Shown: one piece after another, positions 1 through 64,000 of the stretch
How positions within the stretch are numbered: the stretch's first letter is position 1
How the letters are laid out: the number at the start of each line of letters is the position of its first letter
NCBI GenBank assembly: GCA_910575705.1
Contig: CAJTFG010000001.1
Coordinates: 683,217 to 747,216, forward strand
Source of the DNA: Erysipelotrichales bacterium
GTDB lineage: Bacteria > Bacillota_I > Bacilli_A > Erysipelotrichales > Erysipelotrichaceae
Reading direction: 5' to 3'
DNA: 64,000 nucleotides
Translations under genes and position numbers: made by a program
Notes under the pieces: generated by a model
Seen by the model: only the letters and a program-made list of their open reading frames with translations
Database searches by the model: none
What the model was told of the DNA's origin: nothing

Positions 1-225
1 GATCAGGGCCAGCCGGTCGGAGCGCGAGGAAACAGCGGTAACTCATCCGGTCCGCATACTCATATTGAAGTGTTTAATTTAGGAACGATCGGATTGCAGG
101 GAGCTATTTCTCTGTTTTATGCGACGGGAGCAGATTTTGCTTTCGGTACCGGTTGGAATATGAGTTCTATATGTTCGGTAAGAGGAACACCTTGCCGTGA
201 GCGTCCGGAACAAGTCTTTTCGTGA
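1..225 (+). CDS. M23-family peptidase, C-terminal end (5' partial)
   Basis: This is the end of a gene that enters the window in frame 1 and stops with TGA at 223-225. The 74 visible residues contain a LytM/M23 zinc-metallopeptidase ending: a G-x-SG-x-S-GPHTHIE segment at residues 11-23, where the HxH pair supplies metal and catalytic histidines. Family members cut peptidoglycan cross-bridges outside the membrane. In many Gram-positives such a hydrolase is activated by FtsEX, and ftsEX begins 540 bp downstream, so it may be the FtsEX effector (inference). The tail CRERPEQVF resembles other M23 tails. A strong hairpin terminator follows. Confidence 0.85.
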   Translation, partial: DQGQPVGARGNSGNSSGPHTHIEVFNLGTIGLQGAISLFYATGADFAFGTGWNMSSICSVRGTPCRERPEQVFS

Positions 226-261
226 TCGATATCGTAGAGATCTATTGGAAAAGTATCATCT

Positions 262-295
262 AAAAGCAGCGGAAATACATATCTCTGCTGCTTTT
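262..295 (+). terminator. Rho-independent terminator after M23 gene
   Basis: A 9-bp stem (AAAAGCAGC at 262-270 with GCTGCTTTT at 287-295) is followed by a short T-rich stretch. It separates the peptidase gene from the repeat element downstream. Confidence 0.8.
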
Positions 296-310
296 TATAT
301 GTGAATGCAT

Positions 311-637
311 TATGATAAGAGTGAAAGGAGTAAACATTATTTGTCGTTTCATGAGCACGATTTCTGCTTATCAAAACAAATTGGCAGGAGGAGCAACAGC
401 AGCTTACTCTAACGCAAACGCTTCCTTTTATTATCGCGGGCTTGGCTTAAGAGACTATGAACATGGTTGGAGCTCATCGACCGGAAATCATACCGCAGCA
501 CGTCAACGCCCTCTGTACTATCTCTTCAACGGTGCAGTCAATCATTGGCCTGCAAACTGGACAGATGACGGCAGAGGATCTTATTATCAGCGTCCGGCTT
601 TGTTTGATGATCGAAGATCTGTATAGGTATTCAGATC
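311..637 (+). repeat. STIS-QRPAL element, copy 1
   Basis: First of four related intergenic elements. A TATGAT -10-like box lies at 311-316, the 5' box AGCACGATTTC at 354-364 and the 3' box CAGCGTCCGGCTTTG at 588-602. The two boxes are in one open frame encoding STIS, 74 intervening residues, then QRPAL and a short tail to a TAG at 624-626. Only this copy has an ATG (351-353) directly before STIS, but no ribosome-binding site sits at the right distance; AAAGGAG at about 324-330 is too far upstream. A weak hairpin (GATCTG 616-621 / CAGATC 632-637) starts 13 nt after the 3' box. An internal degenerate QRPL occurs about 26 residues before QRPAL. Function unknown. Confidence 0.7.
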
Positions 638-728
638 CTATGTGAAAAACAAAGGATAAAGTTACCTCTTCAATAAGGAAAAGAAAGGTAAGGAAAGGGG
701 GGATAATGGAGTAGAAAAAAGAAGTGTT

Positions 729-740
729 ACATGATATAAT
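729..740 (+). promoter_or_regulatory. Probable ftsEX promoter, extended -10
   Basis: TATAAT at 735-740 is preceded by a TG one base upstream (TGATATAAT), the extended -10 pattern. No good -35 hexamer is visible. It lies about 28 bp before the ftsE start. Confidence 0.45.
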
Positions 741-767
741 GAGGCGGAAGAAGGCAGGAGTGATGAG

Positions 768-1457
768 ATGATCCGGATGGAGAACGTATCGAAGTCATAT
801 AAGAACGGAGTACACGCGTTGAGAGACGTGAATCTATATATAGGAGAAGGAGAATTCGTGTATATCATCGGGCCGACAGGGAGTGGGAAATCCACATTGA
901 TCAAGCTGTTGGACGGAGAAGAGATACCGAATACGGGAGAAGTGCATGTAGCGGGAATAGATGTAGGAAGACTGAAACATAAGAAGGTACCGATCTATCG
1001 AAGGAATATCGGTGTGGTGTTTCAGGACTTTCGGTTATTGCCGAGTTTAACGATATTTGAGAATATAGCGTTTGCGTTGGAAGTGATCGGATTGGATAAG
1101 GTGACGATACGAAGAAGAGTGAGGGAAGTATTGGAGCTGGTATCATTGAGTGAGAAGGCGAGGAGTTTTCCGCATGAATTGAGTGGAGGGCAGCAGCAGA
1201 GAGCGACGATCGGAAGAGCGATTGCGAATCGGCCGAAAGTATTGATTGCGGATGAGCCTACGGGGAACTTAGATCCGGAGAAGAGCATGGAGATCATGGG
1301 GTTATTGGAGAAGATCAATCGGGAGCAGAGGACGACGATCGTGATGGTAACGCATGATGCGCAGTTGGTGAATCGATATAAGAAGAGGACGATCGCATTA
1401 GAAGAAGGATATGTAGTAGCGGATATACAGAAAGGCGGGTATATTGCTCATGATTAG
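768..1457 (+). CDS. ftsE: Cell-division ABC transporter ATP-binding protein FtsE
   Basis: The 229-residue ATPase pairs with the membrane protein FtsX and transmits ATP hydrolysis across the membrane to control peptidoglycan hydrolases at division or elongation sites. Visible motifs are Walker A GPTGSGKS at residues 35-42, the LSGGQQQR signature near 138 and Walker B LIADEPTGNLDPE near 160. The ATG at 768 has AGGAG 9-14 bp upstream. The stop overlaps the start of ftsX, so the two are translationally coupled. Codon use is odd: Arg is almost only AGA/AGG/CGG/CGA and Gly almost only GGA/GGG, unlike ftsX and other neighbours. Confidence 0.95.
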   Translation: MIRMENVSKSYKNGVHALRDVNLYIGEGEFVYIIGPTGSGKSTLIKLLDGEEIPNTGEVHVAGIDVGRLKHKKVPIYRRNIGVVFQDFRLLPSLTIFENIAFALEVIGLDKVTIRRRVREVLELVSLSEKARSFPHELSGGQQQRATIGRAIANRPKVLIADEPTGNLDPEKSMEIMGLLEKINREQRTTIVMVTHDAQLVNRYKKRTIALEEGYVVADIQKGGYIAHD

Positions 1458-2349
1458 TTTTTTCACCGTGCTGGGACGTCATATCAAATCAGCATTTCTC
1501 AGTTTGTTTCGTCATGTGGCAATGACGATTTCTTCTTCATCGGCGGTTACCGTTACCTTGATTCTTTTTGCGGCCTTTCTTCTTTTGGCAGGAAACATAT
1601 CCAAATTTACGGGAAATATCGAATCTGATTTTCGGATCCATGTCGTGTTGAATCAAGATCAAATGCAGCAGGAGCAGTTTGATTCCATGCATAGTCAGCT
1701 GCTTGCGTTGGAGCATGTGGAAAAAGCGGAGTTTTCTTCCAAAGATCAGGAACTGGAACTGTATATTGAGGAAAAAGGAGAAGCCTTTGCGCTGTATCGC
1801 GGGGACAGCCCGCTTGGTAATGCGTTTTTCGTAACGGTCGACAGCGGCGATAATATCGAAACGGTTACGCAGCAGATTAAAAATCTGCCGGGTGTCAGCA
1901 ATGCGACATATGGAGGGGACAGTGTTTCGCAGATGGTAGATATATTAAATACGGTACGTATCGGCGGTTTGGCATTTGTGGCGTTATTGACGTTTTTAGC
2001 GGTCTTTTTGATCTCTAATACGATCAAGATCTCTATTTATGCCCGTAATCAGGAAATCGCGATCATGCGCAATGTCGGTGCGACCAATCATTATATTAAG
2101 ATGCCGTTTATGATCGAAGGAATGTTCATCGGTATATTCGGTGCATTGCTGCCGTGTCTGCTTGCTTATTTCGGTTATGAGTATCTTTACAATACCATGG
2201 GCGGTCAAATATTCACATCGGCTTTCCGATTGCTGACACCGATACCTTTTGGTGTAGAGGTATGCGTAGTGCTTGTTTTGTTCGGTGCATTGGTTGGCAT
2301 ACTGGGAAGTTCTCATGCGGTGAATAAGTATCTGAAATGGGTACGATGA
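1450..2349 (+). CDS. ftsX: Cell-division ABC transporter permease FtsX
   Basis: This is the membrane partner of FtsE. It has an N-terminal cytosolic helix, a first membrane segment near residues 30-50, an extracellular domain (about 55-165) that in this family contacts peptidoglycan hydrolases, and three further membrane segments in the C-terminal FtsX domain containing the RNQEIAIMRNVGAT motif. I chose the ATG at 1450, which overlaps the ftsE end by 8 bp. An in-frame TTG at 1444 is possible but less likely. Length, about 299 residues, is normal. Confidence 0.95.
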   Translation: MISFFTVLGRHIKSAFLSLFRHVAMTISSSSAVTVTLILFAAFLLLAGNISKFTGNIESDFRIHVVLNQDQMQQEQFDSMHSQLLALEHVEKAEFSSKDQELELYIEEKGEAFALYRGDSPLGNAFFVTVDSGDNIETVTQQIKNLPGVSNATYGGDSVSQMVDILNTVRIGGLAFVALLTFLAVFLISNTIKISIYARNQEIAIMRNVGATNHYIKMPFMIEGMFIGIFGALLPCLLAYFGYEYLYNTMGGQIFTSAFRLLTPIPFGVEVCVVLVLFGALVGILGSSHAVNKYLKWVR

Positions 2350-2387
2350 AAAGATGATGATTTATAAGCGGTCATAAAGAAAAAGAA

Positions 2388-2426
2388 ACCCTTCATATCG
2401 GATAAAACGATGTGAAGGGTATTTTT
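2388..2426 (+). terminator. Terminator of ftsEX
   Basis: A 13-bp stem (2388-2400 with 2408-2420, one G-T pair, 7-nt loop) is followed by ATTTTT. Confidence 0.9.
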
Positions 2427-2699
2427 AACAAAATATATATGGATATTTAAAAATACGCTGAAAAGATTTTTTATAGTGAGATGAGCTGTGTTCAAAAAAC
2501 AGAGGTGCACATAAACACTGCCTGTTTCACTGTTTTGCTTATACGATAGGTAAGCTTTTACATCCTTTTTCGAGAAATCCGTTTTTTCCGCATACGCCCA
2601 TTCAATTACATATGAAATTATGATAATATTAATATAGTATGCAAATCACGAATGAATGCAAATAAGGATAAAAGAATATACTCTTTTGAGGTGTGAAAC
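2427..2699. other. AT-rich intergenic region before ctpA
   Basis: The stretch is AT-rich and contains no convincing gene. A TATGATAATATTAATATAGTATG run near 2620-2642 could hold the ctpA promoter, but no clean -35/-10 pair can be picked out. An imperfect AACAG/CTGTT dyad near 2497-2527 has no T-run. Confidence 0.4.
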
Positions 2700-4187
2700 A
2701 TGGAAGAAAAGAAAATTATAAAATATAAGCTTGTTCGGCATAAATGGCCGGATGAAATAGCTGCGGAAAAACGGGTGCGAAGAAGAAAGATCATGACAGC
2801 GGCTAGTCTGGTCGTTTGTTTTCTCATGGGGTATTTTGCTTCCTGTATCGTTCCTCCTTTTGCGAAGACAATGCCCGATAGCAACATGGAAAAGCTGGAG
2901 AGCATCTATGATATCATGACGAAAAAGTGGTATTTCGGAAAGGATATCGATGATTTGGATAATGTGCTTATGACATCTGCGATCGACGGTATGGTAAACA
3001 GCGGCGGCGATATTCATACGGCGTATATGGATGCGGACCAGGCAGCCAGCTTTATGAGTTCTCTGGAAGGCAATTTCGTCGGTATCGGTGTTCAGTACTA
3101 TGCGATCAACGACAGTACGTTTATTATTGAAAGAGTATTTAAGGATTCGCCGGCAGAAGCGGCGGGGATGATGCAGGGAGATCAGATCTACAGCATTAAT
3201 AAAGAACTCTGCGATGGTATGACCATAGATGAAGTTGCGGATAAGATCAAAGGAGACGCCGGGACGAGCGTATCCTTGGAGATCCTCAGAGAGGGGAAAG
3301 TGATCCCTCTGGATATCATTCGCGGAGAAGTGAAAAGCTCCGTTTACGGAGAGATAAAAGAGGAAGTCGGTATTTTGGAGATCACGTCCTTTGCGGAAAC
3401 GAGCGGCGAAGAGGTAGGTAAGTATGTAAAGGAATTTAAACAGAAAGGCATCAAGCGTCTGATCATCGATCTCAGGGATAACAGCGGCGGATATTTGAAA
3501 GCCGCAAGAGAGATCGCTTCTTATTTTCTTCCGGAAGGAACCGTGATCTTTAAGGAGCTGCATCGCAATGGCGTCTATAACGAATATACGTCTTTAGGCA
3601 GTGCAGAGGGGTATTCCTTTGATAAGATCGTGATTTTGGTCAATCATAATAGTGCAAGCGCTTCGGAAGTGCTGACCATGGCATTAAAAGAACAGCTGCA
3701 GGCTGTTGTCGTCGGTGTAAATTCTTATGGGAAAGGCACAGTGCAGACGACGCTTCCTTTTGCGGACGGAAGTTCCATCAAATATACGATGGCAGAGTGG
3801 ACGTCGCCGAATGAAGTTCGCATCAACGGCATCGGTATTCAGCCGGATTATGAAGTAGAACTCGATCCGGCTATTACGATGGGGGCACCCGGTCTTGAGG
3901 AAGAGGAACGCTATCAGGAAGATACCGTCTCTCTGGCAGCAAAATCCGTACAGACGTATTTGAAATTTTTAGGGTATGACGTCGATCGTACGGATATGTA
4001 TTTTTCTTTGGCATCCGCACAGGCACTGCGCAAATATCAAAGCGATAACGGTATGGAAGTGACCGGTGTGATCGATGCGGACATCGTCAGCGCTCTGCTT
4101 TCTTCCTGTTCTGTGAAATGGCATCGTGAACAGGATACGCTTGATCTGCAGATGATCAAGGCTATGGAAGTCATACGTGCCCAATAA
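2700..4187 (+). CDS. S41-family carboxy-terminal processing peptidase
   Basis: A membrane-anchored CtpA/CtpB-type serine protease of 495 residues. It has a basic cytosolic N-terminus, one membrane segment at about residues 30-52, a PDZ domain at about 110-190 (the segment around GIGVQYYAI and SPAEAAGM), and the S41 catalytic domain with Ser in NHNSASASE and Lys in SYGKGTVQ. A peptidoglycan-binding-1 domain lies at about 405-475. The family trims C-termini of exported proteins outside the membrane. ATG 2700 follows GAGGTG. It ends 67 bp before uvrB and may share its transcript. Confidence 0.93.
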   Translation: MEEKKIIKYKLVRHKWPDEIAAEKRVRRRKIMTAASLVVCFLMGYFASCIVPPFAKTMPDSNMEKLESIYDIMTKKWYFGKDIDDLDNVLMTSAIDGMVNSGGDIHTAYMDADQAASFMSSLEGNFVGIGVQYYAINDSTFIIERVFKDSPAEAAGMMQGDQIYSINKELCDGMTIDEVADKIKGDAGTSVSLEILREGKVIPLDIIRGEVKSSVYGEIKEEVGILEITSFAETSGEEVGKYVKEFKQKGIKRLIIDLRDNSGGYLKAAREIASYFLPEGTVIFKELHRNGVYNEYTSLGSAEGYSFDKIVILVNHNSASASEVLTMALKEQLQAVVVGVNSYGKGTVQTTLPFADGSSIKYTMAEWTSPNEVRINGIGIQPDYEVELDPAITMGAPGLEEEERYQEDTVSLAAKSVQTYLKFLGYDVDRTDMYFSLASAQALRKYQSDNGMEVTGVIDADIVSALLSSCSVKWHREQDTLDLQMIKAMEVIRAQ

Positions 4188-4254
4188 ACCGTTTGAATCT
4201 GTTTTTATAGCGGCAGTGATGAAAAGGATGATATAGCGAGAAGAGGTGGATTTT

Positions 4255-6225
4255 ATGGATCATTTTGAATTAGTATCGGAGTATAAGCCGCAGGGTGACC
4301 AGATCAAGGCTATCCGCGAACTCGTTCAGGGGATACAGGATGGGAAAAAACAACAGGTCCTTCTCGGTGCGACAGGAACCGGTAAGACGTTTACCGTTTC
4401 CAATGTGATCGCTCAGGTAAACAAGCCTACGCTTGTTTTCGTACATAATAAAACGTTGGCTGGTCAGCTGTATTCCGAATTCAAAGAATTCTTCCCGCAT
4501 AACCGCGTTGAATATTTCGTATCGAATTTTGACTATTATCAACCGGAAGCTTACCTTCCGAAAAGCGATACGTATATCGATAAAAATGCAACGACGAATA
4601 TGGAGCTGGATATGCTTCGCATGGCGGCTGTCAACTCTATATTAGAACGAAGGGATACGATTATCATCGCATCCGTCGCCTGTATTTACGGAGCCAGTAA
4701 TCCTGAGCAATATAAGGAGATGTTTTTTACTCTTCGCGTTGGAGAAAAAGTAGACCGCAAGGAGTTGTTAGGAAAACTGGTATCCCGGCAATATACGAGA
4801 AACGACCTCGATCTGGGCAGAGGGTGTTTTCGTGTGCGCGGGGATGTTATCGAAGTTGCCCCGGGGCATACGGATTCCTTCCTTCTTCGCATTGAACTGT
4901 TTGATGATGAGATCGAACGTATTGCAGAAGTAGATCCTCTGAGTGGAAAGACATTGAATGCCTATACGGTATATGTCGTATATCCGGCAAGCGGTTATGC
5001 TTCCAGCAAAGACGTCATGCTGCGGGCTTGTGCAACGATCAGTGAAGAGCTGGAGGCGCGGTTGGATGTTCTTGAAAAAGAAGGGAAGCTGTTGGAAAAA
5101 CAGCGTTTAGAACAGCGTACCCGTTATGATCTGGAAGCGCTGCGCGAATTCGGCGTATGTCCGGGTATAGAGAACTATTCCCGCCATATCGACGGACGGA
5201 GACCGGGTGAACGGCCGTATACACTTTTTGATTATTTTCCGGATGATTTCTTGTTGATCGTAGATGAATCCCACGTATCTCTGCCGCAGATCCGCGGTAT
5301 GTATAACGGTGACAGGGCGCGTAAGGAAGTGCTTGTCGATTACGGGTTCCGCCTTCCGAGTGCTTTGGATAACCGTCCGATGCGCTTTGAGGAGTTTGAA
5401 AGCATGGTTCATCAGGCGATCTTCGTATCGGCGACACCGGGAGATTACGAGCTGGAAAAGACAAACAAAGAGATTGTGGAACAGATCATCCGTCCGACCG
5501 GTTTGTTGGATCCTGTGGTGGAAGTACGTCCTACCCATGGACAGATCGACGATCTGACGGATGAGATACGGACGCGTATTGCGCGGAATGAGCGTACGCT
5601 CGTAACGACGCTCACCGTACGGATGGCGGAAGATCTGACAGCGTATTTGAAACAGATGGATTTTAAAGTCGCATGGCTGCATCATGAGGTAAAGACGATC
5701 GAGCGTACGGAGATCATACGCGATCTGCGTAAGGGGAAATACGATGTATTGATCGGTATCAACTTATTGCGGGAAGGTTTGGATATTCCGGAAGTGTCAT
5801 TGATTGCCATATTGGATGCCGATAAAGAAGGCTTTTTGCGCAGTCAGCGCTCTTTGGTACAGATCATCGGGCGTGCGGCGCGAAACGCAGACGGCCATGT
5901 CATCATGTACGGTGATACGATCACCGGTTCCATGCAGTATGCGTTAGATGAGACGAACCGCCGCCGAAGCATTCAGATCGCTTATAATGAAAAGCACGGT
6001 ATCGTGCCGAAGACGATCGTGAAACCGATCCATGAAGCGGTGCACAGCAAAGAAACGCAGGAGATGGCGGCTAAGTATATCCGTAAGCAATCCAAGGTAT
6101 CCAAGAAAGATAAGGATAAGCTGTTGGCGAATATTGAGAAGGAAATGCGAGAGGCAGCGAAGGTGCTCGACTTTGAGAGGGCAGCGGAATTACGCGATAT
6201 ACTGCTGGAGCTGCGCAATTCTTAA
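4255..6225 (+). CDS. uvrB: Excinuclease ABC subunit B
   Basis: The damage-verifying helicase-like subunit of nucleotide excision repair. It receives damaged DNA from UvrA and recruits UvrC. Motifs include Walker A GATGTGKT near residue 42, the Tyr-rich beta-hairpin region around [12 protein letters not shown], helicase motif DESH, the SATPGDYE segment, QIIGRAARN in motif VI, and a C-terminal UVR domain (ANIEKEM...FERAAELRD) that binds UvrC. The start at 4255 is chosen because AGAGGTG sits 6-12 bp upstream; an in-frame GTG at 4246 lies inside that site. Confidence 0.97.
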
Positions 6226-6237
6226 ATAGATGTATAC

Positions 6238-6262
6238 AGGATCGGTAACACCGATCCTTTTC
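6238..6262 (+). terminator. Terminator or attenuator between uvrB and uvrA
   Basis: A 9-bp perfect stem AGGATCGGT/ACCGATCCT (6238-6246, 6250-6258) is followed by TTTT. It suggests uvrA can be transcribed separately. Confidence 0.8.
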
Positions 6263-6405
6263 CATAGGAAGCATGGTATAGAGATGTCGGAAGGTGTCAT
6301 ATTATGGGAGACGGGAATATGGAAAAGGTTGTAAAATTTCGTGAGAAATCATCGAAATTTTATGTGTACTGGGGTATAATAAGTAAGTATATCGAGGTGA
6401 TGCAT

Positions 6406-9228
6406 ATGAAACATGATTACATAGAAATCAAAGGGGCACGTGAGAATAATTTGAAAAATATCGATGTTCAGGTGCCTAGAAATAAATTCGTGATAATGAC
6501 AGGGGTATCCGGTTCGGGTAAGACGTCGCTGGCGTTTGATACGATCTATGCGGAAGGACAGCGTCGGTATGTGGAGTCTTTGAGCGCCTATGCCCGGCAG
6601 TTTTTAGGCAATAGTGAAAAGCCGGATGTCGATTCTATAGAGGGACTTTCTCCGTCTATTTCCATCGATCAGAAAACAACGAGCAACAACCCGCGTTCTA
6701 CGGTAGGGACCGTGACGGAGATCTATGATTATCTTCGTCTTCTGTATGCCCGCATCGGTGTTCCGTATTGTCCGACGCACCATGAACCGATCACATCCCA
6801 GACGGTAAAGCAGATGGTCGATCGCATTATGGAATTGGAAGATAAAACGCGCCTGCAGATCCTTTCCCCTGTTGTAAAGGGAAAAAAAGGAACGCACAAA
6901 GATCTTTTGGATCGTCTGCGGAAAGAAGGTTTTATCCGTGTTCGTATCGATAAAGAAACGAAGCTTCTCGAAGAGGTGGATCTGTTAGAAAAAAATAAAA
7001 AACACGATATTGATGTCGTTGTCGACCGTATCGTGAAAGGGGAGGATCGTTCTCGTATCCATGATTCTCTGGAAACGGCCCTAAAGCTGAGTGACGGCAT
7101 GGCGATCGCGGCTTATGATAAGGAAGAGATCCTTTTTTCCAGCAATTATTCATGCAAGTACTGCGGATTTTCCATACCGAAGCTGGAACCGCGTCTGTTT
7201 TCTTTTAATGCACCGTTTGGCGCATGTGAGGAATGCAAGGGATTGGGCTTTACGCAAAAAGTCGATTTGGATTATCTGATGCCGGATAAAAAACTGTCCA
7301 TTCGGCAGGGCGGTATCATATACTATAAAAATATCATGGGAAAGGAAAATATCGAGTGGCAGCGGTTTAAAGTACTTTTGGACTATTACCATATTGATAT
7401 AGATAAGCCTTTGTGCAAGATGACGAAGAAAGAAATGGATCTGATGATGTATGGCTCTCATGATCTGATCGAATATGAAATCACGAGCAAATCCGGAAAT
7501 TCCTTTAAGCGTACCGAATATATCGAGGGTGTCTGTTCGCTTATTGAACGCCGTTATATGGAAACGACATCCCAGATGTCCAGAGAGTGGTATGCGACGT
7601 TTTTGGCAGAAGCGCCTTGTCCGACTTGCGGTGGCAAGCGTTTGAATGAACAGGCTTTATGTGTGCGGATCGGCGGATTGAACATTTATGAATGGACGAA
7701 GATGTCTGTTTGTCAGGCGGTAGACTTTATGGCGCAGCTGACGCTTACAAAGCAGCAGGCGGATATTGCGGCACTCATATTAAAGGAGATCAAAGAGCGC
7801 CTGTCCTTCCTGCATAACGTGGGATTGGGATATCTGACATTGGATCGCCTTGCGGGAACATTAAGCGGCGGAGAAGCACAGCGCATTCGTTTGGCAACGC
7901 AGATCGGTTCCCGTTTAAGCGGCGTATTGTATGTATTGGATGAACCGAGTATCGGACTTCATCAGCGGGATAATGACCGTTTGATCGCGACGCTGAAAAA
8001 TATGCGCGATCTCGGCAATTCCTTGATCGTCGTAGAGCACGATGAGGATACGATGCTCGCTTCGGATTATATTATCGATATCGGGCCGGGTGCGGGTATC
8101 CATGGCGGAGAGGTCGTTGCTTACGGGACACCGAAAGAAGTCATGGAGAATGAAAATTCCATTACCGGTCAGTATTTGAGCGGTAAGCGAAAGATCGAGA
8201 TCCCTTCTGAGCGCAAGAAGGGAAACGGAAAATATTTGGAAGTCGTAGATGCATATGAGAATAATCTGAAACATGTTAATGTAAAGATGCCGTTAGGCGC
8301 TTTTAACGTCGTGACCGGTGTAAGCGGAAGCGGGAAGTCTTCGCTTGTGAATGAGATCATCTATAAAGAGATCGCTCATGAGCTCGGCAGGGTTCGTTTA
8401 AAGCCGGGGAAACATAAAAAGATCAAGGGGATCCGCAATATCGATAAGATCATTGAAATATCCCAGGATCCGATCGGTCGTACGCCTCGCAGTAATCCGG
8501 CGACGTATACCGGTGTATTTGATGATATCCGTGATCTGTTTACGCAGACGCCGGAAGCGAAGATGCGCGGATATGAAAAGGGAAGGTTCTCTTTTAATGT
8601 GAAGGGGGGACGCTGTGAGGCATGTCAGGGAGACGGTATTTTACGTATTTCCATGCATTTTTTGCCGGATGTATTCGTCCCTTGTGAAGAGTGCGGCGGC
8701 AAGCGCTATAATGAAGAGACATTGCAAGTTACATATAAAGGGAAAAATATTTATGATGTGCTGGAGATGAGCGTGGAGGAAGCGATCGATTTCTTTGCGA
8801 ATATGCATAAGATCAAACATAAGTTGCAGACTTTGAAAGATGTCGGGTTGGGATATATCAAACTCGGGCAAAGTGCGACGACGCTTTCCGGCGGTGAAGC
8901 ACAGCGTGTGAAGCTGGCAAGCGAACTGCAGCGCAAGGCGACGGGGAAAACGCTGTTTATTTTGGATGAGCCGACGACCGGACTGCATACGCATGATGTG
9001 CGCAAATTGCTGGAGGTATTGCAGCGTATCGTAAATAACGGCGATACCGTGCTTGTTATCGAACATAATTTGGATGTGATCAAATGTGCGGATCATATTA
9101 TTGATATCGGACCGGAAGGCGGCGATGAAGGCGGACAGATCATCGCATGCGGGACACCGGAAGAAATTGCAGAAGTTGAAGAGAGCCATACGGGAAGATA
9201 TTTGGCTAAGATCCTGAAAAGAGGTTAA
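6406..9228 (+). CDS. uvrA: Excinuclease ABC subunit A
   Basis: DNA-damage sensor of nucleotide excision repair, a tandem ABC ATPase of about 940 residues. The first Walker A is GVSGSGKTS near residue 32 and the second GVSGSGKSS near 637. Zinc-finger cysteines appear in CKYCGF...CEEC and in CEACQGDG...CEECGGKRY, with ABC signatures LSGGEAQR in both halves. I chose ATG 6406, preceded by GAGGTG 7-12 bp upstream. A longer in-frame start at 6304 has no ribosome site and covers the likely promoter (TATAAT at 6375-6380). The stop lies 2 bp before hprK. Confidence 0.97.
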   Translation: MKHDYIEIKGARENNLKNIDVQVPRNKFVIMTGVSGSGKTSLAFDTIYAEGQRRYVESLSAYARQFLGNSEKPDVDSIEGLSPSISIDQKTTSNNPRSTVGTVTEIYDYLRLLYARIGVPYCPTHHEPITSQTVKQMVDRIMELEDKTRLQILSPVVKGKKGTHKDLLDRLRKEGFIRVRIDKETKLLEEVDLLEKNKKHDIDVVVDRIVKGEDRSRIHDSLETALKLSDGMAIAAYDKEEILFSSNYSCKYCGFSIPKLEPRLFSFNAPFGACEECKGLGFTQKVDLDYLMPDKKLSIRQGGIIYYKNIMGKENIEWQRFKVLLDYYHIDIDKPLCKMTKKEMDLMMYGSHDLIEYEITSKSGNSFKRTEYIEGVCSLIERRYMETTSQMSREWYATFLAEAPCPTCGGKRLNEQALCVRIGGLNIYEWTKMSVCQAVDFMAQLTLTKQQADIAALILKEIKERLSFLHNVGLGYLTLDRLAGTLSGGEAQRIRLATQIGSRLSGVLYVLDEPSIGLHQRDNDRLIATLKNMRDLGNSLIVVEHDEDTMLASDYIIDIGPGAGIHGGEVVAYGTPKEVMENENSITGQYLSGKRKIEIPSERKKGNGKYLEVVDAYENNLKHVNVKMPLGAFNVVTGVSGSGKSSLVNEIIYKEIAHELGRVRLKPGKHKKIKGIRNIDKIIEISQDPIGRTPRSNPATYTGVFDDIRDLFTQTPEAKMRGYEKGRFSFNVKGGRCEACQGDGILRISMHFLPDVFVPCEECGGKRYNEETLQVTYKGKNIYDVLEMSVEEAIDFFANMHKIKHKLQTLKDVGLGYIKLGQSATTLSGGEAQRVKLASELQRKATGKTLFILDEPTTGLHTHDVRKLLEVLQRIVNNGDTVLVIEHNLDVIKCADHIIDIGPEGGDEGGQIIACGTPEEIAEVEESHTGRYLAKILKRG

Positions 9229-9230
9229 TT

Positions 9231-10178
9231 ATGGAAGACGAAAGAAAAACGAAGGTAAGAGATATCATTGAATCTTTTCATTTTCGTCAGATATGCGGCG
9301 ATGATGCATCTTTAGACAGAGAGATCGTGATTGCGGATACCAATCGTCCCGGTCTGGAACTTGCCGGTTTCTTTGATTTCTCGCAAGTCAAACGACTCGT
9401 CATACTGGGAGATAAAGAAATTGCCTATATTCAGACGATGACCAAAGAGCGGCAGGAGAAATCTTTTGATTTCCTTACCGATGAGGCAACGCCTGCGATC
9501 ATCATTTCTAAGGGACATGATTGTCCGCCGATCTTGAAGCTGGTAGCCGAAAAGAAGAATTTTCCGATTTTCAGCAGTGGGTTCCCTACCTATCGGCTCA
9601 TTACGGATATTACGACATTCTTGGATGAAAAGCTTGCGCCCAGCAAATATATTCACGGCGGCTTGTTGTCGATATACGGCAAAGGCGTGCTGATCCGCGG
9701 GGAAAGCGGTATGGGAAAAAGCGAGATCGCTTTGGAACTCATCAAGCGCGGACATCTTTTAGTTGCCGATGACCGAGTAGATTGCTACCGCATTCATAAT
9801 AAGATCGTCGGCAAAGCGCCGGAGCTTTTGCAGGGAATGTTGGAAATACGCGGTATCGGGGTGATCAATGTATCCCGCATGTTTGGCGTAAGTTCTGTAT
9901 TATCGAAGGCGGAAGTGGATTTTGAAGTGCTGTTGGAACCTTGGAAACCGGATGCCGATTATGACCGCGTAGGGATCGAGGAAAAGAAGTACGATGCGAT
10001 TTTAGGCTTGGATGTGCCGAAGATCATCCTTCCGGTACGTGAAGGACGTTCTATGGCAGTGATCATCGAATCTGCGGTAACGAATTTCATGCTGAGTGAG
10101 ATGGGCATGGATAATGCGAAGGAATTTGAACAGCGGGTTTTGGATTATATTGAAAAGAATGCGCAGGAGGGGTTATGA
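9231..10178 (+). CDS. hprK: HPr kinase/phosphorylase
   Basis: The sensor enzyme that phosphorylates HPr on Ser46 when glycolytic intermediates are high and removes the phosphate when they are low, feeding CcpA catabolite control. At 315 residues it has the normal length. The P-loop GESGMGKSEIALELI lies near residue 158, followed by the LVADD segment and the signature region LEIRGIGVINV. It sits 2 bp after uvrA and overlaps lgt-ppaX by 4 bp, matching the hprK-lgt-ppaX operon of bacilli. The HPr-like protein at 31621 lacks Ser46, so its substrate must be encoded elsewhere. Confidence 0.97.
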   Translation: MEDERKTKVRDIIESFHFRQICGDDASLDREIVIADTNRPGLELAGFFDFSQVKRLVILGDKEIAYIQTMTKERQEKSFDFLTDEATPAIIISKGHDCPPILKLVAEKKNFPIFSSGFPTYRLITDITTFLDEKLAPSKYIHGGLLSIYGKGVLIRGESGMGKSEIALELIKRGHLLVADDRVDCYRIHNKIVGKAPELLQGMLEIRGIGVINVSRMFGVSSVLSKAEVDFEVLLEPWKPDADYDRVGIEEKKYDAILGLDVPKIILPVREGRSMAVIIESAVTNFMLSEMGMDNAKEFEQRVLDYIEKNAQEGL

Positions 10179-11656
10179 CATTATTTCCGGATGCAAAAAC
10201 AGTGATATCGTTTGATTTTTTAGGACTGAGCGTCACCTGGTATGCGGTATTTGTGCTGAGTGCGGCGTTCGTCTGTTATTATCTGTCGATCAGAACATTG
10301 AAAAAATGGGGTTATAAAACGGATATATTCGAAGATTTCTTCTTTTATATGCTGCCGATTTCCATCATCGGTGCCCGTATATGGTATGTGGTGTTTGAAT
10401 GGAACAATCAATATGCGGCGAATCCGATCTCTGCGCTATATATATGGAATGGCGGAATTGCTATTCACGGCGGTGTGATTGCGGCTTTTCTTTTCGGCCT
10501 TTGGTATTTTAAGGGAAAAGGTGTCAACGGTATTCGCATATGCGATGCGATCATGCCGAATCTTCTTATCGCGCAGGCGATCGGAAGATGGGGGAATTTT
10601 GTAAATCAGGAAGCTTACGGAGAGATCGTTTCAGAGAGTTTTTATGATGGCTTTCCTTCTTTTATCAAGGAACAGATGTTTATCGGAGGTCAGTACCGGC
10701 AGCCTACTTTTTTATTTGAAGGTATCGGTAATTTAATCGGGTTTGTGCTGATCGTATTCGTATATCGCAAATATGGAAGAAGGAAACGTGGAGATATGGC
10801 ACATGCCTATATAGCGTGGTATGGTCTTGTCCGCCTGATTGTGGAAGGCATGCGTACGGATTCTTTGATGCTTGGTGGTCTTCGTGTCGCTCAGTTGATT
10901 TCGATCATCGGTATCGTTATCGGTGTGCTTGGTATCCTCGGTGTGTGGGATCGTCTGTTTTCCAATTACTGGCTGTTTCATAAAGAAAAGCCGGTTGTGC
11001 TGTTTGATTTGGACGGGACGCTTTTGGATACGAAGGAACTTATTTTTGAAAGCTTTCGCTACGTGTTTAAAAATCATAAACCGGAATATACTTTAAGTGA
11101 ACAAGAATTGAATTCGTTTTTAGGGCCTACCTTAAAGCAGACGATGGAGCGTTATTTTGATCCTTCTTTGACAGAGGAACTGATTGAAGAATATCGCCGG
11201 CATAATCATGAGTATCATGATGCATATGTAAAGCCATTTGCGGGAGCGAAAGAGACGTTGGAGTACTTGAAGGAGCATGGATATCCTTTGGGTATTGTTT
11301 CCAATAAGAAAAAAGAGACGATCCAGCATGGTTTGGTTTCCTGCGGTTTGGATCCTTATTTTGATGTGATTGTCGATTGTGATGATGTGGATCAGCCGAA
11401 ACCGGATCCGCAGGGTCTTTTAAAAGCATGTGAATTGTTGTATCACGGGCATGATGATATGATTTACATAGGTGACAGTGTCAGCGATATCGAAGCGTGT
11501 AAGAATATGGCCGGATTTTCTATAGCGGCATGTTTTGATCCGGATCGGGAGGAAGCATTGAAAGAAGCGAAGCCTTGCCGATGCATTCATCAGCTTCAGG
11601 ATGTGATCGATATTGTAAAGGAGGATGCGGAATGGAGCGACAATACGATTTATTGA
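10175..11656 (+). CDS. lgt: Fusion: prolipoprotein diacylglyceryl transferase + HAD (PpaX-like) phosphatase
   Basis: One 493-residue frame carries two enzymes. Residues 1-265 are Lgt, an integral membrane enzyme that transfers diacylglycerol to the lipobox Cys of prelipoproteins. Its signature appears in GGIAIHGGV and IGRWGNFVNQEAYG. Residues 275-485 are a soluble HAD hydrolase with DLDGTLLDT (motif I), IVSNKKK (II/III region) and YIGDSVSDIEACK (IV). It resembles PpaX, the pyrophosphatase that removes PPi made by HprK. In Bacillus these are adjacent separate genes, hprK-lgt-ppaX; here no stop or restart lies between them. The start overlaps hprK by 4 bp and the end overlaps trxB by 25 bp. Confidence 0.93.
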   Translation: MTLFPDAKTVISFDFLGLSVTWYAVFVLSAAFVCYYLSIRTLKKWGYKTDIFEDFFFYMLPISIIGARIWYVVFEWNNQYAANPISALYIWNGGIAIHGGVIAAFLFGLWYFKGKGVNGIRICDAIMPNLLIAQAIGRWGNFVNQEAYGEIVSESFYDGFPSFIKEQMFIGGQYRQPTFLFEGIGNLIGFVLIVFVYRKYGRRKRGDMAHAYIAWYGLVRLIVEGMRTDSLMLGGLRVAQLISIIGIVIGVLGILGVWDRLFSNYWLFHKEKPVVLFDLDGTLLDTKELIFESFRYVFKNHKPEYTLSEQELNSFLGPTLKQTMERYFDPSLTEELIEEYRRHNHEYHDAYVKPFAGAKETLEYLKEHGYPLGIVSNKKKETIQHGLVSCGLDPYFDVIVDCDDVDQPKPDPQGLLKACELLYHGHDDMIYIGDSVSDIEACKNMAGFSIAACFDPDREEALKEAKPCRCIHQLQDVIDIVKEDAEWSDNTIY

Positions 11657-12552
11657 TTATCGGAGCAGGGCCGGCAGGCATGTCCGCCGCGATCTATGGC
11701 TCTCGTGCAGGGTTGAAAACAGCCATGCTGGAAATGGGAGCACCGGGAGGAAAGCTGGTAAAAACATCGGAGATCAGTAACTGGCCGGGTATTATCGAAA
11801 CGGATGGCGCTAAGCTTGCCTATGATATGTTTCAGCATTCTACCAACTTCGGAGCGGAGTTTTTATATGGAAGCGTCGTAAAGATCGAAGACGGAGAATG
11901 GAAAACAGTCGTTTGCGATGACGGAAGCAGCTATGAAGCAAAGGCGGTTATCGTTGCGACGGGAACGAATGAACGGCAGATGAATATTCCCGGAGAGGCG
12001 GAAAATATCGGTCGTGGCGTATCGTATTGTGCGGTATGTGACGGTGCGTTTTTCAAACATCAGGAAGTATGTGTGATCGGCGGCGGAAATTCGGCGCTGG
12101 AAGAAGCGAAATATCTGACACAGTTTGCGGATAATGTGCATATCATTATTCGCCGTGATGTGTTCCGTGCCGATGAGATCATTCAGAAAAGCATAGAGAA
12201 TGAGGAAAAGATACATGTTATCCGTAATAGCATACCGATCGAGGTAAAGGATGACGGTATGCGGGTAACGGGTCTAGTCATTCAGAATGTGCATACAAAG
12301 GAAACGCAGGAGATCGCTGCGCATGGTATTTTTCCGTATATCGGTTTAGATCCGGCAACGTCGTTTTTAAAGGGATTGGACGTGCTTGATGAGTACGGAT
12401 ATATGCTGGTAGATGAAAACTGTGAAACACGTGTGAAAGGCCTGTATGGGGCCGGAGACGTCATTGCGAAGAGACTGCGGCAGGTCGTAACGGCAACAAG
12501 CGACGGAGCGATTGCGGCACAGCACGCCTTTCATGAGATAAAGGGAATTTAA
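11632..12552 (+). CDS. trxB: Thioredoxin-disulfide reductase
   Basis: An NADPH-dependent flavoenzyme that reduces thioredoxin. About 306 residues, with an FAD-binding GAGPAGM near residue 11, the redox-active CAVCDG near 134, the NADPH-binding GGGNSALEEA just after it, and a C-terminal GAGDV FAD motif. ATG 11632 is chosen because AAAGGAGG precedes it by 6-13 bp; it overlaps the end of the lgt-ppaX gene. It is the last gene of the uvrA-hprK-lgt-trxB run. Confidence 0.97.
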   Translation: MERQYDLLIIGAGPAGMSAAIYGSRAGLKTAMLEMGAPGGKLVKTSEISNWPGIIETDGAKLAYDMFQHSTNFGAEFLYGSVVKIEDGEWKTVVCDDGSSYEAKAVIVATGTNERQMNIPGEAENIGRGVSYCAVCDGAFFKHQEVCVIGGGNSALEEAKYLTQFADNVHIIIRRDVFRADEIIQKSIENEEKIHVIRNSIPIEVKDDGMRVTGLVIQNVHTKETQEIAAHGIFPYIGLDPATSFLKGLDVLDEYGYMLVDENCETRVKGLYGAGDVIAKRLRQVVTATSDGAIAAQHAFHEIKGI

Positions 12553-12616
12553 TAATAAAAGGGTCATTTCAATCGCAGGAATAACTCTTTTAAAATTTTA
12601 GATGATCGAAGAGATA

Positions 12617-12645
12617 TTGTTTTTTGTTTGATGACCTAGTATAAG
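12617..12645 (+). promoter_or_regulatory. Promoter for the 12652-12733 small RNA
   Basis: TTGTTT at 12617-12622 and TATAAG at 12640-12645 are separated by exactly 17 bp, placing the start near 12652. Confidence 0.5.
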
Positions 12646-12651
12646 GAAGTC

Positions 12652-12733
12652 GTGAGTTTTTGAAAGGAGCCTCTTTATGGCAATTAGACCTCCTAATTTA
12701 AAAGGGATGAGCTGCAGCTCATCCCTTTTCCGA
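12652..12733 (+). ncRNA. Candidate small RNA with an anti-Shine-Dalgarno stretch
   Basis: A short transcription unit between trxB and a convergent MATE gene. It has its own promoter, GGAG near 12667, a single-stranded-looking GACCTCCTAATTT (about 12687-12699), and a perfect 30-bp palindromic terminator at 12700-12729 ending in TTTT. CCTCC can pair with mRNA ribosome sites, as in streptococcal csRNAs, or fold back on the RNA's own GGAG. A 23-codon ORF (ATG 12677, TAG near 12748) begins behind AAAGGAG, so a small peptide mRNA is an alternative. Part of the ORF runs through the terminator stem, which favours the RNA reading. Confidence 0.5.
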
Positions 12734-12825
12734 TCTTATATCGGTTAGCAATTAGTAAGCAAAGTATATAGTGTAAAAGACATTTATACAAGTAATTTAT
12801 GAAATATATAAAACAGGATTAGATT

Positions 12826-14199
12826 TTATGCATCTACGGTATTCGTTAGATTTACAGTCCAGCTTCCGGAGCGGTAGCGGCGCATACCGATGAAGATGCG
12901 GACGATCTGTTCTATTTGGATGATCAAAAATACAAGTGCGATATTCGTCATCTGCATGACGTGGACGAGGAAGAATGCCAAGGGCAGACCGACAAGCCAC
13001 ATGATACCGCTGTCCAGAAATGAGAGCATTTTACTGTCACCGCCTGCACGCAATGTAGAAAATATGATAACGATAAACAAACGCAGGCTGATCTTAATAG
13101 AGAAAACTTGCACAATGGTAACTGCCAGCGCTATAACGGCATCATCCTGCAAAGCAAATACAGCAACCATCGGATAGGCAAACAGATGAATGATAATGAT
13201 GGAGAGAACGGCGAGCATACATGCCATGCCGACAAAGTAATCACCTTGTTCTTTGGCTTTCTGCACATCGCCGCTCCCTAAGGTATTGCCGATGATAGCA
13301 GCTGTTGCATTGCTGATGCCCATAACGACGAAAAAGAAAACATCTGATATCTTCTGTCCGACATAGTAGGCTTCCATAGAATGAGAACCGAGAGAGCCGA
13401 AGGCCTTGATGAATAAGGTCGTGCCAAAACCGAACATCAGTTCGTTTATGATCAATGGAGATATCCGGTGCAGGATCTGTTTCAGGAACATAGGATCAAA
13501 GGAAAACATTTCGGTCCATGTTCCTATAAACGGCTGATGGGTAGAATAGGCATAGAAGATATGGATCAAAAGAGCAAGGGATTGTGCGATGAGCGTACCT
13601 AATGCCGCACCTTGAATACCTAATTCAGGAAAAGGACCGATGCCGAAGATAAACAGGTAATTCATGATACAGTTGGCAAGCATAGCGAAAACGGAAATGA
13701 TCAACGGGATAAGTGTTTTATGGATGCTGCGGTAAACATAGCTGAAAGCAAACGTCAGAGAGCTTGGCAGATAAGAAAGCATGGCGATCTGCAAATAGAT
13801 GAGACCGCTGTCGACAATCCGGGCATCCGGCATATAGAAATGCAGGATGGAAGAACCGAAGAAAAGCGCCAACAGCATCCAGAACAATCCATTGATAAAT
13901 GCAAGTACAAGACTGAGACCGAAAGTCCTTTTTAGATTGCGGTCATCTTGTGCTCCGTAAAACTGTGCCGCAAAGATACCGGTACCGCCGATGGCTCCAT
14001 AGGCGACGTCACTACATAGGACATCGATCTGTGCCGCAGTCCCTACAGTGGTTACTTCGCCGATCCAGGATACCATGAGAGAATCTACGATCCCCATACA
14101 GCTGCCGAGCAACTGCTGCATAGCGAGAGGAACGGCAATCTTGGAAGCCTGCACATAGAAATTTTTCGGCCCTCGATAGCGCCGCAAATATCTTTTCAT
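12826..14199 (-). CDS. MATE-family multidrug/toxin exporter
   Basis: A 457-residue, 12-membrane-segment exporter of the NorM/DinF-type MATE family, which expels drugs or metabolites by cation antiport. MATE hallmarks are the N-terminal IAVPLAMQQLLGSCMGIVD segment and IFAAQFYGAQDDRNLKRTF, a repeat of the AQ-x-GA motif. It reads opposite to trxB and rapZ. The start follows AGGGGTG about 8 bp upstream. Substrate cannot be told. A second intact MATE (30225) and a decayed one (22671) are in the same window. Confidence 0.9.
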   Translation of the reverse strand: MKRYLRRYRGPKNFYVQASKIAVPLAMQQLLGSCMGIVDSLMVSWIGEVTTVGTAAQIDVLCSDVAYGAIGGTGIFAAQFYGAQDDRNLKRTFGLSLVLAFINGLFWMLLALFFGSSILHFYMPDARIVDSGLIYLQIAMLSYLPSSLTFAFSYVYRSIHKTLIPLIISVFAMLANCIMNYLFIFGIGPFPELGIQGAALGTLIAQSLALLIHIFYAYSTHQPFIGTWTEMFSFDPMFLKQILHRISPLIINELMFGFGTTLFIKAFGSLGSHSMEAYYVGQKISDVFFFVVMGISNATAAIIGNTLGSGDVQKAKEQGDYFVGMACMLAVLSIIIIHLFAYPMVAVFALQDDAVIALAVTIVQVFSIKISLRLFIVIIFSTLRAGGDSKMLSFLDSGIMWLVGLPLAFFLVHVMQMTNIALVFLIIQIEQIVRIFIGMRRYRSGSWTVNLTNTVDA

Positions 14200-14339
14200 T
14201 TCTTCACACCCCTTTCCTCTGTTGCGATAGTAAAATTATAGTACTTTTATAAGGTTTGTAAATATGCTTACATCAATTTATGGGATGCTGCATCGGATGT
14301 GGTAATATATTATAATAAAAGAAAAAAGGAGGTCGTTTT

Positions 14340-14759
14340 ATGGAGATTGTACAAGGTGAAAAGCGGATAGAAGTGAATATTGATTCCTATGAGTTTCCAT
14401 ATGATGAAAAAGGAATGAAGGATGATAATAACTGGTTGAATGTAAAGGTGTTTTGGGAAGATGAGGTCGTACGGAAAGAGGGGATCGTCCCATGTCTTTT
14501 GACAGAAGAGCTGAAGGAGATAACGGAAGATATCGAAGACTTTCTTACAAATGGCGAAGAGAGCTATGCTTCGGATCTGCGAGAGAAAAATCTCGTCATT
14601 AAAATGAAAACGTATCAAGAGGATATCGCTTTTTATATATCTTTTTTATTTAAAAATGAGAATGAGCCTTATGTGCTTGTCAAGCAGATGAAAAAAGAGG
14701 AAATAACGGAAATATTGCATGACCTGAAACAGCAGATGTATAAATTTCCCATTCGGTAA
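14340..14759 (+). CDS. Hypothetical acidic protein, WapI-immunity-like
   Basis: A 139-residue soluble acidic protein with no signal peptide or membrane segment. The opening (I-x-V-NIDSYEFPYDEKGMKDDNNWLNV) resembles small WapI/YxxG-type immunity proteins, which begin with a strand followed by DDANWLNV. That resemblance is from memory and weak. It has a clear ribosome site (AAAGGAGG) and a TATAAT box about 35 bp upstream. No toxin gene lies next to it, so an orphan immunity or housekeeping role is open. Confidence 0.6.
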   Translation: MEIVQGEKRIEVNIDSYEFPYDEKGMKDDNNWLNVKVFWEDEVVRKEGIVPCLLTEELKEITEDIEDFLTNGEESYASDLREKNLVIKMKTYQEDIAFYISFLFKNENEPYVLVKQMKKEEITEILHDLKQQMYKFPIR

Positions 14760-14819
14760 ACAAGTTAATGATAGTATGATGCGGACAGCTGTGGTAAAAT
14801 AATGCAAGAGGTGGTATAT

Positions 14820-15674
14820 GTGAGCGAACAAAATGTATTATTGATAACCGGTATGTCCGGCGCAGGAAAGACGACGGCAATGGCGATTTTGGAAGATATG
14901 GGCTATCACTGTATCGATCAATTTCCCGTTCAGCTGCTGTCATCGTTAGGGAAGCTCATCAATTCTCAGACCGATTCCCGTTATTCTCGTTTGGCGCTTG
15001 CGACAACTGCCCTGGATTATCCGAAGTTCCTTAATTATTTTGAGAATATCGGCTGCAATGTGCGCGTCATCTTTCTGGATGCATCTAATGAGAAGCTGTT
15101 GCTTCGCTATAAATTTACAAGAAGGCATCATCCGATGATGATCGATGGCAAAGCCAATACGTTGGAAGAGGCGATCGAAGTAGAACGTGATATGTTTGAC
15201 AGTCTGAATGAGAGGGCGGTTCTTCATATCGATACGACGAAGCTTTCGCAGCAGGAATTGAAGACGATCTTATTGGAAAAGTTTTCTTTAGTGAATAAAC
15301 CGGTTTTTTCGATTTCCTTTGTTTCCTTCGGATTTAAGCACGGAGTTCCGTTAGATGCGGATTTCATCTTTGATGTGCGCTATCTGCCGAATCCTTATTA
15401 TGTGAGCGAATTAAAGGAAAAGACCGGTGATGATGCTGAAGTTTATGAATATGTAATGAAGTTTGATGAAACGAAGGAATTGCTGAAAAACCTCCAGCAG
15501 TTTTTGGATTTTGTGTTCCGTCAATATAAGATAGAAGGGAAGAGCCATGTAACGGTATGCGTGGGATGTACGGGAGGACATCACCGCAGCGTTTCGGTTA
15601 CCAATTGGCTGTATGATTATTATAAAAGCCAGTATTATTGTTTTAAATCACATCGCGATAAGAAAGTGAGATAA
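14820..15674 (+). CDS. rapZ: RNase adapter protein RapZ (YvcJ)
   Basis: A nucleotide-binding protein that in other bacteria controls amino-sugar synthesis or binds UDP-GlcNAc-type ligands. The P-loop GMSGAGKTT lies near residue 11, and the C-terminal half has the conserved CVGCTGGHHRSV motif. GTG 14820 is chosen as start because AGAGGTGG lies 6-13 bp upstream; the in-frame ATG at 14802 has no ribosome site and is preceded by a -10-like TAAAAT. The stop shares a base with the yvcK start, giving the conserved rapZ-yvcK-whiA operon. Confidence 0.95.
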   Translation: MSEQNVLLITGMSGAGKTTAMAILEDMGYHCIDQFPVQLLSSLGKLINSQTDSRYSRLALATTALDYPKFLNYFENIGCNVRVIFLDASNEKLLLRYKFTRRHHPMMIDGKANTLEEAIEVERDMFDSLNERAVLHIDTTKLSQQELKTILLEKFSLVNKPVFSISFVSFGFKHGVPLDADFIFDVRYLPNPYYVSELKEKTGDDAEVYEYVMKFDETKELLKNLQQFLDFVFRQYKIEGKSHVTVCVGCTGGHHRSVSVTNWLYDYYKSQYYCFKSHRDKKVR

Positions 15675-16618
15675 TGTTTATGAAACATGTTGTCGTAATC
15701 GGCGGAGGTCATGGACTAGCGGTGATATTGCGAGGGATCAAGCACCTTGCGGATATCAAGCTGTCCGCCATCGTTACCGTTGCGGATGATGGTGGCAGTA
15801 CCGGGCGTCTTCGCCAGCAGTATCAGATTCCGGCTATGGGCGATATCCGCAATGTCATGTGTGCGATGGCAGAGTCGGAAACCTTGTTGTCATCTTTGAT
15901 GAACTATCGCTTTGAAGGCGATGAGGGAGATGTGGCGGGACATAATCTGGGCAATTTGATTTTGACTGCGCTGTCACAAAGCTGCGGCAGTTTTATGGAT
16001 GCGATCCAGACCTTTTCAAAAGTATTGAAGGTCAAGGGAGATATCATTCCTTCTACAACGGATATCATCACGCTATATGCGGTTATGGAAGATGGGACGA
16101 TCGTTCGCGGAGAAAGCAATATACCGACCATAGATAATCATATTCGTCATGTATTTTATGATCGTCCGATCAATGCATCGCGGCAGGCGATCAAAGCCAT
16201 TCATGACGCAGATTATATCATCTATGGCATCGGCAGTTTGTATACGAGTATCATGCCGAATCTGATCATTGAGGAAATTCGGGAAGAACTGCGCCGCTGT
16301 CATGCGAAAAAGGTCTACTTTTGCAATGCGATGACCCAACCGGGAGAAACGGATAATTACACTTTGGAAGAGCATGTACATGCGATTTGTGAGCATACGT
16401 TTCCTCATGCGGTGGATATCGTAGTTACGCATGATAATACCATTCATACCGATGTGCTGGATCATTATATGCGGGAAGGCAGTAAAGAGGTAAGAGCAGT
16501 TTTAAAAGAGCATTCTTACGAGCTGATGAAAAGGGATATACTGAAGTTTGAGGATGGACTTATACGTCATGATTCCAATAAGATTCGTGATGTTGTCGAT
16601 GAGATATTGAGGATGTAA
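15674..16618 (+). CDS. yvcK: Gluconeogenesis factor YvcK (CofD-like)
   Basis: A cytosolic CofD-like UDP-sugar-binding protein needed in bacilli for growth on gluconeogenic carbon and for cell-wall synthesis. It begins VVVIGGGHGLAVIL, a glycine-rich nucleotide-binding loop, and carries TVADDGGSTGRLR near residue 38 and a GHNLGNL segment, all family hallmarks. 314 residues is normal. Its start overlaps the rapZ stop and whiA follows after 4 bp. ATG 15680 is an alternative start 2 codons in. Confidence 0.95.
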   Translation: MFMKHVVVIGGGHGLAVILRGIKHLADIKLSAIVTVADDGGSTGRLRQQYQIPAMGDIRNVMCAMAESETLLSSLMNYRFEGDEGDVAGHNLGNLILTALSQSCGSFMDAIQTFSKVLKVKGDIIPSTTDIITLYAVMEDGTIVRGESNIPTIDNHIRHVFYDRPINASRQAIKAIHDADYIIYGIGSLYTSIMPNLIIEEIREELRRCHAKKVYFCNAMTQPGETDNYTLEEHVHAICEHTFPHAVDIVVTHDNTIHTDVLDHYMREGSKEVRAVLKEHSYELMKRDILKFEDGLIRHDSNKIRDVVDEILRM

Positions 16619-16622
16619 TACG

Positions 16623-17561
16623 ATGTCATTTACTACAGATATAAAGGCGGAGATATGCGCGAATGAGCTGCATGACTGCTGCCGCAAAGCAGAAGCGGCA
16701 GCGCTTGTGCAGATGTGTTCCACATGGAATTTCACTTCGGAAGGGATGCATCTGAAAATACAGACGGAAAATGCCAATACGGCGAAACGCATATGGAAGC
16801 TATTAAGAGAGATGTTTCATGTCGATGCGCAGCTTTCGGTGCTTCGTAAGATGAAACTGAAAAAAAACAATATTTATGTAATACGCGTCAGCGGACGCGT
16901 TTCCGATATTTTGCACGAACTGGAGATCTTTACCGATAAAGGGCTGCAAACGCATCCCAGCGGCAAGATGGTACGTAAAGAATGCTGTGCCAGAGCGTAT
17001 TTGGCAGGGGCGTTTCTGGCGGGAGGCTCTATCAATTCACCGCAGAAAAGCAATTATCATCTGGAGATCGCAGCGGATCAGAAGGAACATGCGCAGTTCA
17101 TATGTCATCTGATGCAGCGGTTTGATCTTCCGGCCAAGTGTATCCGCCGTCGAAACAAGGAAGTAGTCTACTTGAAGGCCAGTGACAAGATCTCGGATTT
17201 TTTGCGCTGTGTCGGTGCGAGCGATGCTTTGTTCGCTTTTGAGGATATGCGCATTCAAAGAGATTTCATGAATTCTTTGACTCGTCTGGATAATTGCGAA
17301 CTGGCAAATGAAATGAAGAGTATCTCCGCAGCGAAGAAACAGCTGGAGGATATCGACTGGATCGATAATTATCAGGGATTGGATGCTTTGCCGCAGAAAT
17401 TGCAAAGCGTAGCTTTTTTGCGAAGAGATCATCCGGAAGCGAGTTTGAATGAGCTGTGCGATGCGTATTATCAGAAATATCAGGAAGCGATATCTAAATC
17501 GGGGATGAAACATCGTCTGTCGAAGATCAAAGAGCTGGCAAATCAATATCGAAGTGAATAA
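16623..17561 (+). CDS. whiA: DNA-binding protein WhiA
   Basis: WhiA joins a LAGLIDADG-like domain (AYLAGAFLAGGSI near residue 125) to a C-terminal helix-turn-helix (AFLRRDHPEASLNELCDAYYQK) that binds DNA. In Firmicutes it influences cell division and chromosome segregation. 312 residues, 4 bp after yvcK, completing the conserved trio. Confidence 0.95.
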   Translation: MSFTTDIKAEICANELHDCCRKAEAAALVQMCSTWNFTSEGMHLKIQTENANTAKRIWKLLREMFHVDAQLSVLRKMKLKKNNIYVIRVSGRVSDILHELEIFTDKGLQTHPSGKMVRKECCARAYLAGAFLAGGSINSPQKSNYHLEIAADQKEHAQFICHLMQRFDLPAKCIRRRNKEVVYLKASDKISDFLRCVGASDALFAFEDMRIQRDFMNSLTRLDNCELANEMKSISAAKKQLEDIDWIDNYQGLDALPQKLQSVAFLRRDHPEASLNELCDAYYQKYQEAISKSGMKHRLSKIKELANQYRSE

Positions 17562-17598
17562 ACAAAAGCAAAAGGCGCACAATAGAAATGGTGATGTT

Positions 17599-18135
17599 AT
17601 GAAACTGTTAGCCATACTCTATGCTGCGCTTTTTCCTTTTCTGCATGAAACGGTGTATACGGCTACCCTGACTTCTTGTGAGCCGGGGAAGATCGTTATC
17701 AATTCACAAGGGGAAGATATGATCGTTTCCTTATTTAATTTGAATATCATCAGTGAAAAGGGGTGGACGCGCACATGTACGATGTTGGAAGACGCAAAGG
17801 AAATCACATTCGAGATCGATTCCACATCGAAGATCGATGAACCGGTCCCGGTGTATCTCTTTGCGGATGGCAAGTTTATTCAGGAAGAGATCATTCGCAA
17901 TGCGGAAGGATACAGCATTATCCATAATCCGGAATATAAATATCAGAAGCGTTTGGAAAAGTTAACGCAGACGTCTGCCGCTATGGCTGTTCCTCATGAT
18001 GACGTTGAAACAGAGCATAGCCGTTCCTATGGTTTTATCTATCTCGTCGTCTTTATCGCCCTTTGGTTGGTATTGTATTATCAGCTTTTTTATAAAGGGC
18101 GTCATTCGAAGAAAAAGACGGTTGCTCATTCATAA
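17599..18135 (+). CDS. Membrane-anchored staphylococcal-nuclease-like protein, probably inactive
   Basis: A 178-residue protein with an N-terminal hydrophobic signal segment (residues 1-20), an extracytoplasmic domain (25-115) and a C-terminal membrane segment (about 148-167) followed by a basic tail. The domain follows the SNase OB-fold pattern (CEPGKIVIN, VSLFNLNI, DEPVPVYLFADGKFIQEEIIRNAEGY), but the catalytic arginines expected near these positions are not visible. The role is unknown; a non-catalytic envelope protein is likely. ATG 17599 gives a clean signal peptide; an in-frame GTG at 17554 overlaps whiA and would spoil it. Confidence 0.65.
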   Translation: MKLLAILYAALFPFLHETVYTATLTSCEPGKIVINSQGEDMIVSLFNLNIISEKGWTRTCTMLEDAKEITFEIDSTSKIDEPVPVYLFADGKFIQEEIIRNAEGYSIIHNPEYKYQKRLEKLTQTSAAMAVPHDDVETEHSRSYGFIYLVVFIALWLVLYYQLFYKGRHSKKKTVAHS

Positions 18136-18205
18136 GTCTACTTTCTTTCTGTATGAAAACATGGTATGATATATTCCACAGAGCATAGTGAAAGAGAGGT
18201 AGTCT

Positions 18206-18469
18206 ATGGAAAGTATCTTGTCCATTTTCATCATGGTTCTTCTGTTTTTTGTCGTGATTTATATCCTTCCATACCTGCTGATCGTTCTGATACCTTTGTA
18301 TCTCATATATTCGATCTATGCTGTCCATCGCCGCCGCAAGATGATGGATGAACAGCAGCAGTATTATCAGGATTATCAAAGACAACAGAATGACCGACCG
18401 TATACTTCTTCGAAAAAGGCATCGGATGATGTCATTGACGTAGAATATACGGAAACGGAAGAAAAGTAG
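18206..18469 (+). CDS. Small membrane protein
   Basis: 87 residues: a hydrophobic N-terminal half with one or two membrane segments (about 4-43), then a basic turn HRRRK and a polar Gln/Asp-rich cytosolic tail ending in acidic residues. GAGAGGTAG precedes the ATG by 6-14 bp. No family is recognised. It sits just upstream of a GNAT gene with an 11-bp gap. Confidence 0.7.
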   Translation: MESILSIFIMVLLFFVVIYILPYLLIVLIPLYLIYSIYAVHRRRKMMDEQQQYYQDYQRQQNDRPYTSSKKASDDVIDVEYTETEEK

Positions 18470-18479
18470 AGGAATTGCT

Positions 18480-19391
18480 ATGATCAAGGATATCCAGAAA
18501 GAAGATCTGGAGGGAATCAGAGCCTTGTGGTATCAGTCTCATCCGGAACAGCAGCAGGAATATATCGATTTCTATTTTCAAAATGAATTTTTCAAGACGC
18601 ACTGCATCGTATGCGAGCAGGACGGGAGGATCATATCCAGTCTGGCGATGAAGGAGCATGTGATGTCGTTTTTAAATCGGAAGCTGCTTGTTTCTTATTT
18701 GGAGGGAGTTGCGACACTTCCGGATTACCGCAGACGCGGACATATGCATGAGCTTATGAATGTCGCGCTTGATGAAGTGAGCCATAATCATCTGATCACA
18801 TTAACAAGGGCCTTGAATCCTAAGATATTTGAACCGTATGGTTTTGAAACGGTATGTTATCATAAATTTTATACGATATCCCGTCGGCATTTGGATATCG
18901 CTGCTTCCGGTGTATCCCATCAATATGATATTCAGGAACTGCTGGATGTCTATGAGGAATATACAAAGCATTTTGATGGCTGCATACAGCGTGATATAGC
19001 CTATTATCGGCGGTTTGTCGAAAGATCGATGCTGCAAAACGGCAATATATGTGTATGCCGTGATGCAAAGGGGAATCTCAGCGGTTATGCGGCGTATCAC
19101 CGGATGGATGAACAGGCGGAGATCCATGAGATCATCTATCTGGATTCTGCATCTTTTATGAAGCTTGCGGCATATGTATGCGGCAATGAAGATGAAGTGA
19201 GCGTTCAGGTGTCACAAGCAGAGCGCATCGAAATGCTGTTTCCTTTAGCGATCGGCAAGCGTCAGCGTTTCCTCATGGCGAGGATCAATAATTATGAATT
19301 GTTCAATAAGCTGTTTAATACAAAGGCGGAAACGGTGACGGAAGCATTCGCTCTGATGAAAAAACCGATCATGAATAATGAATATTATTAG
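18480..19391 (+). CDS. GNAT-family N-acetyltransferase, Eis-like
   Basis: A 303-residue acetyltransferase. The N-terminal GNAT domain carries the acetyl-CoA loop VATLPDYRRRGHMHELM (about residues 78-94), and the product continues into a second GNAT-like half and a C-terminal lobe, the arrangement of Eis-type enhanced-intracellular-survival proteins. These acetylate amines of drugs or proteins; the substrate here is unknown. ATG follows GAGG 7 bp upstream. A terminator lies just after it. Confidence 0.82.
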   Translation: MIKDIQKEDLEGIRALWYQSHPEQQQEYIDFYFQNEFFKTHCIVCEQDGRIISSLAMKEHVMSFLNRKLLVSYLEGVATLPDYRRRGHMHELMNVALDEVSHNHLITLTRALNPKIFEPYGFETVCYHKFYTISRRHLDIAASGVSHQYDIQELLDVYEEYTKHFDGCIQRDIAYYRRFVERSMLQNGNICVCRDAKGNLSGYAAYHRMDEQAEIHEIIYLDSASFMKLAAYVCGNEDEVSVQVSQAERIEMLFPLAIGKRQRFLMARINNYELFNKLFNTKAETVTEAFALMKKPIMNNEYY

Positions 19392-19400
19392 CTTTATATA

Positions 19401-19425
19401 AGATGTCGTTAAGGCATCTTTTTTT
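19401..19425 (+). terminator. Terminator after the GNAT gene
   Basis: A 7-bp stem AGATGTC/GGCATCT (19401-19407, 19413-19419) is followed by a run of T. Confidence 0.85.
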
Positions 19426-19555
19426 GTCAGAAGCAAATACAGCACGAGATATCTGTGACAGAAAATGTAAGCGGTTTGCGTTTTTCATCAGGAATGCTAT
19501 AATAATAACATGTGATTGGTGAGTTTGATTCTCATCTGGAAAGGCAGGAACTATA

Positions 19556-20317
19556 TTGAAACAGTTAAATGAAAAAGTAGCGATTGTTACTGGAGCTGGA
19601 CAGGGAATCGGTAAAGGGATTGCTCTTTGTCTGGCAAAACGCGGTGTTAAGGTCGTATGTACGGGAAGAAGACCGGAACCGATCGAAGCTACGGTTGCAG
19701 AGATCAAAGAAGCAGGCGGAGAAGCGTTTGCGATGACATGTGATTCCGCAGATCGTGATCGTGTAAAAGAAGTTGTACAGAAAACCGTGGAAACGTATGG
19801 AACGGTGGATGTTGTTGTCAACAACGCACAAGCAGTTGCCAAATCCGCACCGGTAGAGGAAGTGACGTATGATCTGATGTACCTGGCATGGAGTACCGGT
19901 ACGATCGGTTCTTTGAATTTCATGCAGGAATGCTTCCCGTATATGAAGGAACAGCATGAAGGACGCGTCATTAATTTCGCAAGTGCTACGGGTATGTTCG
20001 GATATGCCGGTAATCTTGCATACGGCTCTAACAAAGAAGCGATCCGCGGACTTACGAAGATCGCCGCAAAAGAGTGGGGTCAGCATGGCATTACGGTAAA
20101 CTGCGTATTACCTGGCGCAGAATCACCGGCAGCCAAGGAATGGGCAAAGAAATTCCCGGAAAAATATGAAGCGATTCTTCAGCAGCAGCCGATGCGCCGC
20201 TTGGGAGATGCAGAGACGGATATCGCACCGGTGATCGCTTTCTTAGCCGGACCGGATTCCTGCTATTACTCAGGACAGTGTCTGCTTTTGGACGGAGCAT
20301 ATTCTATAGCGCCATAA
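19556..20317 (+). CDS. Short-chain dehydrogenase/reductase (FabG-like)
   Basis: A 253-residue NAD(P)-dependent SDR. The cofactor loop TGAGQGIGKG lies near residue 13, the structural NNAQ (usually NNAG) near 90, catalytic Ser in SATGMFG near 142, and the catalytic Y-x3-K in YGSNK near 158. It starts with TTG at 19556 behind AGGCAGGA. Related enzymes include ketoacyl-ACP reductases and bile-acid hydroxysteroid dehydrogenases; the substrate cannot be fixed. No fatty-acid genes are adjacent, which argues against a housekeeping FabG. Confidence 0.88.
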   Translation: MKQLNEKVAIVTGAGQGIGKGIALCLAKRGVKVVCTGRRPEPIEATVAEIKEAGGEAFAMTCDSADRDRVKEVVQKTVETYGTVDVVVNNAQAVAKSAPVEEVTYDLMYLAWSTGTIGSLNFMQECFPYMKEQHEGRVINFASATGMFGYAGNLAYGSNKEAIRGLTKIAAKEWGQHGITVNCVLPGAESPAAKEWAKKFPEKYEAILQQQPMRRLGDAETDIAPVIAFLAGPDSCYYSGQCLLLDGAYSIAP

Positions 20318-20327
20318 TCTGAAATTG

Positions 20328-20362
20328 AAAAGGTGTAGCACATAAGTAGCTACACCTTTTTC
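20328..20362. terminator. Bidirectional terminator between SDR and clpP
   Basis: A 12-bp perfect stem AAAAGGTGTAGC / GCTACACCTTTT (20328-20339, 20349-20360) with A and T runs on both sides serves both convergent genes. Confidence 0.92.
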
Positions 20363-20376
20363 TATAGATGAGAAGA

Positions 20377-20946
20377 TCAAATGATGGAGTCGATCAGTCC
20401 GTATTCCTTAGCTTCTTCTGCATCCATGTAATAGTCGCGGTCACAGTCTATGGTTATGGTTTCCATATCCTTGCCGGTCTGTTTGCATAAGATCCGGTAC
20501 AATTTATGCTTCATCTTCTGCATGTGCGCCGCGGCGATCTCCATATCTTTTGCCTGCCCCTGCATGCCGCCTAATGGCTGATGGATCATGACTTCGCTGG
20601 AAGTGAGAGCGCATCGCTTGCCTTTAGCACCTGCACATAGAAGAACGGCAGCCATGCTGGCACACATACCCATCGCGATCGTCTGAACATCGCACTTGAT
20701 ATAATTCATCGTATCATAGATCGCCAGGCCAGCGCTGACGGAACCGCCCGGTGAATTGATATACATGAGGATCGGTTCGCTTCCGGTTGATGATAGGTAT
20801 AACAGCTGTGCGCAGATGGAGGATGACATCGTATCATCGATTTCTCCTGTCAGTATGATGATCCTTTCTTTCAGCAGGCAGGAGTATAAGTCGTATACTC
20901 TTTCTGCACTGGCATTTCTTTCAATGATGGTCGGTACGATTACCAT
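20377..20946 (-). CDS. clpP: ATP-dependent Clp protease proteolytic subunit
   Basis: A serine peptidase that forms the 14-mer chamber working with ClpX/ClpC-type unfoldases. Catalytic Ser lies in GMCASMAAV, His in MIHQPLGG, and Asp in the DRDYYMDAEEA segment. 189 residues from the chosen start, ATG 20946, which has AGGAG 8-12 bp upstream; an in-frame ATG at 20964 lies upstream of that site. The GMCASM motif differs slightly from the usual GQAASM, so this could be one of two ClpP paralogues. Confidence 0.93.
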   Translation of the reverse strand: MVIVPTIIERNASAERVYDLYSCLLKERIIILTGEIDDTMSSSICAQLLYLSSTGSEPILMYINSPGGSVSAGLAIYDTMNYIKCDVQTIAMGMCASMAAVLLCAGAKGKRCALTSSEVMIHQPLGGMQGQAKDMEIAAAHMQKMKHKLYRILCKQTGKDMETITIDCDRDYYMDAEEAKEYGLIDSII

Positions 20947-21039
20947 GGTATCACTCCTGTCCATATAGATTATGCTCCATCTGTTCTGTTTAATACAATA
21001 TGCGGTTGAAGTTCATGCAGTTTATTTCGAATAAGAATG

Positions 21040-21067
21040 TTGAAAATATAGAAGAAGAGGATATAAT
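21040..21067 (+). promoter_or_regulatory. Promoter of candidate antitoxin RNA, copy 1
   Basis: TTGAAA at 21040-21045 and a perfect TATAAT at 21062-21067 with 16-bp spacing. The same promoter is conserved in the second copy at 60831-60858. Confidence 0.75.
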
Positions 21068-21073
21068 ATAAGT

Positions 21074-21130
21074 ATCTGAGTGAACAGGTGGAGACATCTG
21101 AAAAGGGGCAAGTGGTAGCTTGTCCCTTTT
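21074..21130 (+). ncRNA. Candidate antitoxin RNA, copy 1
   Basis: Predicted transcript of about 57 nt from the promoter at 21040-21067 to a 12-bp hairpin AAAAGGGGCAAG / CTTGTCCCTTTT (21101-21112, 21119-21130). In copy 2 the single G-T pair of this stem becomes G-C, a change that preserves pairing. The hairpin also works on the minus strand, so this RNA and the toxin mRNA would overlap at their 3' ends, as in the txpA/RatA and bsrG/SR4 systems of B. subtilis. Confidence 0.6.
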
Positions 21131-21195
21131 AAAATGGGAGGCTCTGAGTGAAAGACTCAAGAGTAAGACGGTTGGGCTCTCATAGATCGGTTATA

Positions 21196-21258
21196 TTACC
21201 GCCTTAATAAAGCGGCGGTAATCACAAGGATCAGATAGAGTATAATCAAGTACTCCAT
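21196..21258 (-). CDS. Tiny hydrophobic peptide, candidate type I toxin, copy 1
   Basis: A 20-residue peptide, MEYLIILYLILVITAALLRR, almost wholly a single membrane helix with a basic end. AAGGAAGG lies 5-12 bp before its ATG. Copy 2 at 60987-61049 differs in four codons, three of them synonymous, which supports selection on the peptide. Small hydrophobic peptides with convergent antisense RNAs are typical of type I toxin-antitoxin systems. No known family was recognised (it is not an obvious Fst, TxpA or BsrG). Confidence 0.65.
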   Translation of the reverse strand: MEYLIILYLILVITAALLRR

Positions 21259-21293
21259 ATTGCCTTCCTTTCTGAGTGCCTTTCAGGTCTCAT
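21246..21293 (-). CDS. 15-residue leader ORF overlapping the toxin start, copy 1
   Basis: MRPERHSERKAIWST begins at ATG 21293 behind a very strong GAGGAGGT site and ends with TGA at 21246-21248, 13 nt inside the toxin ORF in another frame. Its coding region contains the toxin's own ribosome site. This arrangement resembles coupled leader ORFs such as mok for hok: translation of the leader would control access to the toxin start. Copy 2 has the same ORF with one His-to-Arg change. Confidence 0.55.
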   Translation of the reverse strand: MRPERHSERKAIWST

Positions 21294-21421
21294 AAAGTTA
21301 CCTCCTCGATAATCTCTTACACATCGATCGTTGAATTTCCTAAAAATTTTTTGATTTTTTCAGGTGATAAAAATTTCGGGAAGGAGGATCCTTATCCGTC
21401 TTGAAGTGAAACTTTTCACAA

Positions 21422-21450
21422 TTGACATTTCTTTTGAAAGACACTATAAT
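21422..21450 (+). promoter_or_regulatory. Strong sigma-A promoter of gap
   Basis: Consensus TTGACA (21422-21427), 17-bp spacer and consensus TATAAT (21445-21450). The start of transcription would be about 25 bp before the gap start codon. Confidence 0.93.
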
Positions 21451-21480
21451 AAATATGGCAAAAAGGAGGACTTTTAAAAC

Positions 21481-22494
21481 ATGACTGTAAAAGTTGCTAT
21501 TAATGGTTTTGGACGTATTGGACGTCTTGCATTCAGACAGATGTTTGGTGCAGAAGGATATGAAGTTGTTGCGATCAACGACTTGACAAGCCCTAAGATG
21601 CTTGCACATTTGTTAAAATATGATTCCGCTCAGGGAACCTATGCATTGGCTGATAAGGTTACAGCCGGTGAATCTTCTATTACAGTAGATGGTAAGGAAA
21701 TTGAAATCTATAAAGAAGCAGATGCAGCAAATCTGCCTTGGGGTAAATTAGGTGTGGATGTTGTATTGGAATGTACTGGTTTCTATACATCAAAAGAAAA
21801 AGCTTCTGCACATATCAAAGCAGGCGCTCGTAAAGTCGTTATCTCTGCACCTGCAGGAAATGATCTCCCTACGATCGTTTATAATGTAAACCACACAAAC
21901 TTGAAGCCGGAAGATACGGTTATCTCCGCAGCTTCTTGTACGACGAACTGCTTGGCACCTATGGCGGATGCTTTGCATAAACTGGCTCCGATCCAGAGCG
22001 GTATCATGACGACGGTTCATGCTTATACCGGTGATCAGATGACATTGGACGGACCTCAGAGAAAAGGTGATCTGCGCCGTTCACGTGCAGCTGCCGTAAA
22101 TATCGTTCCTAACTCTACTGGTGCTGCTAAAGCAATCGGTTTGGTAATTCCGGAACTGCAGGGGAAACTGATCGGTTCTGCTCAGCGTGTACCGACTCCT
22201 ACAGGATCAACGACGATTTTGGTTGCTGTTGTAAAAGGAAAAGTTACGGTTGATGAGATCAACGCCGCTATGAAAGCCGCTTCTAACGAAAGCTTCGGTT
22301 ATAATACGGATGAGATCGTATCCAGCGATGTTATCGGTATGCGTTACGGTTCCCTGTTCGATGCTACACAGACGATGGCGATCGACATGGAAGACGGCAA
22401 TACGCAGGTTCAGGTCGTTTCTTGGTATGACAATGAAAATTCATACACAAGCCAGATGGTTAGAACGATCAAATACTTCAGCGAATTGGCTTAA
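21481..22494 (+). CDS. gap: Glyceraldehyde-3-phosphate dehydrogenase, type I
   Basis: A glycolytic enzyme that oxidises glyceraldehyde 3-phosphate with NAD and phosphate to 1,3-bisphosphoglycerate. 337 residues, the usual size. It begins with the NAD-binding INGFGRIGR; the catalytic Cys sits in [10 protein letters not shown] near residue 153, the phosphate-site segment is HAYTGDQ, and the C-terminus has [23 protein letters not shown] precedes the ATG. Consensus promoter and codon use point to high expression. No pgk or tpi follows. Confidence 0.97.
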
Positions 22495-22511
22495 TGATTT
22501 ATGTGTAAAGA

Positions 22512-22533
22512 AGAGTCTTCGGACTCTTTTTTC
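22512..22533 (+). terminator. Terminator of gap
   Basis: A 6-bp stem AGAGTC/GACTCT closed by a stable TTCG loop (22512-22527), followed by TTTTTT. Confidence 0.92.
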
Positions 22534-22670
22534 TTGCAATTTTCATTCTTGTATATATAATGAAGACTATAAAGGATAGAAGACGAAGACATCGGAGGGT
22601 ATGGCACATGCTGGATAAGATGGTTAACGATTAACTGTCTTGTTCAGCTTTTTATGTGGTGGTGCTTTTG

Positions 22671-23120
22671 ATGAAGACAACAGAGATCACACAGGGAAGT
22701 CTGATGAAAGCGATGCTGCCGTCTACGATTGTGGCACAAAATATGGGAGCTGGGACCGAAGCGGGCGTTAAAGCGCTTCGTATCGGCATTGCGTCCGCTT
22801 TCTCAGTTCTTTCCTGCTCTTTTTGTGGACGGCAGTTTCTTCGTAATCGATTTTACAGCTTTTTAAAGCGTAGGAAGAGATTATCTTCGCAGGATATCAG
22901 TATTTTCGCTTTGATTTTTTGCTGGCAGCATTCGGATTTGCGATGAACGGTATAACGGCTTTGGTCTTTATACGTATACTATTGATGTATAATTTACGTA
23001 CATACAGCCGGAAAGTCTTGTTGGCGTTGGAACGGAAATACCTATGTCTGCCTTGATTTCTGTTATGCTCGCTCTTATGTAAAAGGGAAATGGAAAAGTG
23101 GAATATTGGTAAATGTTAGC
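22671..23120 (+). pseudogene. Decayed MATE exporter gene
   Basis: Fragments of a MATE exporter remain in order in about 450 bp, where an intact gene needs about 1350. An N-terminal piece (TTEITQGSLMKAMLP) is joined straight to an internal piece (TIVAQNMGAGTEAGVKALRIGIA), then, after frame changes, short pieces near 22936 (FGFAMNGITALVF) and a C-terminal KGKWKSGIL near 23085. The pattern is a large internal deletion plus frameshifts. No product is expected. Two intact MATE genes are in the window, so this is a lost paralogue. Confidence 0.65.
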
Positions 23121-23168
23121 AATCGTATATCATCATAAGTATTGTATAATAACAGTGAGGTGAAGGTT

Positions 23169-26006
23169 ATGGCAGAAAGAAGCACGAAGGATAAGATATT
23201 GGACTATTATCTGGGGAAAGAAAAGCCGGTGGATTTTGAGCATAATGAAGTGTTCACGGCCGGATATATCGCGAATGTGGTAAACGCCAGCCGCAGTGTC
23301 GTTTCACAGTATTTAAATGAGTATCATGAAGAAGGGATACTCGTTAAGATCAATACGCGTCCCGTGGTCTATCTGCATAGAGAAAAGTTTTGCGAAGCAT
23401 TTCATACGGAACTGACGATGAACACGTATGATTCGATTAAAGAAGCGAGAGAGGAAAGCGAACGTAACCGTGTGCAGGATACTGCTTTTGATGCTCTTGT
23501 CGGTGTCAGGGAGTCTTTGATGTATTGTGTGGAACAATGCAAGGCTGCCATTTCCTATCCGGGAAACGGTCTGCCGCTTTTATTGCAGGGGCCGACAGGA
23601 ACGGGAAAGAGCTTCATCGCGCAGCTGATGTATGATTATGGTGTGGAGAAAGGGATCTTGTCCAAGGAAAGCCGTTTTATTACGGTCAACTGTGCGGAGT
23701 ATGCGAATAATCCGGAATTTCTTATCACGAATTTATTCGGTTATAAAAAAGGTGCTTATACGGGAGCTGACAAAGATAAAGAAGGATTGATCGCTTTGGC
23801 GGATGGTGGCGTGCTCTTCATGGATGAAGTGCATGGCTTGAAGCCGGAATGTCAGGAAAAGATATTTCTGTTTATGGATAAGGGCATTTATCATATGGTA
23901 GGGGATAATGATACGTGGTATCATGCGAAAGTGCGGATGATCTTTGCGACGACGGAGAATCCGGATACGGTATTGCTGAAAACGCTTCTTAGAAGGATCC
24001 CGATCGTTGTAAAGATACCGTCTTTGCAGGAGCGTCCGGTTCAAGAGAAAAAGGAACTGATCTATCGTATTATTTCTTATGAACAGGAAAAGATCCGTCG
24101 CATGATTCGTATTTCATCATTGGCCTATCAGATCGTGGAATCTCATACGTACAACGGAAATATCGGGGAACTGAAAAACTGTATCCGTTCCAGTGTCGCC
24201 AATGCTTTTTTAAGGAATTCCGCAGATGAAACAGTGGATCTGCATATCTATGATCTACCGCAGAGCATGCTTCAAAATGAAAGCATGAATCGAAAATTTC
24301 ATGAATTTGATGATAAGACGATGCTGGAAGCAGGAGCCATTATGGCCAGAGTATACAGTGAAAGCAAACTATTTACGTTCCAGCAGCAGATCATTCGTGA
24401 ATTCATGTCGTATCAGAAAAAGGAGATCACCCAGACGGAATATTATGAACGCATCTTTCAGAAGATGGAACAGTATATCGATTTTCTCTTTTTTGATGAA
24501 GGTGCGGTAGCATCTCCGAAGGTGCAATTGACCAATGCTTTACTGATGAACATCTTTGAGATCATCTTTCATAAATACAATATGGAAAAGCTATCTAATA
24601 ATGAGATAACGACGCTTGTGAAATTCATACAGGATTATTCCAATAATATTCCGGTATGCAGTGGTCTGTATCGGAAATATAAAAAAGAAGTTACCCTGAT
24701 GATAGAAGAGATAAAAGATCAATATCCGATCGATTACAATATCATCAATGATCTGTGTCAGCTGTTAAATGACAGTTTGAATATAAAAGCGGATATCTTA
24801 TTGATGATCGATCTCTTTATGTTTTTTCGTTATATACGCAGGGATCTGCAGCCGGCGCAAATACCGGGTATCATCATCGCTCATGGCTATTCCATTGCCA
24901 GCAGCATTGCGGAAGTTGCCAATCAGCTGCTGCGTCAGAAGATATTTGATGCGATCGACATGCCGATTGAAAGTGATATCGAGGTTATCGCTCATAAACT
25001 GAGCGAGTATTTGAAACGGATGGAAGGCTGTAAGGAAATCGTCGTCATGGTAGATATGGGGTCTTTGGAGGATATTCATGAATATATGGGTCATTTCAAA
25101 CATATGGATATCGGAATCATCAATAATGTTACGACGAAACTGGCGTTGGATATCGGTTCCATGATCATGGAAGGCGCTACGATACGCAATATTTTAGAAG
25201 AAGCCAGTGAGCGCAACAAGCATAACTACGTGATCGTGGAAAACCGGGAAAAGCGCAATGTTATCCTTTCTGTTTGCGAGACCGGCATCGGTACTGCGGA
25301 AAAGATTTCCGATCTGATCGAACAGAGCTTTCCAAACGAGGTAGATGTAGATATCATTCCATATGACTATCACAGTCTGACGACAATGGGCATGAATTCC
25401 CCGGTATTTGAAAAGTATCATGTTTTGTTTATCGTAGGAACGAGAAGTCCCAAGATTGAGGGCATTCCGTTTATATCTATCGAAGAACTGATCGAACAGC
25501 ACAGCATGGAGAGGATCAATGCGCTGTTTGAAAGTCTCATGAGCGAAAAGGAAATACAGCTGTTTAATAAAAACATGATCAAGTATTTTTCATTGGATAA
25601 TCTGTTGTCGTATCTGACGATTTTGGATTCCCGGCGCATTGTGGATAGCGTGGAGGAGATCATTGGCTATATGCAGAAGAAACTGGATATCCGCTTGTCC
25701 AGCGGTACGATCTGTGGACTGTATGTTCATATCAGCTGTCTGATCGAGCGTTTGATTATTGATAAGTACATCATCAATTTTGAACATGAAGAGGAATTTA
25801 TCCGTGATCATCAGGATTTCATTCAAATCGTTAAAGATAGCTTTAAGGATGTGGAAGAGTGCTATAATGTAAAAATTCCGATCAGTGAGATCGGGTACTT
25901 ATACGAGTATTTTTATAACGGGAATAGTGTTGAAGGGAAAGTGAGCAGTGTTGAAAATAGGGCGAGATTTAATGAAGATCAGCTGAGTGTATTTGATGAA
26001 GATTAA
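23169..26006 (+). CDS. LevR-type sigma-54-dependent PTS regulator
   Basis: A 945-residue activator. In order: an N-terminal helix-turn-helix (about 20-55), a sigma-54 AAA+ domain (about 105-340) with Walker A GPTGTGKS and the sigma-54 contact loop GAYTGA, a first PRD (about 445-545), an EIIA-Man-like domain with IIAHGYS near 568, an EIIB-like domain with VCETGIG near 700, and a second PRD near the C-terminus. PTS phosphorylation of these domains sets its activity. Just downstream is a perfect -24/-12 promoter for a mannose-family PTS, its evident target. ATG 23169 follows GAGGTGAAGG. Confidence 0.93.
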   Translation: MAERSTKDKILDYYLGKEKPVDFEHNEVFTAGYIANVVNASRSVVSQYLNEYHEEGILVKINTRPVVYLHREKFCEAFHTELTMNTYDSIKEAREESERNRVQDTAFDALVGVRESLMYCVEQCKAAISYPGNGLPLLLQGPTGTGKSFIAQLMYDYGVEKGILSKESRFITVNCAEYANNPEFLITNLFGYKKGAYTGADKDKEGLIALADGGVLFMDEVHGLKPECQEKIFLFMDKGIYHMVGDNDTWYHAKVRMIFATTENPDTVLLKTLLRRIPIVVKIPSLQERPVQEKKELIYRIISYEQEKIRRMIRISSLAYQIVESHTYNGNIGELKNCIRSSVANAFLRNSADETVDLHIYDLPQSMLQNESMNRKFHEFDDKTMLEAGAIMARVYSESKLFTFQQQIIREFMSYQKKEITQTEYYERIFQKMEQYIDFLFFDEGAVASPKVQLTNALLMNIFEIIFHKYNMEKLSNNEITTLVKFIQDYSNNIPVCSGLYRKYKKEVTLMIEEIKDQYPIDYNIINDLCQLLNDSLNIKADILLMIDLFMFFRYIRRDLQPAQIPGIIIAHGYSIASSIAEVANQLLRQKIFDAIDMPIESDIEVIAHKLSEYLKRMEGCKEIVVMVDMGSLEDIHEYMGHFKHMDIGIINNVTTKLALDIGSMIMEGATIRNILEEASERNKHNYVIVENREKRNVILSVCETGIGTAEKISDLIEQSFPNEVDVDIIPYDYHSLTTMGMNSPVFEKYHVLFIVGTRSPKIEGIPFISIEELIEQHSMERINALFESLMSEKEIQLFNKNMIKYFSLDNLLSYLTILDSRRIVDSVEEIIGYMQKKLDIRLSSGTICGLYVHISCLIERLIIDKYIINFEHEEEFIRDHQDFIQIVKDSFKDVEECYNVKIPISEIGYLYEYFYNGNSVEGKVSSVENRARFNEDQLSVFDED

Positions 26007-26075
26007 AAAAGAGATGTAAAAATTTTTCGATGAATAAAGGGTTTATGTAATAAAAACGTGTTGACGAAAAGGAGT

Positions 26076-26090
26076 TGGCACGTTTTTTGC
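26076..26090 (+). promoter_or_regulatory. Sigma-54 (-24/-12) promoter of the PTS operon
   Basis: TGGCAC (26076-26081), 5 bp, TTGC (26087-26090): an exact match to the sigma-54 core. It lies between the LevR-type activator and EIIA, with predicted start near 26102. An rpoN gene must be elsewhere. Confidence 0.92.
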
Positions 26091-26100
26091 TTATATAAAA

Positions 26101-26116
26101 GTGAAAGCGATTGCAA
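26101..26116 (+). promoter_or_regulatory. cre-like CcpA site
   Basis: GTGAAAGCGATTGCAA matches the cre consensus WTGNNARCGNWWWCAW except at two degenerate positions and includes a palindromic core CGATTGCAATCG. It sits on the predicted transcription start, where CcpA binding would block expression when better sugars are present. Confidence 0.65.
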
Positions 26117-26141
26117 TCGATGAAGAATGGAGGAGTATTAT

Positions 26142-26576
26142 TTGAGAAAGGTGATTTTAGCATCTCATGGCAGTCTGGCTGAGGGGATGTATTCCGCAGT
26201 GAAGATGATTATGGTAAACTGCGAAAATATTTCCGCCTATGGGTTGGATACCTATGGAAACCCGTCGGATATTTATGAGATCGTGCGTGATGAGATTATA
26301 CAACATCCGGAAGATGAGTATATTATCTTGTGCGATATCAACGGCGGCAGCGTTCATAGCCATCTGATGCAGCTATGTACGAATAAGAATGTTTATCTGA
26401 TTGTCGGCATGACATTGGGAATGGTTTTGGAGATTTCTTTCTCAAGTGCGGATCTGGGTATCCGGGATGTGTTGCGGAAGGCGATCACATCTTCTATAGA
26501 GAATACTCTTCTGTACGATGCGGACAGCGTGAAAAAAGAAATCGAGAAAGGATTGGAGGATGATGCATTATGGTAG
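26142..26576 (+). CDS. PTS mannose-family EIIA component
   Basis: A 144-residue cytosolic EIIA that takes phosphate from HPr and passes it to EIIB. The phosphorylated His is in ILASHGSLAEGM at residue 9, and the CDINGGS segment is typical. The start is TTG 26142, because GGAGGAG lies 7-13 bp upstream; the ATG at 26127 contains that site. It overlaps the EIIB gene by 7 bp. First gene of the sigma-54-driven operon. Confidence 0.9.
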   Translation: MRKVILASHGSLAEGMYSAVKMIMVNCENISAYGLDTYGNPSDIYEIVRDEIIQHPEDEYIILCDINGGSVHSHLMQLCTNKNVYLIVGMTLGMVLEISFSSADLGIRDVLRKAITSSIENTLLYDADSVKKEIEKGLEDDALW

Positions 26577-27043
26577 AGCTTTTGCGAATCGATGAGCGTT
26601 TGCTGCATGGACAGGTGGCGACTACCTGGGTAAATGCAGTAGGACCGGATGCTATTTTGATTGCGAATGATGAGGCAGCGACAAATGAGATGAGTAAGCT
26701 GGCTTTGAAGATGGCAAAACCGGCAGGATGTAAACTGGCGATTAAGACGCTGGAAGAAGGGGCTGCTTTGTTGAATAACCCAAAGTCCAAAGACATCAAG
26801 ATATTCGTGATCACACGGACGATCGCGGATACACTGAAGCTCATTAAGGCGACGGATCAGATCCATCGCGTAAATATAGGAGGTGTCAAGAAAAGGGAAG
26901 GAGGAAAAATGGTTGCCGCAGCGATATTCTTGAATGATGAGGACATAGCCGATATTAAAGAGATGACAGCATTGGTAGATGAAGTGGAAGTGCGCATGGT
27001 GCCGAGTGAACCGCGCACGGACATACGTAAAATTTTGAAATAA
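26570..27043 (+). CDS. PTS mannose/fructose/sorbose-family EIIB component
   Basis: A 157-residue cytosolic EIIB. The phosphorylated His lies in RIDERLLHGQV near residue 14, a very conserved motif of mannose-family EIIB, and NIGGVKKREGGK forms the substrate-side loop. Receives phosphate from EIIA and phosphorylates sugar entering through IIC/IID. Confidence 0.95.
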   Translation: MVELLRIDERLLHGQVATTWVNAVGPDAILIANDEAATNEMSKLALKMAKPAGCKLAIKTLEEGAALLNNPKSKDIKIFVITRTIADTLKLIKATDQIHRVNIGGVKKREGGKMVAAAIFLNDEDIADIKEMTALVDEVEVRMVPSEPRTDIRKILK

Positions 27044-27062
27044 GCGAAAAGGAGAAAACAAT

Positions 27063-27845
27063 ATGACAGAAGCTTTATTAGTAGGGTTGACCGTAATTGT
27101 CTTAGAGTTTGTGGAAACATGGTTTTCCTACCCGATGACGACACGTCCATTGGTAGTGGGAACGGCAATCGGTATCGTTTTAGGGGATGTGGCTACCGGT
27201 GTTATGGTAGGCGCTGAACTGGAACTTGTATTTATGGGAGTTATGGCGATCGGTGGTACGGTTCCGCCGGATGCTTGTTCAGGTACAGCAGTAGGTGCTG
27301 CTTATGCGATTATTTTGGGAAAAGGTGTAGAGGTAGCTTTCGCACTGGCAATTCCGGCTTCTATGGTATGCCAGATGCTGTTAGTTCCGCTTATTTCCTT
27401 ACGTTCTTTATGGAGCCCGGTAGTTGACAGATTGATAGAAAAAGGAAACTATAAGGCATTGGAAAGATTGGTGCCGCTTGTTTCCCTGACAATGTTTATC
27501 TTTAAAGGATTGATCTGCGGAGCCGCGGTTCTTATCGGTTCTGATGCGATGAATGCATTTATCGAAACACTTCCAACCGTTTTGATCGATGGTATGGGTG
27601 TTGCGTCTGGTATGCTGGCAGCTGTCGGATTCGCATTGCTGCTGAAGATGATGTGGACGAAGAAACTTTGCGTGTATTTCTTCCTTGGATTTATCATGGC
27701 TGCATATTGTAATATGCCGTTGATGGCCATTGCGATCTGCGGGATCATCTTAGTTATCATCTTCTACTTTGAGGGAAGTTTTGCGAAGAGAGTTACGAAT
27801 AACGTAAGTGTTCAAAAAGATGAGGAGGAATTGTTCAATGATTAG
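27063..27845 (+). CDS. PTS mannose-family EIIC component
   Basis: A 260-residue membrane channel subunit, several membrane segments, with the characteristic TTRPLVVGTAIGIVLGD and GAELELVFMG motifs near residues 25-60. It forms the sugar path together with IID. AAAGGAG precedes the ATG. Overlaps IID by 8 bp. Confidence 0.95.
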   Translation: MTEALLVGLTVIVLEFVETWFSYPMTTRPLVVGTAIGIVLGDVATGVMVGAELELVFMGVMAIGGTVPPDACSGTAVGAAYAIILGKGVEVAFALAIPASMVCQMLLVPLISLRSLWSPVVDRLIEKGNYKALERLVPLVSLTMFIFKGLICGAAVLIGSDAMNAFIETLPTVLIDGMGVASGMLAAVGFALLLKMMWTKKLCVYFFLGFIMAAYCNMPLMAIAICGIILVIIFYFEGSFAKRVTNNVSVQKDEEELFND

Positions 27846-28659
27846 GGAAAGATTTGATATCAATGCGGAAGACGGTAAGATGGTCGCTCAGATCGCCCGT
27901 CGTTCTCATACGATGAGTGCTCCGTACTGCTGGGAAAAGATGCAGGCATTGGCATTCCTGTATACGATGATCCCGGTGATCAATCGTTATAATTCTACTC
28001 CGGAAAAAAGAATAGAAGGCTATAAACGTCATTGGGAATTGTTTAATACAACACCGACGGTTTCCGGATTTATTACCGGGTTGGCGGCTTCTATGGAAAA
28101 ACAGGCGGCGGAAGATCCTGATTTTGATACGGCATCTATCAATGCGGTAAAAACAAGCTTGATGGGACCATTTGCTGGAATCGGCGATTCTATCTTCCAG
28201 AGCACATGGCGTGTTATTTCCATCGGTATCGGTATCGGCCTTGCGCAGCAGGGAAATATTTTAGGACCGATTCTGTTCTTGTTGATCTATAACATTCCGG
28301 CAGCGTTCGTACGTTTTGTAGGACCTTATGTAGGATTTGGTTTGGGTTCTAAATTTATGGAATCCGCAGCCGAAAACGGTATTCTGGGATTCATTACCAA
28401 AGCAGCGAGCATCGTTGGTTTGATGACCGTAGGGGCGATGACATCAACGATGGTAAATTTGAAGATCGCATGGGTATTTAACATGAATGGTGCCGAACAG
28501 TCCATTCAGTCAATGTTGGATACGATCTTTCCGAATCTGTTGCCGCTGTTACTTGTATTGGGATGCTTTAAGCTGTTAAATAAGAATGTGAAGCCTACCG
28601 TTTTGATTTTCTCATTGATGATCATCGGTATCCTGCTACATGTAGTTGGTATTTTATAA
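27838..28659 (+). CDS. PTS mannose-family EIID component
   Basis: A 273-residue membrane subunit found only in mannose-family PTS. It contains the conserved GPFAGIGDSIFQSTWRVI segment near residue 105-125, and membrane segments toward the C-terminus. ATG 27838 is chosen because GAGGAGG sits 8-14 bp upstream; it overlaps the IIC stop. Confidence 0.95.
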   Translation: MIRERFDINAEDGKMVAQIARRSHTMSAPYCWEKMQALAFLYTMIPVINRYNSTPEKRIEGYKRHWELFNTTPTVSGFITGLAASMEKQAAEDPDFDTASINAVKTSLMGPFAGIGDSIFQSTWRVISIGIGIGLAQQGNILGPILFLLIYNIPAAFVRFVGPYVGFGLGSKFMESAAENGILGFITKAASIVGLMTVGAMTSTMVNLKIAWVFNMNGAEQSIQSMLDTIFPNLLPLLLVLGCFKLLNKNVKPTVLIFSLMIIGILLHVVGIL

Positions 28660-28685
28660 GAAGAAAAAACAAGGAGGAACAAAAC

Positions 28686-29762
28686 ATGGTTACATTGTTA
28701 GATTGCATCAATCGTATACCAAAGGTACTGGAAATCATTACGGAAAGCAGAAAAGAACTGGTAAAGCCAACATTGGATTTCATCCGTGACAAGCTGGATG
28801 ATATCAATGAAATCATTCTTATCGGTTCTGGAACAAGCAACACTTGTTCTCTGACTAGCCGCAGTGTTGTAGAGGAATTCAGTAATATCTCTACAACGGT
28901 GATTTTACCTAATGAATTCTTAAGTAAGCATGTATATAATCCAAAGGCATTGTATGTGTTTACGTCCCAGTCAGGAACATCTACATTGACACAGATCGCA
29001 CAGAAGAAGATCCGGGCTATGGGATATCCTACTGTTGCTATTACAGAAGCGGATGATACACCGCTGGCGAAGGAAAGTTGTGTTCATTTGCGTATGGAAA
29101 CGGATCATGAAGAATACGGAATGCGTACGATCGGTTATTGTTCCGCTGTCTTTACACAGATGATTCTGGGGCTGGAAATAGGTCTTGCTAAAGGTCACCT
29201 TAGCGAAGCACAGTATGAAGAATATTTGCAAGAAGCGAAACAGGTACCATCCAGTCATAAAGAAATCACGGCTGCAAGTATGAAATGGTTTGATGATAAT
29301 AAATGGAAATTGATGAATAACGATGCCTTTGTTATCTATGGTAATGATACGCTTTGGGGTGTTGCTGTCGAGGGAGCATTAAAGATCCTTGAGATCGCCA
29401 AACGCTATATGGCTGTCGGTTATGAGATGGATGATGGATTGCATGGACCTACTATGGGATTTACGAATCGACATTGTATCCTGGCTCTCAATGACGGAGG
29501 AAAGGATAACAAATATGCGAAAGGTGTCTGTGATTATGTAAAAAATGAAGTAGGAACAGCTTTCATTATCGGTTGTAATCCAATTGATGACAGCGATTTT
29601 AGCTTTACGCCAAAGGGCGGCCATTTCAAATGTTTGGAATATGCACCTGTTGTGGAAGTTCTCGCGTATCGTCTTGCGGTAGATTATGGTGTGGTATTAA
29701 AGCCATGGAAAGAACAAGATCCGCTTCCAGAAATGAAATATTTTAATACACACGATGAATAA
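28686..29762 (+). CDS. SIS-domain sugar-phosphate enzyme, FrlB/GfrF-like deglycase candidate
   Basis: 358 residues with two SIS domains, the first with IGSGTSNTCSL near residue 47 and TSQSGTSTLT near 100, the second with VEGALKILE near 225. Relatives include fructosamine-6-phosphate deglycases and GlmS-type isomerases. Being last in a LevR/sigma-54/mannose-PTS operon, it probably acts on the phosphorylated sugar imported by that PTS. The Salmonella gfrABCDEF operon for glucoselysine has the same layout (sigma-54 activator, man-PTS, SIS deglycases), so an Amadori product is a good guess; an amino sugar is an alternative. Confidence 0.8.
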   Translation: MVTLLDCINRIPKVLEIITESRKELVKPTLDFIRDKLDDINEIILIGSGTSNTCSLTSRSVVEEFSNISTTVILPNEFLSKHVYNPKALYVFTSQSGTSTLTQIAQKKIRAMGYPTVAITEADDTPLAKESCVHLRMETDHEEYGMRTIGYCSAVFTQMILGLEIGLAKGHLSEAQYEEYLQEAKQVPSSHKEITAASMKWFDDNKWKLMNNDAFVIYGNDTLWGVAVEGALKILEIAKRYMAVGYEMDDGLHGPTMGFTNRHCILALNDGGKDNKYAKGVCDYVKNEVGTAFIIGCNPIDDSDFSFTPKGGHFKCLEYAPVVEVLAYRLAVDYGVVLKPWKEQDPLPEMKYFNTHDE

Positions 29763-29797
29763 CATGTTTCTGTAGCCGAGTAAAACATAACGAATAT

Positions 29798-29840
29798 AAG
29801 AAGGCCTGTTCCGGAAACTGATGGATCAGGCTTTCTTATA
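29798..29840 (+). terminator. Terminator of the PTS operon
   Basis: A long stem, AAGAAGGCCTG-TCC paired with GGA-TCAGGCTTTCTT (29798-29812 with 29823-29837), loop GGAAACTGAT region, then T/A-rich bases. Confidence 0.85.
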
Positions 29841-29869
29841 TAAAATTACTCCCTCTGCTAGTTATATAG

Positions 29870-30179
29870 AAAGATAATGCTTTATTATCTTTAGCGTATG
29901 CAGGCAGAGCCGGACGCTGATAGTCGATCCATAAAGAACCGGTAATGGGAGAAAGCCGATACGAAAGATGTCCCGGAGGATGCAACCAGGCAACGGCATT
30001 GGCCTTTCCATTGTATAGCACAGGAGAAGCTGAATAAATGCCCCGTTTCACATCAAATGGAGAAAAACCAAATATCCTGTCATAGCGTTCTTCATTAGCC
30101 AGCTCAAACACGATACGATGCTGCGTTGAAATCGTGCTGGCATGACGGGTGTCACAGGTAACTGCTTTTTTCTATTTTA
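29870..30179 (-). repeat. STIS-QRPAL element, copy 2
   Basis: Read on the minus strand: TGTTAAAAT extended -10 (TAAAAT at 30174-30179), about 36 nt, AGCACGATTTC at 30128-30138, 69 codons, CAGCGTCCGGCTCTG at 29905-29919, a 12-nt spacer, then a 9-bp hairpin AAAGATAAT/ATTATCTTT (29870-29878 with 29884-29892). The frame from STIS through QRPAL stays open to a stop near 29836. No ATG, GTG or TTG lies in frame between the upstream in-frame TAG and STIS. The product segment is aromatic-rich and contains AVAWLHPP before QRPAL. Function unknown. Confidence 0.7.
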
Positions 30180-30224
30180 ACATATGCATAGTAAATTTTT
30201 CACGTGAAGATAAGGAGGGAATGT

Positions 30225-31562
30225 GTGAATAAAAAAGTGTTATATCATAGTATGCTGGCGATCGCGGTGCCGATCGCATTGCAGAATTTGATTACGGTTG
30301 CCGTGCAGATGGCAGATACGATCATGCTCGGTTCCCTCGGTGAAATCGAATTGTCAGCCTCTTCTTTGGCAAACCAGCTGTTTTTTATTTTTACACTGGC
30401 AATGTATGGCACGTCCGGAGGGGCCAATGTACTGGTAGCGCAGTTTTGGGGAAAGAAGGATTCCGCTTCCATACGGCATATCCTGTCTTATACATATTGG
30501 GTCGTTTTTGCGGTATCTCTGCTTATGATCCTGTTATCGTTGTTTGTCCCGGGCTTTATCATGTCCCTCTTTACGAGCGATCCTGCCGTGATCGAACAAG
30601 GTATTTCCTATTTGCGCATCGTCTGCATATCGTATCTTTTCTTCGGTTTAACGACGATTACCGGAAATATTTTGCGTGGCGTACAGAGCGTCCGCATATC
30701 GTTGTGGGCGAGTATCGTGTCATTGATCGTCAATGTGTTTTTTAACTGGGTCTTTATCTTCGGTTATCTGGGAGCGCCTGCTATGGGGGTAGCCGGTGCG
30801 GCTGTAGCGACGACGATCGCCCGTATCGTGGAATGTGCCATATTGCTCGTTTATATCGGATGGTATGATCAGAAAATACGGTATCGCTTCTCTTGCTTGC
30901 TGCATCCCGATCAAAAGCTGCGTTCTTCTTTTGTTCGCAACTGTATGCCGGTCATCGGCAATGAACTGCTTTGGAGTATGGGATTTACGATGGTGACGGT
31001 CGTTATCGGACGGATGGGAACGTCTGTCGTTGCGGCAAACAGCATTTATAACGTGGTGACTCAATTAGTCAGCGTGATGGGCAAGGGACTTTCCAGTGCC
31101 GCGGCTGTGCTCGTCGGCAATGCCATCGGAGCCCGCCGACAAAACGATCTTCCGTTCATTGTGAATTCTTTACAGAAAACGGCCGGGGCTGCCGGTTTGA
31201 TTTCCATGGTTTTCGTATGGGCACTCATGCCGCTTATGCCGCTGTTTTACAACATCAGTGAAACAACGATGAACAACCTTTTTCAGATCATGGTATCGGG
31301 TGCCGTATTGCAGGCGTTTATGCCATTGTCGTTTGTGAATATGGTGGGCATACTAAGAGGTGGAGGAGATGCGAAATTCGTATTTGTGAACGATATCGTG
31401 TATATGTGGATTTTTTGCATTCCGCTTGGCTATGTTGCGGGAGTTGTGTTGCAGCTGCCGGTCTGGTTCGTGTTTGTGATCCTGCGCTTTGATGACATCA
31501 TCAAAGTGTTGGTTTCTCATTATCGCATAAAAAGCGGAAAATGGATCTATGATGTAACATAG
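30225..31562 (+). CDS. MATE-family exporter
   Basis: A 445-residue 12-segment MATE exporter. The N-terminal IAVPIALQNLITVAVQMADTI and NVLVAQFWGKKDSASIRH segments and the C-terminal YRIKSGKWIYDV tail are typical. GTG 30225 is chosen because AAGGAGGG lies 7-14 bp upstream; an in-frame ATG at 30204 has no such site. Substrate unknown. The next gene, an HPr-like protein, is 58 bp downstream with its own -10-like box. Confidence 0.92.
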   Translation: MNKKVLYHSMLAIAVPIALQNLITVAVQMADTIMLGSLGEIELSASSLANQLFFIFTLAMYGTSGGANVLVAQFWGKKDSASIRHILSYTYWVVFAVSLLMILLSLFVPGFIMSLFTSDPAVIEQGISYLRIVCISYLFFGLTTITGNILRGVQSVRISLWASIVSLIVNVFFNWVFIFGYLGAPAMGVAGAAVATTIARIVECAILLVYIGWYDQKIRYRFSCLLHPDQKLRSSFVRNCMPVIGNELLWSMGFTMVTVVIGRMGTSVVAANSIYNVVTQLVSVMGKGLSSAAAVLVGNAIGARRQNDLPFIVNSLQKTAGAAGLISMVFVWALMPLMPLFYNISETTMNNLFQIMVSGAVLQAFMPLSFVNMVGILRGGGDAKFVFVNDIVYMWIFCIPLGYVAGVVLQLPVWFVFVILRFDDIIKVLVSHYRIKSGKWIYDVT

Positions 31563-31620
31563 AGAACATTACAAAAAATTGCATATTTATATGCTATCAT
31601 AATGATAAAGGAGAATGATC

Positions 31621-31878
31621 ATGCAGCAATTTACGCACATTGTAAAATCAAAAATGGGCATGCATATGCGCCCTGCCATGGAAATCTTTCATTTGGCCCA
31701 TCGTCATAAAAGCAATATCCAGATGACATGCAATGGGAAGATGCTGCATGCGAAAATGGTGATGGATGTCGTGCATCTGTCTGCGCGTCAAGGGGATGAG
31801 ATCCTGTTTCAGATCACCGGTGAAGATGAAGAAGAAGTGACAAAGCTGTTGAAAGCGTTTTGCCGTAAAGCGCTTTAG
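31621..31878 (+). CDS. HPr-like phosphocarrier lacking regulatory Ser46
   Basis: An 85-residue HPr-fold protein. The PTS-active His15 is present in KMGMHMRPA, so phosphotransfer from EI is plausible. At position 46, where true HPr has the Ser phosphorylated by HprK (KSIMG), this protein has Met (AKMVMD), so it cannot be an HprK target. That is the reverse of Bacillus Crh, which keeps Ser46 and loses His15. It is followed after 11 bp by a HAD phosphatase. ATG 31621 follows AAAGGAG; ATG 31615 is too close to the site. Confidence 0.88.
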   Translation: MQQFTHIVKSKMGMHMRPAMEIFHLAHRHKSNIQMTCNGKMLHAKMVMDVVHLSARQGDEILFQITGEDEEEVTKLLKAFCRKAL

Positions 31879-31889
31879 GAGAAGAAGAA

Positions 31890-32525
31890 ATGTATAGAGC
31901 GATTATATTTGACTGTGACGGTACGCTGCTGGATGCGAAGATCATGATCCGGCTATTGTATGACGGATACCGCCGGTTTTATCCGCAGCGTCCATCTAAG
32001 ACTTATGAAGAATTTATCTGCTGTTACTATTTTACGAATGTTCAGACGCAGAAGTATCTGGATATCCCCGATGAGGAATATGAAGCGTTCATCCGTTTTT
32101 CATTCGGTGACAAAGATGAGATCATGAATACGACGAAGATGTTTACGGGTATTGCGGATGTGACGCGGGAACTGGATGCACGCGGTATCGTATTAGGCAT
32201 TAATACATCTCGTATTCCCGAGCATATGGTTGCGGTTCGGGAACAGCTCACACCTTCCGTTTATGATCGCTTTCGGATCATCGTTACGTCAAAGGATGTC
32301 CGCCGTCCGAAACCGGCGCCCGATTCCATGGAGCGCATAGCGGAACAGTTAGGTATGGATATGGAAGATATTTTATATATCGGTGATTCCGACAGTGATG
32401 CTGCCTGTGCGAAAGCTGCCGGCTGTGATTTCGCCCTTGCCGGATGGGGACTGGTAGGAGAGCATGTGCCGAAAGCGGATATTTTTCTGCGGGAGCCGGC
32501 GGATATTTTAAAACTGCTGTTATAA
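31890..32525 (+). CDS. HAD-family phosphatase
   Basis: A 211-residue cytosolic HAD hydrolase with cap. Motif I DCDGTLLDA near residue 8, motif II in GINTSRI, motif III Lys in DVRRPKPAP, and motif IV YIGDSDSDAACA. Substrates of this group are small phosphates (sugar phosphates, phosphoglycolate, PPi). Coupled to the HPr-like gene, so a role in sugar-phosphate metabolism is possible. GAGAAGAAG precedes the ATG. Confidence 0.9.
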   Translation: MYRAIIFDCDGTLLDAKIMIRLLYDGYRRFYPQRPSKTYEEFICCYYFTNVQTQKYLDIPDEEYEAFIRFSFGDKDEIMNTTKMFTGIADVTRELDARGIVLGINTSRIPEHMVAVREQLTPSVYDRFRIIVTSKDVRRPKPAPDSMERIAEQLGMDMEDILYIGDSDSDAACAKAAGCDFALAGWGLVGEHVPKADIFLREPADILKLLL

Positions 32526-32528
32526 GAT

Positions 32529-32554
32529 ATACCGTGAGTTTTCACGGTTTTTTT
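32529..32554 (+). terminator. Terminator after the HAD gene
   Basis: A short stem, ACCGTGA / TCACGGT around 32530-32547, is followed by TTTTTT. Confidence 0.85.
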
Positions 32555-32621
32555 CATCCATTATCGTATTGTGCGGATAGCGCGTCTTTTAGGGGGAAAC
32601 CTATGTATAGGAGGTGATCGG

Positions 32622-32858
32622 ATGGCACAGCGAAGCAGCTATTACTTTGTGGAGGCATTGCGCAGCATGCATGATGTAAAGAGTATAAAAAAGGGTTTGG
32701 ATGAATTGCCGGGTGTAAAATCGGTAAGTACGAATACGGATTCTCATCAGGTATGTGTCGATTATGACAATACGGGTGTCAGTGCGGCCGGTGTATTGAA
32801 CAAATTGTATGATCTCGGCTATGAGAGCGTGATGCTGCGGGATGTACGGCGGTTTTAG
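32622..32858 (+). CDS. Small heavy-metal-associated-domain-like protein without CxxC
   Basis: 78 residues in the beta-alpha-beta-beta-alpha-beta pattern of HMA/CopZ domains: an opening strand, DELPGVKSVSTNTDSHQVCVDYD in the middle and NKLYDLGYES near the end. The metal-binding CxxC normally in the first loop is missing. It may bind another ligand or a partner. The ATG at 32622 has a perfect AGGAGGTG 6-13 bp upstream. Confidence 0.7.
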   Translation: MAQRSSYYFVEALRSMHDVKSIKKGLDELPGVKSVSTNTDSHQVCVDYDNTGVSAAGVLNKLYDLGYESVMLRDVRRF

Positions 32859-32902
32859 GAATATGCTGTCGAATATAAAATATACTGTGAACAGTACAGC
32901 GG

Positions 32903-32931
32903 TTGAAAAAGAAAGCGAAACTTGCTATACT
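32903..32931 (+). promoter_or_regulatory. Promoter of the cysS T-box transcript
   Basis: TTGAAA at 32903-32908, 17-bp spacer, TATACT at 32926-32931. Confidence 0.8.
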
Positions 32932-32937
32932 AATAAA

Positions 32938-33140
32938 AACTGATGATAAAGGAAAAGAATCGGCAGGAAACATAACAGAGAAAGTCGGATGGTGGAAATG
33001 ACTGATGGGGATCGCCGGAAATGCACCTTTTAGGGATTTTAGTACGATACGTATATCGGCGTTAACGATTTGAGCGGAAGCAGTTCAAGCAAAGTGGGAC
33101 CGCGCTTATGGCGTCTTTGTAGTATGCTTCTTTTTTTGTG
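32938..33140 (+). promoter_or_regulatory. T-box riboswitch, tRNA-Cys responsive
   Basis: The leader holds the T-box core AAAGTGGGACCGCG (about 33091-33104), an AGAGA-type stem I segment near 32979 and a GATGGTGG/CTGATGGG stem region. A TGC Cys codon in GGAAATGCACC (33022-33024) fits the specifier loop. Uncharged tRNA-Cys would pair with the specifier and T-box and prevent termination at the T-rich hairpin near 33110-33137, raising cysS expression when cysteine is short. Confidence 0.9.
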
Positions 33141-33150
33141 GAGGGACAAA

Positions 33151-34485
33151 ATGAAACTTTTTAACAGTATGACGAACACGATCGAGGATTTTCATCCGAT
33201 CCATGAGCATCGGGTAAATATGTATGTGTGCGGGCCGACGGTATATAATTATCCGCATATCGGAAATGCCCGGCCGATCATCGTATTTGATACGCTGCAG
33301 CGGACATTGGAGGCTTGCGGCTATGAGGTAAAGATGGTAAGCAACTATACCGATGTAGATGATAAGATCATCAAAGCGGCAAAGGAAGCGGGCGTTAGTG
33401 AAAAGGAGATCACGGAGAAATTCATCCGGGCGTATAATGCGGATCGATCAGCTCTTGGGGCAAAGTTTCCAAGCGCTGCACCGAAAGTTACGGAAACGAT
33501 GGATTCCATCATTTCTTTTATCCAATTGCTCGTCGATAAGGGGAATGCCTATGCGATTGACGGGGATGTATATTTTAGAGTGAACAGTGTTGCGCATTAT
33601 GGAAACTTGTCGAATCAGCAAGTGGAAGATCTGATGGTGGGCGCACGGATCGATGAAAACAGCAAAAAGGAGAATCCGCTTGATTTCACATTGTGGAAGA
33701 AAACGGAAGAAGGGATCCGTTGGGAATCTCCGTGGTCGATCGGAAGACCGGGATGGCATACGGAATGCGTCGTGATGATCCATGATCAGTTCGATGGAGA
33801 GCATATTGATATCCACGGTGGGGGGATGGATCTGAAATTTCCGCATCATGAAAATGAGATCGCGCAGTCTCGGGCTGCTTATGAACATCCGATTGCTAAT
33901 TATTGGGTGCATAACGGGATGGTAAATATCGATGGAGAAAAGATGTCGAAATCACTCGGCAATGTGATATGGGTAAAGGATATGATCGCTAAGATCGGCG
34001 GCGATGTATTGCGTTGGTTGATGCTGTCCGCACATTATCGCGGGCCTCTTAATATCAATGAGGAAGCGATTGATACGGCGCGCAAGGAATTAGAAAAAGT
34101 TCGCTTGAGCATGAAGCAAGGATATGTAAAATGTTCTTTGGCAGATCAGGATATTTCCGAAGAATATGAGGAAGCGTTGTTTTCTTCTTTCCTTGATGCC
34201 ATGTGCGATGATCTGAATACACCGAATGCCTTTGCGTCTGTATTTGAAACGACCAAGGTGTTGAATACGGCACTGCGGCAAAGAGAAGTGGACATACGTG
34301 CGGTAGCGCGTCTGGTAAAAACATTGGAAAAGATGATGGAAGTGCTCGGTATTCCGGTATATCCGCTCGCTCTTACGCAGGAAGATAAAGAGTTGTACGC
34401 AAAGTGGAATGAGGCGAAGAAGGCGAAAGATTTTGCGGCAGCGGATGAACTGCGCGTGCAGCTTATGGAAAAAGGTATCCTGTGA
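33151..34485 (+). CDS. cysS: Cysteinyl-tRNA synthetase
   Basis: A class I synthetase that charges tRNA-Cys. 444 residues. Zinc/Cys site in YVCGPTVYNY near residue 27, class I HIGNAR near 36, WHTECV zinc ligands, the HHENEIAQ segment and KMSKSLGN near 265. ATG 33151 follows GTGGAGGG; a longer frame from 33070 would run through the T-box. The stop overlaps the mrnC start, as in the bacillar cysS-mrnC-rlmB order. Confidence 0.97.
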   Translation: MKLFNSMTNTIEDFHPIHEHRVNMYVCGPTVYNYPHIGNARPIIVFDTLQRTLEACGYEVKMVSNYTDVDDKIIKAAKEAGVSEKEITEKFIRAYNADRSALGAKFPSAAPKVTETMDSIISFIQLLVDKGNAYAIDGDVYFRVNSVAHYGNLSNQQVEDLMVGARIDENSKKENPLDFTLWKKTEEGIRWESPWSIGRPGWHTECVVMIHDQFDGEHIDIHGGGMDLKFPHHENEIAQSRAAYEHPIANYWVHNGMVNIDGEKMSKSLGNVIWVKDMIAKIGGDVLRWLMLSAHYRGPLNINEEAIDTARKELEKVRLSMKQGYVKCSLADQDISEEYEEALFSSFLDAMCDDLNTPNAFASVFETTKVLNTALRQREVDIRAVARLVKTLEKMMEVLGIPVYPLALTQEDKELYAKWNEAKKAKDFAAADELRVQLMEKGIL

Positions 34486-34871
34486 TGGAGATCGTTCCTT
34501 ACAACGGGTTGACCCTGGCTTTTTTGGGAGATGCGGATATGACATTGAAGGTGCGTACGATGCTTGTAAAAAAGGGGTGCCAGAATCCGAATCGCCTGCA
34601 AAAAGAGAGCATTCGCTGGGTCAGCGCAAAAGCGCAGGCAGCGTTTTTGAAGGCGTTGAGCGAAGAAGGGTTTTTTAATGAAGAAGAAAAGCAAATCTTA
34701 TTGCGGGGGCGCAATGCGCATAGTTCGACAACTGCGAAAAACTGCGATGTCGTCACATATCGCCTTTCTACTGCATTTGAGGCGGTATGGGGATATTTGT
34801 ATATTATGAATAAGGAAGAACGGCTGCAGGAGCTATGGGAAGCGGTGCAGCGGATCGGAGAAAGCAGATGA
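34485..34871 (+). CDS. mrnC: Mini-ribonuclease III
   Basis: A 128-residue RNase III catalytic domain without dsRNA-binding domain, which matures 23S rRNA ends in Bacillus. The catalytic segment LAFLGDADMTLKVR lies near residue 12, and LLRGRNA is conserved. It usually reads LAYLGDAVYE, so DADMTLK is a little atypical. Start overlaps the cysS stop; overlaps rlmB by 4 bp. Confidence 0.9.
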   Translation: MEIVPYNGLTLAFLGDADMTLKVRTMLVKKGCQNPNRLQKESIRWVSAKAQAAFLKALSEEGFFNEEEKQILLRGRNAHSSTTAKNCDVVTYRLSTAFEAVWGYLYIMNKEERLQELWEAVQRIGESR

Positions 34872-35593
34872 GCCAATATGTATATGGAAAGAATGTTGTA
34901 CGACAGTTGATCCGGGAACAAAAAAAGATCTATGAGATCGTGCGGTCTTCTGGTTTGCATGATAAAGAACTGGAACGGTTGATTTCTCAGTGCGGTATTC
35001 CTTGTAAGGAAATATCGCGCAAAGAGATGGATGCGATGTTTCGCGGTGTGGTTCATCAAGGGATTGCCGCACATATCGAGGATTATAAGACATACAGCAT
35101 CGAAGAGATACTCGCATGTGTACCGCAAGGAAAGACGCCGCTTTTGGTTATGCTAGACGGTTTGGAAGATCCGCATAATCTCGGGGCGATCTTGCGTACG
35201 GCAGATGCTGTGGGTGTCGATGGCATCTTGCTGGCAAAAAATCGCAGTGTGCGCTTGACTCCTACGGTCGCAAAGGTTTCTACCGGTGCGATCGATACGG
35301 TAAAAGTAGGCATTGTCCATAATTTATCGCAGACCCTGCGAAACTTAAAGAAGTCAGGCTTTTGGGTGGCCGGTGCGGATATGGAGCATTCGGTCGATTA
35401 CCGCCAGGCAGACTATACGAGTCCTTTGGTGCTGGTGATCGGATCGGAAGGTTTCGGTATATCTTCGCTTGTGAAGAAGCAATGTGATTTTCTTGTCCGT
35501 CTGCCGATGGCGGGGACGATCACATCACTGAATGCATCGGTAGCCTGCGGTATTCTGCTTTATCAGATTTATCAGCAGCGCCACCCCTTATAA
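34868..35593 (+). CDS. rlmB: 23S rRNA (guanosine-2'-O-)-methyltransferase, TrmH family
   Basis: A 241-residue SPOUT methyltransferase: an N-terminal substrate-binding domain (YVYGKNVVRQLI) and a C-terminal knotted domain with motif 1 LDGLEDPHNLGAILRTADA, motif 2 VIGSEGFGI and motif 3 PMAGTITSLNASVACGILLY. ATG 34868 overlaps mrnC. The position matches Bacillus yacO/rlmB. Confidence 0.93.
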   Translation: MSQYVYGKNVVRQLIREQKKIYEIVRSSGLHDKELERLISQCGIPCKEISRKEMDAMFRGVVHQGIAAHIEDYKTYSIEEILACVPQGKTPLLVMLDGLEDPHNLGAILRTADAVGVDGILLAKNRSVRLTPTVAKVSTGAIDTVKVGIVHNLSQTLRNLKKSGFWVAGADMEHSVDYRQADYTSPLVLVIGSEGFGISSLVKKQCDFLVRLPMAGTITSLNASVACGILLYQIYQQRHPL

Positions 35594-35611
35594 CAACATA
35601 AAGGAGTAACC

Positions 35612-36199
35612 ATGTATGATCAGCAGAACAATGATTATGAGCTCCTCTATATGATTTATCAAAGAGATGATGAGAGTTTACGTCTGTTGATTCGTAAATA
35701 TGAAAGAGTTATGTATTTGTTTTTTCATTCGCATGTATCGCTGATGTATCAGATTCGCGGATATGCGGATGAATATCAGATCGGAAGGATCGTCATGCTG
35801 AAGGCGATCGAGACGTATCGCTATGATAAGGAGGCTTCCTTCCGCCATTATTATCTGTTTTTATTAAGAAATGAAATGTGCAATATCGTTCGCAAGCATC
35901 AGGTTTATTTTCAAAGGAATCTGCTGTCTTCGGAATATCTCATTGGAGAGTGTCCGATGGATTATCTGGAGGAGATGTGGGAGGATCCGAGGGCGGACAT
36001 GCAGGCGGATTGGAGAGTTCACTGTGCGGATGTGCGTTCTCGCATTCTCGATGTGGAAAAAGGACTTTCCGAGGTAGAACGCCGTATTTTGCGCCTTCGT
36101 CTGTATGGCTATACATATGCGGAGATCGCACAGGTGCTGCATATAAATATAAAGAAAGTGGATAATACATTATGCAAGATCCGCAGCAGAAAGGGATGA
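35612..36199 (+). CDS. Sigma-70-family factor, SigH-position homologue
   Basis: A 195-residue small sigma factor. The N-terminal half (about 25-95) carries region 2, ending in FRHYYLFLLRNEMCNIVRKH. The C-terminal region 4 helix-turn-helix is LSEVERRILRLRLYGYTYAEIAQVLHI and following. Its place between rlmB and rpmG-secE-nusG is exactly that of Bacillus sigH, the early-sporulation/competence sigma factor, though region 2 is much diverged. AAAGGAG precedes the start. Confidence 0.85.
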   Translation: MYDQQNNDYELLYMIYQRDDESLRLLIRKYERVMYLFFHSHVSLMYQIRGYADEYQIGRIVMLKAIETYRYDKEASFRHYYLFLLRNEMCNIVRKHQVYFQRNLLSSEYLIGECPMDYLEEMWEDPRADMQADWRVHCADVRSRILDVEKGLSEVERRILRLRLYGYTYAEIAQVLHINIKKVDNTLCKIRSRKG

Positions 36200-36255
36200 T
36201 TGACGAAAACAGTACTTTATGATAAAGTTAATAGACGGAAAGCGGAGGTGTACGT

Positions 36256-36405
36256 ATGAATGAAAAAGTAATTTTGACTTGTACGGAATGTCTTTCGCGC
36301 AATTATACGACATATCGTAATAAAAAAACGCATACAGAGCGTTTGGAACTGAATAAATTTTGCAGGAAATGCGGCAAGCATACGGTTCATAAAGAAACGA
36401 AGTAA
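36256..36405 (+). CDS. rpmG: 50S ribosomal protein L33
   Basis: A 49-residue ribosomal protein with two CxxC pairs (CTEC near 9-12 and CRKC near 36-39), so the zinc-binding form of L33. It begins [19 protein letters not shown] precedes the ATG. Followed by secE and nusG, the standard block. Confidence 0.97.
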
Positions 36406-36417
36406 GGAGATGGGCTT

Positions 36418-36594
36418 ATGAAGTGGTTTACATTATCAGGTATTGCATCTGAAATAAAGAGGATTCGCTGGCCGAAGCCGGCTGACTTGATGAAGCAAAC
36501 GGGAAGCGTCATTTTCTTTACCGTGGCTTTTGGTTTGTTCTTTGTGGCATGCGATGCGGTTGCGTATCTGTTTTTGCAGTTGTTAGGATTTTAG
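36418..36594 (+). CDS. secE: Preprotein translocase subunit SecE
   Basis: A 58-residue single-span membrane protein that clamps the SecY channel. The amphipathic helix with the conserved IKRIRWPKPADLMKQT segment precedes a membrane helix at about residues 31-55. AAGGAG precedes the ATG. Short genes of this type are easily missed. Confidence 0.95.
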   Translation: MKWFTLSGIASEIKRIRWPKPADLMKQTGSVIFFTVAFGLFFVACDAVAYLFLQLLGF

Positions 36595-36603
36595 GAGGAC
36601 GTT

Positions 36604-37155
36604 ATGGCAGAAGCGAAAAAAGAATGGTATGTGGTCAATACCTATGCCGGACATGAAAACAGGGTAAAAGAAAACCTGCAGAGACGTGTGGAAACCATGG
36701 GACTCCAGGATTTTTTGTTCCGTATCATCGTAGCGGAAGAAACGGAAATTGAATATAAGAACGGCAAAGAAGTAAAAAAGGTAAAGAATCTGTTTTCTGG
36801 ATATCTTTTTGTAGAGATGATCATGACAGATGAAGCTTGGTACATCGTCCGGAATACGCCGGGTGTTACCGGATTTATCGGTTCCAGCGGCGGCGGTGCG
36901 AAACCGTTTCCGGTGGCAGAAGACGAAATGGAATCCATATTGCGCAGACTCGGCATGGGTGAGCGAAAGGTAAACATCGATTTTGTAGAAGGAGATCGTG
37001 TGAAGATTTTGAGCGGATCGTTCTCCGGTGTTGTCGGAACCGTGGAAGAACTCCACAACGACCGTCAGACAGCAGATGTCCTGATCATTCTGTTTGGACG
37101 TGAAACACCGACGGAGATCGATTATGCCGATCTGGAAAAAGTAGAAGAGATGTAA
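36604..37155 (+). CDS. nusG: Transcription termination/antitermination factor NusG
   Basis: A 183-residue elongation factor that binds RNA polymerase. The NGN domain opens WYVVNTYAGHENRVKENL and carries YLFVEM and the VRNTPGVTGFIG segment. The C-terminal KOW domain has GDRVKILSGSFSGVVGTVEEL. AGGAGG precedes the ATG. Confidence 0.97.
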   Translation: MAEAKKEWYVVNTYAGHENRVKENLQRRVETMGLQDFLFRIIVAEETEIEYKNGKEVKKVKNLFSGYLFVEMIMTDEAWYIVRNTPGVTGFIGSSGGGAKPFPVAEDEMESILRRLGMGERKVNIDFVEGDRVKILSGSFSGVVGTVEELHNDRQTADVLIILFGRETPTEIDYADLEKVEEM

Positions 37156-37162
37156 AGCGAAG

Positions 37163-37190
37163 AGCTGCTTCCGTAAGGGACGGCTTTTTT
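37163..37190 (+). terminator. Terminator after nusG
   Basis: A bulged stem (AGCTG..TTCC with GGGA..CGGCT, GTAA loop) is followed by TTTTTT. It closes the cysS-to-nusG gene block. Confidence 0.75.
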
Positions 37191-37279
37191 CTTTAAAAAT
37201 ATTCCTTCGTTAATTGCGATGTTGTTTCGACAATATATGGAGATCCCATCCGTTATACTATGCTCATAGGAGGGATATT

Positions 37280-37468
37280 ATGCGGCAGCGAATCGGTTTG
37301 ATTTTATGCGTTACCGGCATTATATTACTTTTGAAACCGAATTTTGATTTTGATCAGATGATGCTGACCTTGAATTATCTGACAGCACAGTATTGGCCAG
37401 TTTGCTTTGTGGCGGCGGGGGTTGTGCTGATAAGCCCGAAAAAGAAACGAAAGACGCGGTATCATTGA
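37280..37468 (+). CDS. Small two-span membrane protein
   Basis: 62 residues with two membrane segments (about 5-20 and 38-55) and a strongly basic end (KKKRKTR), resembling the N-terminal membrane unit of LiaF/DUF5668-type proteins. AGGAGGG sits 6-12 bp before ATG 37280. No further domain is present. Function unknown. Confidence 0.65.
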   Translation: MRQRIGLILCVTGIILLLKPNFDFDQMMLTLNYLTAQYWPVCFVAAGVVLISPKKKRKTRYH

Positions 37469-37492
37469 TAGTTCCTCTGTATAATATACGAT

Positions 37493-37780
37493 ATCATAAT
37501 ACATATTATGATGTTTTGACACGAACAGAGCCGGACGCTGCGATGTCGGATAGTTATCTTTATTCGTATAATTCATCCATGCATATCCATCATGCAGCAA
37601 GTTCCAGTAGCACGTAGGAAGTCCTTGCCATACAACAAAGGTAGACATAGGTACCCGTATATCGGTTTGATGACGAAAACTGCTGTCAAAACCGGTTGTT
37701 TTTTCGCTTCCATAGCTGGCTAACACATAGTGATATTGCGAAATCGTGCTGTTTAAAAAGTTCCTACCTCTTTTATTTTA
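37493..37780 (-). repeat. STIS-QRPAL element, copy 3
   Basis: Read on the minus strand: TGGTAAAAT extended -10 (TAAAAT at 37775-37780), about 24 nt, AGCACGATTTC at 37740-37750, 66 codons, CAGCGTCCGGCTCTG at 37526-37540, a 13-nt spacer, then hairpin ATCATAATA/TATTATGAT (37493-37501 with 37504-37512). The frame is open from an upstream TAA to 37325, which runs antisense into the small gene at 37280, so the true 3' limit is more likely the hairpin. No start codon lies in frame before STIS. Related residues: FVVWQGLP before QRPAL. Confidence 0.7.
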
Positions 37781-37806
37781 CCAAAGAAAGGGCTCTATAT
37801 TAATAA

Positions 37807-37832
37807 AAAAAGATATGCACAATGCATATCTT
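37807..37832 (-). terminator. Terminator of htrA
   Basis: Stem AGATATGCA/TGCATATCT (37811-37819, 37823-37831); on the minus strand it is followed by a run of T. Confidence 0.9.
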
Positions 37833-37839
37833 TAAGTAT

Positions 37840-39147
37840 TTATTCCTGTACGGCTTCCAATAAGGTAACTTCTATGACCATGAGGCGATCGTCACGGGAA
37901 ATTTGAATTTCTAAAGTATCACCGACGCTGTGTTTATCGATGATGGCTTTTACATCATTAGCGGATGCGATTTCTTCATCGTCAATGCTGATGATGCGAT
38001 CTCCTACTTTTAAACCTGCTTTGTCTGCGCTGGAGCCTTCCATGATCGATGCGATGTATACCCCGGCCCAATGAACGCCCAGCTGTTGTGCGGTTACCTG
38101 ATCACTGATCGTCTGCAAGGATACACCCAGCTGCGGGCGATTGCTGACATAGCCGTTTTTCATCAATTCTTCAATGATCGGTTTTGCCTTGTCGATAGGA
38201 ATGGCGAAACCGAGCCCTTCTACGTCGCTGCCGCTGGATTTGGCGTTGACAATGCCGACCAATTCTCCTTTTTGGTTAAACAGACCGCCGCCGGAATTCC
38301 CGGGATTGATGGCGGTATCGGTTTGTAAGAGCGTCATCGTCTGATTATCGATGGTGATCTCGCGGTCTAATGCGGAGATGATGCCTTGTGATACAGAGCC
38401 TCCCAATTCGCCTAATGGATTGCCGATCGCAATCGCCGTATCGCCGACGGCAAGTTCGTCAGAAGAACCGAGTATTACCGTATGAAGATCAGAGGCATCG
38501 ATCTTGATGAGCGCGAGATCCGTTTTCTGATCACTGCCGATCAGCTGTGCATCATAAGATGTTCCGTCTTTGGTTTTTACGGTGATCTTATTCGCTCCGG
38601 CAATTACATGGTGATTGGTAGCGATATAGCCGTCTTCTGTAAGGATGACTCCGCTGCCTGCTCCGGTAGAGACATATTCACGCATGAAATTTCCCGTTTT
38701 TTTGGATTCCGTTTGAATTTCCACTACGCTGTTTTCGGTTTCCGCTACGATTTCTTTGATGGACAGATTGACGCCGTCGCTTCCGTCCGAACTCGTTCGA
38801 ATGATTTTCTGATACTGTACTTCGTTGTTGTTTTGAAATTGAGCAAGCGCCAGATAAGCACCGCCAAAGCCGCTTCCCAGTGACAGCAGCATGCATGCCG
38901 CTATCGTAACCGCTGTTTTATGACGGGTAAAGAAACCGGCTTTTTTTCTTCTCTTTTTTTTCTGTGAGCTTCGATCTGCCGCAGGATCCTCTTTCCCTAT
39001 CGGCTCAAATCGTATCGTATCATCTATTGGCGGTTCTTGAATCTCTATTGGCTTTCTTTCTTCAGAAATCATGATAAAGTTCGGCTGCTGTGTGCATACA
39101 TCATCATCTTCCATGGGTTCATAGTAATCTCTTGGATCTTTTTCCAT
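37840..39147 (-). CDS. HtrA/DegP-family serine protease
   Basis: A membrane-anchored quality-control protease of 435 residues. A cytosolic N-terminus rich in acidic residues and a Lys/Arg patch (about 60-70) precede one membrane segment (about 76-97). The trypsin-like domain has His in ATNHHVI, Asp in TDLALIKI and Ser in NPGNSGGGL, and a C-terminal PDZ domain follows (about 330-430). ATG 39147 is chosen, 7 bp from AAAGG; ATG 39153 almost touches it. It probably degrades misfolded exported proteins. Divergent from the Lys-rich gene. Confidence 0.93.
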   Translation of the reverse strand: MEKDPRDYYEPMEDDDVCTQQPNFIMISEERKPIEIQEPPIDDTIRFEPIGKEDPAADRSSQKKKRRKKAGFFTRHKTAVTIAACMLLSLGSGFGGAYLALAQFQNNNEVQYQKIIRTSSDGSDGVNLSIKEIVAETENSVVEIQTESKKTGNFMREYVSTGAGSGVILTEDGYIATNHHVIAGANKITVKTKDGTSYDAQLIGSDQKTDLALIKIDASDLHTVILGSSDELAVGDTAIAIGNPLGELGGSVSQGIISALDREITIDNQTMTLLQTDTAINPGNSGGGLFNQKGELVGIVNAKSSGSDVEGLGFAIPIDKAKPIIEELMKNGYVSNRPQLGVSLQTISDQVTAQQLGVHWAGVYIASIMEGSSADKAGLKVGDRIISIDDEEIASANDVKAIIDKHSVGDTLEIQISRDDRLMVIEVTLLEAVQE

Positions 39148-39306
39148 ATACATCTGCCTTTCTACTTTTATATTGTCAGTATAACAGAGAAATATGTCAT
39201 AAAAATTAAAATGTTATGTGAAATTGTCATATACTTTTTTTGTTTTCTTTTACATTGTGTGATGAAAGGGAATCGTCATAAGTGATTTGCATGCATTCTA
39301 AAAAAA

Positions 39307-39334
39307 GCGACAAAAAGCAAATACGTGCTATAAT
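39307..39334 (+). promoter_or_regulatory. Probable promoter for the Lys/Ala-rich gene
   Basis: TATAAT at 39329-39334 with a poor GCGACA -35 at 39307-39312 (16-bp spacing). It lies in the 238-bp divergent spacer with htrA. Confidence 0.5.
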
Positions 39335-39385
39335 ATACTTATAAAAAAGCTATAAGATCAGTATCGGATGGGAGGAGGATCTGCT

Positions 39386-40429
39386 ATGGCTAAAAAGGAA
39401 ACGACAACAGCGTCTGCAAAGGCGGAAACAAAGAAGCTGACCGTAAAAAAAGAGGCGAAGCGCCTGACATCAAAAGAACCTGTGAAAAGGGTAGGAACGA
39501 AAAAGGTTGAGAAGATCGAAGCGAAACCGGAACCTAAAAAGGTAGCGGCGAAAGAGGTAAAGAAGATTGCGCATAAAGCGGCTCCTAAAGCAGTGAAATC
39601 ACCGGCAGCCGTAAAGAAAGCATATTATGATGCGATGTCTTTGGAAGACTGTATTGCGAATATGCAGCGGATGAACGTTCAGTATCATTATGAGGATTAT
39701 GCGCAGCTGTTGACAGATGAAAGCGATGTGAAGCAGCTCATAAAAAACATTCGGGAAGGAAATCATCTGGATGCGTTGGAGCTGGATTATGAAAAAGACG
39801 GCTATGATCAGGATCTGGTAAAGGTAACACTTGATAAAGTAAAAAAGTCCATGGATCTAACAGCTGCCGATTTTCGGGATTTACGAAAAAAGATAGCGGC
39901 TGCTGCGATGTTTGTCATGCAGGAGGATGCGGAAAAGAATGCGGAAGAATACCTTCATGAATTTCATTTATGTGAGCGTATCAGCATGCTGGCAAAGAGG
40001 AGAAGGATCGATGCTTTGGAAGATATGGATGCGTTGTTAGGCACGGATATCATGGCGTTTACCGATCATTTCATGAAGCTGGCATATGCTCTTTTACCGA
40101 CATGGAAGTATGAAGATGTCGTCTTTTATGAAGATTTCATGTACGCTTATCTCTCACTGTTCGATGTGCTGTATGAAGAATATGAACAGCGTATTCAACT
40201 GGATTGCGCCGATCTGTATATCCTTCATGGTGACCGCGGACGCGGCAATGCCGGATATGATTATCTGTTGAGGGAAAACCAGATAAAGGACTATATTTAT
40301 TATCGTTTTGCACATGTATATGAACATATCGATCCGGATATGGCAAAGGCGATCGCTCAGGCGGCATTAGGTGTCGTGGATGATCGCTATGTCTACTATA
40401 AAGATATTGCGGAGATACAAAATCGGTAG
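39386..40429 (+). CDS. Hypothetical protein with Lys/Ala-rich N-terminal tail
   Basis: 347 residues, no family recognised. The first 75 residues are a low-complexity, strongly basic Lys/Ala/Thr/Pro tail, like those of nucleoid- or RNA-associated proteins. Residues 80-345 form an acidic, mostly helical domain rich in Tyr/Asp with no membrane segment or catalytic motif I can name. GGAGGAGG precedes ATG 39386. The bipartite charge suggests a nucleic-acid-tethered or ribosome-associated protein; that is a guess. Confidence 0.7.
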   Translation: MAKKETTTASAKAETKKLTVKKEAKRLTSKEPVKRVGTKKVEKIEAKPEPKKVAAKEVKKIAHKAAPKAVKSPAAVKKAYYDAMSLEDCIANMQRMNVQYHYEDYAQLLTDESDVKQLIKNIREGNHLDALELDYEKDGYDQDLVKVTLDKVKKSMDLTAADFRDLRKKIAAAAMFVMQEDAEKNAEEYLHEFHLCERISMLAKRRRIDALEDMDALLGTDIMAFTDHFMKLAYALLPTWKYEDVVFYEDFMYAYLSLFDVLYEEYEQRIQLDCADLYILHGDRGRGNAGYDYLLRENQIKDYIYYRFAHVYEHIDPDMAKAIAQAALGVVDDRYVYYKDIAEIQNR

Positions 40430-40449
40430 GATCCTCTGCATGCTATTTG

Positions 40450-40743
40450 AACCATGATACCCATCATAGTTATCCAATTTATACAGAGCCGGACGCTGTG
40501 AGACAATCCATCCTGAGTGATTGATATAATTTGCGGGAGTGTTATGCCAGGCTTGCGCAAGCGTATCATAAAAATGCCAGGGAATAGTATCGGTATCTGG
40601 AGAAGAAGACCAGCGGCGATTGATTTCCTTGCAAGTCATGGCGGGAACACGGGATGAATTTTCTGCTACGAGTATCTTATATGCAACAGAAATCGTGCTT
40701 TTGAAAGGACCGGATACCGATCTCTGCCTTCTTTTGTAGTATA
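40450..40743 (-). repeat. STIS-QRPAL element, copy 4
   Basis: Read on the minus strand: TGGTATACT extended -10 (TATACT at 40738-40743), about 38 nt containing AGAAGGCAG and a GATCGG/CCGGTC hairpin, AGCACGATTTC at 40689-40699, 63 codons, CAGCGTCCGGCTCTG at 40484-40498, a 12-nt spacer, and a 9-bp hairpin AACTATGAT/ATCATGGTT with GGGT loop (40450-40458 with 40463-40471). The frame is open throughout. The only in-frame ATG upstream overlaps the -10 box, so it cannot serve a transcript made from it. Related residues: AQAWHNTPANY before QRPAL. Confidence 0.7.
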
Positions 40744-40879
40744 CCATGATGAAACACGAGATAAAATACGCTATTATGCATCTTACTGATCGTATATATA
40801 CGGTTGGCAGGATGCTTTTTATTTGATATTGTTGTAATATAATATTATATGATATATAATATAATACAAAGAAGGTGGT

Positions 40880-41221
40880 ATGATGAATTTTCAGCTGGGA
40901 TCGGCACTGCTGGATGCGTGTGTTCTCGCCATTCTGCATAAAGAGGATACCTACGGCTATAAGCTGACACAAGAGGTCAAAGATATGATGGAGGTATCCG
41001 AATCTACGTTATATCCCGTTTTGCGAAGATTGACCAGAGAAGGTTATCTGGAGACATATGATCAGGAGCATATGGGAAGGAATCGGCGTTATTATCGGCT
41101 CAGTGACCGAGGAAAGCGGAAGTATAAGGAATATATGGAAGAATGGAGAAGTTTTAAGCGTAAGATCGATATGGTTCTGGAAAGAGGTGATGAGGATGAC
41201 AAGACAGGAATACATGGATGA
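40880..41221 (+). CDS. PadR-family transcriptional regulator
   Basis: A 113-residue winged-helix repressor: LLDACVLAILHKEDTYGYKLTQEVKD, then VSESTLYPVLRRLTREGYLETY, the classic PadR wing. It likely senses a small molecule or envelope stress and controls its own operon: DUF1700, DUF4097 and an isoprenoid-synthase-like gene follow with overlaps. ATAATATTATATGATATATAATATAAT upstream (shown only in part here) is dyad-rich and could include operator and promoter. ATG 40880 or 40883. Confidence 0.92.
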   Translation: MMNFQLGSALLDACVLAILHKEDTYGYKLTQEVKDMMEVSESTLYPVLRRLTREGYLETYDQEHMGRNRRYYRLSDRGKRKYKEYMEEWRSFKRKIDMVLERGDEDDKTGIHG

Positions 41222-41789
41222 ATTATGCAGATGTCTGTATGATGTGCATGATCAGGAAAGAATCGATGCTCTGCGGTATTGTGAAGAGTATTTTGATGAA
41301 GCGGGTTTGGAACATGAACAGCAGGCGATCGAGGATCTGGGAAAACCGGCGAAGTTTGCGGCGCAGCTGAAAGCGGAAGCTGCCATACGCTCGGCAGAAG
41401 AGGCACATAAGGATGATAAACGATCGTTTTATGATGTCGGAAAGATCTTTATCGGTATTTTGGCATTGCCGATCGCGCTTCCTTTATTGCTTGCTGCTGC
41501 CATGCTGATGTTGGCATTTTATTTGACGGTCATCCTTTTGATCATCGCCGGGATCTTGTTGGCATTATGCGGCGTAACGGTATTTGTCATACTGTTTTTC
41601 AGTGCTGTTTTCATGCCGTTTACCGCTTCTTCTTTCGTACGTATCGGCATTGGTTTTATATTGTTGGGAATATCCGTGTTATTCGGTATGGGGATGACAC
41701 AAGCATTGCGCTTTGTCGTTTCCTGGTTTACGGCGATGGCGACAAAACTATATTATAAGGCAAAGGAAGGAAAGCGAAATGAGATCTAA
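41196..41789 (+). CDS. DUF1700-family membrane protein
   Basis: 197 residues. The N-terminal cytosolic part, MTRQEYMDELCRCL...YCEEYFDEAG, is the DUF1700 signature usually encoded right after a PadR gene. Four hydrophobic segments follow (about 90-185). It overlaps padR by 26 bp and the next gene by 11 bp. ATG 41196 follows AGAGGTGATGAGG. Members are thought to partner with DUF4097 adhesin-like proteins and PadR in envelope sensing; the mechanism is unknown. Confidence 0.88.
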   Translation: MTRQEYMDELCRCLYDVHDQERIDALRYCEEYFDEAGLEHEQQAIEDLGKPAKFAAQLKAEAAIRSAEEAHKDDKRSFYDVGKIFIGILALPIALPLLLAAAMLMLAFYLTVILLIIAGILLALCGVTVFVILFFSAVFMPFTASSFVRIGIGFILLGISVLFGMGMTQALRFVVSWFTAMATKLYYKAKEGKRNEI

Positions 41790-42561
41790 AAAGGTATGGA
41801 TGGCGGTTGCGGCGGTAGCCGTATGCATTGGATTTGTATGTGTCGGAGCCGGCTTGGCGATGGGCGGTTCTTTGTATGATATCCGTATTGCACTCGGGTT
41901 TGAAGACGGAAGACCGCACTTTTTTCAGTATGACTCCGCGAAAGAGGATCTTCGATTAGAGGATATTACCTCGCTTAGGGTTATGCTGCCGATGGGGGAA
42001 ATACATGTGGCAGAGGCGGATCAGGATGATATCCGTATTTTGAATATTAAGGAAGACAGCTATACGCTGGACATATCCGGTAAAGAAGCTGTATTGGATA
42101 TTCAGGATAAGGCGTTTTATTTTTTTAATTTCGGTTCGGATAGCGCGCAGGATATCACCATCACGGTACCGCGGGGATTTGATTTTGAAAATTTGGAGAT
42201 CCATAATGCGATGGGTGATATGGAACTCCATGATATCCGTGCGAAAACCATGTATTTAAAAGCGAATATGGGAGATATCAATGGTACGGATCTGAAAACG
42301 GAAGGTCTTCATGTCGAGAATGATATGGGAGATGTGGAATTAGAAGGCATCTTTTTAAAGACGACATACATTGACAATGACATGGGAGATGTCGATATCC
42401 GCATCTTTGATGATATACGCAATTATTCTTATGACGCTCATTGTTCGATGGGGAACGTAAAGGTCAATGGGGAGAAGGATCAAACAACGAGGACGTCGCA
42501 TACGGAACATGAGATCACCGTACGCAATTCCATGGGTGATATCTCTTTGGAGTTTGATTGA
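41779..42561 (+). CDS. DUF4097-family exported beta-repeat protein
   Basis: 260 residues. An N-terminal membrane anchor (about 5-30) is followed by an extracytoplasmic domain of short imperfect repeats containing MGD (AMGDMEL, NMGDING, DMGDVEL, DMGDVDI, SMGNVKV, SMGDISL), the hallmark of a DUF4097 beta-helix. ATG 41779 follows AAGGAAGG. Coupled to DUF1700. Confidence 0.9.
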   Translation: MRSKKVWMAVAAVAVCIGFVCVGAGLAMGGSLYDIRIALGFEDGRPHFFQYDSAKEDLRLEDITSLRVMLPMGEIHVAEADQDDIRILNIKEDSYTLDISGKEAVLDIQDKAFYFFNFGSDSAQDITITVPRGFDFENLEIHNAMGDMELHDIRAKTMYLKANMGDINGTDLKTEGLHVENDMGDVELEGIFLKTTYIDNDMGDVDIRIFDDIRNYSYDAHCSMGNVKVNGEKDQTTRTSHTEHEITVRNSMGDISLEFD

Positions 42562-42562
42562 T

Positions 42563-43711
42563 ATGCTGCGGCTGGATCGACTTTGCCGGCATTGCATCGA
42601 TGTGTGGAATGCTGTGGATGAGCGTGTTCTTTGTTTGGAAAAGGTACCTTATGAGGTCCAGCGGAAAAATGGGGAGCGCATATATCAGCTGCTGGCGCAA
42701 AAGGAATTTTACAAGGAAGATCCTTCCGCTCTTTTGGAATATGTGAAGAAGGACCGCATTTGGAATCTTCAAGTATTATCGGAAGAGGATGGAAAAGAAT
42801 TTTGCCGCATTACGAAGCAATTTATTGACGAAGCCAGGGCTTTTGATGATCAGCTGGATGATGCGGCGATCTTTCAGGCGTTGAGAAACGTATGGATCAT
42901 TCTGATGTTGGGTTTGCTTATGCGGGGGACGTTTTATTATCATGATGCGGTGTTTTCCTACAGCATGCTGTATCCGTATACCGATAATTTTTTGGATGAT
43001 CCAACGGTTTCGGATGAAGAAAAAAGAGAGTTTAATAAGCGTCTGCGCAGACGGCTGAAAGGACACGCATATGAACAGCCCAAAGAACAGGAAGAGAAGA
43101 TCGACTGTTTGATCGGCAAGATCGAGAGCGTTTTTCATCGCGAAGAATATCCTTTGGTATATGAGAGTCTGCTTTGTATCCAGAAAGGGCAGGAAGATTC
43201 TCTTAAACAAGGGGCATGGAGAGAAGATCTTTTGTATATATCGGTTCAGAAGGGCGGTTCTTCCGTATTGGCGGATGGCTATTTACTGGATGGAAAGCTG
43301 CATGAGGAAGAACAGAGGTTTTGTATGGAATACGGTTTTTCCTTACAGCTTGCGGATGATCTGCAAGATATGAAAGAGGATCGCGAACATGACCATTATA
43401 CGTTGTTTTGCTATGAGCCCTGTGAGAGTCTTGTGAAAAGGCTTTTGGTGTTTATGCAGGATATGATGAAAAGACAGCGGATATGCACACAAAAAGAGAT
43501 ATGCGGGATTGTAGAAAAAGGGTGTCTGTTTCTCGTTTTAGGAGTTGTTATCTTACATCAGGAGGAGTTTACGAAAGGTTTTTTACATGAGGTATATGCG
43601 GCTTTTCCTTTACATGCTTCTCAAATTGCAAAGATCCTAGATGCCGATAAGCCGACGCTCGGGGATCTGATGAATCTTTTTGAAACGGGAACTGCCGTCA
43701 TAAATAAATAA
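42563..43711 (+). CDS. Class 1 isoprenoid-synthase-like protein
   Basis: A 382-residue mostly helical protein. Two Asp-rich segments match the first and second metal-binding regions of trans-isoprenoid synthases: YPYTDNFLDDP near residue 143 and LQLADDLQDMKED near 262. Family members condense or rearrange prenyl diphosphates; some group members are uncharacterised. It begins 1 bp after the DUF4097 stop, so it belongs to the PadR operon, suggesting a membrane-lipid or terpenoid job linked to envelope sensing (inference). No ribosome site is evident, consistent with coupling. Confidence 0.65.
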   Translation: MLRLDRLCRHCIDVWNAVDERVLCLEKVPYEVQRKNGERIYQLLAQKEFYKEDPSALLEYVKKDRIWNLQVLSEEDGKEFCRITKQFIDEARAFDDQLDDAAIFQALRNVWIILMLGLLMRGTFYYHDAVFSYSMLYPYTDNFLDDPTVSDEEKREFNKRLRRRLKGHAYEQPKEQEEKIDCLIGKIESVFHREEYPLVYESLLCIQKGQEDSLKQGAWREDLLYISVQKGGSSVLADGYLLDGKLHEEEQRFCMEYGFSLQLADDLQDMKEDREHDHYTLFCYEPCESLVKRLLVFMQDMMKRQRICTQKEICGIVEKGCLFLVLGVVILHQEEFTKGFLHEVYAAFPLHASQIAKILDADKPTLGDLMNLFETGTAVINK

Positions 43712-43738
43712 CATGCAGAGAATATTCTGCATGTTATT
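43706..43738. terminator. Bidirectional terminator
   Basis: Stem AATAACATGCAGA / TCTGCATGTTATT (43706-43718, 43725-43737, one-base uncertainty) serves the operon on the plus strand and the PHP gene on the minus strand; it overlaps the PHP stop. Confidence 0.85.
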
Positions 43739-44531
43739 TATTTTGTAAGAAGGTCTTCTCTTGTATATCTTTGATATGCATGCCGACGTGAGCGGGTTTA
43801 TGAGCATCGGAAGAAGTCGTCAGCATGACATGGTGTTCTTTCAGGATGTTCAGAAGGGTATCGCTCATCCCCATATCCGGATGTCCGTATCGGTAATGGC
43901 AGCCGACGTTATTTTCGGCGATGACATGATGGGAAACGAGTGTTTCCGCTAATTCTTGATAGAGTGCTGTCAGATCGATATCCGGTTTGTAATCGGTAAA
44001 CATCTTAATGGTATCCGGATGACCAATTTGAGTAAAAAGATCCGATGCTGCACTTTGTATGACAAGATGGTAATATTCCTCATATATATCATTGGTCGGA
44101 TATACGTTCCATAGGATCTTTTCGGATATTCCCTTGAGGTCGTAAGGGCGAAGATATACATAATGAATGCTGCCGATCGCGAAGTCAAAGTCAAAGTCCT
44201 CCAGCATCGTTTTGATGAAGGCTTCTTTTTGCGGGAAATAGCATACTTCCAGTCCGAATTTTACGGTTATGGGAAAGCTCTGTGTTCTAGCGAAGGATAT
44301 GAAATCATAATATCTTTGTATATGGATCATATCGTGCTGTAACAGCCATTGTTTTGTTTCCGGAGCTTCGTTTATAGCATCCTCATATAAAGGCAGCCAT
44401 TCTTTGAAATGGTGGGTATGTTCCAATACGTGGATCTCATCGATCCCCATATCCAGCGCCTGTCGGATATAGGCGTTTAAATATTCCAGAGTATAGTTTT
44501 CTGCTTCTAAATGTATGTGTGCATCGATCAT
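43734..44531 (-). CDS. PHP-domain phosphatase, histidinol-phosphatase-like
   Basis: A 265-residue PHP-superfamily metallohydrolase. The metal-binding motifs are DAHIHLE at the N-terminus, LEHTHH near 36, GLEVCYFP near 95, GSIHYVY near 121 and SSDAHKPAHVG near the C-terminus. Relatives include HisK-type histidinol phosphatases. No other histidine genes are near, so the substrate is uncertain. Convergent with the preceding operon. Confidence 0.85.
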   Translation of the reverse strand: MIDAHIHLEAENYTLEYLNAYIRQALDMGIDEIHVLEHTHHFKEWLPLYEDAINEAPETKQWLLQHDMIHIQRYYDFISFARTQSFPITVKFGLEVCYFPQKEAFIKTMLEDFDFDFAIGSIHYVYLRPYDLKGISEKILWNVYPTNDIYEEYYHLVIQSAASDLFTQIGHPDTIKMFTDYKPDIDLTALYQELAETLVSHHVIAENNVGCHYRYGHPDMGMSDTLLNILKEHHVMLTTSSDAHKPAHVGMHIKDIQEKTFLQNK

Positions 44532-44666
44532 AGTGACACCTCCGATGCTTACTATTATAGCACATATGATAAGAAATGTTTATGAAATAAAAACAAATGA
44601 AAAAGAATTGTAAACAAATGAAAAAAGTGATATGATATATACATGCAATAAAGGAGGAGTACGCTT

Positions 44667-45743
44667 ATGACTCGTGTATACAATTTTAGCGCAGGCCCAT
44701 CTCAGCTTCCGTTGGAGGTTTTGCAGAAAGTGCAAAAGGAGCTTTTGGAATATGGAACAAGCGGCCAATCGGTTATGGAAATGAGTCATCGATCCCAGGA
44801 TTTCACGGATATCATAGAAGCATGTGAACAGCAGCTGAGAATGCTGATGGGAATTCCGGATAATTATAAGGTGTTGTTTCTTCAGGGAGGAGCTTCTCTG
44901 CAGTTTACGATGATCCCGATGAATCTGCTTACCAAGTATAAAAAGGCAGCCGTTATCCATACGGGACAATGGACGAAGAAAGCTATTAAGGAGCTGAAAA
45001 AGATCGGAGGATGTGAGATCATAGCCTCCAGTGAGGATGCGACGTTTTCTTATATCCCCGAGGTGACAAGTCTTCCGCAGGATGTGGATTATGTCTATAT
45101 ATGTGAAAACAATACCATCTATGGTACGAAATACAAAGAAGTAATATCTACCAGAGATGTTCCTTTGGTCAGTGATATGTCCAGCTGTATCCTCAGTGAA
45201 CCGGTCGATGTTGAGAAATACGGATTGATCTTTGCCGGTGCACAAAAGAATATGGGAATTGCCGGATTGACGGTCGTGATCATTCGTGAGGATCTTATTC
45301 AGGAGAATGACGCATTGCCTTCTATGCTTTCTTATCATGTAGCGGCAGGCAATGATTCGATGTTTAATACACCGCCGACATTTGCCATCTATATGCTGAA
45401 ACAGGTGCTGCAATGGATAGCGGATACGTACGGCAGTTTGGAAGAGATGAAAAAGGAAAATGAAAAGAAAGCCGCTTTGTTGTATGATTTCCTAGATCAT
45501 TCCGCCATGTTTAAAGGGACGGTAAGAGCGCAGGATCGCTCGCTGATGAATGTTCCGTTTGTGACATCCAGTGCGGAGACGGACAAGAAATTTATCGCAG
45601 AGGCAAAGGCACATGGGTTTATCAACTTAAAAGGTCACCGTTCGGTAGGCGGTATGCGTGCTTCTATGTATAATGCGATGCCGTTGGAGGGTGTGGAGAA
45701 ACTCGTTGCTTTTATGAGAGAGTTTGAGAAGGAGAACCTGTGA
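44667..45743 (+). CDS. serC: Phosphoserine aminotransferase
   Basis: A PLP enzyme that converts 3-phosphohydroxypyruvate and glutamate to phosphoserine. 358 residues, beginning YNFSAGPSQLPLEVL. The PLP Lys is in FAGAQKNMGIAGL near residue 192. The GHRSVGGMRASMYNAMP end is typical. AAGGAGG precedes the ATG. Its stop overlaps serA, the previous enzyme in the pathway; no serB is seen here. Confidence 0.97.
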   Translation: MTRVYNFSAGPSQLPLEVLQKVQKELLEYGTSGQSVMEMSHRSQDFTDIIEACEQQLRMLMGIPDNYKVLFLQGGASLQFTMIPMNLLTKYKKAAVIHTGQWTKKAIKELKKIGGCEIIASSEDATFSYIPEVTSLPQDVDYVYICENNTIYGTKYKEVISTRDVPLVSDMSSCILSEPVDVEKYGLIFAGAQKNMGIAGLTVVIIREDLIQENDALPSMLSYHVAAGNDSMFNTPPTFAIYMLKQVLQWIADTYGSLEEMKKENEKKAALLYDFLDHSAMFKGTVRAQDRSLMNVPFVTSSAETDKKFIAEAKAHGFINLKGHRSVGGMRASMYNAMPLEGVEKLVAFMREFEKENL

Positions 45744-46903
45744 TGAAAAAAATAAAGCTGTATAATAAGATATCTCATAAGGGACTGGATCTGTTTCCGC
45801 TCGATCAGTATGAGATCTTTGAGGATATGAAAGATGAGGATGCGATTCTCGTCAGGAGTGCAAAGCTGCATGATGTCGTTTTTCCTAAGACGTTAAAAGC
45901 CATTGCCCGTGCCGGCGCCGGTACGAATAATATTCCCATCGATGCTTGCAGCGAGCAGGGGATCGTTGTTTTTAATACCCCGGGAGCCAATGCGAACGCC
46001 GTAAAGGAATTGGTATTTGCAGGGTTGCTTTTAGCAAGCCGTCCGTCTTTTGAAGGAATGAACTGGGTTTCTTCTTTATCAAAAGAAGAAGATGTAGCCG
46101 CTAAGGTGGAAAAGGAAAAGAGCCGTTTTGCCGGTCATGAGCTTCAGGGGAAGACATTGGGGATCATCGGATTAGGTGCGATCGGTATCAAGGTGGCGAA
46201 TCTTGCTTTACATTTCGGTATGGAGGTGTATGGCTATGATCCGTATATATCCGTTCATGCCGCGTGGAATCTATCGCGCGATGTCCATCATGCGAAAAGT
46301 CTTGATGAAGTTTATAAAAACTGTGATTTCATCAGCGTTCATGTGCCGTTGAATGATAAGACGAGGAATATGATCGATGTCGAAGCAGTCATGCATATGA
46401 AGAAGAATGCATACTTGCTGAACTTTGCCAGAGGCGGTATCGTGGATGAAAAGGCGGTATGCGATGCTTTGGCTAAAGAACAGCTGCAAGGATATATCAC
46501 GGATTTTCCAAATGCCTCTTTGATCGGTGTGCCGCACGTATACTGTATTCCGCATCTGGGTGCATCTACCGAAGAATCCGAAGAGAACTGCGCCATCATG
46601 GCAGTACAGCAGATCCGGGATTATTTGGAAAACGGAAATGTGACGAATGCCGTCAATCTTCCGAATGTCGTAATGGAGCGAAGCGGAAAATCACGTATTG
46701 CCTGTTTCCATCGCAATGTGCCGAGCATGTTGGCAAAGATATCTAATATGGTATCGGATGCCGGTTTGAATATTGCGAATATGATCAATAAATCTAAGGG
46801 AGAGTATGCATATACGATTGTTGATGTCGATGATACCGATATTCATGAAGTCGTTCATAAACTGAAAAAAGAAGAGAATATCTTACATGTGGAAACGTAT
46901 TAG
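45743..46903 (+). CDS. serA: D-3-phosphoglycerate dehydrogenase
   Basis: The first enzyme of serine synthesis, oxidising 3-phosphoglycerate. 386 residues: NAD-binding GIIGLGAIGIKVA near residue 137, catalytic Arg in NFARGGIVDE, catalytic His in IPHLGASTEESEENCA, then a C-terminal ACT domain (about 315-386) likely for allosteric serine control. ATG 45743 overlaps the serC stop. Confidence 0.95.
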   Translation: MKKIKLYNKISHKGLDLFPLDQYEIFEDMKDEDAILVRSAKLHDVVFPKTLKAIARAGAGTNNIPIDACSEQGIVVFNTPGANANAVKELVFAGLLLASRPSFEGMNWVSSLSKEEDVAAKVEKEKSRFAGHELQGKTLGIIGLGAIGIKVANLALHFGMEVYGYDPYISVHAAWNLSRDVHHAKSLDEVYKNCDFISVHVPLNDKTRNMIDVEAVMHMKKNAYLLNFARGGIVDEKAVCDALAKEQLQGYITDFPNASLIGVPHVYCIPHLGASTEESEENCAIMAVQQIRDYLENGNVTNAVNLPNVVMERSGKSRIACFHRNVPSMLAKISNMVSDAGLNIANMINKSKGEYAYTIVDVDDTDIHEVVHKLKKEENILHVETY

Positions 46904-46920
46904 CTTTTATAGGGAATAAG

Positions 46921-46950
46921 GCTGTTGACAAAAAGTCGGCAGTCTTTTTT
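46921..46950 (+). terminator. Terminator of serCA
   Basis: A GCTGTTGAC / GTCGGCAGT stem with G-T pairs and an AAAAA loop is followed by TTTTTT. Confidence 0.8.
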
Positions 46951-46993
46951 GTGATATAATAAAAACAAGAGAAAGGTGTTGAAGTGCTGCGAT

Positions 46994-47389
46994 ATGTGGG
47001 TGTGTCCGAAATGCAAAAGGGAATTTAAGAGGGTGAATCAAAGTCATTATTGCGGAAAAGCTCCGGAAACGGTAAGTGAATACATAGCGTTGCAGGATCC
47101 GGAGATACAGGCTCGTTTGACGGAATTAAGGAACCTTATACAAAGCAGCGGTAAAGATATAAAAGAAGGGATCGCATGGAGTATGCCGATATATAAAAAG
47201 GAGAACCGTGCCATTTCTTTTGCGGCTTGTCAGAAGCATATCAGTTTTTATATAGGGGAAGAGGCTATCGAGACGTTTAAAGCGCGGTTACCGGAATTTG
47301 CGATCCGTAAAAATGCGGTGTATCTTCCGTATGATAAAGCGTTGCCGACGGATGTGATCAGAGATGTCGTAACATGGTATTTTGATTGA
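46994..47389 (+). CDS. DUF1801 (YdhG-like) protein with N-terminal zinc finger
   Basis: 131 residues. It starts with a short zinc-ribbon-like segment (WVCPKCKREFKRVNQSHYC), followed by a YdhG/DUF1801 domain: LTELRNLIQSSGKDIKEGIAWSMPIYKKENRAISFAACQKHISFY and a YLPYDKALP end. The family's biochemical role is unknown. ATG 46994 is the first strong start; GTG 46976 lies in the AAAGGTG ribosome site. Confidence 0.8.
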   Translation: MWVCPKCKREFKRVNQSHYCGKAPETVSEYIALQDPEIQARLTELRNLIQSSGKDIKEGIAWSMPIYKKENRAISFAACQKHISFYIGEEAIETFKARLPEFAIRKNAVYLPYDKALPTDVIRDVVTWYFD

Positions 47390-47421
47390 TGTTGAATATG
47401 TTAAAAAAGGAGGATTATACG

Positions 47422-47751
47422 ATGCGTCATAATATTTCTTATAAAAAAGAGGATCTCGGAGTTAGATTTTATAGGAGCTGCGGTTATATCATTTTGGGAT
47501 GTGCTGTTTTTTCTTTTCTTCTTCTTTTTATCGTTCGCATGATGCCGCAGGATTATGAGCGATATGATGTTTCATCGCTTTTTAACATATGGTTTTTATT
47601 GTCTGTTTTTCTATTTGCTTTGGGATTTATGATCGTGGTCTTATGCAGGACATCCAAAACGTTTCAAAGATGGGCGGAAAACGATGTTTTGAAATCGGCA
47701 GAATATGAATTAAACAAGGAAATTCAAAAAGAGAAAAAAAGCGACATGTAG
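47422..47751 (+). CDS. Small two-span membrane protein
   Basis: 109 residues with two membrane segments (about 20-41 and 55-77) and a charged C-terminal tail. No family recognised. ATG 47422 follows AAAGGAGG. Downstream of the DUF1801 gene by 32 bp, probably cotranscribed. Confidence 0.65.
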   Translation: MRHNISYKKEDLGVRFYRSCGYIILGCAVFSFLLLFIVRMMPQDYERYDVSSLFNIWFLLSVFLFALGFMIVVLCRTSKTFQRWAENDVLKSAEYELNKEIQKEKKSDM

Positions 47752-47783
47752 TTTGCTAGGATCGAGAATGTATGGTCGGATAA

Positions 47784-47808
47784 AAAAAGAGCGGTTCGCT
47801 CTTTTTCT
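47784..47808. terminator. Bidirectional terminator before the GH13 gene
   Basis: Stem AAAAAGAGCG / CGCTCTTTTT (47784-47793, 47797-47806) with a GTT loop, between convergent genes. Confidence 0.9.
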
Positions 47809-47814
47809 CTTGTC

Positions 47815-49404
47815 TTATTTTCCTATGTAGGTGAAGCGAGGCTGCTGTATGCCATCTCTTTCCACGGTTTCTGAAAACATGGAAAGCGGACGTACCCATA
47901 TGCGCTCTTCTCCATATAATTGACGGTATACGACATAGTCTTCCAGCGTTTCGCTATGCGTCGCAGTATATAAGACTGCGTATTCTTTCCCTTTGAAATG
48001 ACGGTAGCGACCGGGTTTTATCACGGTATCCTTGTGCTGTGTGATCGCTTTTGGCTGTGTCGGGATATTGCCGCAGGCGGTTTCGCTTATGAAGATACAG
48101 GCGTCCTTTGGCGCTATTGCAATATGCATGGTTGCATCTTGTATAGAATAGTCGGCATGTCCGAAGACGAGCTTCATATGGTCTTTTGGAACGGGAAATT
48201 CCAGCTTTGCTTCCTGTTCGCTTACATTGCATACCACATATGCATATTCTTTGTTGTATGTCCGACAGAAGACGAACTGTTCATTGCGGACGAGCACTTG
48301 TTGATAAGAACCGCGATGCAGGAGCTCTGAGCGTTCATAAAGCTCGCCCAGCTTTCGTATGTGATCAAGCAGTGGGGTGTCGGCAGGCTTTTGATCGATA
48401 AGACAAGGGCGCAAGTCACGATCGCTGCCGTGATGTTTTGTTCCTTCTATCGCATATTCGCTTCCATAATAGATCGATGGGATCCCGGGCATGGTATATA
48501 ACATGGTATAAATGTTTTTCAGATCATCGCTGTTTTTTACCGTACTTGCCAGACGGCTGACGTCATGATTGTCCGCAAAGTTATATAAAAGCAGATCTTT
48601 GTATATGCCTCCTTCGCCGAACTGACGGTTCAGAGAATAGGCGATCTCGAAATAGTTATGCTCATTATGCGAAGAATATAATCCCTTGTAGCATTCGTAG
48701 TTCGTAACGGAATCCAGCATATCCGGATTCGCCCAGCGGGTATAATCCCCGTGGATGATCTCGCCCATCAGCCAGAAATCCGGACGTTTCCGCTTGCAGA
48801 AGGTGCGCAGACGGCGAAAGAAATCGGGATCGATGCAATCGGCGGCATCCAGACGCAGTCCGTCAATGTGAAATTCCTCTATCCACATAGCGACGGCGTT
48901 GAGCAGGTGGTCTGTGACCGCTTCATTTCTTAAGTTCAGCTTTACTAAGTTATGATGCCCTTCCCATGTATCGTATGTGAAAGGATCACCCCAAGGCGCA
49001 GGCTGATGAAAACGTATATGGAACCAGTCGGCATACGGTGATGCTTCCTGTTTTTCCAATACGTCGCGAAAGGCCCAGAAATCTCTTCCTACATGATGAA
49101 ATACGCCGTCTAATACAATGCGTATATCATTCTCTTTCAGTTCTTTACACAGCTTGCGGAAGTCTTCATTCGTTCCTAAGCGGGGATCGATCGTATAGTA
49201 ATCGCTGGTGTCATAACCGTGTTCATAAGATGAAAAGACAGGCCCCATATAGATGGCATTGATATGCATGTCTTTCAGATGCGGTATCCAGCTGCTGAAA
49301 GCCGGCAGACGATGGTGTACATCGGTGATCGCATACGGTTCACAACCGAAGAATCCCAATGGGTAAAGATGATAAAAAACGGCGCTTTCCGTCCAATGTG
49401 TCAT
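47815..49404 (-). CDS. GH13 alpha-amylase-family glycosidase
   Basis: A 529-residue cytosolic enzyme with no signal peptide. The GH13 catalytic triad is visible: Asp in GLRLDAAD near residue 178, Glu in GEIIHGD near 213, and Asp in NFADNHD near 280. VLDGVFHHVG is the second conserved region. Likely cuts maltodextrins or cyclodextrins after import (neopullulanase/cyclomaltodextrinase type). A separate C-terminal beta domain follows. GGAGG precedes the start, with a TATAAT box about 30 bp upstream. Confidence 0.92.
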   Translation of the reverse strand: MTHWTESAVFYHLYPLGFFGCEPYAITDVHHRLPAFSSWIPHLKDMHINAIYMGPVFSSYEHGYDTSDYYTIDPRLGTNEDFRKLCKELKENDIRIVLDGVFHHVGRDFWAFRDVLEKQEASPYADWFHIRFHQPAPWGDPFTYDTWEGHHNLVKLNLRNEAVTDHLLNAVAMWIEEFHIDGLRLDAADCIDPDFFRRLRTFCKRKRPDFWLMGEIIHGDYTRWANPDMLDSVTNYECYKGLYSSHNEHNYFEIAYSLNRQFGEGGIYKDLLLYNFADNHDVSRLASTVKNSDDLKNIYTMLYTMPGIPSIYYGSEYAIEGTKHHGSDRDLRPCLIDQKPADTPLLDHIRKLGELYERSELLHRGSYQQVLVRNEQFVFCRTYNKEYAYVVCNVSEQEAKLEFPVPKDHMKLVFGHADYSIQDATMHIAIAPKDACIFISETACGNIPTQPKAITQHKDTVIKPGRYRHFKGKEYAVLYTATHSETLEDYVVYRQLYGEERIWVRPLSMFSETVERDGIQQPRFTYIGK

Positions 49405-49556
49405 ATAATTTCCTCCATTTGCTGGAACTATTATAGCATTCTCGCATGAAGAAAAACAGCATATCCGATCGGATGATGCAAGTAGGATCGTAAGAAGCGG
49501 GCAGCTTGCTTTTCATGGGAAGGAGGGTATAATGGAGTTGAAGCAGGAGGTATCAT

Positions 49557-50672
49557 ATGCGTACATACATTAAAAACGGTATACTCGTATTGGATGGGAA
49601 ACGAGTGATTGACAAGGGAAGTCTATTGATGGAAGATCATAAAATTATCGGTATTTACAGCGGTATTCCTCATGTGGAGGCAGATGAGATCGTGGATGCA
49701 AAAGGGAATTACGTATTGCCGGGATTGTTGGATACGCATACGCATGGTGCTGTCGGCTATGATTTCAATTTATGTTCCTGTGAGGAAATAGAAGAGATGG
49801 CGAAGCATCTGCGTAAGGAAGGAGTTACCGGTTTTCTGGGAAGCGTCGTTCCGGAATCTCATGAGCAGATGAAAGCGATTTTAACGAAGCTGGAGTCATG
49901 CAATTGTCCTAATTTTATAGGAATCCATATGGAAGGTCCTTATTTGAACATCGAAAAGAAAGCGGTGATGAAGGAAGAATTTCTGCGTGATCCGAATATG
50001 GATGAACTGCGGGAATATCTGAACGCAGCTTCCAAGATCGTATCTATGACCATCGCGCCGGAATTGCCGAATGCATTAGAGATGATCACATATCTTGAAA
50101 ATCACGGTATTGCGGTTAATATCGGCCATACGAATGCGACGTGTGCGCAAGTGCTGGAGGCACAGCAGTACGGGGCTTCCGGTATCACTCATCTGTATAA
50201 TGCCATGACTCAGCATGAACATCGTTCTCCGGGCGCTGTGACAGGCGCCATTTTATCCGATCTGTATTGTGAGCTGATTGCGGATGGATTCCATGTGCAT
50301 CCGGATATTGTTCGTGCTACGTATAAGATGATCGGGAAGGAACGCATCATCCTTATCAGCGATGCGAATCCATGCAAGGGATTGCCGGATGGAGAATATG
50401 CATTTTCCGGTAAACATGTCCTTATCGAACAGGGACATGCCGTAGTAAAGGAAACCGGACGTATCGCGGGCAGTACGTTAACGATGCTGGATGCCGGTAA
50501 AAACATGATGAAATATTGCGGATGCAGCATTTCCGATGTCGTTTTGATGGCGGCCGTCAATCCGGGAGAGCGTTATCATTTGAAGAAGGGGAAACTCGCT
50601 GTCGGCTATGACGGCGATGTGCTCATCGTGAATGAACGGCTGGATCTTCTTCGCGTATGTCAGAATATATAA
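49557..50672 (+). CDS. nagA: N-acetylglucosamine-6-phosphate deacetylase
   Basis: Removes acetate from GlcNAc-6-phosphate made during amino-sugar import or wall recycling. 371 residues: metal-binding LLDTHTHGAVGYD near residue 57, HMEGPYLN near 128, NIGHTNAT near 187, THLYNAMT near 209 and the catalytic SDANP near 264. AGGAGG precedes the ATG. nagB is not adjacent. Confidence 0.95.
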   Translation: MRTYIKNGILVLDGKRVIDKGSLLMEDHKIIGIYSGIPHVEADEIVDAKGNYVLPGLLDTHTHGAVGYDFNLCSCEEIEEMAKHLRKEGVTGFLGSVVPESHEQMKAILTKLESCNCPNFIGIHMEGPYLNIEKKAVMKEEFLRDPNMDELREYLNAASKIVSMTIAPELPNALEMITYLENHGIAVNIGHTNATCAQVLEAQQYGASGITHLYNAMTQHEHRSPGAVTGAILSDLYCELIADGFHVHPDIVRATYKMIGKERIILISDANPCKGLPDGEYAFSGKHVLIEQGHAVVKETGRIAGSTLTMLDAGKNMMKYCGCSISDVVLMAAVNPGERYHLKKGKLAVGYDGDVLIVNERLDLLRVCQNI

Positions 50673-50682
50673 AATAAAAAAG

Positions 50683-50707
50683 AAACGGACGGAATGTCCG
50701 TTTTTTG
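50683..50707 (+). terminator. Terminator of nagA
   Basis: Stem AAACGGAC / GTCCGTTT (50683-50690, 50696-50703) then TTT. Confidence 0.9.
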
Positions 50708-50767
50708 TGAGCTGTATAAAAATCCCTGATGACATAAAGATGAGATCAGGGTAGTTAGCTTTATTTT

Positions 50768-51706
50768 TTATCGTTTTGGCTTTTCATACGTTACATACGT
50801 AAGTTCCATGGCTCCTTTTAAAGAAAGCGGACCATATGCGCAAGGCACGAAGATCGTTTCTCCTGCATGAACTTCCATATCTTGTATCATGCCGTCTCCT
50901 TCGATCACTGTCAGGAAATAAAATTCTTCTCGTTCATAGATGCCGTCCTGCTCGACTTGAATCTTTCCCGCACTGTATACTCCCGGTTCACTGTGAAATA
51001 CCGTAACCGTACATCCGTTTGCCGTATATGGATGAAGATCTACTAATTGAATGGTATCATCCGGTACATTGACGCATTCCAATACTTTCCGTACATGCAG
51101 TTCACGAGGACTGCCGTCCGGCTCCAATCGATCGTAGTCATATAAGCGGTAAGTAAGATCGGCGTTTTGGGAAAATTCAATGAGGACGATATTTTTTCCG
51201 AAAGCATGCAGAGTTCCGTAAGGAACATCGACAAAGTCTCCTTTTTTAACCGGAATGTAGCGGAGCAGATGATCCCAGTCACAGCGTTCCACCATATCTT
51301 TGAATTGTTCCTTGGAAGCGGCATGATGCCCCAGTTCCATACTGCTTTCTCCGTCGATGAAATATACGCCATCCGGTTTTCCTAAGCGGTTATCATGGGA
51401 CAGTGCATAGGCATCGTCGGGATGTACTTGTACGGACATCGGCGTAACCGTATTTGCCATGGCGGCGCGTACCGGCATTTCCGGGGTATCGCTTTGAAAC
51501 AGTTCATAATGCGTATGAAAGAAATCGGAGAGCTTTTCGTTTGTTTCTTCCACGTCGCAGTCCAGATGCCCTTTCATCGCGATGACGTTGTAGCATTCTC
51601 CGATATTCGGCAGATCGCTTTGATAGCCGTAGCGTTTGGAGAGTTCCTGTCCTCCCCATATACGGTAATTAAATACCGGTAAGATATGATATAGTTTTTT
51701 ACCCAT
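50768..51706 (-). CDS. manA: Mannose-6-phosphate isomerase, type I, class of short bacterial enzymes
   Basis: Interconverts mannose-6-P and fructose-6-P. 312 residues: YRIWGGQEL, SVQVHPDDAYA (zinc ligands) near residue 92, VDVPYGTLHAFGKNIVLIEFSQ near 160, and a C-terminal cupin. ATG 51706 is chosen, 7 bp from AGGAGG; upstream ATGs at 51727 and 51712 lie before or in that site. Sits between nagA and a divergent DeoR regulator. Confidence 0.93.
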   Translation of the reverse strand: MGKKLYHILPVFNYRIWGGQELSKRYGYQSDLPNIGECYNVIAMKGHLDCDVEETNEKLSDFFHTHYELFQSDTPEMPVRAAMANTVTPMSVQVHPDDAYALSHDNRLGKPDGVYFIDGESSMELGHHAASKEQFKDMVERCDWDHLLRYIPVKKGDFVDVPYGTLHAFGKNIVLIEFSQNADLTYRLYDYDRLEPDGSPRELHVRKVLECVNVPDDTIQLVDLHPYTANGCTVTVFHSEPGVYSAGKIQVEQDGIYEREEFYFLTVIEGDGMIQDMEVHAGETIFVPCAYGPLSLKGAMELTYVTYEKPKR

Positions 51707-51873
51707 GTTCATTCCTCCTGTTTTCATTATAGGAATATCCGATTACCATCTTCAATAGAATGCGCATCTTTTTTTGATGATATGTGCAAAAAAACATATA
51801 AAATGCTCATTTTTATTATTTGTCATATAATTATTGCGCGTTTCGTTATATAATGATCATAAAGGTGATACAT

Positions 51874-52629
51874 ATGAAGACAGAGAAACGGCGCCGACAG
51901 ATGCTTTTACACTTGCGGCAGGCGGATGCGGAGGTGGAGGAGCTGAGCAGGATCTTTCGGGTTTCGGCGTCTACGATCCGTCGTGATCTGAGTATTTTGC
52001 AGCGTCAGGGAAAGGTCAGCCGGGCATATGGCAAGGCGGCGATACGCGAAGATTTTTCTTTAAGCGATGAATTTGAACCGTCTATTGCGCAAAAAAAGGA
52101 AGTTTTTCGCAAAGAGAAATGTCAGATCGCGGCTTATTGTGCAGATCTCATTCATGAGGGGGAATGCATCTTTTTGGATAGCGGCACAACACCGGCGTAT
52201 TTGTATGAATACATACGTCATAAAAAGGTAACGATCGTTACGAATAATCTCTTACTCGTTTCCCGCGTCCATCCTAAGGATAAGGCTACCATATTGTTTG
52301 GCAGCGGTCGCTTTGATGTGCAGCATTATACGCTGACAGGAACATCGTATCTGGAATTTCTGCGGCAGTTTCACTATGATGCATGCTTTATCGGTGTCAG
52401 CGGCTTTGATGATATACAAAAATGCTGTTCGTGTACGACATTGGAAGCCTCCTCTTATAAAAATCACGCTATGCATGCGAGCAGCCGCCGCTATGTGATT
52501 GCGGATGCATCGAAGCGTCAGACGCATGGTATCGTTAATTTTGCGTCTTTTGATCAATTTGATGCCGTGATCACGAATGCGTATAAGGAACAGGCAGAAG
52601 CGCCGCTCTGCTTTTGTGATGTGGTGTGA
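51874..52629 (+). CDS. DeoR-family transcriptional regulator
   Basis: A 251-residue regulator. The N-terminal winged helix has SASTIRRDLSILQRQGKVSRAYG near residue 30-50; the C-terminal sugar-phosphate sensor has LDSGTTPAYL, VTNNLLL and TGTSYLEFL. It probably represses a sugar-phosphate-responsive target; divergent manA is the obvious candidate. ATG 51874 follows AAAGGTG. Confidence 0.9.
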   Translation: MKTEKRRRQMLLHLRQADAEVEELSRIFRVSASTIRRDLSILQRQGKVSRAYGKAAIREDFSLSDEFEPSIAQKKEVFRKEKCQIAAYCADLIHEGECIFLDSGTTPAYLYEYIRHKKVTIVTNNLLLVSRVHPKDKATILFGSGRFDVQHYTLTGTSYLEFLRQFHYDACFIGVSGFDDIQKCCSCTTLEASSYKNHAMHASSRRYVIADASKRQTHGIVNFASFDQFDAVITNAYKEQAEAPLCFCDVV

Positions 52630-52715
52630 TGTATTGCATACATTAAAAAAACTTTATGTTTTCCGCAGGGAATTCTTAAGAAATGCCATGTATTCTGTAA
52701 TCAGAGGTGATGTAT

Positions 52716-53330
52716 ATGGATATATGGCTTTTTGCATTTTACGAGATCTTGTCTTCTAGTCTTCTTTTTTTTGCTGTTCTTTTATATGAACAGCAGCGGC
52801 ATAAGGATCTTTCTTATGTTTATATCGGTGTTTTGCTATTGTTTGCGGCTTATATTATCGGAGTGTTTTACGTTGCCGGAACAGGTACCTTATACGATGT
52901 TTTGTTGTACAAATTGGAAATGCGCCCGGAGCAGATACATATCTTTCCTTTTTGGGGAATAATCGATTGGAGTGCTTACCTGTTGAATGTTCTTTTGTTT
53001 GTGCCGTTTGGGATGTTTGCGCCATTGATCTGGAAAAACCGCAATCGCCTTCTGCCTGTCTTATATTCTGCTTTTTCTTTTTCTCTGTTGATCGAGCTGA
53101 GTCAGTTATTAAACAATCGCAGATGTGATATTGATGACTTGCTTTTAAATACATTGGGCGGTGTTATCGGGTTCCTTATATATACGGCATGGATGAAGAA
53201 AGCCAACGCCCGTTCTAATCTTCATGAGATCACGTTTATAAATATGGAATGGTACATTGCGGCAATTTTTATCGGCCGGTTTTTATTTTTTAATGAGATG
53301 GGATGGGCGAGGCTGCTGTATCGGTTTTGA
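52716..53330 (+). CDS. VanZ-family membrane protein
   Basis: 204 residues with four to five membrane segments. The VanZ core LNVLLFVPFGMFAPL, SLLIELSQLLNNRRCDIDDLLLNTLGGVIGF is clear near residues 92-150. VanZ-like proteins affect glycopeptide susceptibility and envelope properties, mechanism unknown. ATG 52716 follows AGAGGTG. Confidence 0.9.
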   Translation: MDIWLFAFYEILSSSLLFFAVLLYEQQRHKDLSYVYIGVLLLFAAYIIGVFYVAGTGTLYDVLLYKLEMRPEQIHIFPFWGIIDWSAYLLNVLLFVPFGMFAPLIWKNRNRLLPVLYSAFSFSLLIELSQLLNNRRCDIDDLLLNTLGGVIGFLIYTAWMKKANARSNLHEITFINMEWYIAAIFIGRFLFFNEMGWARLLYRF

Positions 53331-53407
53331 TTTTTTATGACCCTTGTGGTGTTTCCTGTTAAAAAACTGATTTCCGGTGTATGCTATCAGCGTAAAGGAG
53401 AAGATAT

Positions 53408-54553
53408 ATGGATCAGAAAAAGATAGGGAAATTTATTGCGCAATGCAGAAAACAGAAAAATATGACGCAGCAGGAACTGGCAGAACGGTTGAACGTATCG
53501 GATCGAACGATCGGGAATTGGGAAAACGGAAGAAATATGCCGGATCTTTCGATGTTTAAACCTCTTTGTGATGAACTTGGAATTTCGATCAATGATCTTA
53601 TGAGCGGAGAGAAAGTGCTGCAAGAAGATTATCAGGAAAAGTTGGAAGAAAATATCGTTACGACGATCGAGTACACGAACAGAAAGTTGTTTCGTTCAGA
53701 GGGCATTACGATATGGATGATCGCGGGTGGGCTGTTTTTGTCTTTTTCGGCGCTGTCCGTATTTCCTGATGGCAGCAGCTGGAGTTCTGTTTATGCGATA
53801 TTGGGAAATGTGATATCCGCTGTCGGTGTGTTTCGTATCACAAAAAAACGTACATGGCTGAAAAGAGGGATCTGCTGTTTTGCATATTTTTCTATATGGA
53901 TGGTCATATGGTTGACGATCGATTGTTTGAGAGTTGTTTTCTATCATCAAGCGCCGAAATTTTCTTACCATACGGAAACGATCTATAATATGATCATTTA
54001 TAAAACGCCGATGTATCACGTGTATCGGATAAACTACGATTCTCCTAATGAGTATTACATCATTGATGCCAATCGAATATATACGGCAGATACGGTTCCG
54101 AATACACCATTTAATCGAACATATGCCGGTATTGATAACCTTCTGCGCTATAAAAGTGCTTATGTGGGGGATAACAGCAATGATGCGGCATTGATACAGT
54201 CTTTGCCGCTCAGTGAATACGGCTTTGTTTTCGAAATTGACAGTGAAGGTCAGGGATTGTATATTCATTACTATGTGACAGATTGGTGTATCAATGAAAA
54301 TGCCTACTTGGAAAAAAGTCTGCTTTATAATTCGGTAGCTATCTTTTCACTGATCGATAATGCTGCTTATATCCAATATGATTTCAGTGGCAGCTCTTAT
54401 CGTATCACGAGAGAACAGGTAGAGGAATATTATCCCAATTATGAAAAGATCGTAAAAGACGGGGTTCATAAGGAAAATTTTAATCGGTATTTGGAAAATA
54501 AAATGAATGATCGAGAATTTGTCGAACAGATATTTTTGAAATTGTTTTCATAA
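53408..54553 (+). CDS. XRE-type regulator with membrane segments and a DUF4825-like domain
   Basis: 381 residues. An N-terminal XRE helix-turn-helix (about 8-62, MTQQELAERLNVSDRTIGNWENGRN), two or three membrane segments (about 100-178), and an outer C-terminal domain with YKSAYVGDNSNDAALIQSLPL and GLYIHYYVTD, which matches my memory of DUF4825. This is the architecture of a one-component membrane sensor: outer ligand domain, inner DNA-binding domain. Target unknown. AAAGGAG precedes the ATG. Confidence 0.8.
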   Translation: MDQKKIGKFIAQCRKQKNMTQQELAERLNVSDRTIGNWENGRNMPDLSMFKPLCDELGISINDLMSGEKVLQEDYQEKLEENIVTTIEYTNRKLFRSEGITIWMIAGGLFLSFSALSVFPDGSSWSSVYAILGNVISAVGVFRITKKRTWLKRGICCFAYFSIWMVIWLTIDCLRVVFYHQAPKFSYHTETIYNMIIYKTPMYHVYRINYDSPNEYYIIDANRIYTADTVPNTPFNRTYAGIDNLLRYKSAYVGDNSNDAALIQSLPLSEYGFVFEIDSEGQGLYIHYYVTDWCINENAYLEKSLLYNSVAIFSLIDNAAYIQYDFSGSSYRITREQVEEYYPNYEKIVKDGVHKENFNRYLENKMNDREFVEQIFLKLFS

Positions 54554-54558
54554 GAAAT

Positions 54559-54586
54559 AACGTGCAGAAGAAACTCTGCACGTTTT
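54559..54586. terminator. Bidirectional terminator
   Basis: Stem AACGTGCAGA / TCTGCACGTT (54559-54568, 54575-54584), between convergent genes. Confidence 0.88.
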
Positions 54587-55973
54587 AACATCCTCTGTTT
54601 GTTTTGTTTAATTGTTGGAAGAAATAATAGCTTTTCTTGGGGATCCGCTCATAGGTCTTTAAATCCAGCTCTATCAGACCATAGCGGTTTTTAAAGGCAT
54701 TTCTTGCGGATACGTTATCGATATACGACCAGACGAGATAGCCATGGCAGTTACATCCATCCTGCTTTGCCTTTTGTGTATAGGTTAGATGCTCCTGTAG
54801 GAAATCGATACGATAGTCGTCATCGATCCTGCCGTTTTTATTACGGTAACGCTCTTCGTTCGCAATGCCGATCCCATTTTCGCTGATAAACCAATCAAAG
54901 TTTCCATAGTCTTTTTTTATGCGCATGCCGGCATCATAGATCGCCTGCGGATAGATCTCCCATCCGCGATCGGCGTTGAATCTGCGGTCTGGTTTGATAT
55001 AAGGCTCATAGTATTTTGTAGGATGAAAGACACCTTCATAGTCGGTTTCTCTTGCCTGCACGCGTATCGGAAAGTAATAATCCAATCCCAGAATATCGAT
55101 GCGGTAATCGTGGATGAGCTTGAGATCTTCTTTTTCGTATGTGAACAGGCAATCGTTTTCTTTTAGGACATCCATGAATTCTTTGCTTACGGAGCCTTTC
55201 AGATAAGGGTCTAAATATATTCTTACTTGCAAGAGATCGGCATAATAGGCGGCGATCACATCGCGTATTTCTTCACTGCGGGAATAGACCGGCGTATAGT
55301 GGATCATCGCTCCCAGCTTGCCGTGATATTTTTTCTGAAACGGGAGATATTCCTGTTTGGCGATGGCGGTTGCGACCATTTTATGAAAATGCGCCTGGTA
55401 GCATTTTTTCGGATCATGTGTAAACGGATACCATATGCCGTCCATATAGCCATTATCGATAGGAATGTTCGGTTCCGTAAACGCAAAGAAATACGGTACG
55501 CGGTCTGCGAAGCATTCGAATACGCGGCGTGCGTACAGACGGTAGTATTCCAACATTTTACGATCACACCAGCCGTCAAAGTCTTTTAGGAATGCTGCGG
55601 GAATATCCCAGTGCTCTAAAGAGACAAACGGTTTCATATGGTAATGGAGGATCGTATCGATCACATCGTTATAGAAATCGCGTGCATGTTCATTGATGAT
55701 CCCTTTTTCAGGATCCTTGAGGAAGAACGGCCATTGTATGGTAAAACGGAAAGTATTCATTCCGGCTTCCGCCATCATTTTGATATCTTTTTTATAATGA
55801 TGCAGAAAATCACAGGCTTTATCCGGTCCGATGCGGTCATGCCAAAGTTCCGGATTTGTTTCATAGAAAAGATCGGCCCAGCTTTTATTTGTTTTTTTGT
55901 CATTCCCTTCGATCTGCCATGCACTGCTGCTGGTACCGATGAAAAAATCCTCACCCATATTGAATGTTCCCAT
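54585..55973 (-). CDS. GH1 beta-glucosidase / 6-phospho-beta-glucosidase
   Basis: 462 residues, cytosolic GH1. The opening IGTSSSAWQIEG is the N-terminal signature. The acid/base Glu is in FFAFTEPN (usual form NEPN) near residue 170, and the nucleophile Glu in FISENGIGI near 365. The end WSYIDNVSARNAFKNRYGLI is typical. Whether it takes free or phosphorylated beta-glucosides is not settled by what I can see; no beta-glucoside PTS is adjacent. The start follows AGGAGAT. Confidence 0.9.
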   Translation of the reverse strand: MGTFNMGEDFFIGTSSSAWQIEGNDKKTNKSWADLFYETNPELWHDRIGPDKACDFLHHYKKDIKMMAEAGMNTFRFTIQWPFFLKDPEKGIINEHARDFYNDVIDTILHYHMKPFVSLEHWDIPAAFLKDFDGWCDRKMLEYYRLYARRVFECFADRVPYFFAFTEPNIPIDNGYMDGIWYPFTHDPKKCYQAHFHKMVATAIAKQEYLPFQKKYHGKLGAMIHYTPVYSRSEEIRDVIAAYYADLLQVRIYLDPYLKGSVSKEFMDVLKENDCLFTYEKEDLKLIHDYRIDILGLDYYFPIRVQARETDYEGVFHPTKYYEPYIKPDRRFNADRGWEIYPQAIYDAGMRIKKDYGNFDWFISENGIGIANEERYRNKNGRIDDDYRIDFLQEHLTYTQKAKQDGCNCHGYLVWSYIDNVSARNAFKNRYGLIELDLKTYERIPKKSYYFFQQLNKTNRGC

Positions 55974-56171
55974 ATAATATATCTCCTTTGTATTGGTATT
56001 ACCGCTTATGATTTTATTTTATCATTCTCTGACAACGCTTAAAAGGTAATATGCTATTGTTTTTTTTGTTTCCATAAATTAAGAAAGCAGAAAATATATA
56101 GTAGCTGTAGAAAAATAAAATGGAAATTGATATGATAAATCTACGTAATATCGTTAAAGAAGGGGGAAGAT

Positions 56172-56261
56172 ATGTATTATCCGAAACAGATACTATACTT
56201 ATTAGATAAAGATTTTTACGAAAAAGTTGTTAAATATTGCATGCGATCTACTGATTTTTAG
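56172..56261 (+). CDS. Possible 29-residue peptide
   Basis: A short ORF, ATG 56172 to TAG 56259-56261, with a strong purine-rich site (AAGAAGGGGGAAG) just upstream. The peptide begins MYYPKQILYLLDKDFYEK and has no signal or membrane segment. It is in the 350-bp space between GH1 and DUF3781 genes, and could be a remnant. No terminator was found after it. Confidence 0.3.
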   Translation: MYYPKQILYLLDKDFYEKVVKYCMRSTDF

Positions 56262-56320
56262 TATTTACAATGCGGTATAAAAAACCTATCCAAACGCTTG
56301 TATGTCCATAACATGCGTCC

Positions 56321-56578
56321 CTATGATCGAGTGTGCATAACGTGTGCTGTGATGATCGTATAGCTATGGGAATTGACCGTGATTCTTATATGATCGATTT
56401 CACAATACCAGTTTTTCCCTTGTTTATAGATCCGGCAATCGCTATCTAAGATCTTGCGTTTGCAATATGCGACGACATCTTCTGTTTCTAATGTGAGATT
56501 TCTTTTGATCCTATCAACGCCCATCTCTGTTGTATGAAGTTTCGCTATATGATTGATAAGGGGATTTTTATCATCCAT
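56321..56578 (-). CDS. DUF3781-family protein
   Basis: 85 residues. The whole protein matches the DUF3781 pattern: KLHTTEMGVDRIKRNLTLETEDVVAYCK, then GKNWYCEIDHIRITVNSHSYTIITAH. It is a small cytosolic family of unknown function common in Firmicutes. AAAGGAGGAG precedes the start. Confidence 0.9.
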   Translation of the reverse strand: MDDKNPLINHIAKLHTTEMGVDRIKRNLTLETEDVVAYCKRKILDSDCRIYKQGKNWYCEIDHIRITVNSHSYTIITAHVMHTRS

Positions 56579-56767
56579 GGCCGGCTCCTCCTTTTACAAT
56601 GATTTTAACAATTACAAATATGAAAATGCAAACAATGGTATATTGACGGTGAGATATAACTGTATTGCCCAAGTGGGGATTTATTGATTGATTCATGCAG
56701 GTGCATTGATAATGAATATATTTGTCTTATTTGCTTTTTACACCAAATTACTTCTATAAATTATAAA

Positions 56768-56790
56768 AGCTCCCATTTAAGGGAGTTCTT
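56768..56790 (-). terminator. Terminator of tRNA-Leu
   Basis: On the minus strand AACTCCC / GGGAGCT (56781-56787 with 56768-56774) is followed by TTTTATAA. Confidence 0.8.
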
Positions 56791-56796
56791 AGTATA

Positions 56797-56880
56797 TGGT
56801 GCGGATGACAGGAATCGAACCTGCACGGATAAACCGCTAGATCCTAAGTCTAGTGCGTCTGCCAATTTCGCCACATCCGC
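56797..56880 (-). tRNA. tRNA-Leu (UAG)
   Basis: Read on the minus strand: acceptor GCGGATG...CATCCGC, anticodon stem CTAGA/TCTAG with loop CTTAGGA giving anticodon TAG, a long class II variable arm (CGGTTTATCCG), the TTCGATTC T-loop, and an encoded CCA end (56797-56799). It reads CUA codons and is the only tRNA in the window. Confidence 0.97.
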
Positions 56881-57078
56881 ATGAATTGCGTTAACATTAT
56901 AGCATGTTTCATTGGAATTGCAAGATATTCTTTCTTTTCATGTGGTTCTCCATAAACTATGTTTTTTTCTGTATTCCTATATTTTCATGCTATACTAAAG
57001 ATGAACTATTTAAATATAAATCGCTCTCATGTTATCTTCATGTAAAGAAGCGGATACAACAGAAAGTTTGAAAACGTT

Positions 57079-57612
57079 ATGAAAATACTACTGATCAGTG
57101 ATACGCACGGCGCTATACAAACGACACAAGATGTGATATATGAGGAAAAAGCGGATGTTGTCTTGCATATGGGAGATGTCGGTTTTGATCCTCATTATCT
57201 GGGACAGATATATTATGTAAAGGGAAACCATGATCTTTTATCGGAAGAGCCGCGGGAACGGCTGTTGATATTCGGAAATAAGACGGTTTTTATGTTTCAT
57301 GGAGATCGCTATGAAAAAGAGATCGTCGAACGGCTGAAAGGGAGATATAAAGAGCGTTGGTTTGATATGGAATTTTGTATAGAGGAATATACAGAGCTGT
57401 TACGGGATGTAGGAAGAAAGAAAAAAGCGGATGTCATATGCTTTGGTCATCTTCATCGACCGTTTATAAAATCGTTTTCGGATTTGATGATCATCAATCC
57501 GGGATCGTTGGCAATCCCTTATGATGGGAAGAATGTCAGCTATGCCGTTTTAAATATAGAGGGAAATCAGCTGTATGCACAGCTGAAATATCGCATGTGC
57601 GATGGGAAATGA
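57079..57612 (+). CDS. YfcE/MJ0936-type metallophosphodiesterase
   Basis: A 177-residue calcineurin-like phosphoesterase. Metal-site motifs in order: SDTHG near residue 7, LHMGDVG near 29, VKGNHD near 46, FHGDRY near 70, CFGHLHRP near 116, and INPGSL near 136. Relatives hydrolyse phosphodiesters in vitro. It ends 8 bp before an MFS gene. A weak site precedes the start. Confidence 0.92.
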   Translation: MKILLISDTHGAIQTTQDVIYEEKADVVLHMGDVGFDPHYLGQIYYVKGNHDLLSEEPRERLLIFGNKTVFMFHGDRYEKEIVERLKGRYKERWFDMEFCIEEYTELLRDVGRKKKADVICFGHLHRPFIKSFSDLMIINPGSLAIPYDGKNVSYAVLNIEGNQLYAQLKYRMCDGK

Positions 57613-57620
57613 GGGATCTT

Positions 57621-58907
57621 ATGTTTACGAGAATATTGACAAAGCTAGGATTTACAAAAGAGGAAACAAGCTGGATTCTGTATGATGTCGGTAACTCTGC
57701 GCAGGTACTGACTACGTGTACGGTTATCTTTCCGCTGCTGATCGCTAAGATCACACCTGGTGACAGCAGTGTTTATGTGGGTTGGGCCAATGCTGTCTAT
57801 GGGATCATCCTTGCTTTCCTTTCTCCGATTTTGGGGACGATGGCAGATTATAAAGGACAGAAGATGCGGATGTTTAAATGGTTTTTATTCATCGGGATCT
57901 TCGGTGGTTTTGCACTTGCCTTGCCGTTTATCGATTATAAGATGGCGATCCTATTTTTTGTCATTGCGATGATCGGCTATAACGGTTCGATTGTATTTTA
58001 TGATGCTTTCATCGTTGATGTATGTGACGATGACCGTGTTGATAAAGTGTCTGCGGCTGGATATGCCTGGGGTTATATCGGTTCTGTTCTTCCTTTTTTG
58101 ATCTTTATCATACCGTTTGCATTGGTAACGCTGATGGGAGATGCCGAGGGCAATGTCGTGCTGGGAGACTTTACGCTGACGTATCGTTTGGCTTGTGGAC
58201 TTACAATGGGAATGGCTGTTTTATGGTGGCTGTTTTATTCTCGTCCGATGCTGAAAAATGTTCGTCAAAAAAAGTATCATGAACCGGTAGAACACGTAGT
58301 AAGAGAGTCTTTCGGAAGATTGTGGCATACGTTTAAAAATATTCGGCAAAATAAAAATATATTCTTGTTTTGCTTATCTTATTTCTTTTACATCGATTGT
58401 GTAAACACCGTTATCAAAATGGCGGTATCGCTGGCTACCGAAATGGGCGTAAGCGATATCATGAGTTTGATCGTCGTCATCGCTATCAATATCATCGCTT
58501 TCCCGGGAGCGATCTATTATGGCCGATTGGTTGAAAGATTCGGTTCTAAGACGATGATCTATGCGGGTATCATCGGTTATTTAGGCGTTGTTGTGGCGGG
58601 TGTCATGATTCCTGTCAATATGAACTTCATATGGGTAGTAGCGCTGCTTGTCGGTCTGTTTCAGGGAGGCATTCAATCGGTATCCCGTTCCTATTTTGCG
58701 AAACTGATCCCGAATAAAGAAGATTCCAATGAATATTTTGGATTCTTTTCCGTTTTTTCTAAATTTTCTTCTATCTTGGGACCGGTGGCAGTATCCGTTA
58801 TCATCATGATCACCGATGAAACGAGATATGGTATTTTAGGATTGATTCCGATGATGCTGATCGGCGCATTTTTCCTGATGTTGGTAAAAGATCCGGAAAA
58901 GCAGTAA
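57621..58907 (+). CDS. MFS transporter, UMF1/Atg22-like
   Basis: A 428-residue 12-segment transporter. The opening TKEETSWILYDVGNSAQVLT matches the UMF1 family (WxLYDxANSA form), with IGYNGSIVFYDAFIVDVCDDDRVDKVSAAGYAWGYIGS, the family's central signature. UMF1 relatives export amino acids or peptides; the substrate is unknown. ATG 57621 follows GAGGG; the in-frame ATG at 57597 overlaps the preceding gene with no site. Confidence 0.9.
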   Translation: MFTRILTKLGFTKEETSWILYDVGNSAQVLTTCTVIFPLLIAKITPGDSSVYVGWANAVYGIILAFLSPILGTMADYKGQKMRMFKWFLFIGIFGGFALALPFIDYKMAILFFVIAMIGYNGSIVFYDAFIVDVCDDDRVDKVSAAGYAWGYIGSVLPFLIFIIPFALVTLMGDAEGNVVLGDFTLTYRLACGLTMGMAVLWWLFYSRPMLKNVRQKKYHEPVEHVVRESFGRLWHTFKNIRQNKNIFLFCLSYFFYIDCVNTVIKMAVSLATEMGVSDIMSLIVVIAINIIAFPGAIYYGRLVERFGSKTMIYAGIIGYLGVVVAGVMIPVNMNFIWVVALLVGLFQGGIQSVSRSYFAKLIPNKEDSNEYFGFFSVFSKFSSILGPVAVSVIIMITDETRYGILGLIPMMLIGAFFLMLVKDPEKQ

Positions 58908-58980
58908 GAGGCTTGTGGAAAATGTTATAAAAATATTAGGCAAATGAAAAAAACTGTGGTAAAATATATACAACACATAG

Positions 58981-59066
58981 GTCTTTAAGTGGATCCCGAG
59001 AGATCCATAAGGCAAACAGTATCCTTATTTGTCATAAGCAGATCTGTGTTCAGGTCTGCTTTTCTT
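58981..59066 (+). promoter_or_regulatory. PyrR-type attenuator before the uracil permease
   Basis: The leader carries TCTTTAAGTGGATCCCGAGAG and then GGCA, close to the PyrR RNA consensus (core TCCNGNGAG) within a hairpin GGATC..GATCC, followed by a terminator, AGCAGATCTG / CAGGTCTGCT (59037-59046, 59051-59060) and TTTTCTT. PyrR bound with UMP would favour termination. A TGGTAAAAT -10 is at about 58956-58964. Confidence 0.85.
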
Positions 59067-59098
59067 ATGAACTTATGTGCATTAAGGAGGAATCGTAT

Positions 59099-60394
59099 AT
59101 GGAAAAAGAAACGAAATTATTATTGGATGTGCAGGATAAACCGCAGCCGGCACAATGGGCATTGCTGTCCTTTCAGCATGTATTCGCCATGTTCGGGGCT
59201 ACCGTATTAGTTCCGATCATTACCGGTTTCCCGGTTTCCGTCGCATTGTTTGCATCTGGTATAGGAACGCTGATTTATGTTTTTTTCACAAAGGGGAAAG
59301 TTCCTGTTTATTTAGGGAGTTCTTTTGCGTATATTTCTGCTGTGCAGTTAGCAGTTGCGGCAATGTCCGGTGATATCAGCGCGGCACAGACAGGGTTGAT
59401 GTTAATTGGTATCACTTATGTAATTGTAGCATTTGTCATTAAACTGATTGGAAAAGGGTGGATCGATCGTTTGCTTCCGCCGATCGTCATCGGACCGATG
59501 ATTGCCGTTATCGGTTTGGGTTTGGCAGCTAACGCAGTAAGCAATGCCGGCTTTATCGCGGATGGTGAGTGGAGAAGTATGCTGGTTGCTGTATGTACAT
59601 TCCTCGTTGCGGCATTGGTAAGTACAAAAGCGAAGGGTTTCTTTAAGATTATCCCTTTCCTGATTGCGATTTTAGTGGGTTATGTATTATCACTTGCATT
59701 GGGAATAGTAGATTTGACGGCGGTAAGTGAAGCCAGCTGGTTTTCTCTTCCGGAATTTTCTTTCCCGTTTAAGTTGGGGGATTTCGGTACTTATAATTTA
59801 TACTTCGGACCGGAGACATGGGCGATTCTGCCGGTGGCCTTTGTTACGATTTCCGAGCATATTGGTGATCATACCGTATTAGGCAAGATCTGCGGTAAGA
59901 ATTTCTTGAAGGATCCGGGCTTGGATAAAACGCTGATTGGTGATGGTGTTGCTACGGCGGTTTCTGCTTTTATGGGCGGACCTGCCAATACGACGTATGG
60001 AGAAAATACGGGCGTGATCGGTATGACGAAAGTTGCCAGTGTATATGTTACGGCGGGAGCTGCCTGCATTGCGATCGTGCTGTCTTGTGTAGGAAAGATA
60101 TCCGCATTTATCTCTACGATACCGAATCCCGTATTGGGAGGAATGAGCATCTTACTATACGGTGTCATTGCGAGCAATGGATTACGTGTATTAGTTGATA
60201 ATCATATTGATTTTGCAAAGCAGCGCAATCTGATCATCGCATCGGCGATGCTTGTTATCGGATTAGGCGGAGCGATCCTTCCGTTAGGGAATATCGTTAC
60301 ATTGTCCGGAACTGCGTTATCGGCTCTTGTAGGTATCGTGTTGAATTTGATACTTCCGCAAGGCGAAGAAGGACCGAAAGCTCCAGAAATTTAA
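59099..60394 (+). CDS. Uracil permease, NCS2 family
   Basis: A 431-residue transporter with about 14 membrane segments. FQHVFAMFGATVLVPIITGFP is the NCS2 start, with VPVYLGSSFAYISAV, GLGLAANAVSNAGF, and the substrate motif VAFVTISEHIGDHTVLGKICG, which matches PyrP/UraA-type uracil permeases more than xanthine ones. The PyrR attenuator upstream confirms a pyrimidine role. ATG 59099 follows AAGGAGG; ATG-like frame start at 59075 lies before the site. pyrP would be a fair name. Confidence 0.92.
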   Translation: MEKETKLLLDVQDKPQPAQWALLSFQHVFAMFGATVLVPIITGFPVSVALFASGIGTLIYVFFTKGKVPVYLGSSFAYISAVQLAVAAMSGDISAAQTGLMLIGITYVIVAFVIKLIGKGWIDRLLPPIVIGPMIAVIGLGLAANAVSNAGFIADGEWRSMLVAVCTFLVAALVSTKAKGFFKIIPFLIAILVGYVLSLALGIVDLTAVSEASWFSLPEFSFPFKLGDFGTYNLYFGPETWAILPVAFVTISEHIGDHTVLGKICGKNFLKDPGLDKTLIGDGVATAVSAFMGGPANTTYGENTGVIGMTKVASVYVTAGAACIAIVLSCVGKISAFISTIPNPVLGGMSILLYGVIASNGLRVLVDNHIDFAKQRNLIIASAMLVIGLGGAILPLGNIVTLSGTALSALVGIVLNLILPQGEEGPKAPEI

Positions 60395-60404
60395 GAAAAC
60401 ATTG

Positions 60405-60436
60405 AAAATAGATGGGATTCCATCTATTTTTTTCTT
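60405..60436 (+). terminator. Terminator of the uracil permease gene
   Basis: 11-bp stem AAAATAGATGG / CCATCTATTTT (60405-60415, 60420-60430) then TTT. Confidence 0.93.
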
Positions 60437-60461
60437 AAAAATCGCAAGAATGAAAAAAGGA

Positions 60462-60490
60462 TTGTTATTTTGCTGCTTAAAGGCTATAAT
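60462..60490 (+). promoter_or_regulatory. Promoter of the 60497-60591 small RNA
   Basis: TTGTTA (60462-60467), 17-bp spacer, TATAAT (60485-60490). Confidence 0.65.
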
Positions 60491-60496
60491 GATAAA

Positions 60497-60591
60497 AACA
60501 ATCCGCGTATTGTGGATAAAGGTAAACCTTTAGAAATTACATAAAAATAAAAGAATACTCCTGTTTTATATAATATAAAGCAGGTTTTTTT
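60497..60591 (+). ncRNA. Candidate orphan small RNA, about 95 nt
   Basis: A well-formed promoter is followed about 95 bp later by a strong intrinsic terminator, CCTGTTTTATA / TATAAAGCAGG (60560-60570, 60574-60584) and TTTTTTT. Between them are two small hairpins (ATCCGC/GTGGAT near 60501-60517 and AAAGGT/ACCTTT near 60518-60531) and an A-rich single strand, but no ORF with a ribosome site. It lies between the uracil permease gene and the second toxin-antitoxin copy. No known RNA family is recognised. Confidence 0.55.
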
Positions 60592-60671
60592 ATATGTCTA
60601 TAAAGGTTTACCTATATAGAATGGAAAGAGAATGGAAAGATAAAATTACAAAATGTTTGATATTTTTGTTT

Positions 60672-60737
60672 CACTATGCCATCAGCAAAGCAGTTAACAT
60701 TATGCGCAACCCTGCCTGTTTTGCTGGTGGCATAGTG
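60672..60737. repeat. 22-bp inverted repeat
   Basis: CACTATGCCATCAGCAAAGCAG at 60672-60693 pairs with 60716-60737; 20 of 22 positions are Watson-Crick and two are G-T. The 22-nt loop is TTAACATT... It has no T-run, so it is not a simple terminator. It could be a MITE-like remnant or an RNA hairpin upstream of the repeat module. (Only 20 residues of each arm need be compared to see it.). Confidence 0.7.
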
Positions 60738-60830
60738 AATTTCTATTATTTTCGTTTAAATATAATACGCAAGAATAGGAAATATTGTCTGTTTTATAGT
60801 ATTTTAAGCAGTTTGTTTCGAATAGGAATG

Positions 60831-60858
60831 TTGAAAATATAAAAGAAGAGGATATAAT
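60831..60858 (+). promoter_or_regulatory. Promoter of candidate antitoxin RNA, copy 2
   Basis: TTGAAA at 60831-60836 and TATAAT at 60853-60858, 16-bp spacing, as in copy 1. Confidence 0.75.
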
Positions 60859-60864
60859 ATAAGT

Positions 60865-60921
60865 ATCTGAGTGAACAGGTGGAGACATCTGAAAAGGGGC
60901 AAGTGCTAGCTTGCCCCTTTT
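60865..60921 (+). ncRNA. Candidate antitoxin RNA, copy 2
   Basis: About 57 nt ending in a perfect 12-bp stem AAAAGGGGCAAG / CTTGCCCCTTTT (60892-60903, 60910-60921). The stem is fully paired here, where copy 1 has a G-T pair; the RNA otherwise matches copy 1. Confidence 0.6.
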
Positions 60922-60986
60922 AAATTGGGAGGCTCTGAGTGAAAGGCTCAAGAGTAAGATGGTTGGGCTCTCATAGATCTATTATA

Positions 60987-61049
60987 TTACCCCCTTAATA
61001 AAGCAGCGGTAATAACGAGGATCAGATAGAGTATAATCAAGTACTCCAT
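60987..61049 (-). CDS. Tiny hydrophobic peptide, candidate type I toxin, copy 2
   Basis: MEYLIILYLILVITAALLRG, identical to copy 1 except for the last residue. The four codon differences are CTT/CTC, GTG/GTT, GCC/GCT and CGG/GGG. The ribosome site AAGGAAGG is unchanged. Loss of the last Arg reduces the basic tail from two residues to one, and may matter for membrane insertion or toxicity. Confidence 0.65.
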   Translation of the reverse strand: MEYLIILYLILVITAALLRG

Positions 61050-61084
61050 ATTGCCTTCCTTTCTGAGCGCCTTTCAGGTCTCAT
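61037..61084 (-). CDS. 15-residue leader ORF overlapping the toxin start, copy 2
   Basis: MRPERRSERKAIWST, from ATG 61084 behind GAGGAGGT to TGA at 61037-61039, inside the toxin ORF. Same geometry as copy 1. Confidence 0.55.
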   Translation of the reverse strand: MRPERRSERKAIWST

Positions 61085-61185
61085 AAAGTTACCTCCTCAA
61101 CAATCTCTTACACATAGATCACTGAAATTCCTAAAAGTTGTTTATAAATTTGTCATTGCTCGATTATAAACCAGCGGTGTTTGCA

Positions 61186-61214
61186 TTGACATCTATCATG
61201 TCTGCCATTATACT
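61186..61214 (+). promoter_or_regulatory. Strong promoter of the dicarboxylate-type symporter
   Basis: Consensus TTGACA (61186-61191), 17-bp spacer, TATACT (61209-61214). Confidence 0.9.
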
Positions 61215-61233
61215 TTAATGGTAAAAGTTACCT

Positions 61234-61318
61234 TGAAGATAATCCCGTGAGGTTATGAAGGGCGCCTGATATGTTGTTTTAAAGTACCTTTCAGTTGTGG
61301 GAAGGTACTTTTTTTAGG
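61234..61318 (+). promoter_or_regulatory. PyrR-type attenuator before the symporter
   Basis: AATCCCGTGAGGTT at 61241-61254 matches the PyrR RNA-binding consensus ARUCCNGNGAGGYU at every position. It is followed by a terminator AAAGTACCTT / AAGGTACTTT (61281-61290, 61302-61311) with a T-run, so transcription should stop when PyrR carries UMP. Confidence 0.85.
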
Positions 61319-61328
61319 GAGGAATACA

Positions 61329-62663
61329 ATGAAAAAGAAAAAAAGCTTAGCTTTTAAAATGGCAATCGCTCTTGTTTTGGGGCTCGCTGCCGGTATGGGC
61401 TGCATCTTTATCCGTGAACATATGATAGCTGATGGAAATGCGGATACATGGAAGATGATCCATAATATTTTCTTTCAGGATATTACGGCAGAAGGGGCCA
61501 ACGATGCGCTCGGGCTCTTTTATATCATCGGGCAACTGTTTGTCAATGCACTGCAAGTTATCATCATTCCGATGGTATTTACATCCATTACATTAGCGAT
61601 GTGCCATATTACCGATACAAAGAAACTGGGGAGGATTTCTTACAAGACGATAGGGTTTTTCTTCCTGAGTTATCTGATCGCTTTGCTTCTGGCGGGCATT
61701 GTTGGTTTTGCAGTATATCATGCAGGTGCTTTTGATGTGGAAATTACGACCGGATTAACCGGTGCGGCAGGGAAAGCTGGCAGTAATCCGCTGATCGTTC
61801 TCGTACAGGCGGTTCCCAATAATATTGCGGCGGCATTTTCCAATAACGGCGGTGTGCTGGGAGTTGTGTTTTTGGCTGTTTCCTGTGGTTTGTGTATCAA
61901 TGCTCTCGGTGATAAGATCCGATATTTTAAGATATTGCTGAAGGAGGTTAACGATATTGTCGTAACATTCCTGAGTTTTGTCATCAATACCTTCGGACCA
62001 TTTGCGATATTTGTATTATTAACCAGAACGTTTGCCATTTATGGGATCGATCATTTGAAGCCGGCGTTTGCTTATGTCGGTACGACGGTTGTTTTACTTC
62101 TGTTTTATTTGATCTTCGGCTATGCGATACTATTGCTTATAACGGCTAAGCTGAATCCTAAGGCATTTATTCGTAAGATCGCCAAAGTTGCGCTGTTTGG
62201 CTTTTCTACATCATCCAGTGCCGCAACGCTTCCGTTAAATACCAAGACGACGACAGAAGAATTGGGTGTCAGTGAAGAGATCGCTTCTTTTACGCTTCCT
62301 TTGGGTATGACGGTAAATATGAACGGTACGGCGATCATGCAAGTATTAGCGGCGATCTTCGTAGCGGCAAGTGCCGGTTATGAAGTTACGGTTGCCAATA
62401 TCGCAGTGATCGCGGTCTTGGCGCTTGTATCTTCTATCGGTACACCTGCGGCTCCCGGAGCCGGTGCTGTTATATTGTTTACGATCTTGAGTGGACTAGG
62501 GTATACGAATGATGCGGCATTGCTGGCATATTCTTTGATTTTAGCTATCAATCGTCCGATTGAGATGCTGGTAACTTCTCTGAATGTCGTAGGTGACTCC
62601 GCAGCTTGTATCTATGTCGCAAAAAGTGAAGATATGCTGGATGAGGATATGTATAACAGCTGA
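61329..62663 (+). CDS. Dicarboxylate/amino acid:cation symporter (DAACS family)
   Basis: A 444-residue GltP/DctA-type transporter with eight membrane helices and two re-entrant loops. Hallmarks: the hairpin-1 serine stretch FGFSTSSSAATLPLN near residue 296, GMTVNMNGTAIMQ near 336 (Na/substrate site), and SSIGTPAAPGAG near 380. Relatives carry glutamate, aspartate or C4-dicarboxylates; DctA also carries orotate. The PyrR attenuator upstream means it is expressed when pyrimidines are low, which points to aspartate or orotate uptake for UMP synthesis (inference). AGGGAGGA precedes the ATG. Confidence 0.92.
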   Translation: MKKKKSLAFKMAIALVLGLAAGMGCIFIREHMIADGNADTWKMIHNIFFQDITAEGANDALGLFYIIGQLFVNALQVIIIPMVFTSITLAMCHITDTKKLGRISYKTIGFFFLSYLIALLLAGIVGFAVYHAGAFDVEITTGLTGAAGKAGSNPLIVLVQAVPNNIAAAFSNNGGVLGVVFLAVSCGLCINALGDKIRYFKILLKEVNDIVVTFLSFVINTFGPFAIFVLLTRTFAIYGIDHLKPAFAYVGTTVVLLLFYLIFGYAILLLITAKLNPKAFIRKIAKVALFGFSTSSSAATLPLNTKTTTEELGVSEEIASFTLPLGMTVNMNGTAIMQVLAAIFVAASAGYEVTVANIAVIAVLALVSSIGTPAAPGAGAVILFTILSGLGYTNDAALLAYSLILAINRPIEMLVTSLNVVGDSAACIYVAKSEDMLDEDMYNS

Positions 62664-62665
62664 TG

Positions 62666-62694
62666 AAAAGGCACGAAGATTCGTGCTTTTTTTG
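62666..62694 (+). terminator. Terminator of the symporter gene
   Basis: AAAAGGCACGA / TCGTGCTTTTT stem (62666-62676, 62681-62691, one G-T pair) then T-run. Confidence 0.9.
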
Positions 62695-62781
62695 TAAAGA
62701 TATATTTCGTTCATTTGCATACATTCATGACAAACTCGCATTGTTCGTATATAATAACATTGTAAAAGAACGGAGGTTCCT

Positions 62782-64000
62782 ATGTTACATATCATCGGTC
62801 ATAAAAATCCGGATACGGATTCTATTTGTGCAGCATTGGCCTATGCGGCTTTGAAAAACAAGCTGGGCTATGATGCCAGAGCATATCGTATAGGAGACAT
62901 GAATGAGGAAACGATCTTTATTCTGAAAAAACTGAAACAAAACGCTCCGGAGTATTTGGGGAGTGCCAAAAACAGATTGTATGAGATCGAGTTTGATCAA
63001 CCGCTGCTGGTACATAAGCAGGATACGATCAAATACGCTTGGAATAAAATCAAAGGAAGCCGGGCAAAATCGTTGACGGTCATCGATGAAGATCAGCATC
63101 AGGTCGGAATGGTGTCTATGTCGGATCTGAGCCGGTTTTTGATGCGTGAATATATTGAATTTCCGCAATATATGCAGACGGCTTCTTTAAAGGATATTTC
63201 GGAAACTATAGGAGCCAGCATTCTCGTTCATCCCGAGACGTTTCAAAATAACGGTTCTGTCTTGTTTTTATCTTCTATGCAGGATATTAAGGATGTGAAA
63301 GGCAGCATTGTCGTATCGCATAATCATGAGGTATGCCGCAAATGCATAGAACAGCACCCGGCTTGCATCATCTTATTGAATATTACCGATTGTGATGAGC
63401 TGCTGCGCTATGCAAAGGAAAATGATATTGCTGTTTTACGAACGACGCATAGCATTATCCATGTATCAAGGGAAATTTATCAGGCGATTCCGATCCGTAC
63501 TTTGATGAGTACGAATACGGTAACTTTTGATTCAAAAAGCTTTGTGGATGATGTGTATAATCGCATATCGAAAACGAGGTTTCGCAGCTATCCGGTCGTT
63601 AATGAAGAAAATAAAGTGATCGGACAAGTATCCCGTTATCATCTGCTGGCGAGTGAAAAGAAGAAATTTGTGCTTGTCGATCATAATGAATTTACGCAGA
63701 GCATTGATGATATCGACAGCGGGGAAGTTGTGGAGATCATCGATCATCACCGTATCGGAAATGTAGAAACCGCTCATCCGATCATGTTCCGCAATCAGAT
63801 CGTCGGAAGTACCTGTACGATCGTGTACAATATGTATAAAGAATACGGCATTCAGCCGGATAAGCAGATCGCCAGTTTGCTGTTGAGCGGTATCCTTTCG
63901 GATACGATGAACTTTCAATCACCGACAGCAACGGATATCGATCGTACATGTGCGAAAGAGCTGTCAGAATTATCCGGTATCCATATGGATGAATTTGCGA
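62782..64000 (+). CDS. Manganese-dependent inorganic pyrophosphatase with CBS domains (3' partial)
   Basis: A family II pyrophosphatase that splits PPi. 406 residues are visible. The DHH domain opens IIGHKNPDTDSICAAL; residues about 70-300 hold an inserted regulatory block of CBS-DRTGG-CBS type (SLTVIDEDQHQVGMVSMSDL; RSYPVVNEENKVIGQVSRYHL) that in relatives binds adenine nucleotides. The EIIDHHRIGN motif follows near 313 and GILSDTMNF near 373. The gene runs off the window before the DHHA2 domain is complete. ATG 62782 follows CGGAGG. Confidence 0.93.
   Translation, partial: MLHIIGHKNPDTDSICAALAYAALKNKLGYDARAYRIGDMNEETIFILKKLKQNAPEYLGSAKNRLYEIEFDQPLLVHKQDTIKYAWNKIKGSRAKSLTVIDEDQHQVGMVSMSDLSRFLMREYIEFPQYMQTASLKDISETIGASILVHPETFQNNGSVLFLSSMQDIKDVKGSIVVSHNHEVCRKCIEQHPACIILLNITDCDELLRYAKENDIAVLRTTHSIIHVSREIYQAIPIRTLMSTNTVTFDSKSFVDDVYNRISKTRFRSYPVVNEENKVIGQVSRYHLLASEKKKFVLVDHNEFTQSIDDIDSGEVVEIIDHHRIGNVETAHPIMFRNQIVGSTCTIVYNMYKEYGIQPDKQIASLLLSGILSDTMNFQSPTATDIDRTCAKELSELSGIHMDEFA

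Follow-up and report, generated by a model that had tools for sequence, protein, structure and literature searches.

Silent-cassette antigenic variation is established for pilE/pilS of Neisseria and the MgPa repeats of Mycoplasma genitalium, which resemble vls of Borrelia in keeping silent partial genes whose variable interiors lie between conserved ends, and in expressing a surface protein from a single site. Integron cassettes with attC sites represent a different arrangement, in which coding units devoid of expression signals of their own are followed by a hairpin that is conserved in structure. Among diversity-generating retroelements (DGRs), that of BPP-1 has a template RNA with a folded spacer 3' of the template repeat (TR), which recruits bRT-Avd and acts in priming the cDNA (PMC12875486), and recipients that carry, and need, a hairpin after the IMH (PMC3240598). 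The system described here, from the genome of an Erysipelotrichales bacterium, shares the listed features of vls, pil and MgPa and, judged by its sequence, is very probably a silent-cassette system that carries a covarying sense-strand element.

The cassettes are bounded by two short boxes (Table 1). Four copies of the 3' box lie in the window, by which we mean the entire 64,000-nt stretch that was analysed, and 141 in the 1.85-Mb genome at up to two mismatches; a reversed-pattern control had no match in the genome. Across the genome about 140 cassettes follow the same layout of 5' box, open frame STIS...QRPAL, 3' box and a tail of two helices. Of 127 cassettes, 126 have a distance between the boxes that is divisible by three and 124 have a stop-free frame; an in-frame ATG lies upstream in 34 of the 127, and in most there is none. 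Each cassette contributes 55-93 variable residues, and the strongly varying interiors are interspersed with conserved ones (TIS, a G, W-SSP and QRPAL). Beyond the one surface gene discussed below, no cassette lies within a long gene. Differences between similar cassettes fall on third, first and second codon positions 93, 63 and 39 times, respectively, and the cassette-encoded protein is, on this sequence comparison, under constraint. A C-type lectin fold was considered for the cassette domain and set aside, the AlphaFold model being of low confidence and matches in PDB and Pfam being absent. None of the approximately 700 other genomes searched contained cassettes: searches of relatives with the boxes, the tail model, the RT and the surface domain returned background or isolated weak matches only, and arrays were missing from viral contigs, 61 of which contain the exact box, once each. 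The host is apparently the sole member of its genus among the genomes searched.

Table 1. Positions of cassette features in the window.
Feature	Position	Strand	Remarks
3' box CAGCGTCCGGCTCTG	40484..40498	minus	codes for QRPAL; 141 genomic copies
5' box AGCACGATTTC	40689..40699	minus	found 165-279 nt upstream of each 3' box genome-wide
Silent cassette STISVAYK...WIVSQRPAL	40484..40699	minus	72 codons, stop-free, without a start of its own
Inner hairpin of tail	40450..40471	minus	AACTATGAT GGGT ATCATGGTT; covariation over 120 copies
Complete tail	40433..40488	minus	outer helix CTCTG(TA)/(TA)CAGAG around the inner hairpin; ends in CAGAGG
Extended -10 promoter-like motif TGGTATACT	40738..40746	minus	GGCAG, the putative region of RNA start, follows after 9 nt
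Second silent cassette STISQYHY...TSQRPAL	37526..37750	minus	tail 37474-37530; -10-like motif 37775-37783
Third silent cassette STISTQHR...DYQRPAL	29905..30138	minus	tail 29852-29909, arms AAAGATAAT/ATTATCTTT
-10-like motif TGTTAAAAT of third cassette	30174-30182		
Fourth silent cassette STISAYQN...YYQRPAL	354..602	plus	box variant CTTTG; tail 598-655, compensating CAAAG

An earlier note on this DNA had described a hairpin 12-13 nt after the QRPAL box that kept its pairing and spacing while its sequence differed completely between copies. The hairpin is present. In the first cassette of Table 1 it begins 12 nt past the 3' box, and genome-wide the spacer measures 12 or 13 nt in 69 of 115 distinct tails, but 10-11, 14-22 or 28 nt in some others. 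Its loop has 4 nt in 100 and its stem 9 bp in 68 of these 115 tails. The sequences do differ completely among the copies in the window; across the genome, however, a degenerate consensus exists (AACTATGAT AAGY ATTATAGTT). What had been noted is moreover only the inner part of the element, since a second, outer helix had been overlooked, in which CTCTG, the last 5 nt of the 3' box, has CAGAG as its partner some 45 nt farther downstream.

The covariation that had been suspected is clearly present. In a MAFFT alignment of 120 tails, built with no selection for pairing and compared with 500 shuffles and with slid-arm controls, standard pairs occupy 92.4% of pair cells versus 83.8% in the shuffles, and both sides have changed in 198 cells versus 43.5. 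No shuffle out of the 500 equalled the real tails on any measure, and pairing falls to 27-54% once one arm is slid by 1-3 columns. The outer helix is compensated in variant copies: where the box ends in CTTTG, CTCTA or CTCAA its partner is mostly CAAAG, TAGAG or TTGAG, with 9, 3 and 2 compensated copies, respectively. Inner hairpin and outer helix thus covary beyond every control. Read on the sense (box) strand, the inner helix has 111 G·T cells versus 26 A·C mismatches; because every G·T appears as A·C when the complementary strand is read, this points to selection on a single strand, the sense strand, and the box strand is probably the one that folds, as RNA. A search of the window and the RT locus against Rfam returned no family except a tRNA. 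The idea of an unusual terminator, also raised in the note, was abandoned: the tails lack a T run, and within arrays only tens of nt separate a tail from the promoter-like motif that follows it.

Upstream of the 5' box, an extended -10 motif, mostly 9-10 nt ahead of GGTAGG, was found in 60 of 126 cassettes versus 3.4 expected, leaving about half of the cassettes without a promoter-like motif at the stringency applied. From its presence in the other half, each cassette is apparently transcribed from its own promoter, and the template RNAs would start near AAGGTAGG. Cassette heads (e.g. L019, L028, L029) also contain, between the promoter and the 5' box, a degenerate block of some 26 nt (GGRRTTC..TTA..ATGGTGA) that is repeated in tandem a variable number of times.

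A single long frame in the genome includes a cassette segment. It encodes a protein of 6,844 aa (G000:C3:197065-176531, minus strand) with a signal peptide and a C-terminal hydrophobic segment as anchor, and the segment is in frame and without the covarying tail. Its DNA is 100% identical to silent cassette L029-681 from 14 nt before the 5' box to 2 nt after the 3' box, where unrelated flanks begin. Most other recent copy pairs at different sites show the same pattern, with identity throughout the stretch bounded by the boxes and unrelated sequence on either side, and some cassettes are mosaics whose identity tracts end inside. The genome has many silent variants, one expression site, and silent and expressed copies that match, by which silent-cassette systems are recognised. 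In pairs whose box ends differ (CTCTG versus CTCAA) the CTCAA copies fit their own tails, and this agreement of box-end variants with their own tails implies that interiors move and tails stay. Just upstream of the giant gene, a 358-aa protein (L040:3682-4758, minus strand) resembles, by eye, an ECF sigma factor that includes a membrane segment and may regulate the surface gene. The N-terminal domain of the giant protein has a weak relative at L359 (G142:C19:17560-17721; 44% identity, E 5.5e-5) within an open frame of 1504 codons.

The note had also called for a search for a DGR reverse transcriptase (RT), and there is one. The only RVT_1 protein of the genome (C2:179012-180247) has the BPP-1 DGR RT as its best PDB match (8ub7, E 3.6e-43), falls within a clade formed by DGR RTs from the gut (support 0.98) and neighbours a bAvd protein that scores 46.5 bits with PF22296 (cut-off 40), though under the NCBIfam cut-off. 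The pair adjoins neither the cassettes nor the surface gene, and its link to the cassettes consists of co-occurrence in this one genome alone, the roughly 700 others being free of them. Ahead of avd (L052, about 2830-2960) stands a leader of about 95 nt, in which a TATAAT promoter is accompanied by a stem of 10 bp, TGTGTGAATC/GATTCACACA, and by a terminator-like hairpin; the leader has no second copy in the genome, and inspection by eye detected no pairing with the boxes.

Two properties that define canonical DGRs were looked for here. An adenine-biased repeat pair lies within reach at 58 of 83 related RT loci, and no such template/variable repeat pair was found in the 18 kb around this RT. 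Adenine-specific mutagenesis was not seen among 14 similar cassette pairs, in which transitions predominate and C/T is commonest (77 C/T, 55 A/G, 22 G/T, 19 A/T, 13 A/C, 9 C/G). Because both tests, a TR near the RT and adenine mutagenesis, came out negative, we do not classify the system as a canonical DGR. Handa et al. (NAR 2021) reportedly found adenine mutagenesis to be promoted by the bRT residues R74 and I181. Arg74 is retained in this RT, and the position of Ile181, in motif 4, is occupied by Gln. In the other 80 of 81 DGR RTs this residue is I, L or V, and among all 83 RTs compared only this one and two group II intron RTs have Gln. Extrapolating from the work on bRT, this Gln may raise the fidelity of the enzyme.

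The relatives closest by sequence, gut Firmicutes/Tenericutes loci (L116-L132, L146-L157), share with this system the RT family, the Avd partner and the clade. Shared, too, is a target segment that ends in (A/Q)RPAL, with the conserved box at the place of the IMH; the variable repeats (VRs) of close canonical DGRs end in ...GGARPAL where QRPAL stands here, and the 3' box occupies the IMH position of related DGR targets. A structured element after the template is a further likeness: in the sister clade (L148, L150, L157) a hairpin, CTTAATT/GATTAAG, follows 12 nt after the IMH of the template, and in L117-L132 alternative stems follow the template, with CAGAGAAA about 50 nt on. The tails here end in CAGAGGAAA or similar, a likeness that is suggestive only. 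A two-helix fold for the relatives' TR tails was rejected, as alternative folds exist and double changes do not; we therefore use no more than the hairpin position and the similarity of CAGAGAAA to CAGAGGAAA. Profile comparison did not match the cassette domain to DUF6273, the target in a related DGR, and the resemblance in W-SSP ... G ... RPAL is only a lead. A canonical-looking DGR RT from the same bacterial family (L204, G116; 41% identity) adjoins DUF6273 and TIR-DUF6273 proteins.

Altogether we favor a model, which we consider probable, in which a DGR was turned into a faithful cassette copier and the hairpin became part of the recognition or priming element of its template RNA. Co-occurrence, anatomy and phylogeny make it similarly probable that RT and Avd copy the cassettes. 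We envision that each silent cassette serves as the template RNA of the converted retroelement and would be transcribed, without translation, from its own promoter. RT-Avd would recognise the cassette RNA through its tail, that is, the inner hairpin and the outer helix begun inside the 3' box, and cDNA synthesis would start in or near the tail and run through the cassette up to the 5' box. Via both boxes, the faithful cDNA could then take the place of the surface gene's cassette or of a further silent one, with the outcome that the surface domain would be switched among stored variants and not randomly mutated. Taken as a whole, some 140 individually transcribed, untranslated template RNAs copied faithfully by a domesticated RT-Avd into one surface gene would constitute RNA-mediated antigenic variation, a picture that we judge to lie just on the likely side. 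Such a system would be unlike DGRs in having no adjacent TR, about 140 dispersed templates rather than one, no adenine mutagenesis, Gln for Ile181, and one giant chromosomal target. It would also have a recipient without a recognised hairpin: the expressed gene has no tail, whereas the BPP-1 recipient has and needs its hairpin (PMC3240598). The DGR lead of the earlier note was of the right sort, given the DGR-type RT and Avd of the genome and the box at the IMH position, but the element is probably not a VR-side hairpin: it follows silent donors, is absent from the single expressed copy and is selected on the sense strand; its position matches instead the hairpin after the TR in the sister-clade DGRs.

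The main rival, which we consider unlikely but take seriously, is RecA-type gene conversion like that at vls or pilin loci, relying on the short boxes at both ends and on homology within the cassettes, with RT-Avd as an unrelated DGR remnant. Silent cassettes with short conserved ends and one expression site suit the logic of vls and pil, and the mosaic cassettes could come from ordinary gene conversion too. However, the homology amounts to just 11 and 15 bp between unrelated flanks, and the model leaves unexplained why donors that are not translated would have a motif resembling a promoter and an element that covaries on the sense strand, why the 3' box lies where related DGR targets have their IMH, and why RT and Avd would be retained without a template. 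The RNA structure of the tail would then need another role, such as stabilising or ending cassette transcripts. Unlike vls, pil and MgPa, the donors here are apparently transcribed singly and have a covarying RNA element, and the system combines chromosome-wide dispersal and very short end homology with a DGR-type RT and Avd.

It is very improbable that the tail is instead an attC-like single-strand hairpin site for a tyrosine recombinase, as in integron-type site-specific recombination. Startless open frames in arrays with a structure-conserved hairpin at the end do bring integrons to mind, and the search for tyrosine recombinases urged by the note turned up three in the genome; two of them, though, are ordinary Xer-like enzymes by domains and by their housekeeping neighbourhoods. 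Here, unlike in integrons, a moving cassette leaves its hairpin behind, and no integrase was linked to that hairpin: interiors move between the boxes independently of tails that stay put, and the expressed copy has no tail. The ssDNA attachment site put forward in the note finds no support in view of the same movement of interiors.

We give little credence to a canonical mutagenic DGR with very many VRs, in which the hairpins would be VR-side recipient hairpins. An RT, Avd and an IMH-like box followed by a hairpin, such as BPP-1 recipients have (PMC3240598), would all be expected of it, but similar cassettes lack the adenine signature, no template repeat lies near the RT, only the one surface gene places a cassette inside a long gene, and Gln stands at the 181 position. 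An archive in which expressed-gene sequences are written out, in the reverse direction, to silent sites whose tails mark them as recipients has in its favor the hairpin as recipient mark in BPP-1 (PMC3240598) and the symmetry of silent-expressed identity, yet is scarcely credible, as it accounts neither for the promoter motif nor for the helix's bias to the sense strand, and requires another source of diversity.

No paper that joins silent-cassette switching with a DGR-type retroelement was found in the literature searched, outside of which lie preprints and most subscription journals. If the favored model is true, two textbook routes to protein diversity would be joined, and an enzyme family known for random mutagenesis would here work in cassette switching. 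Bacterial RNA-mediated antigenic variation would become testable, a natural DGR RT with the residue expected of a more faithful enzyme would be at hand, and the natural variation among 120 template tails would define what an RT-Avd complex may recognise. The window also contains a direct repeat of 300 bp, 94% identical, at 21012-21311 and 60803-61102, 39.8 kb apart.
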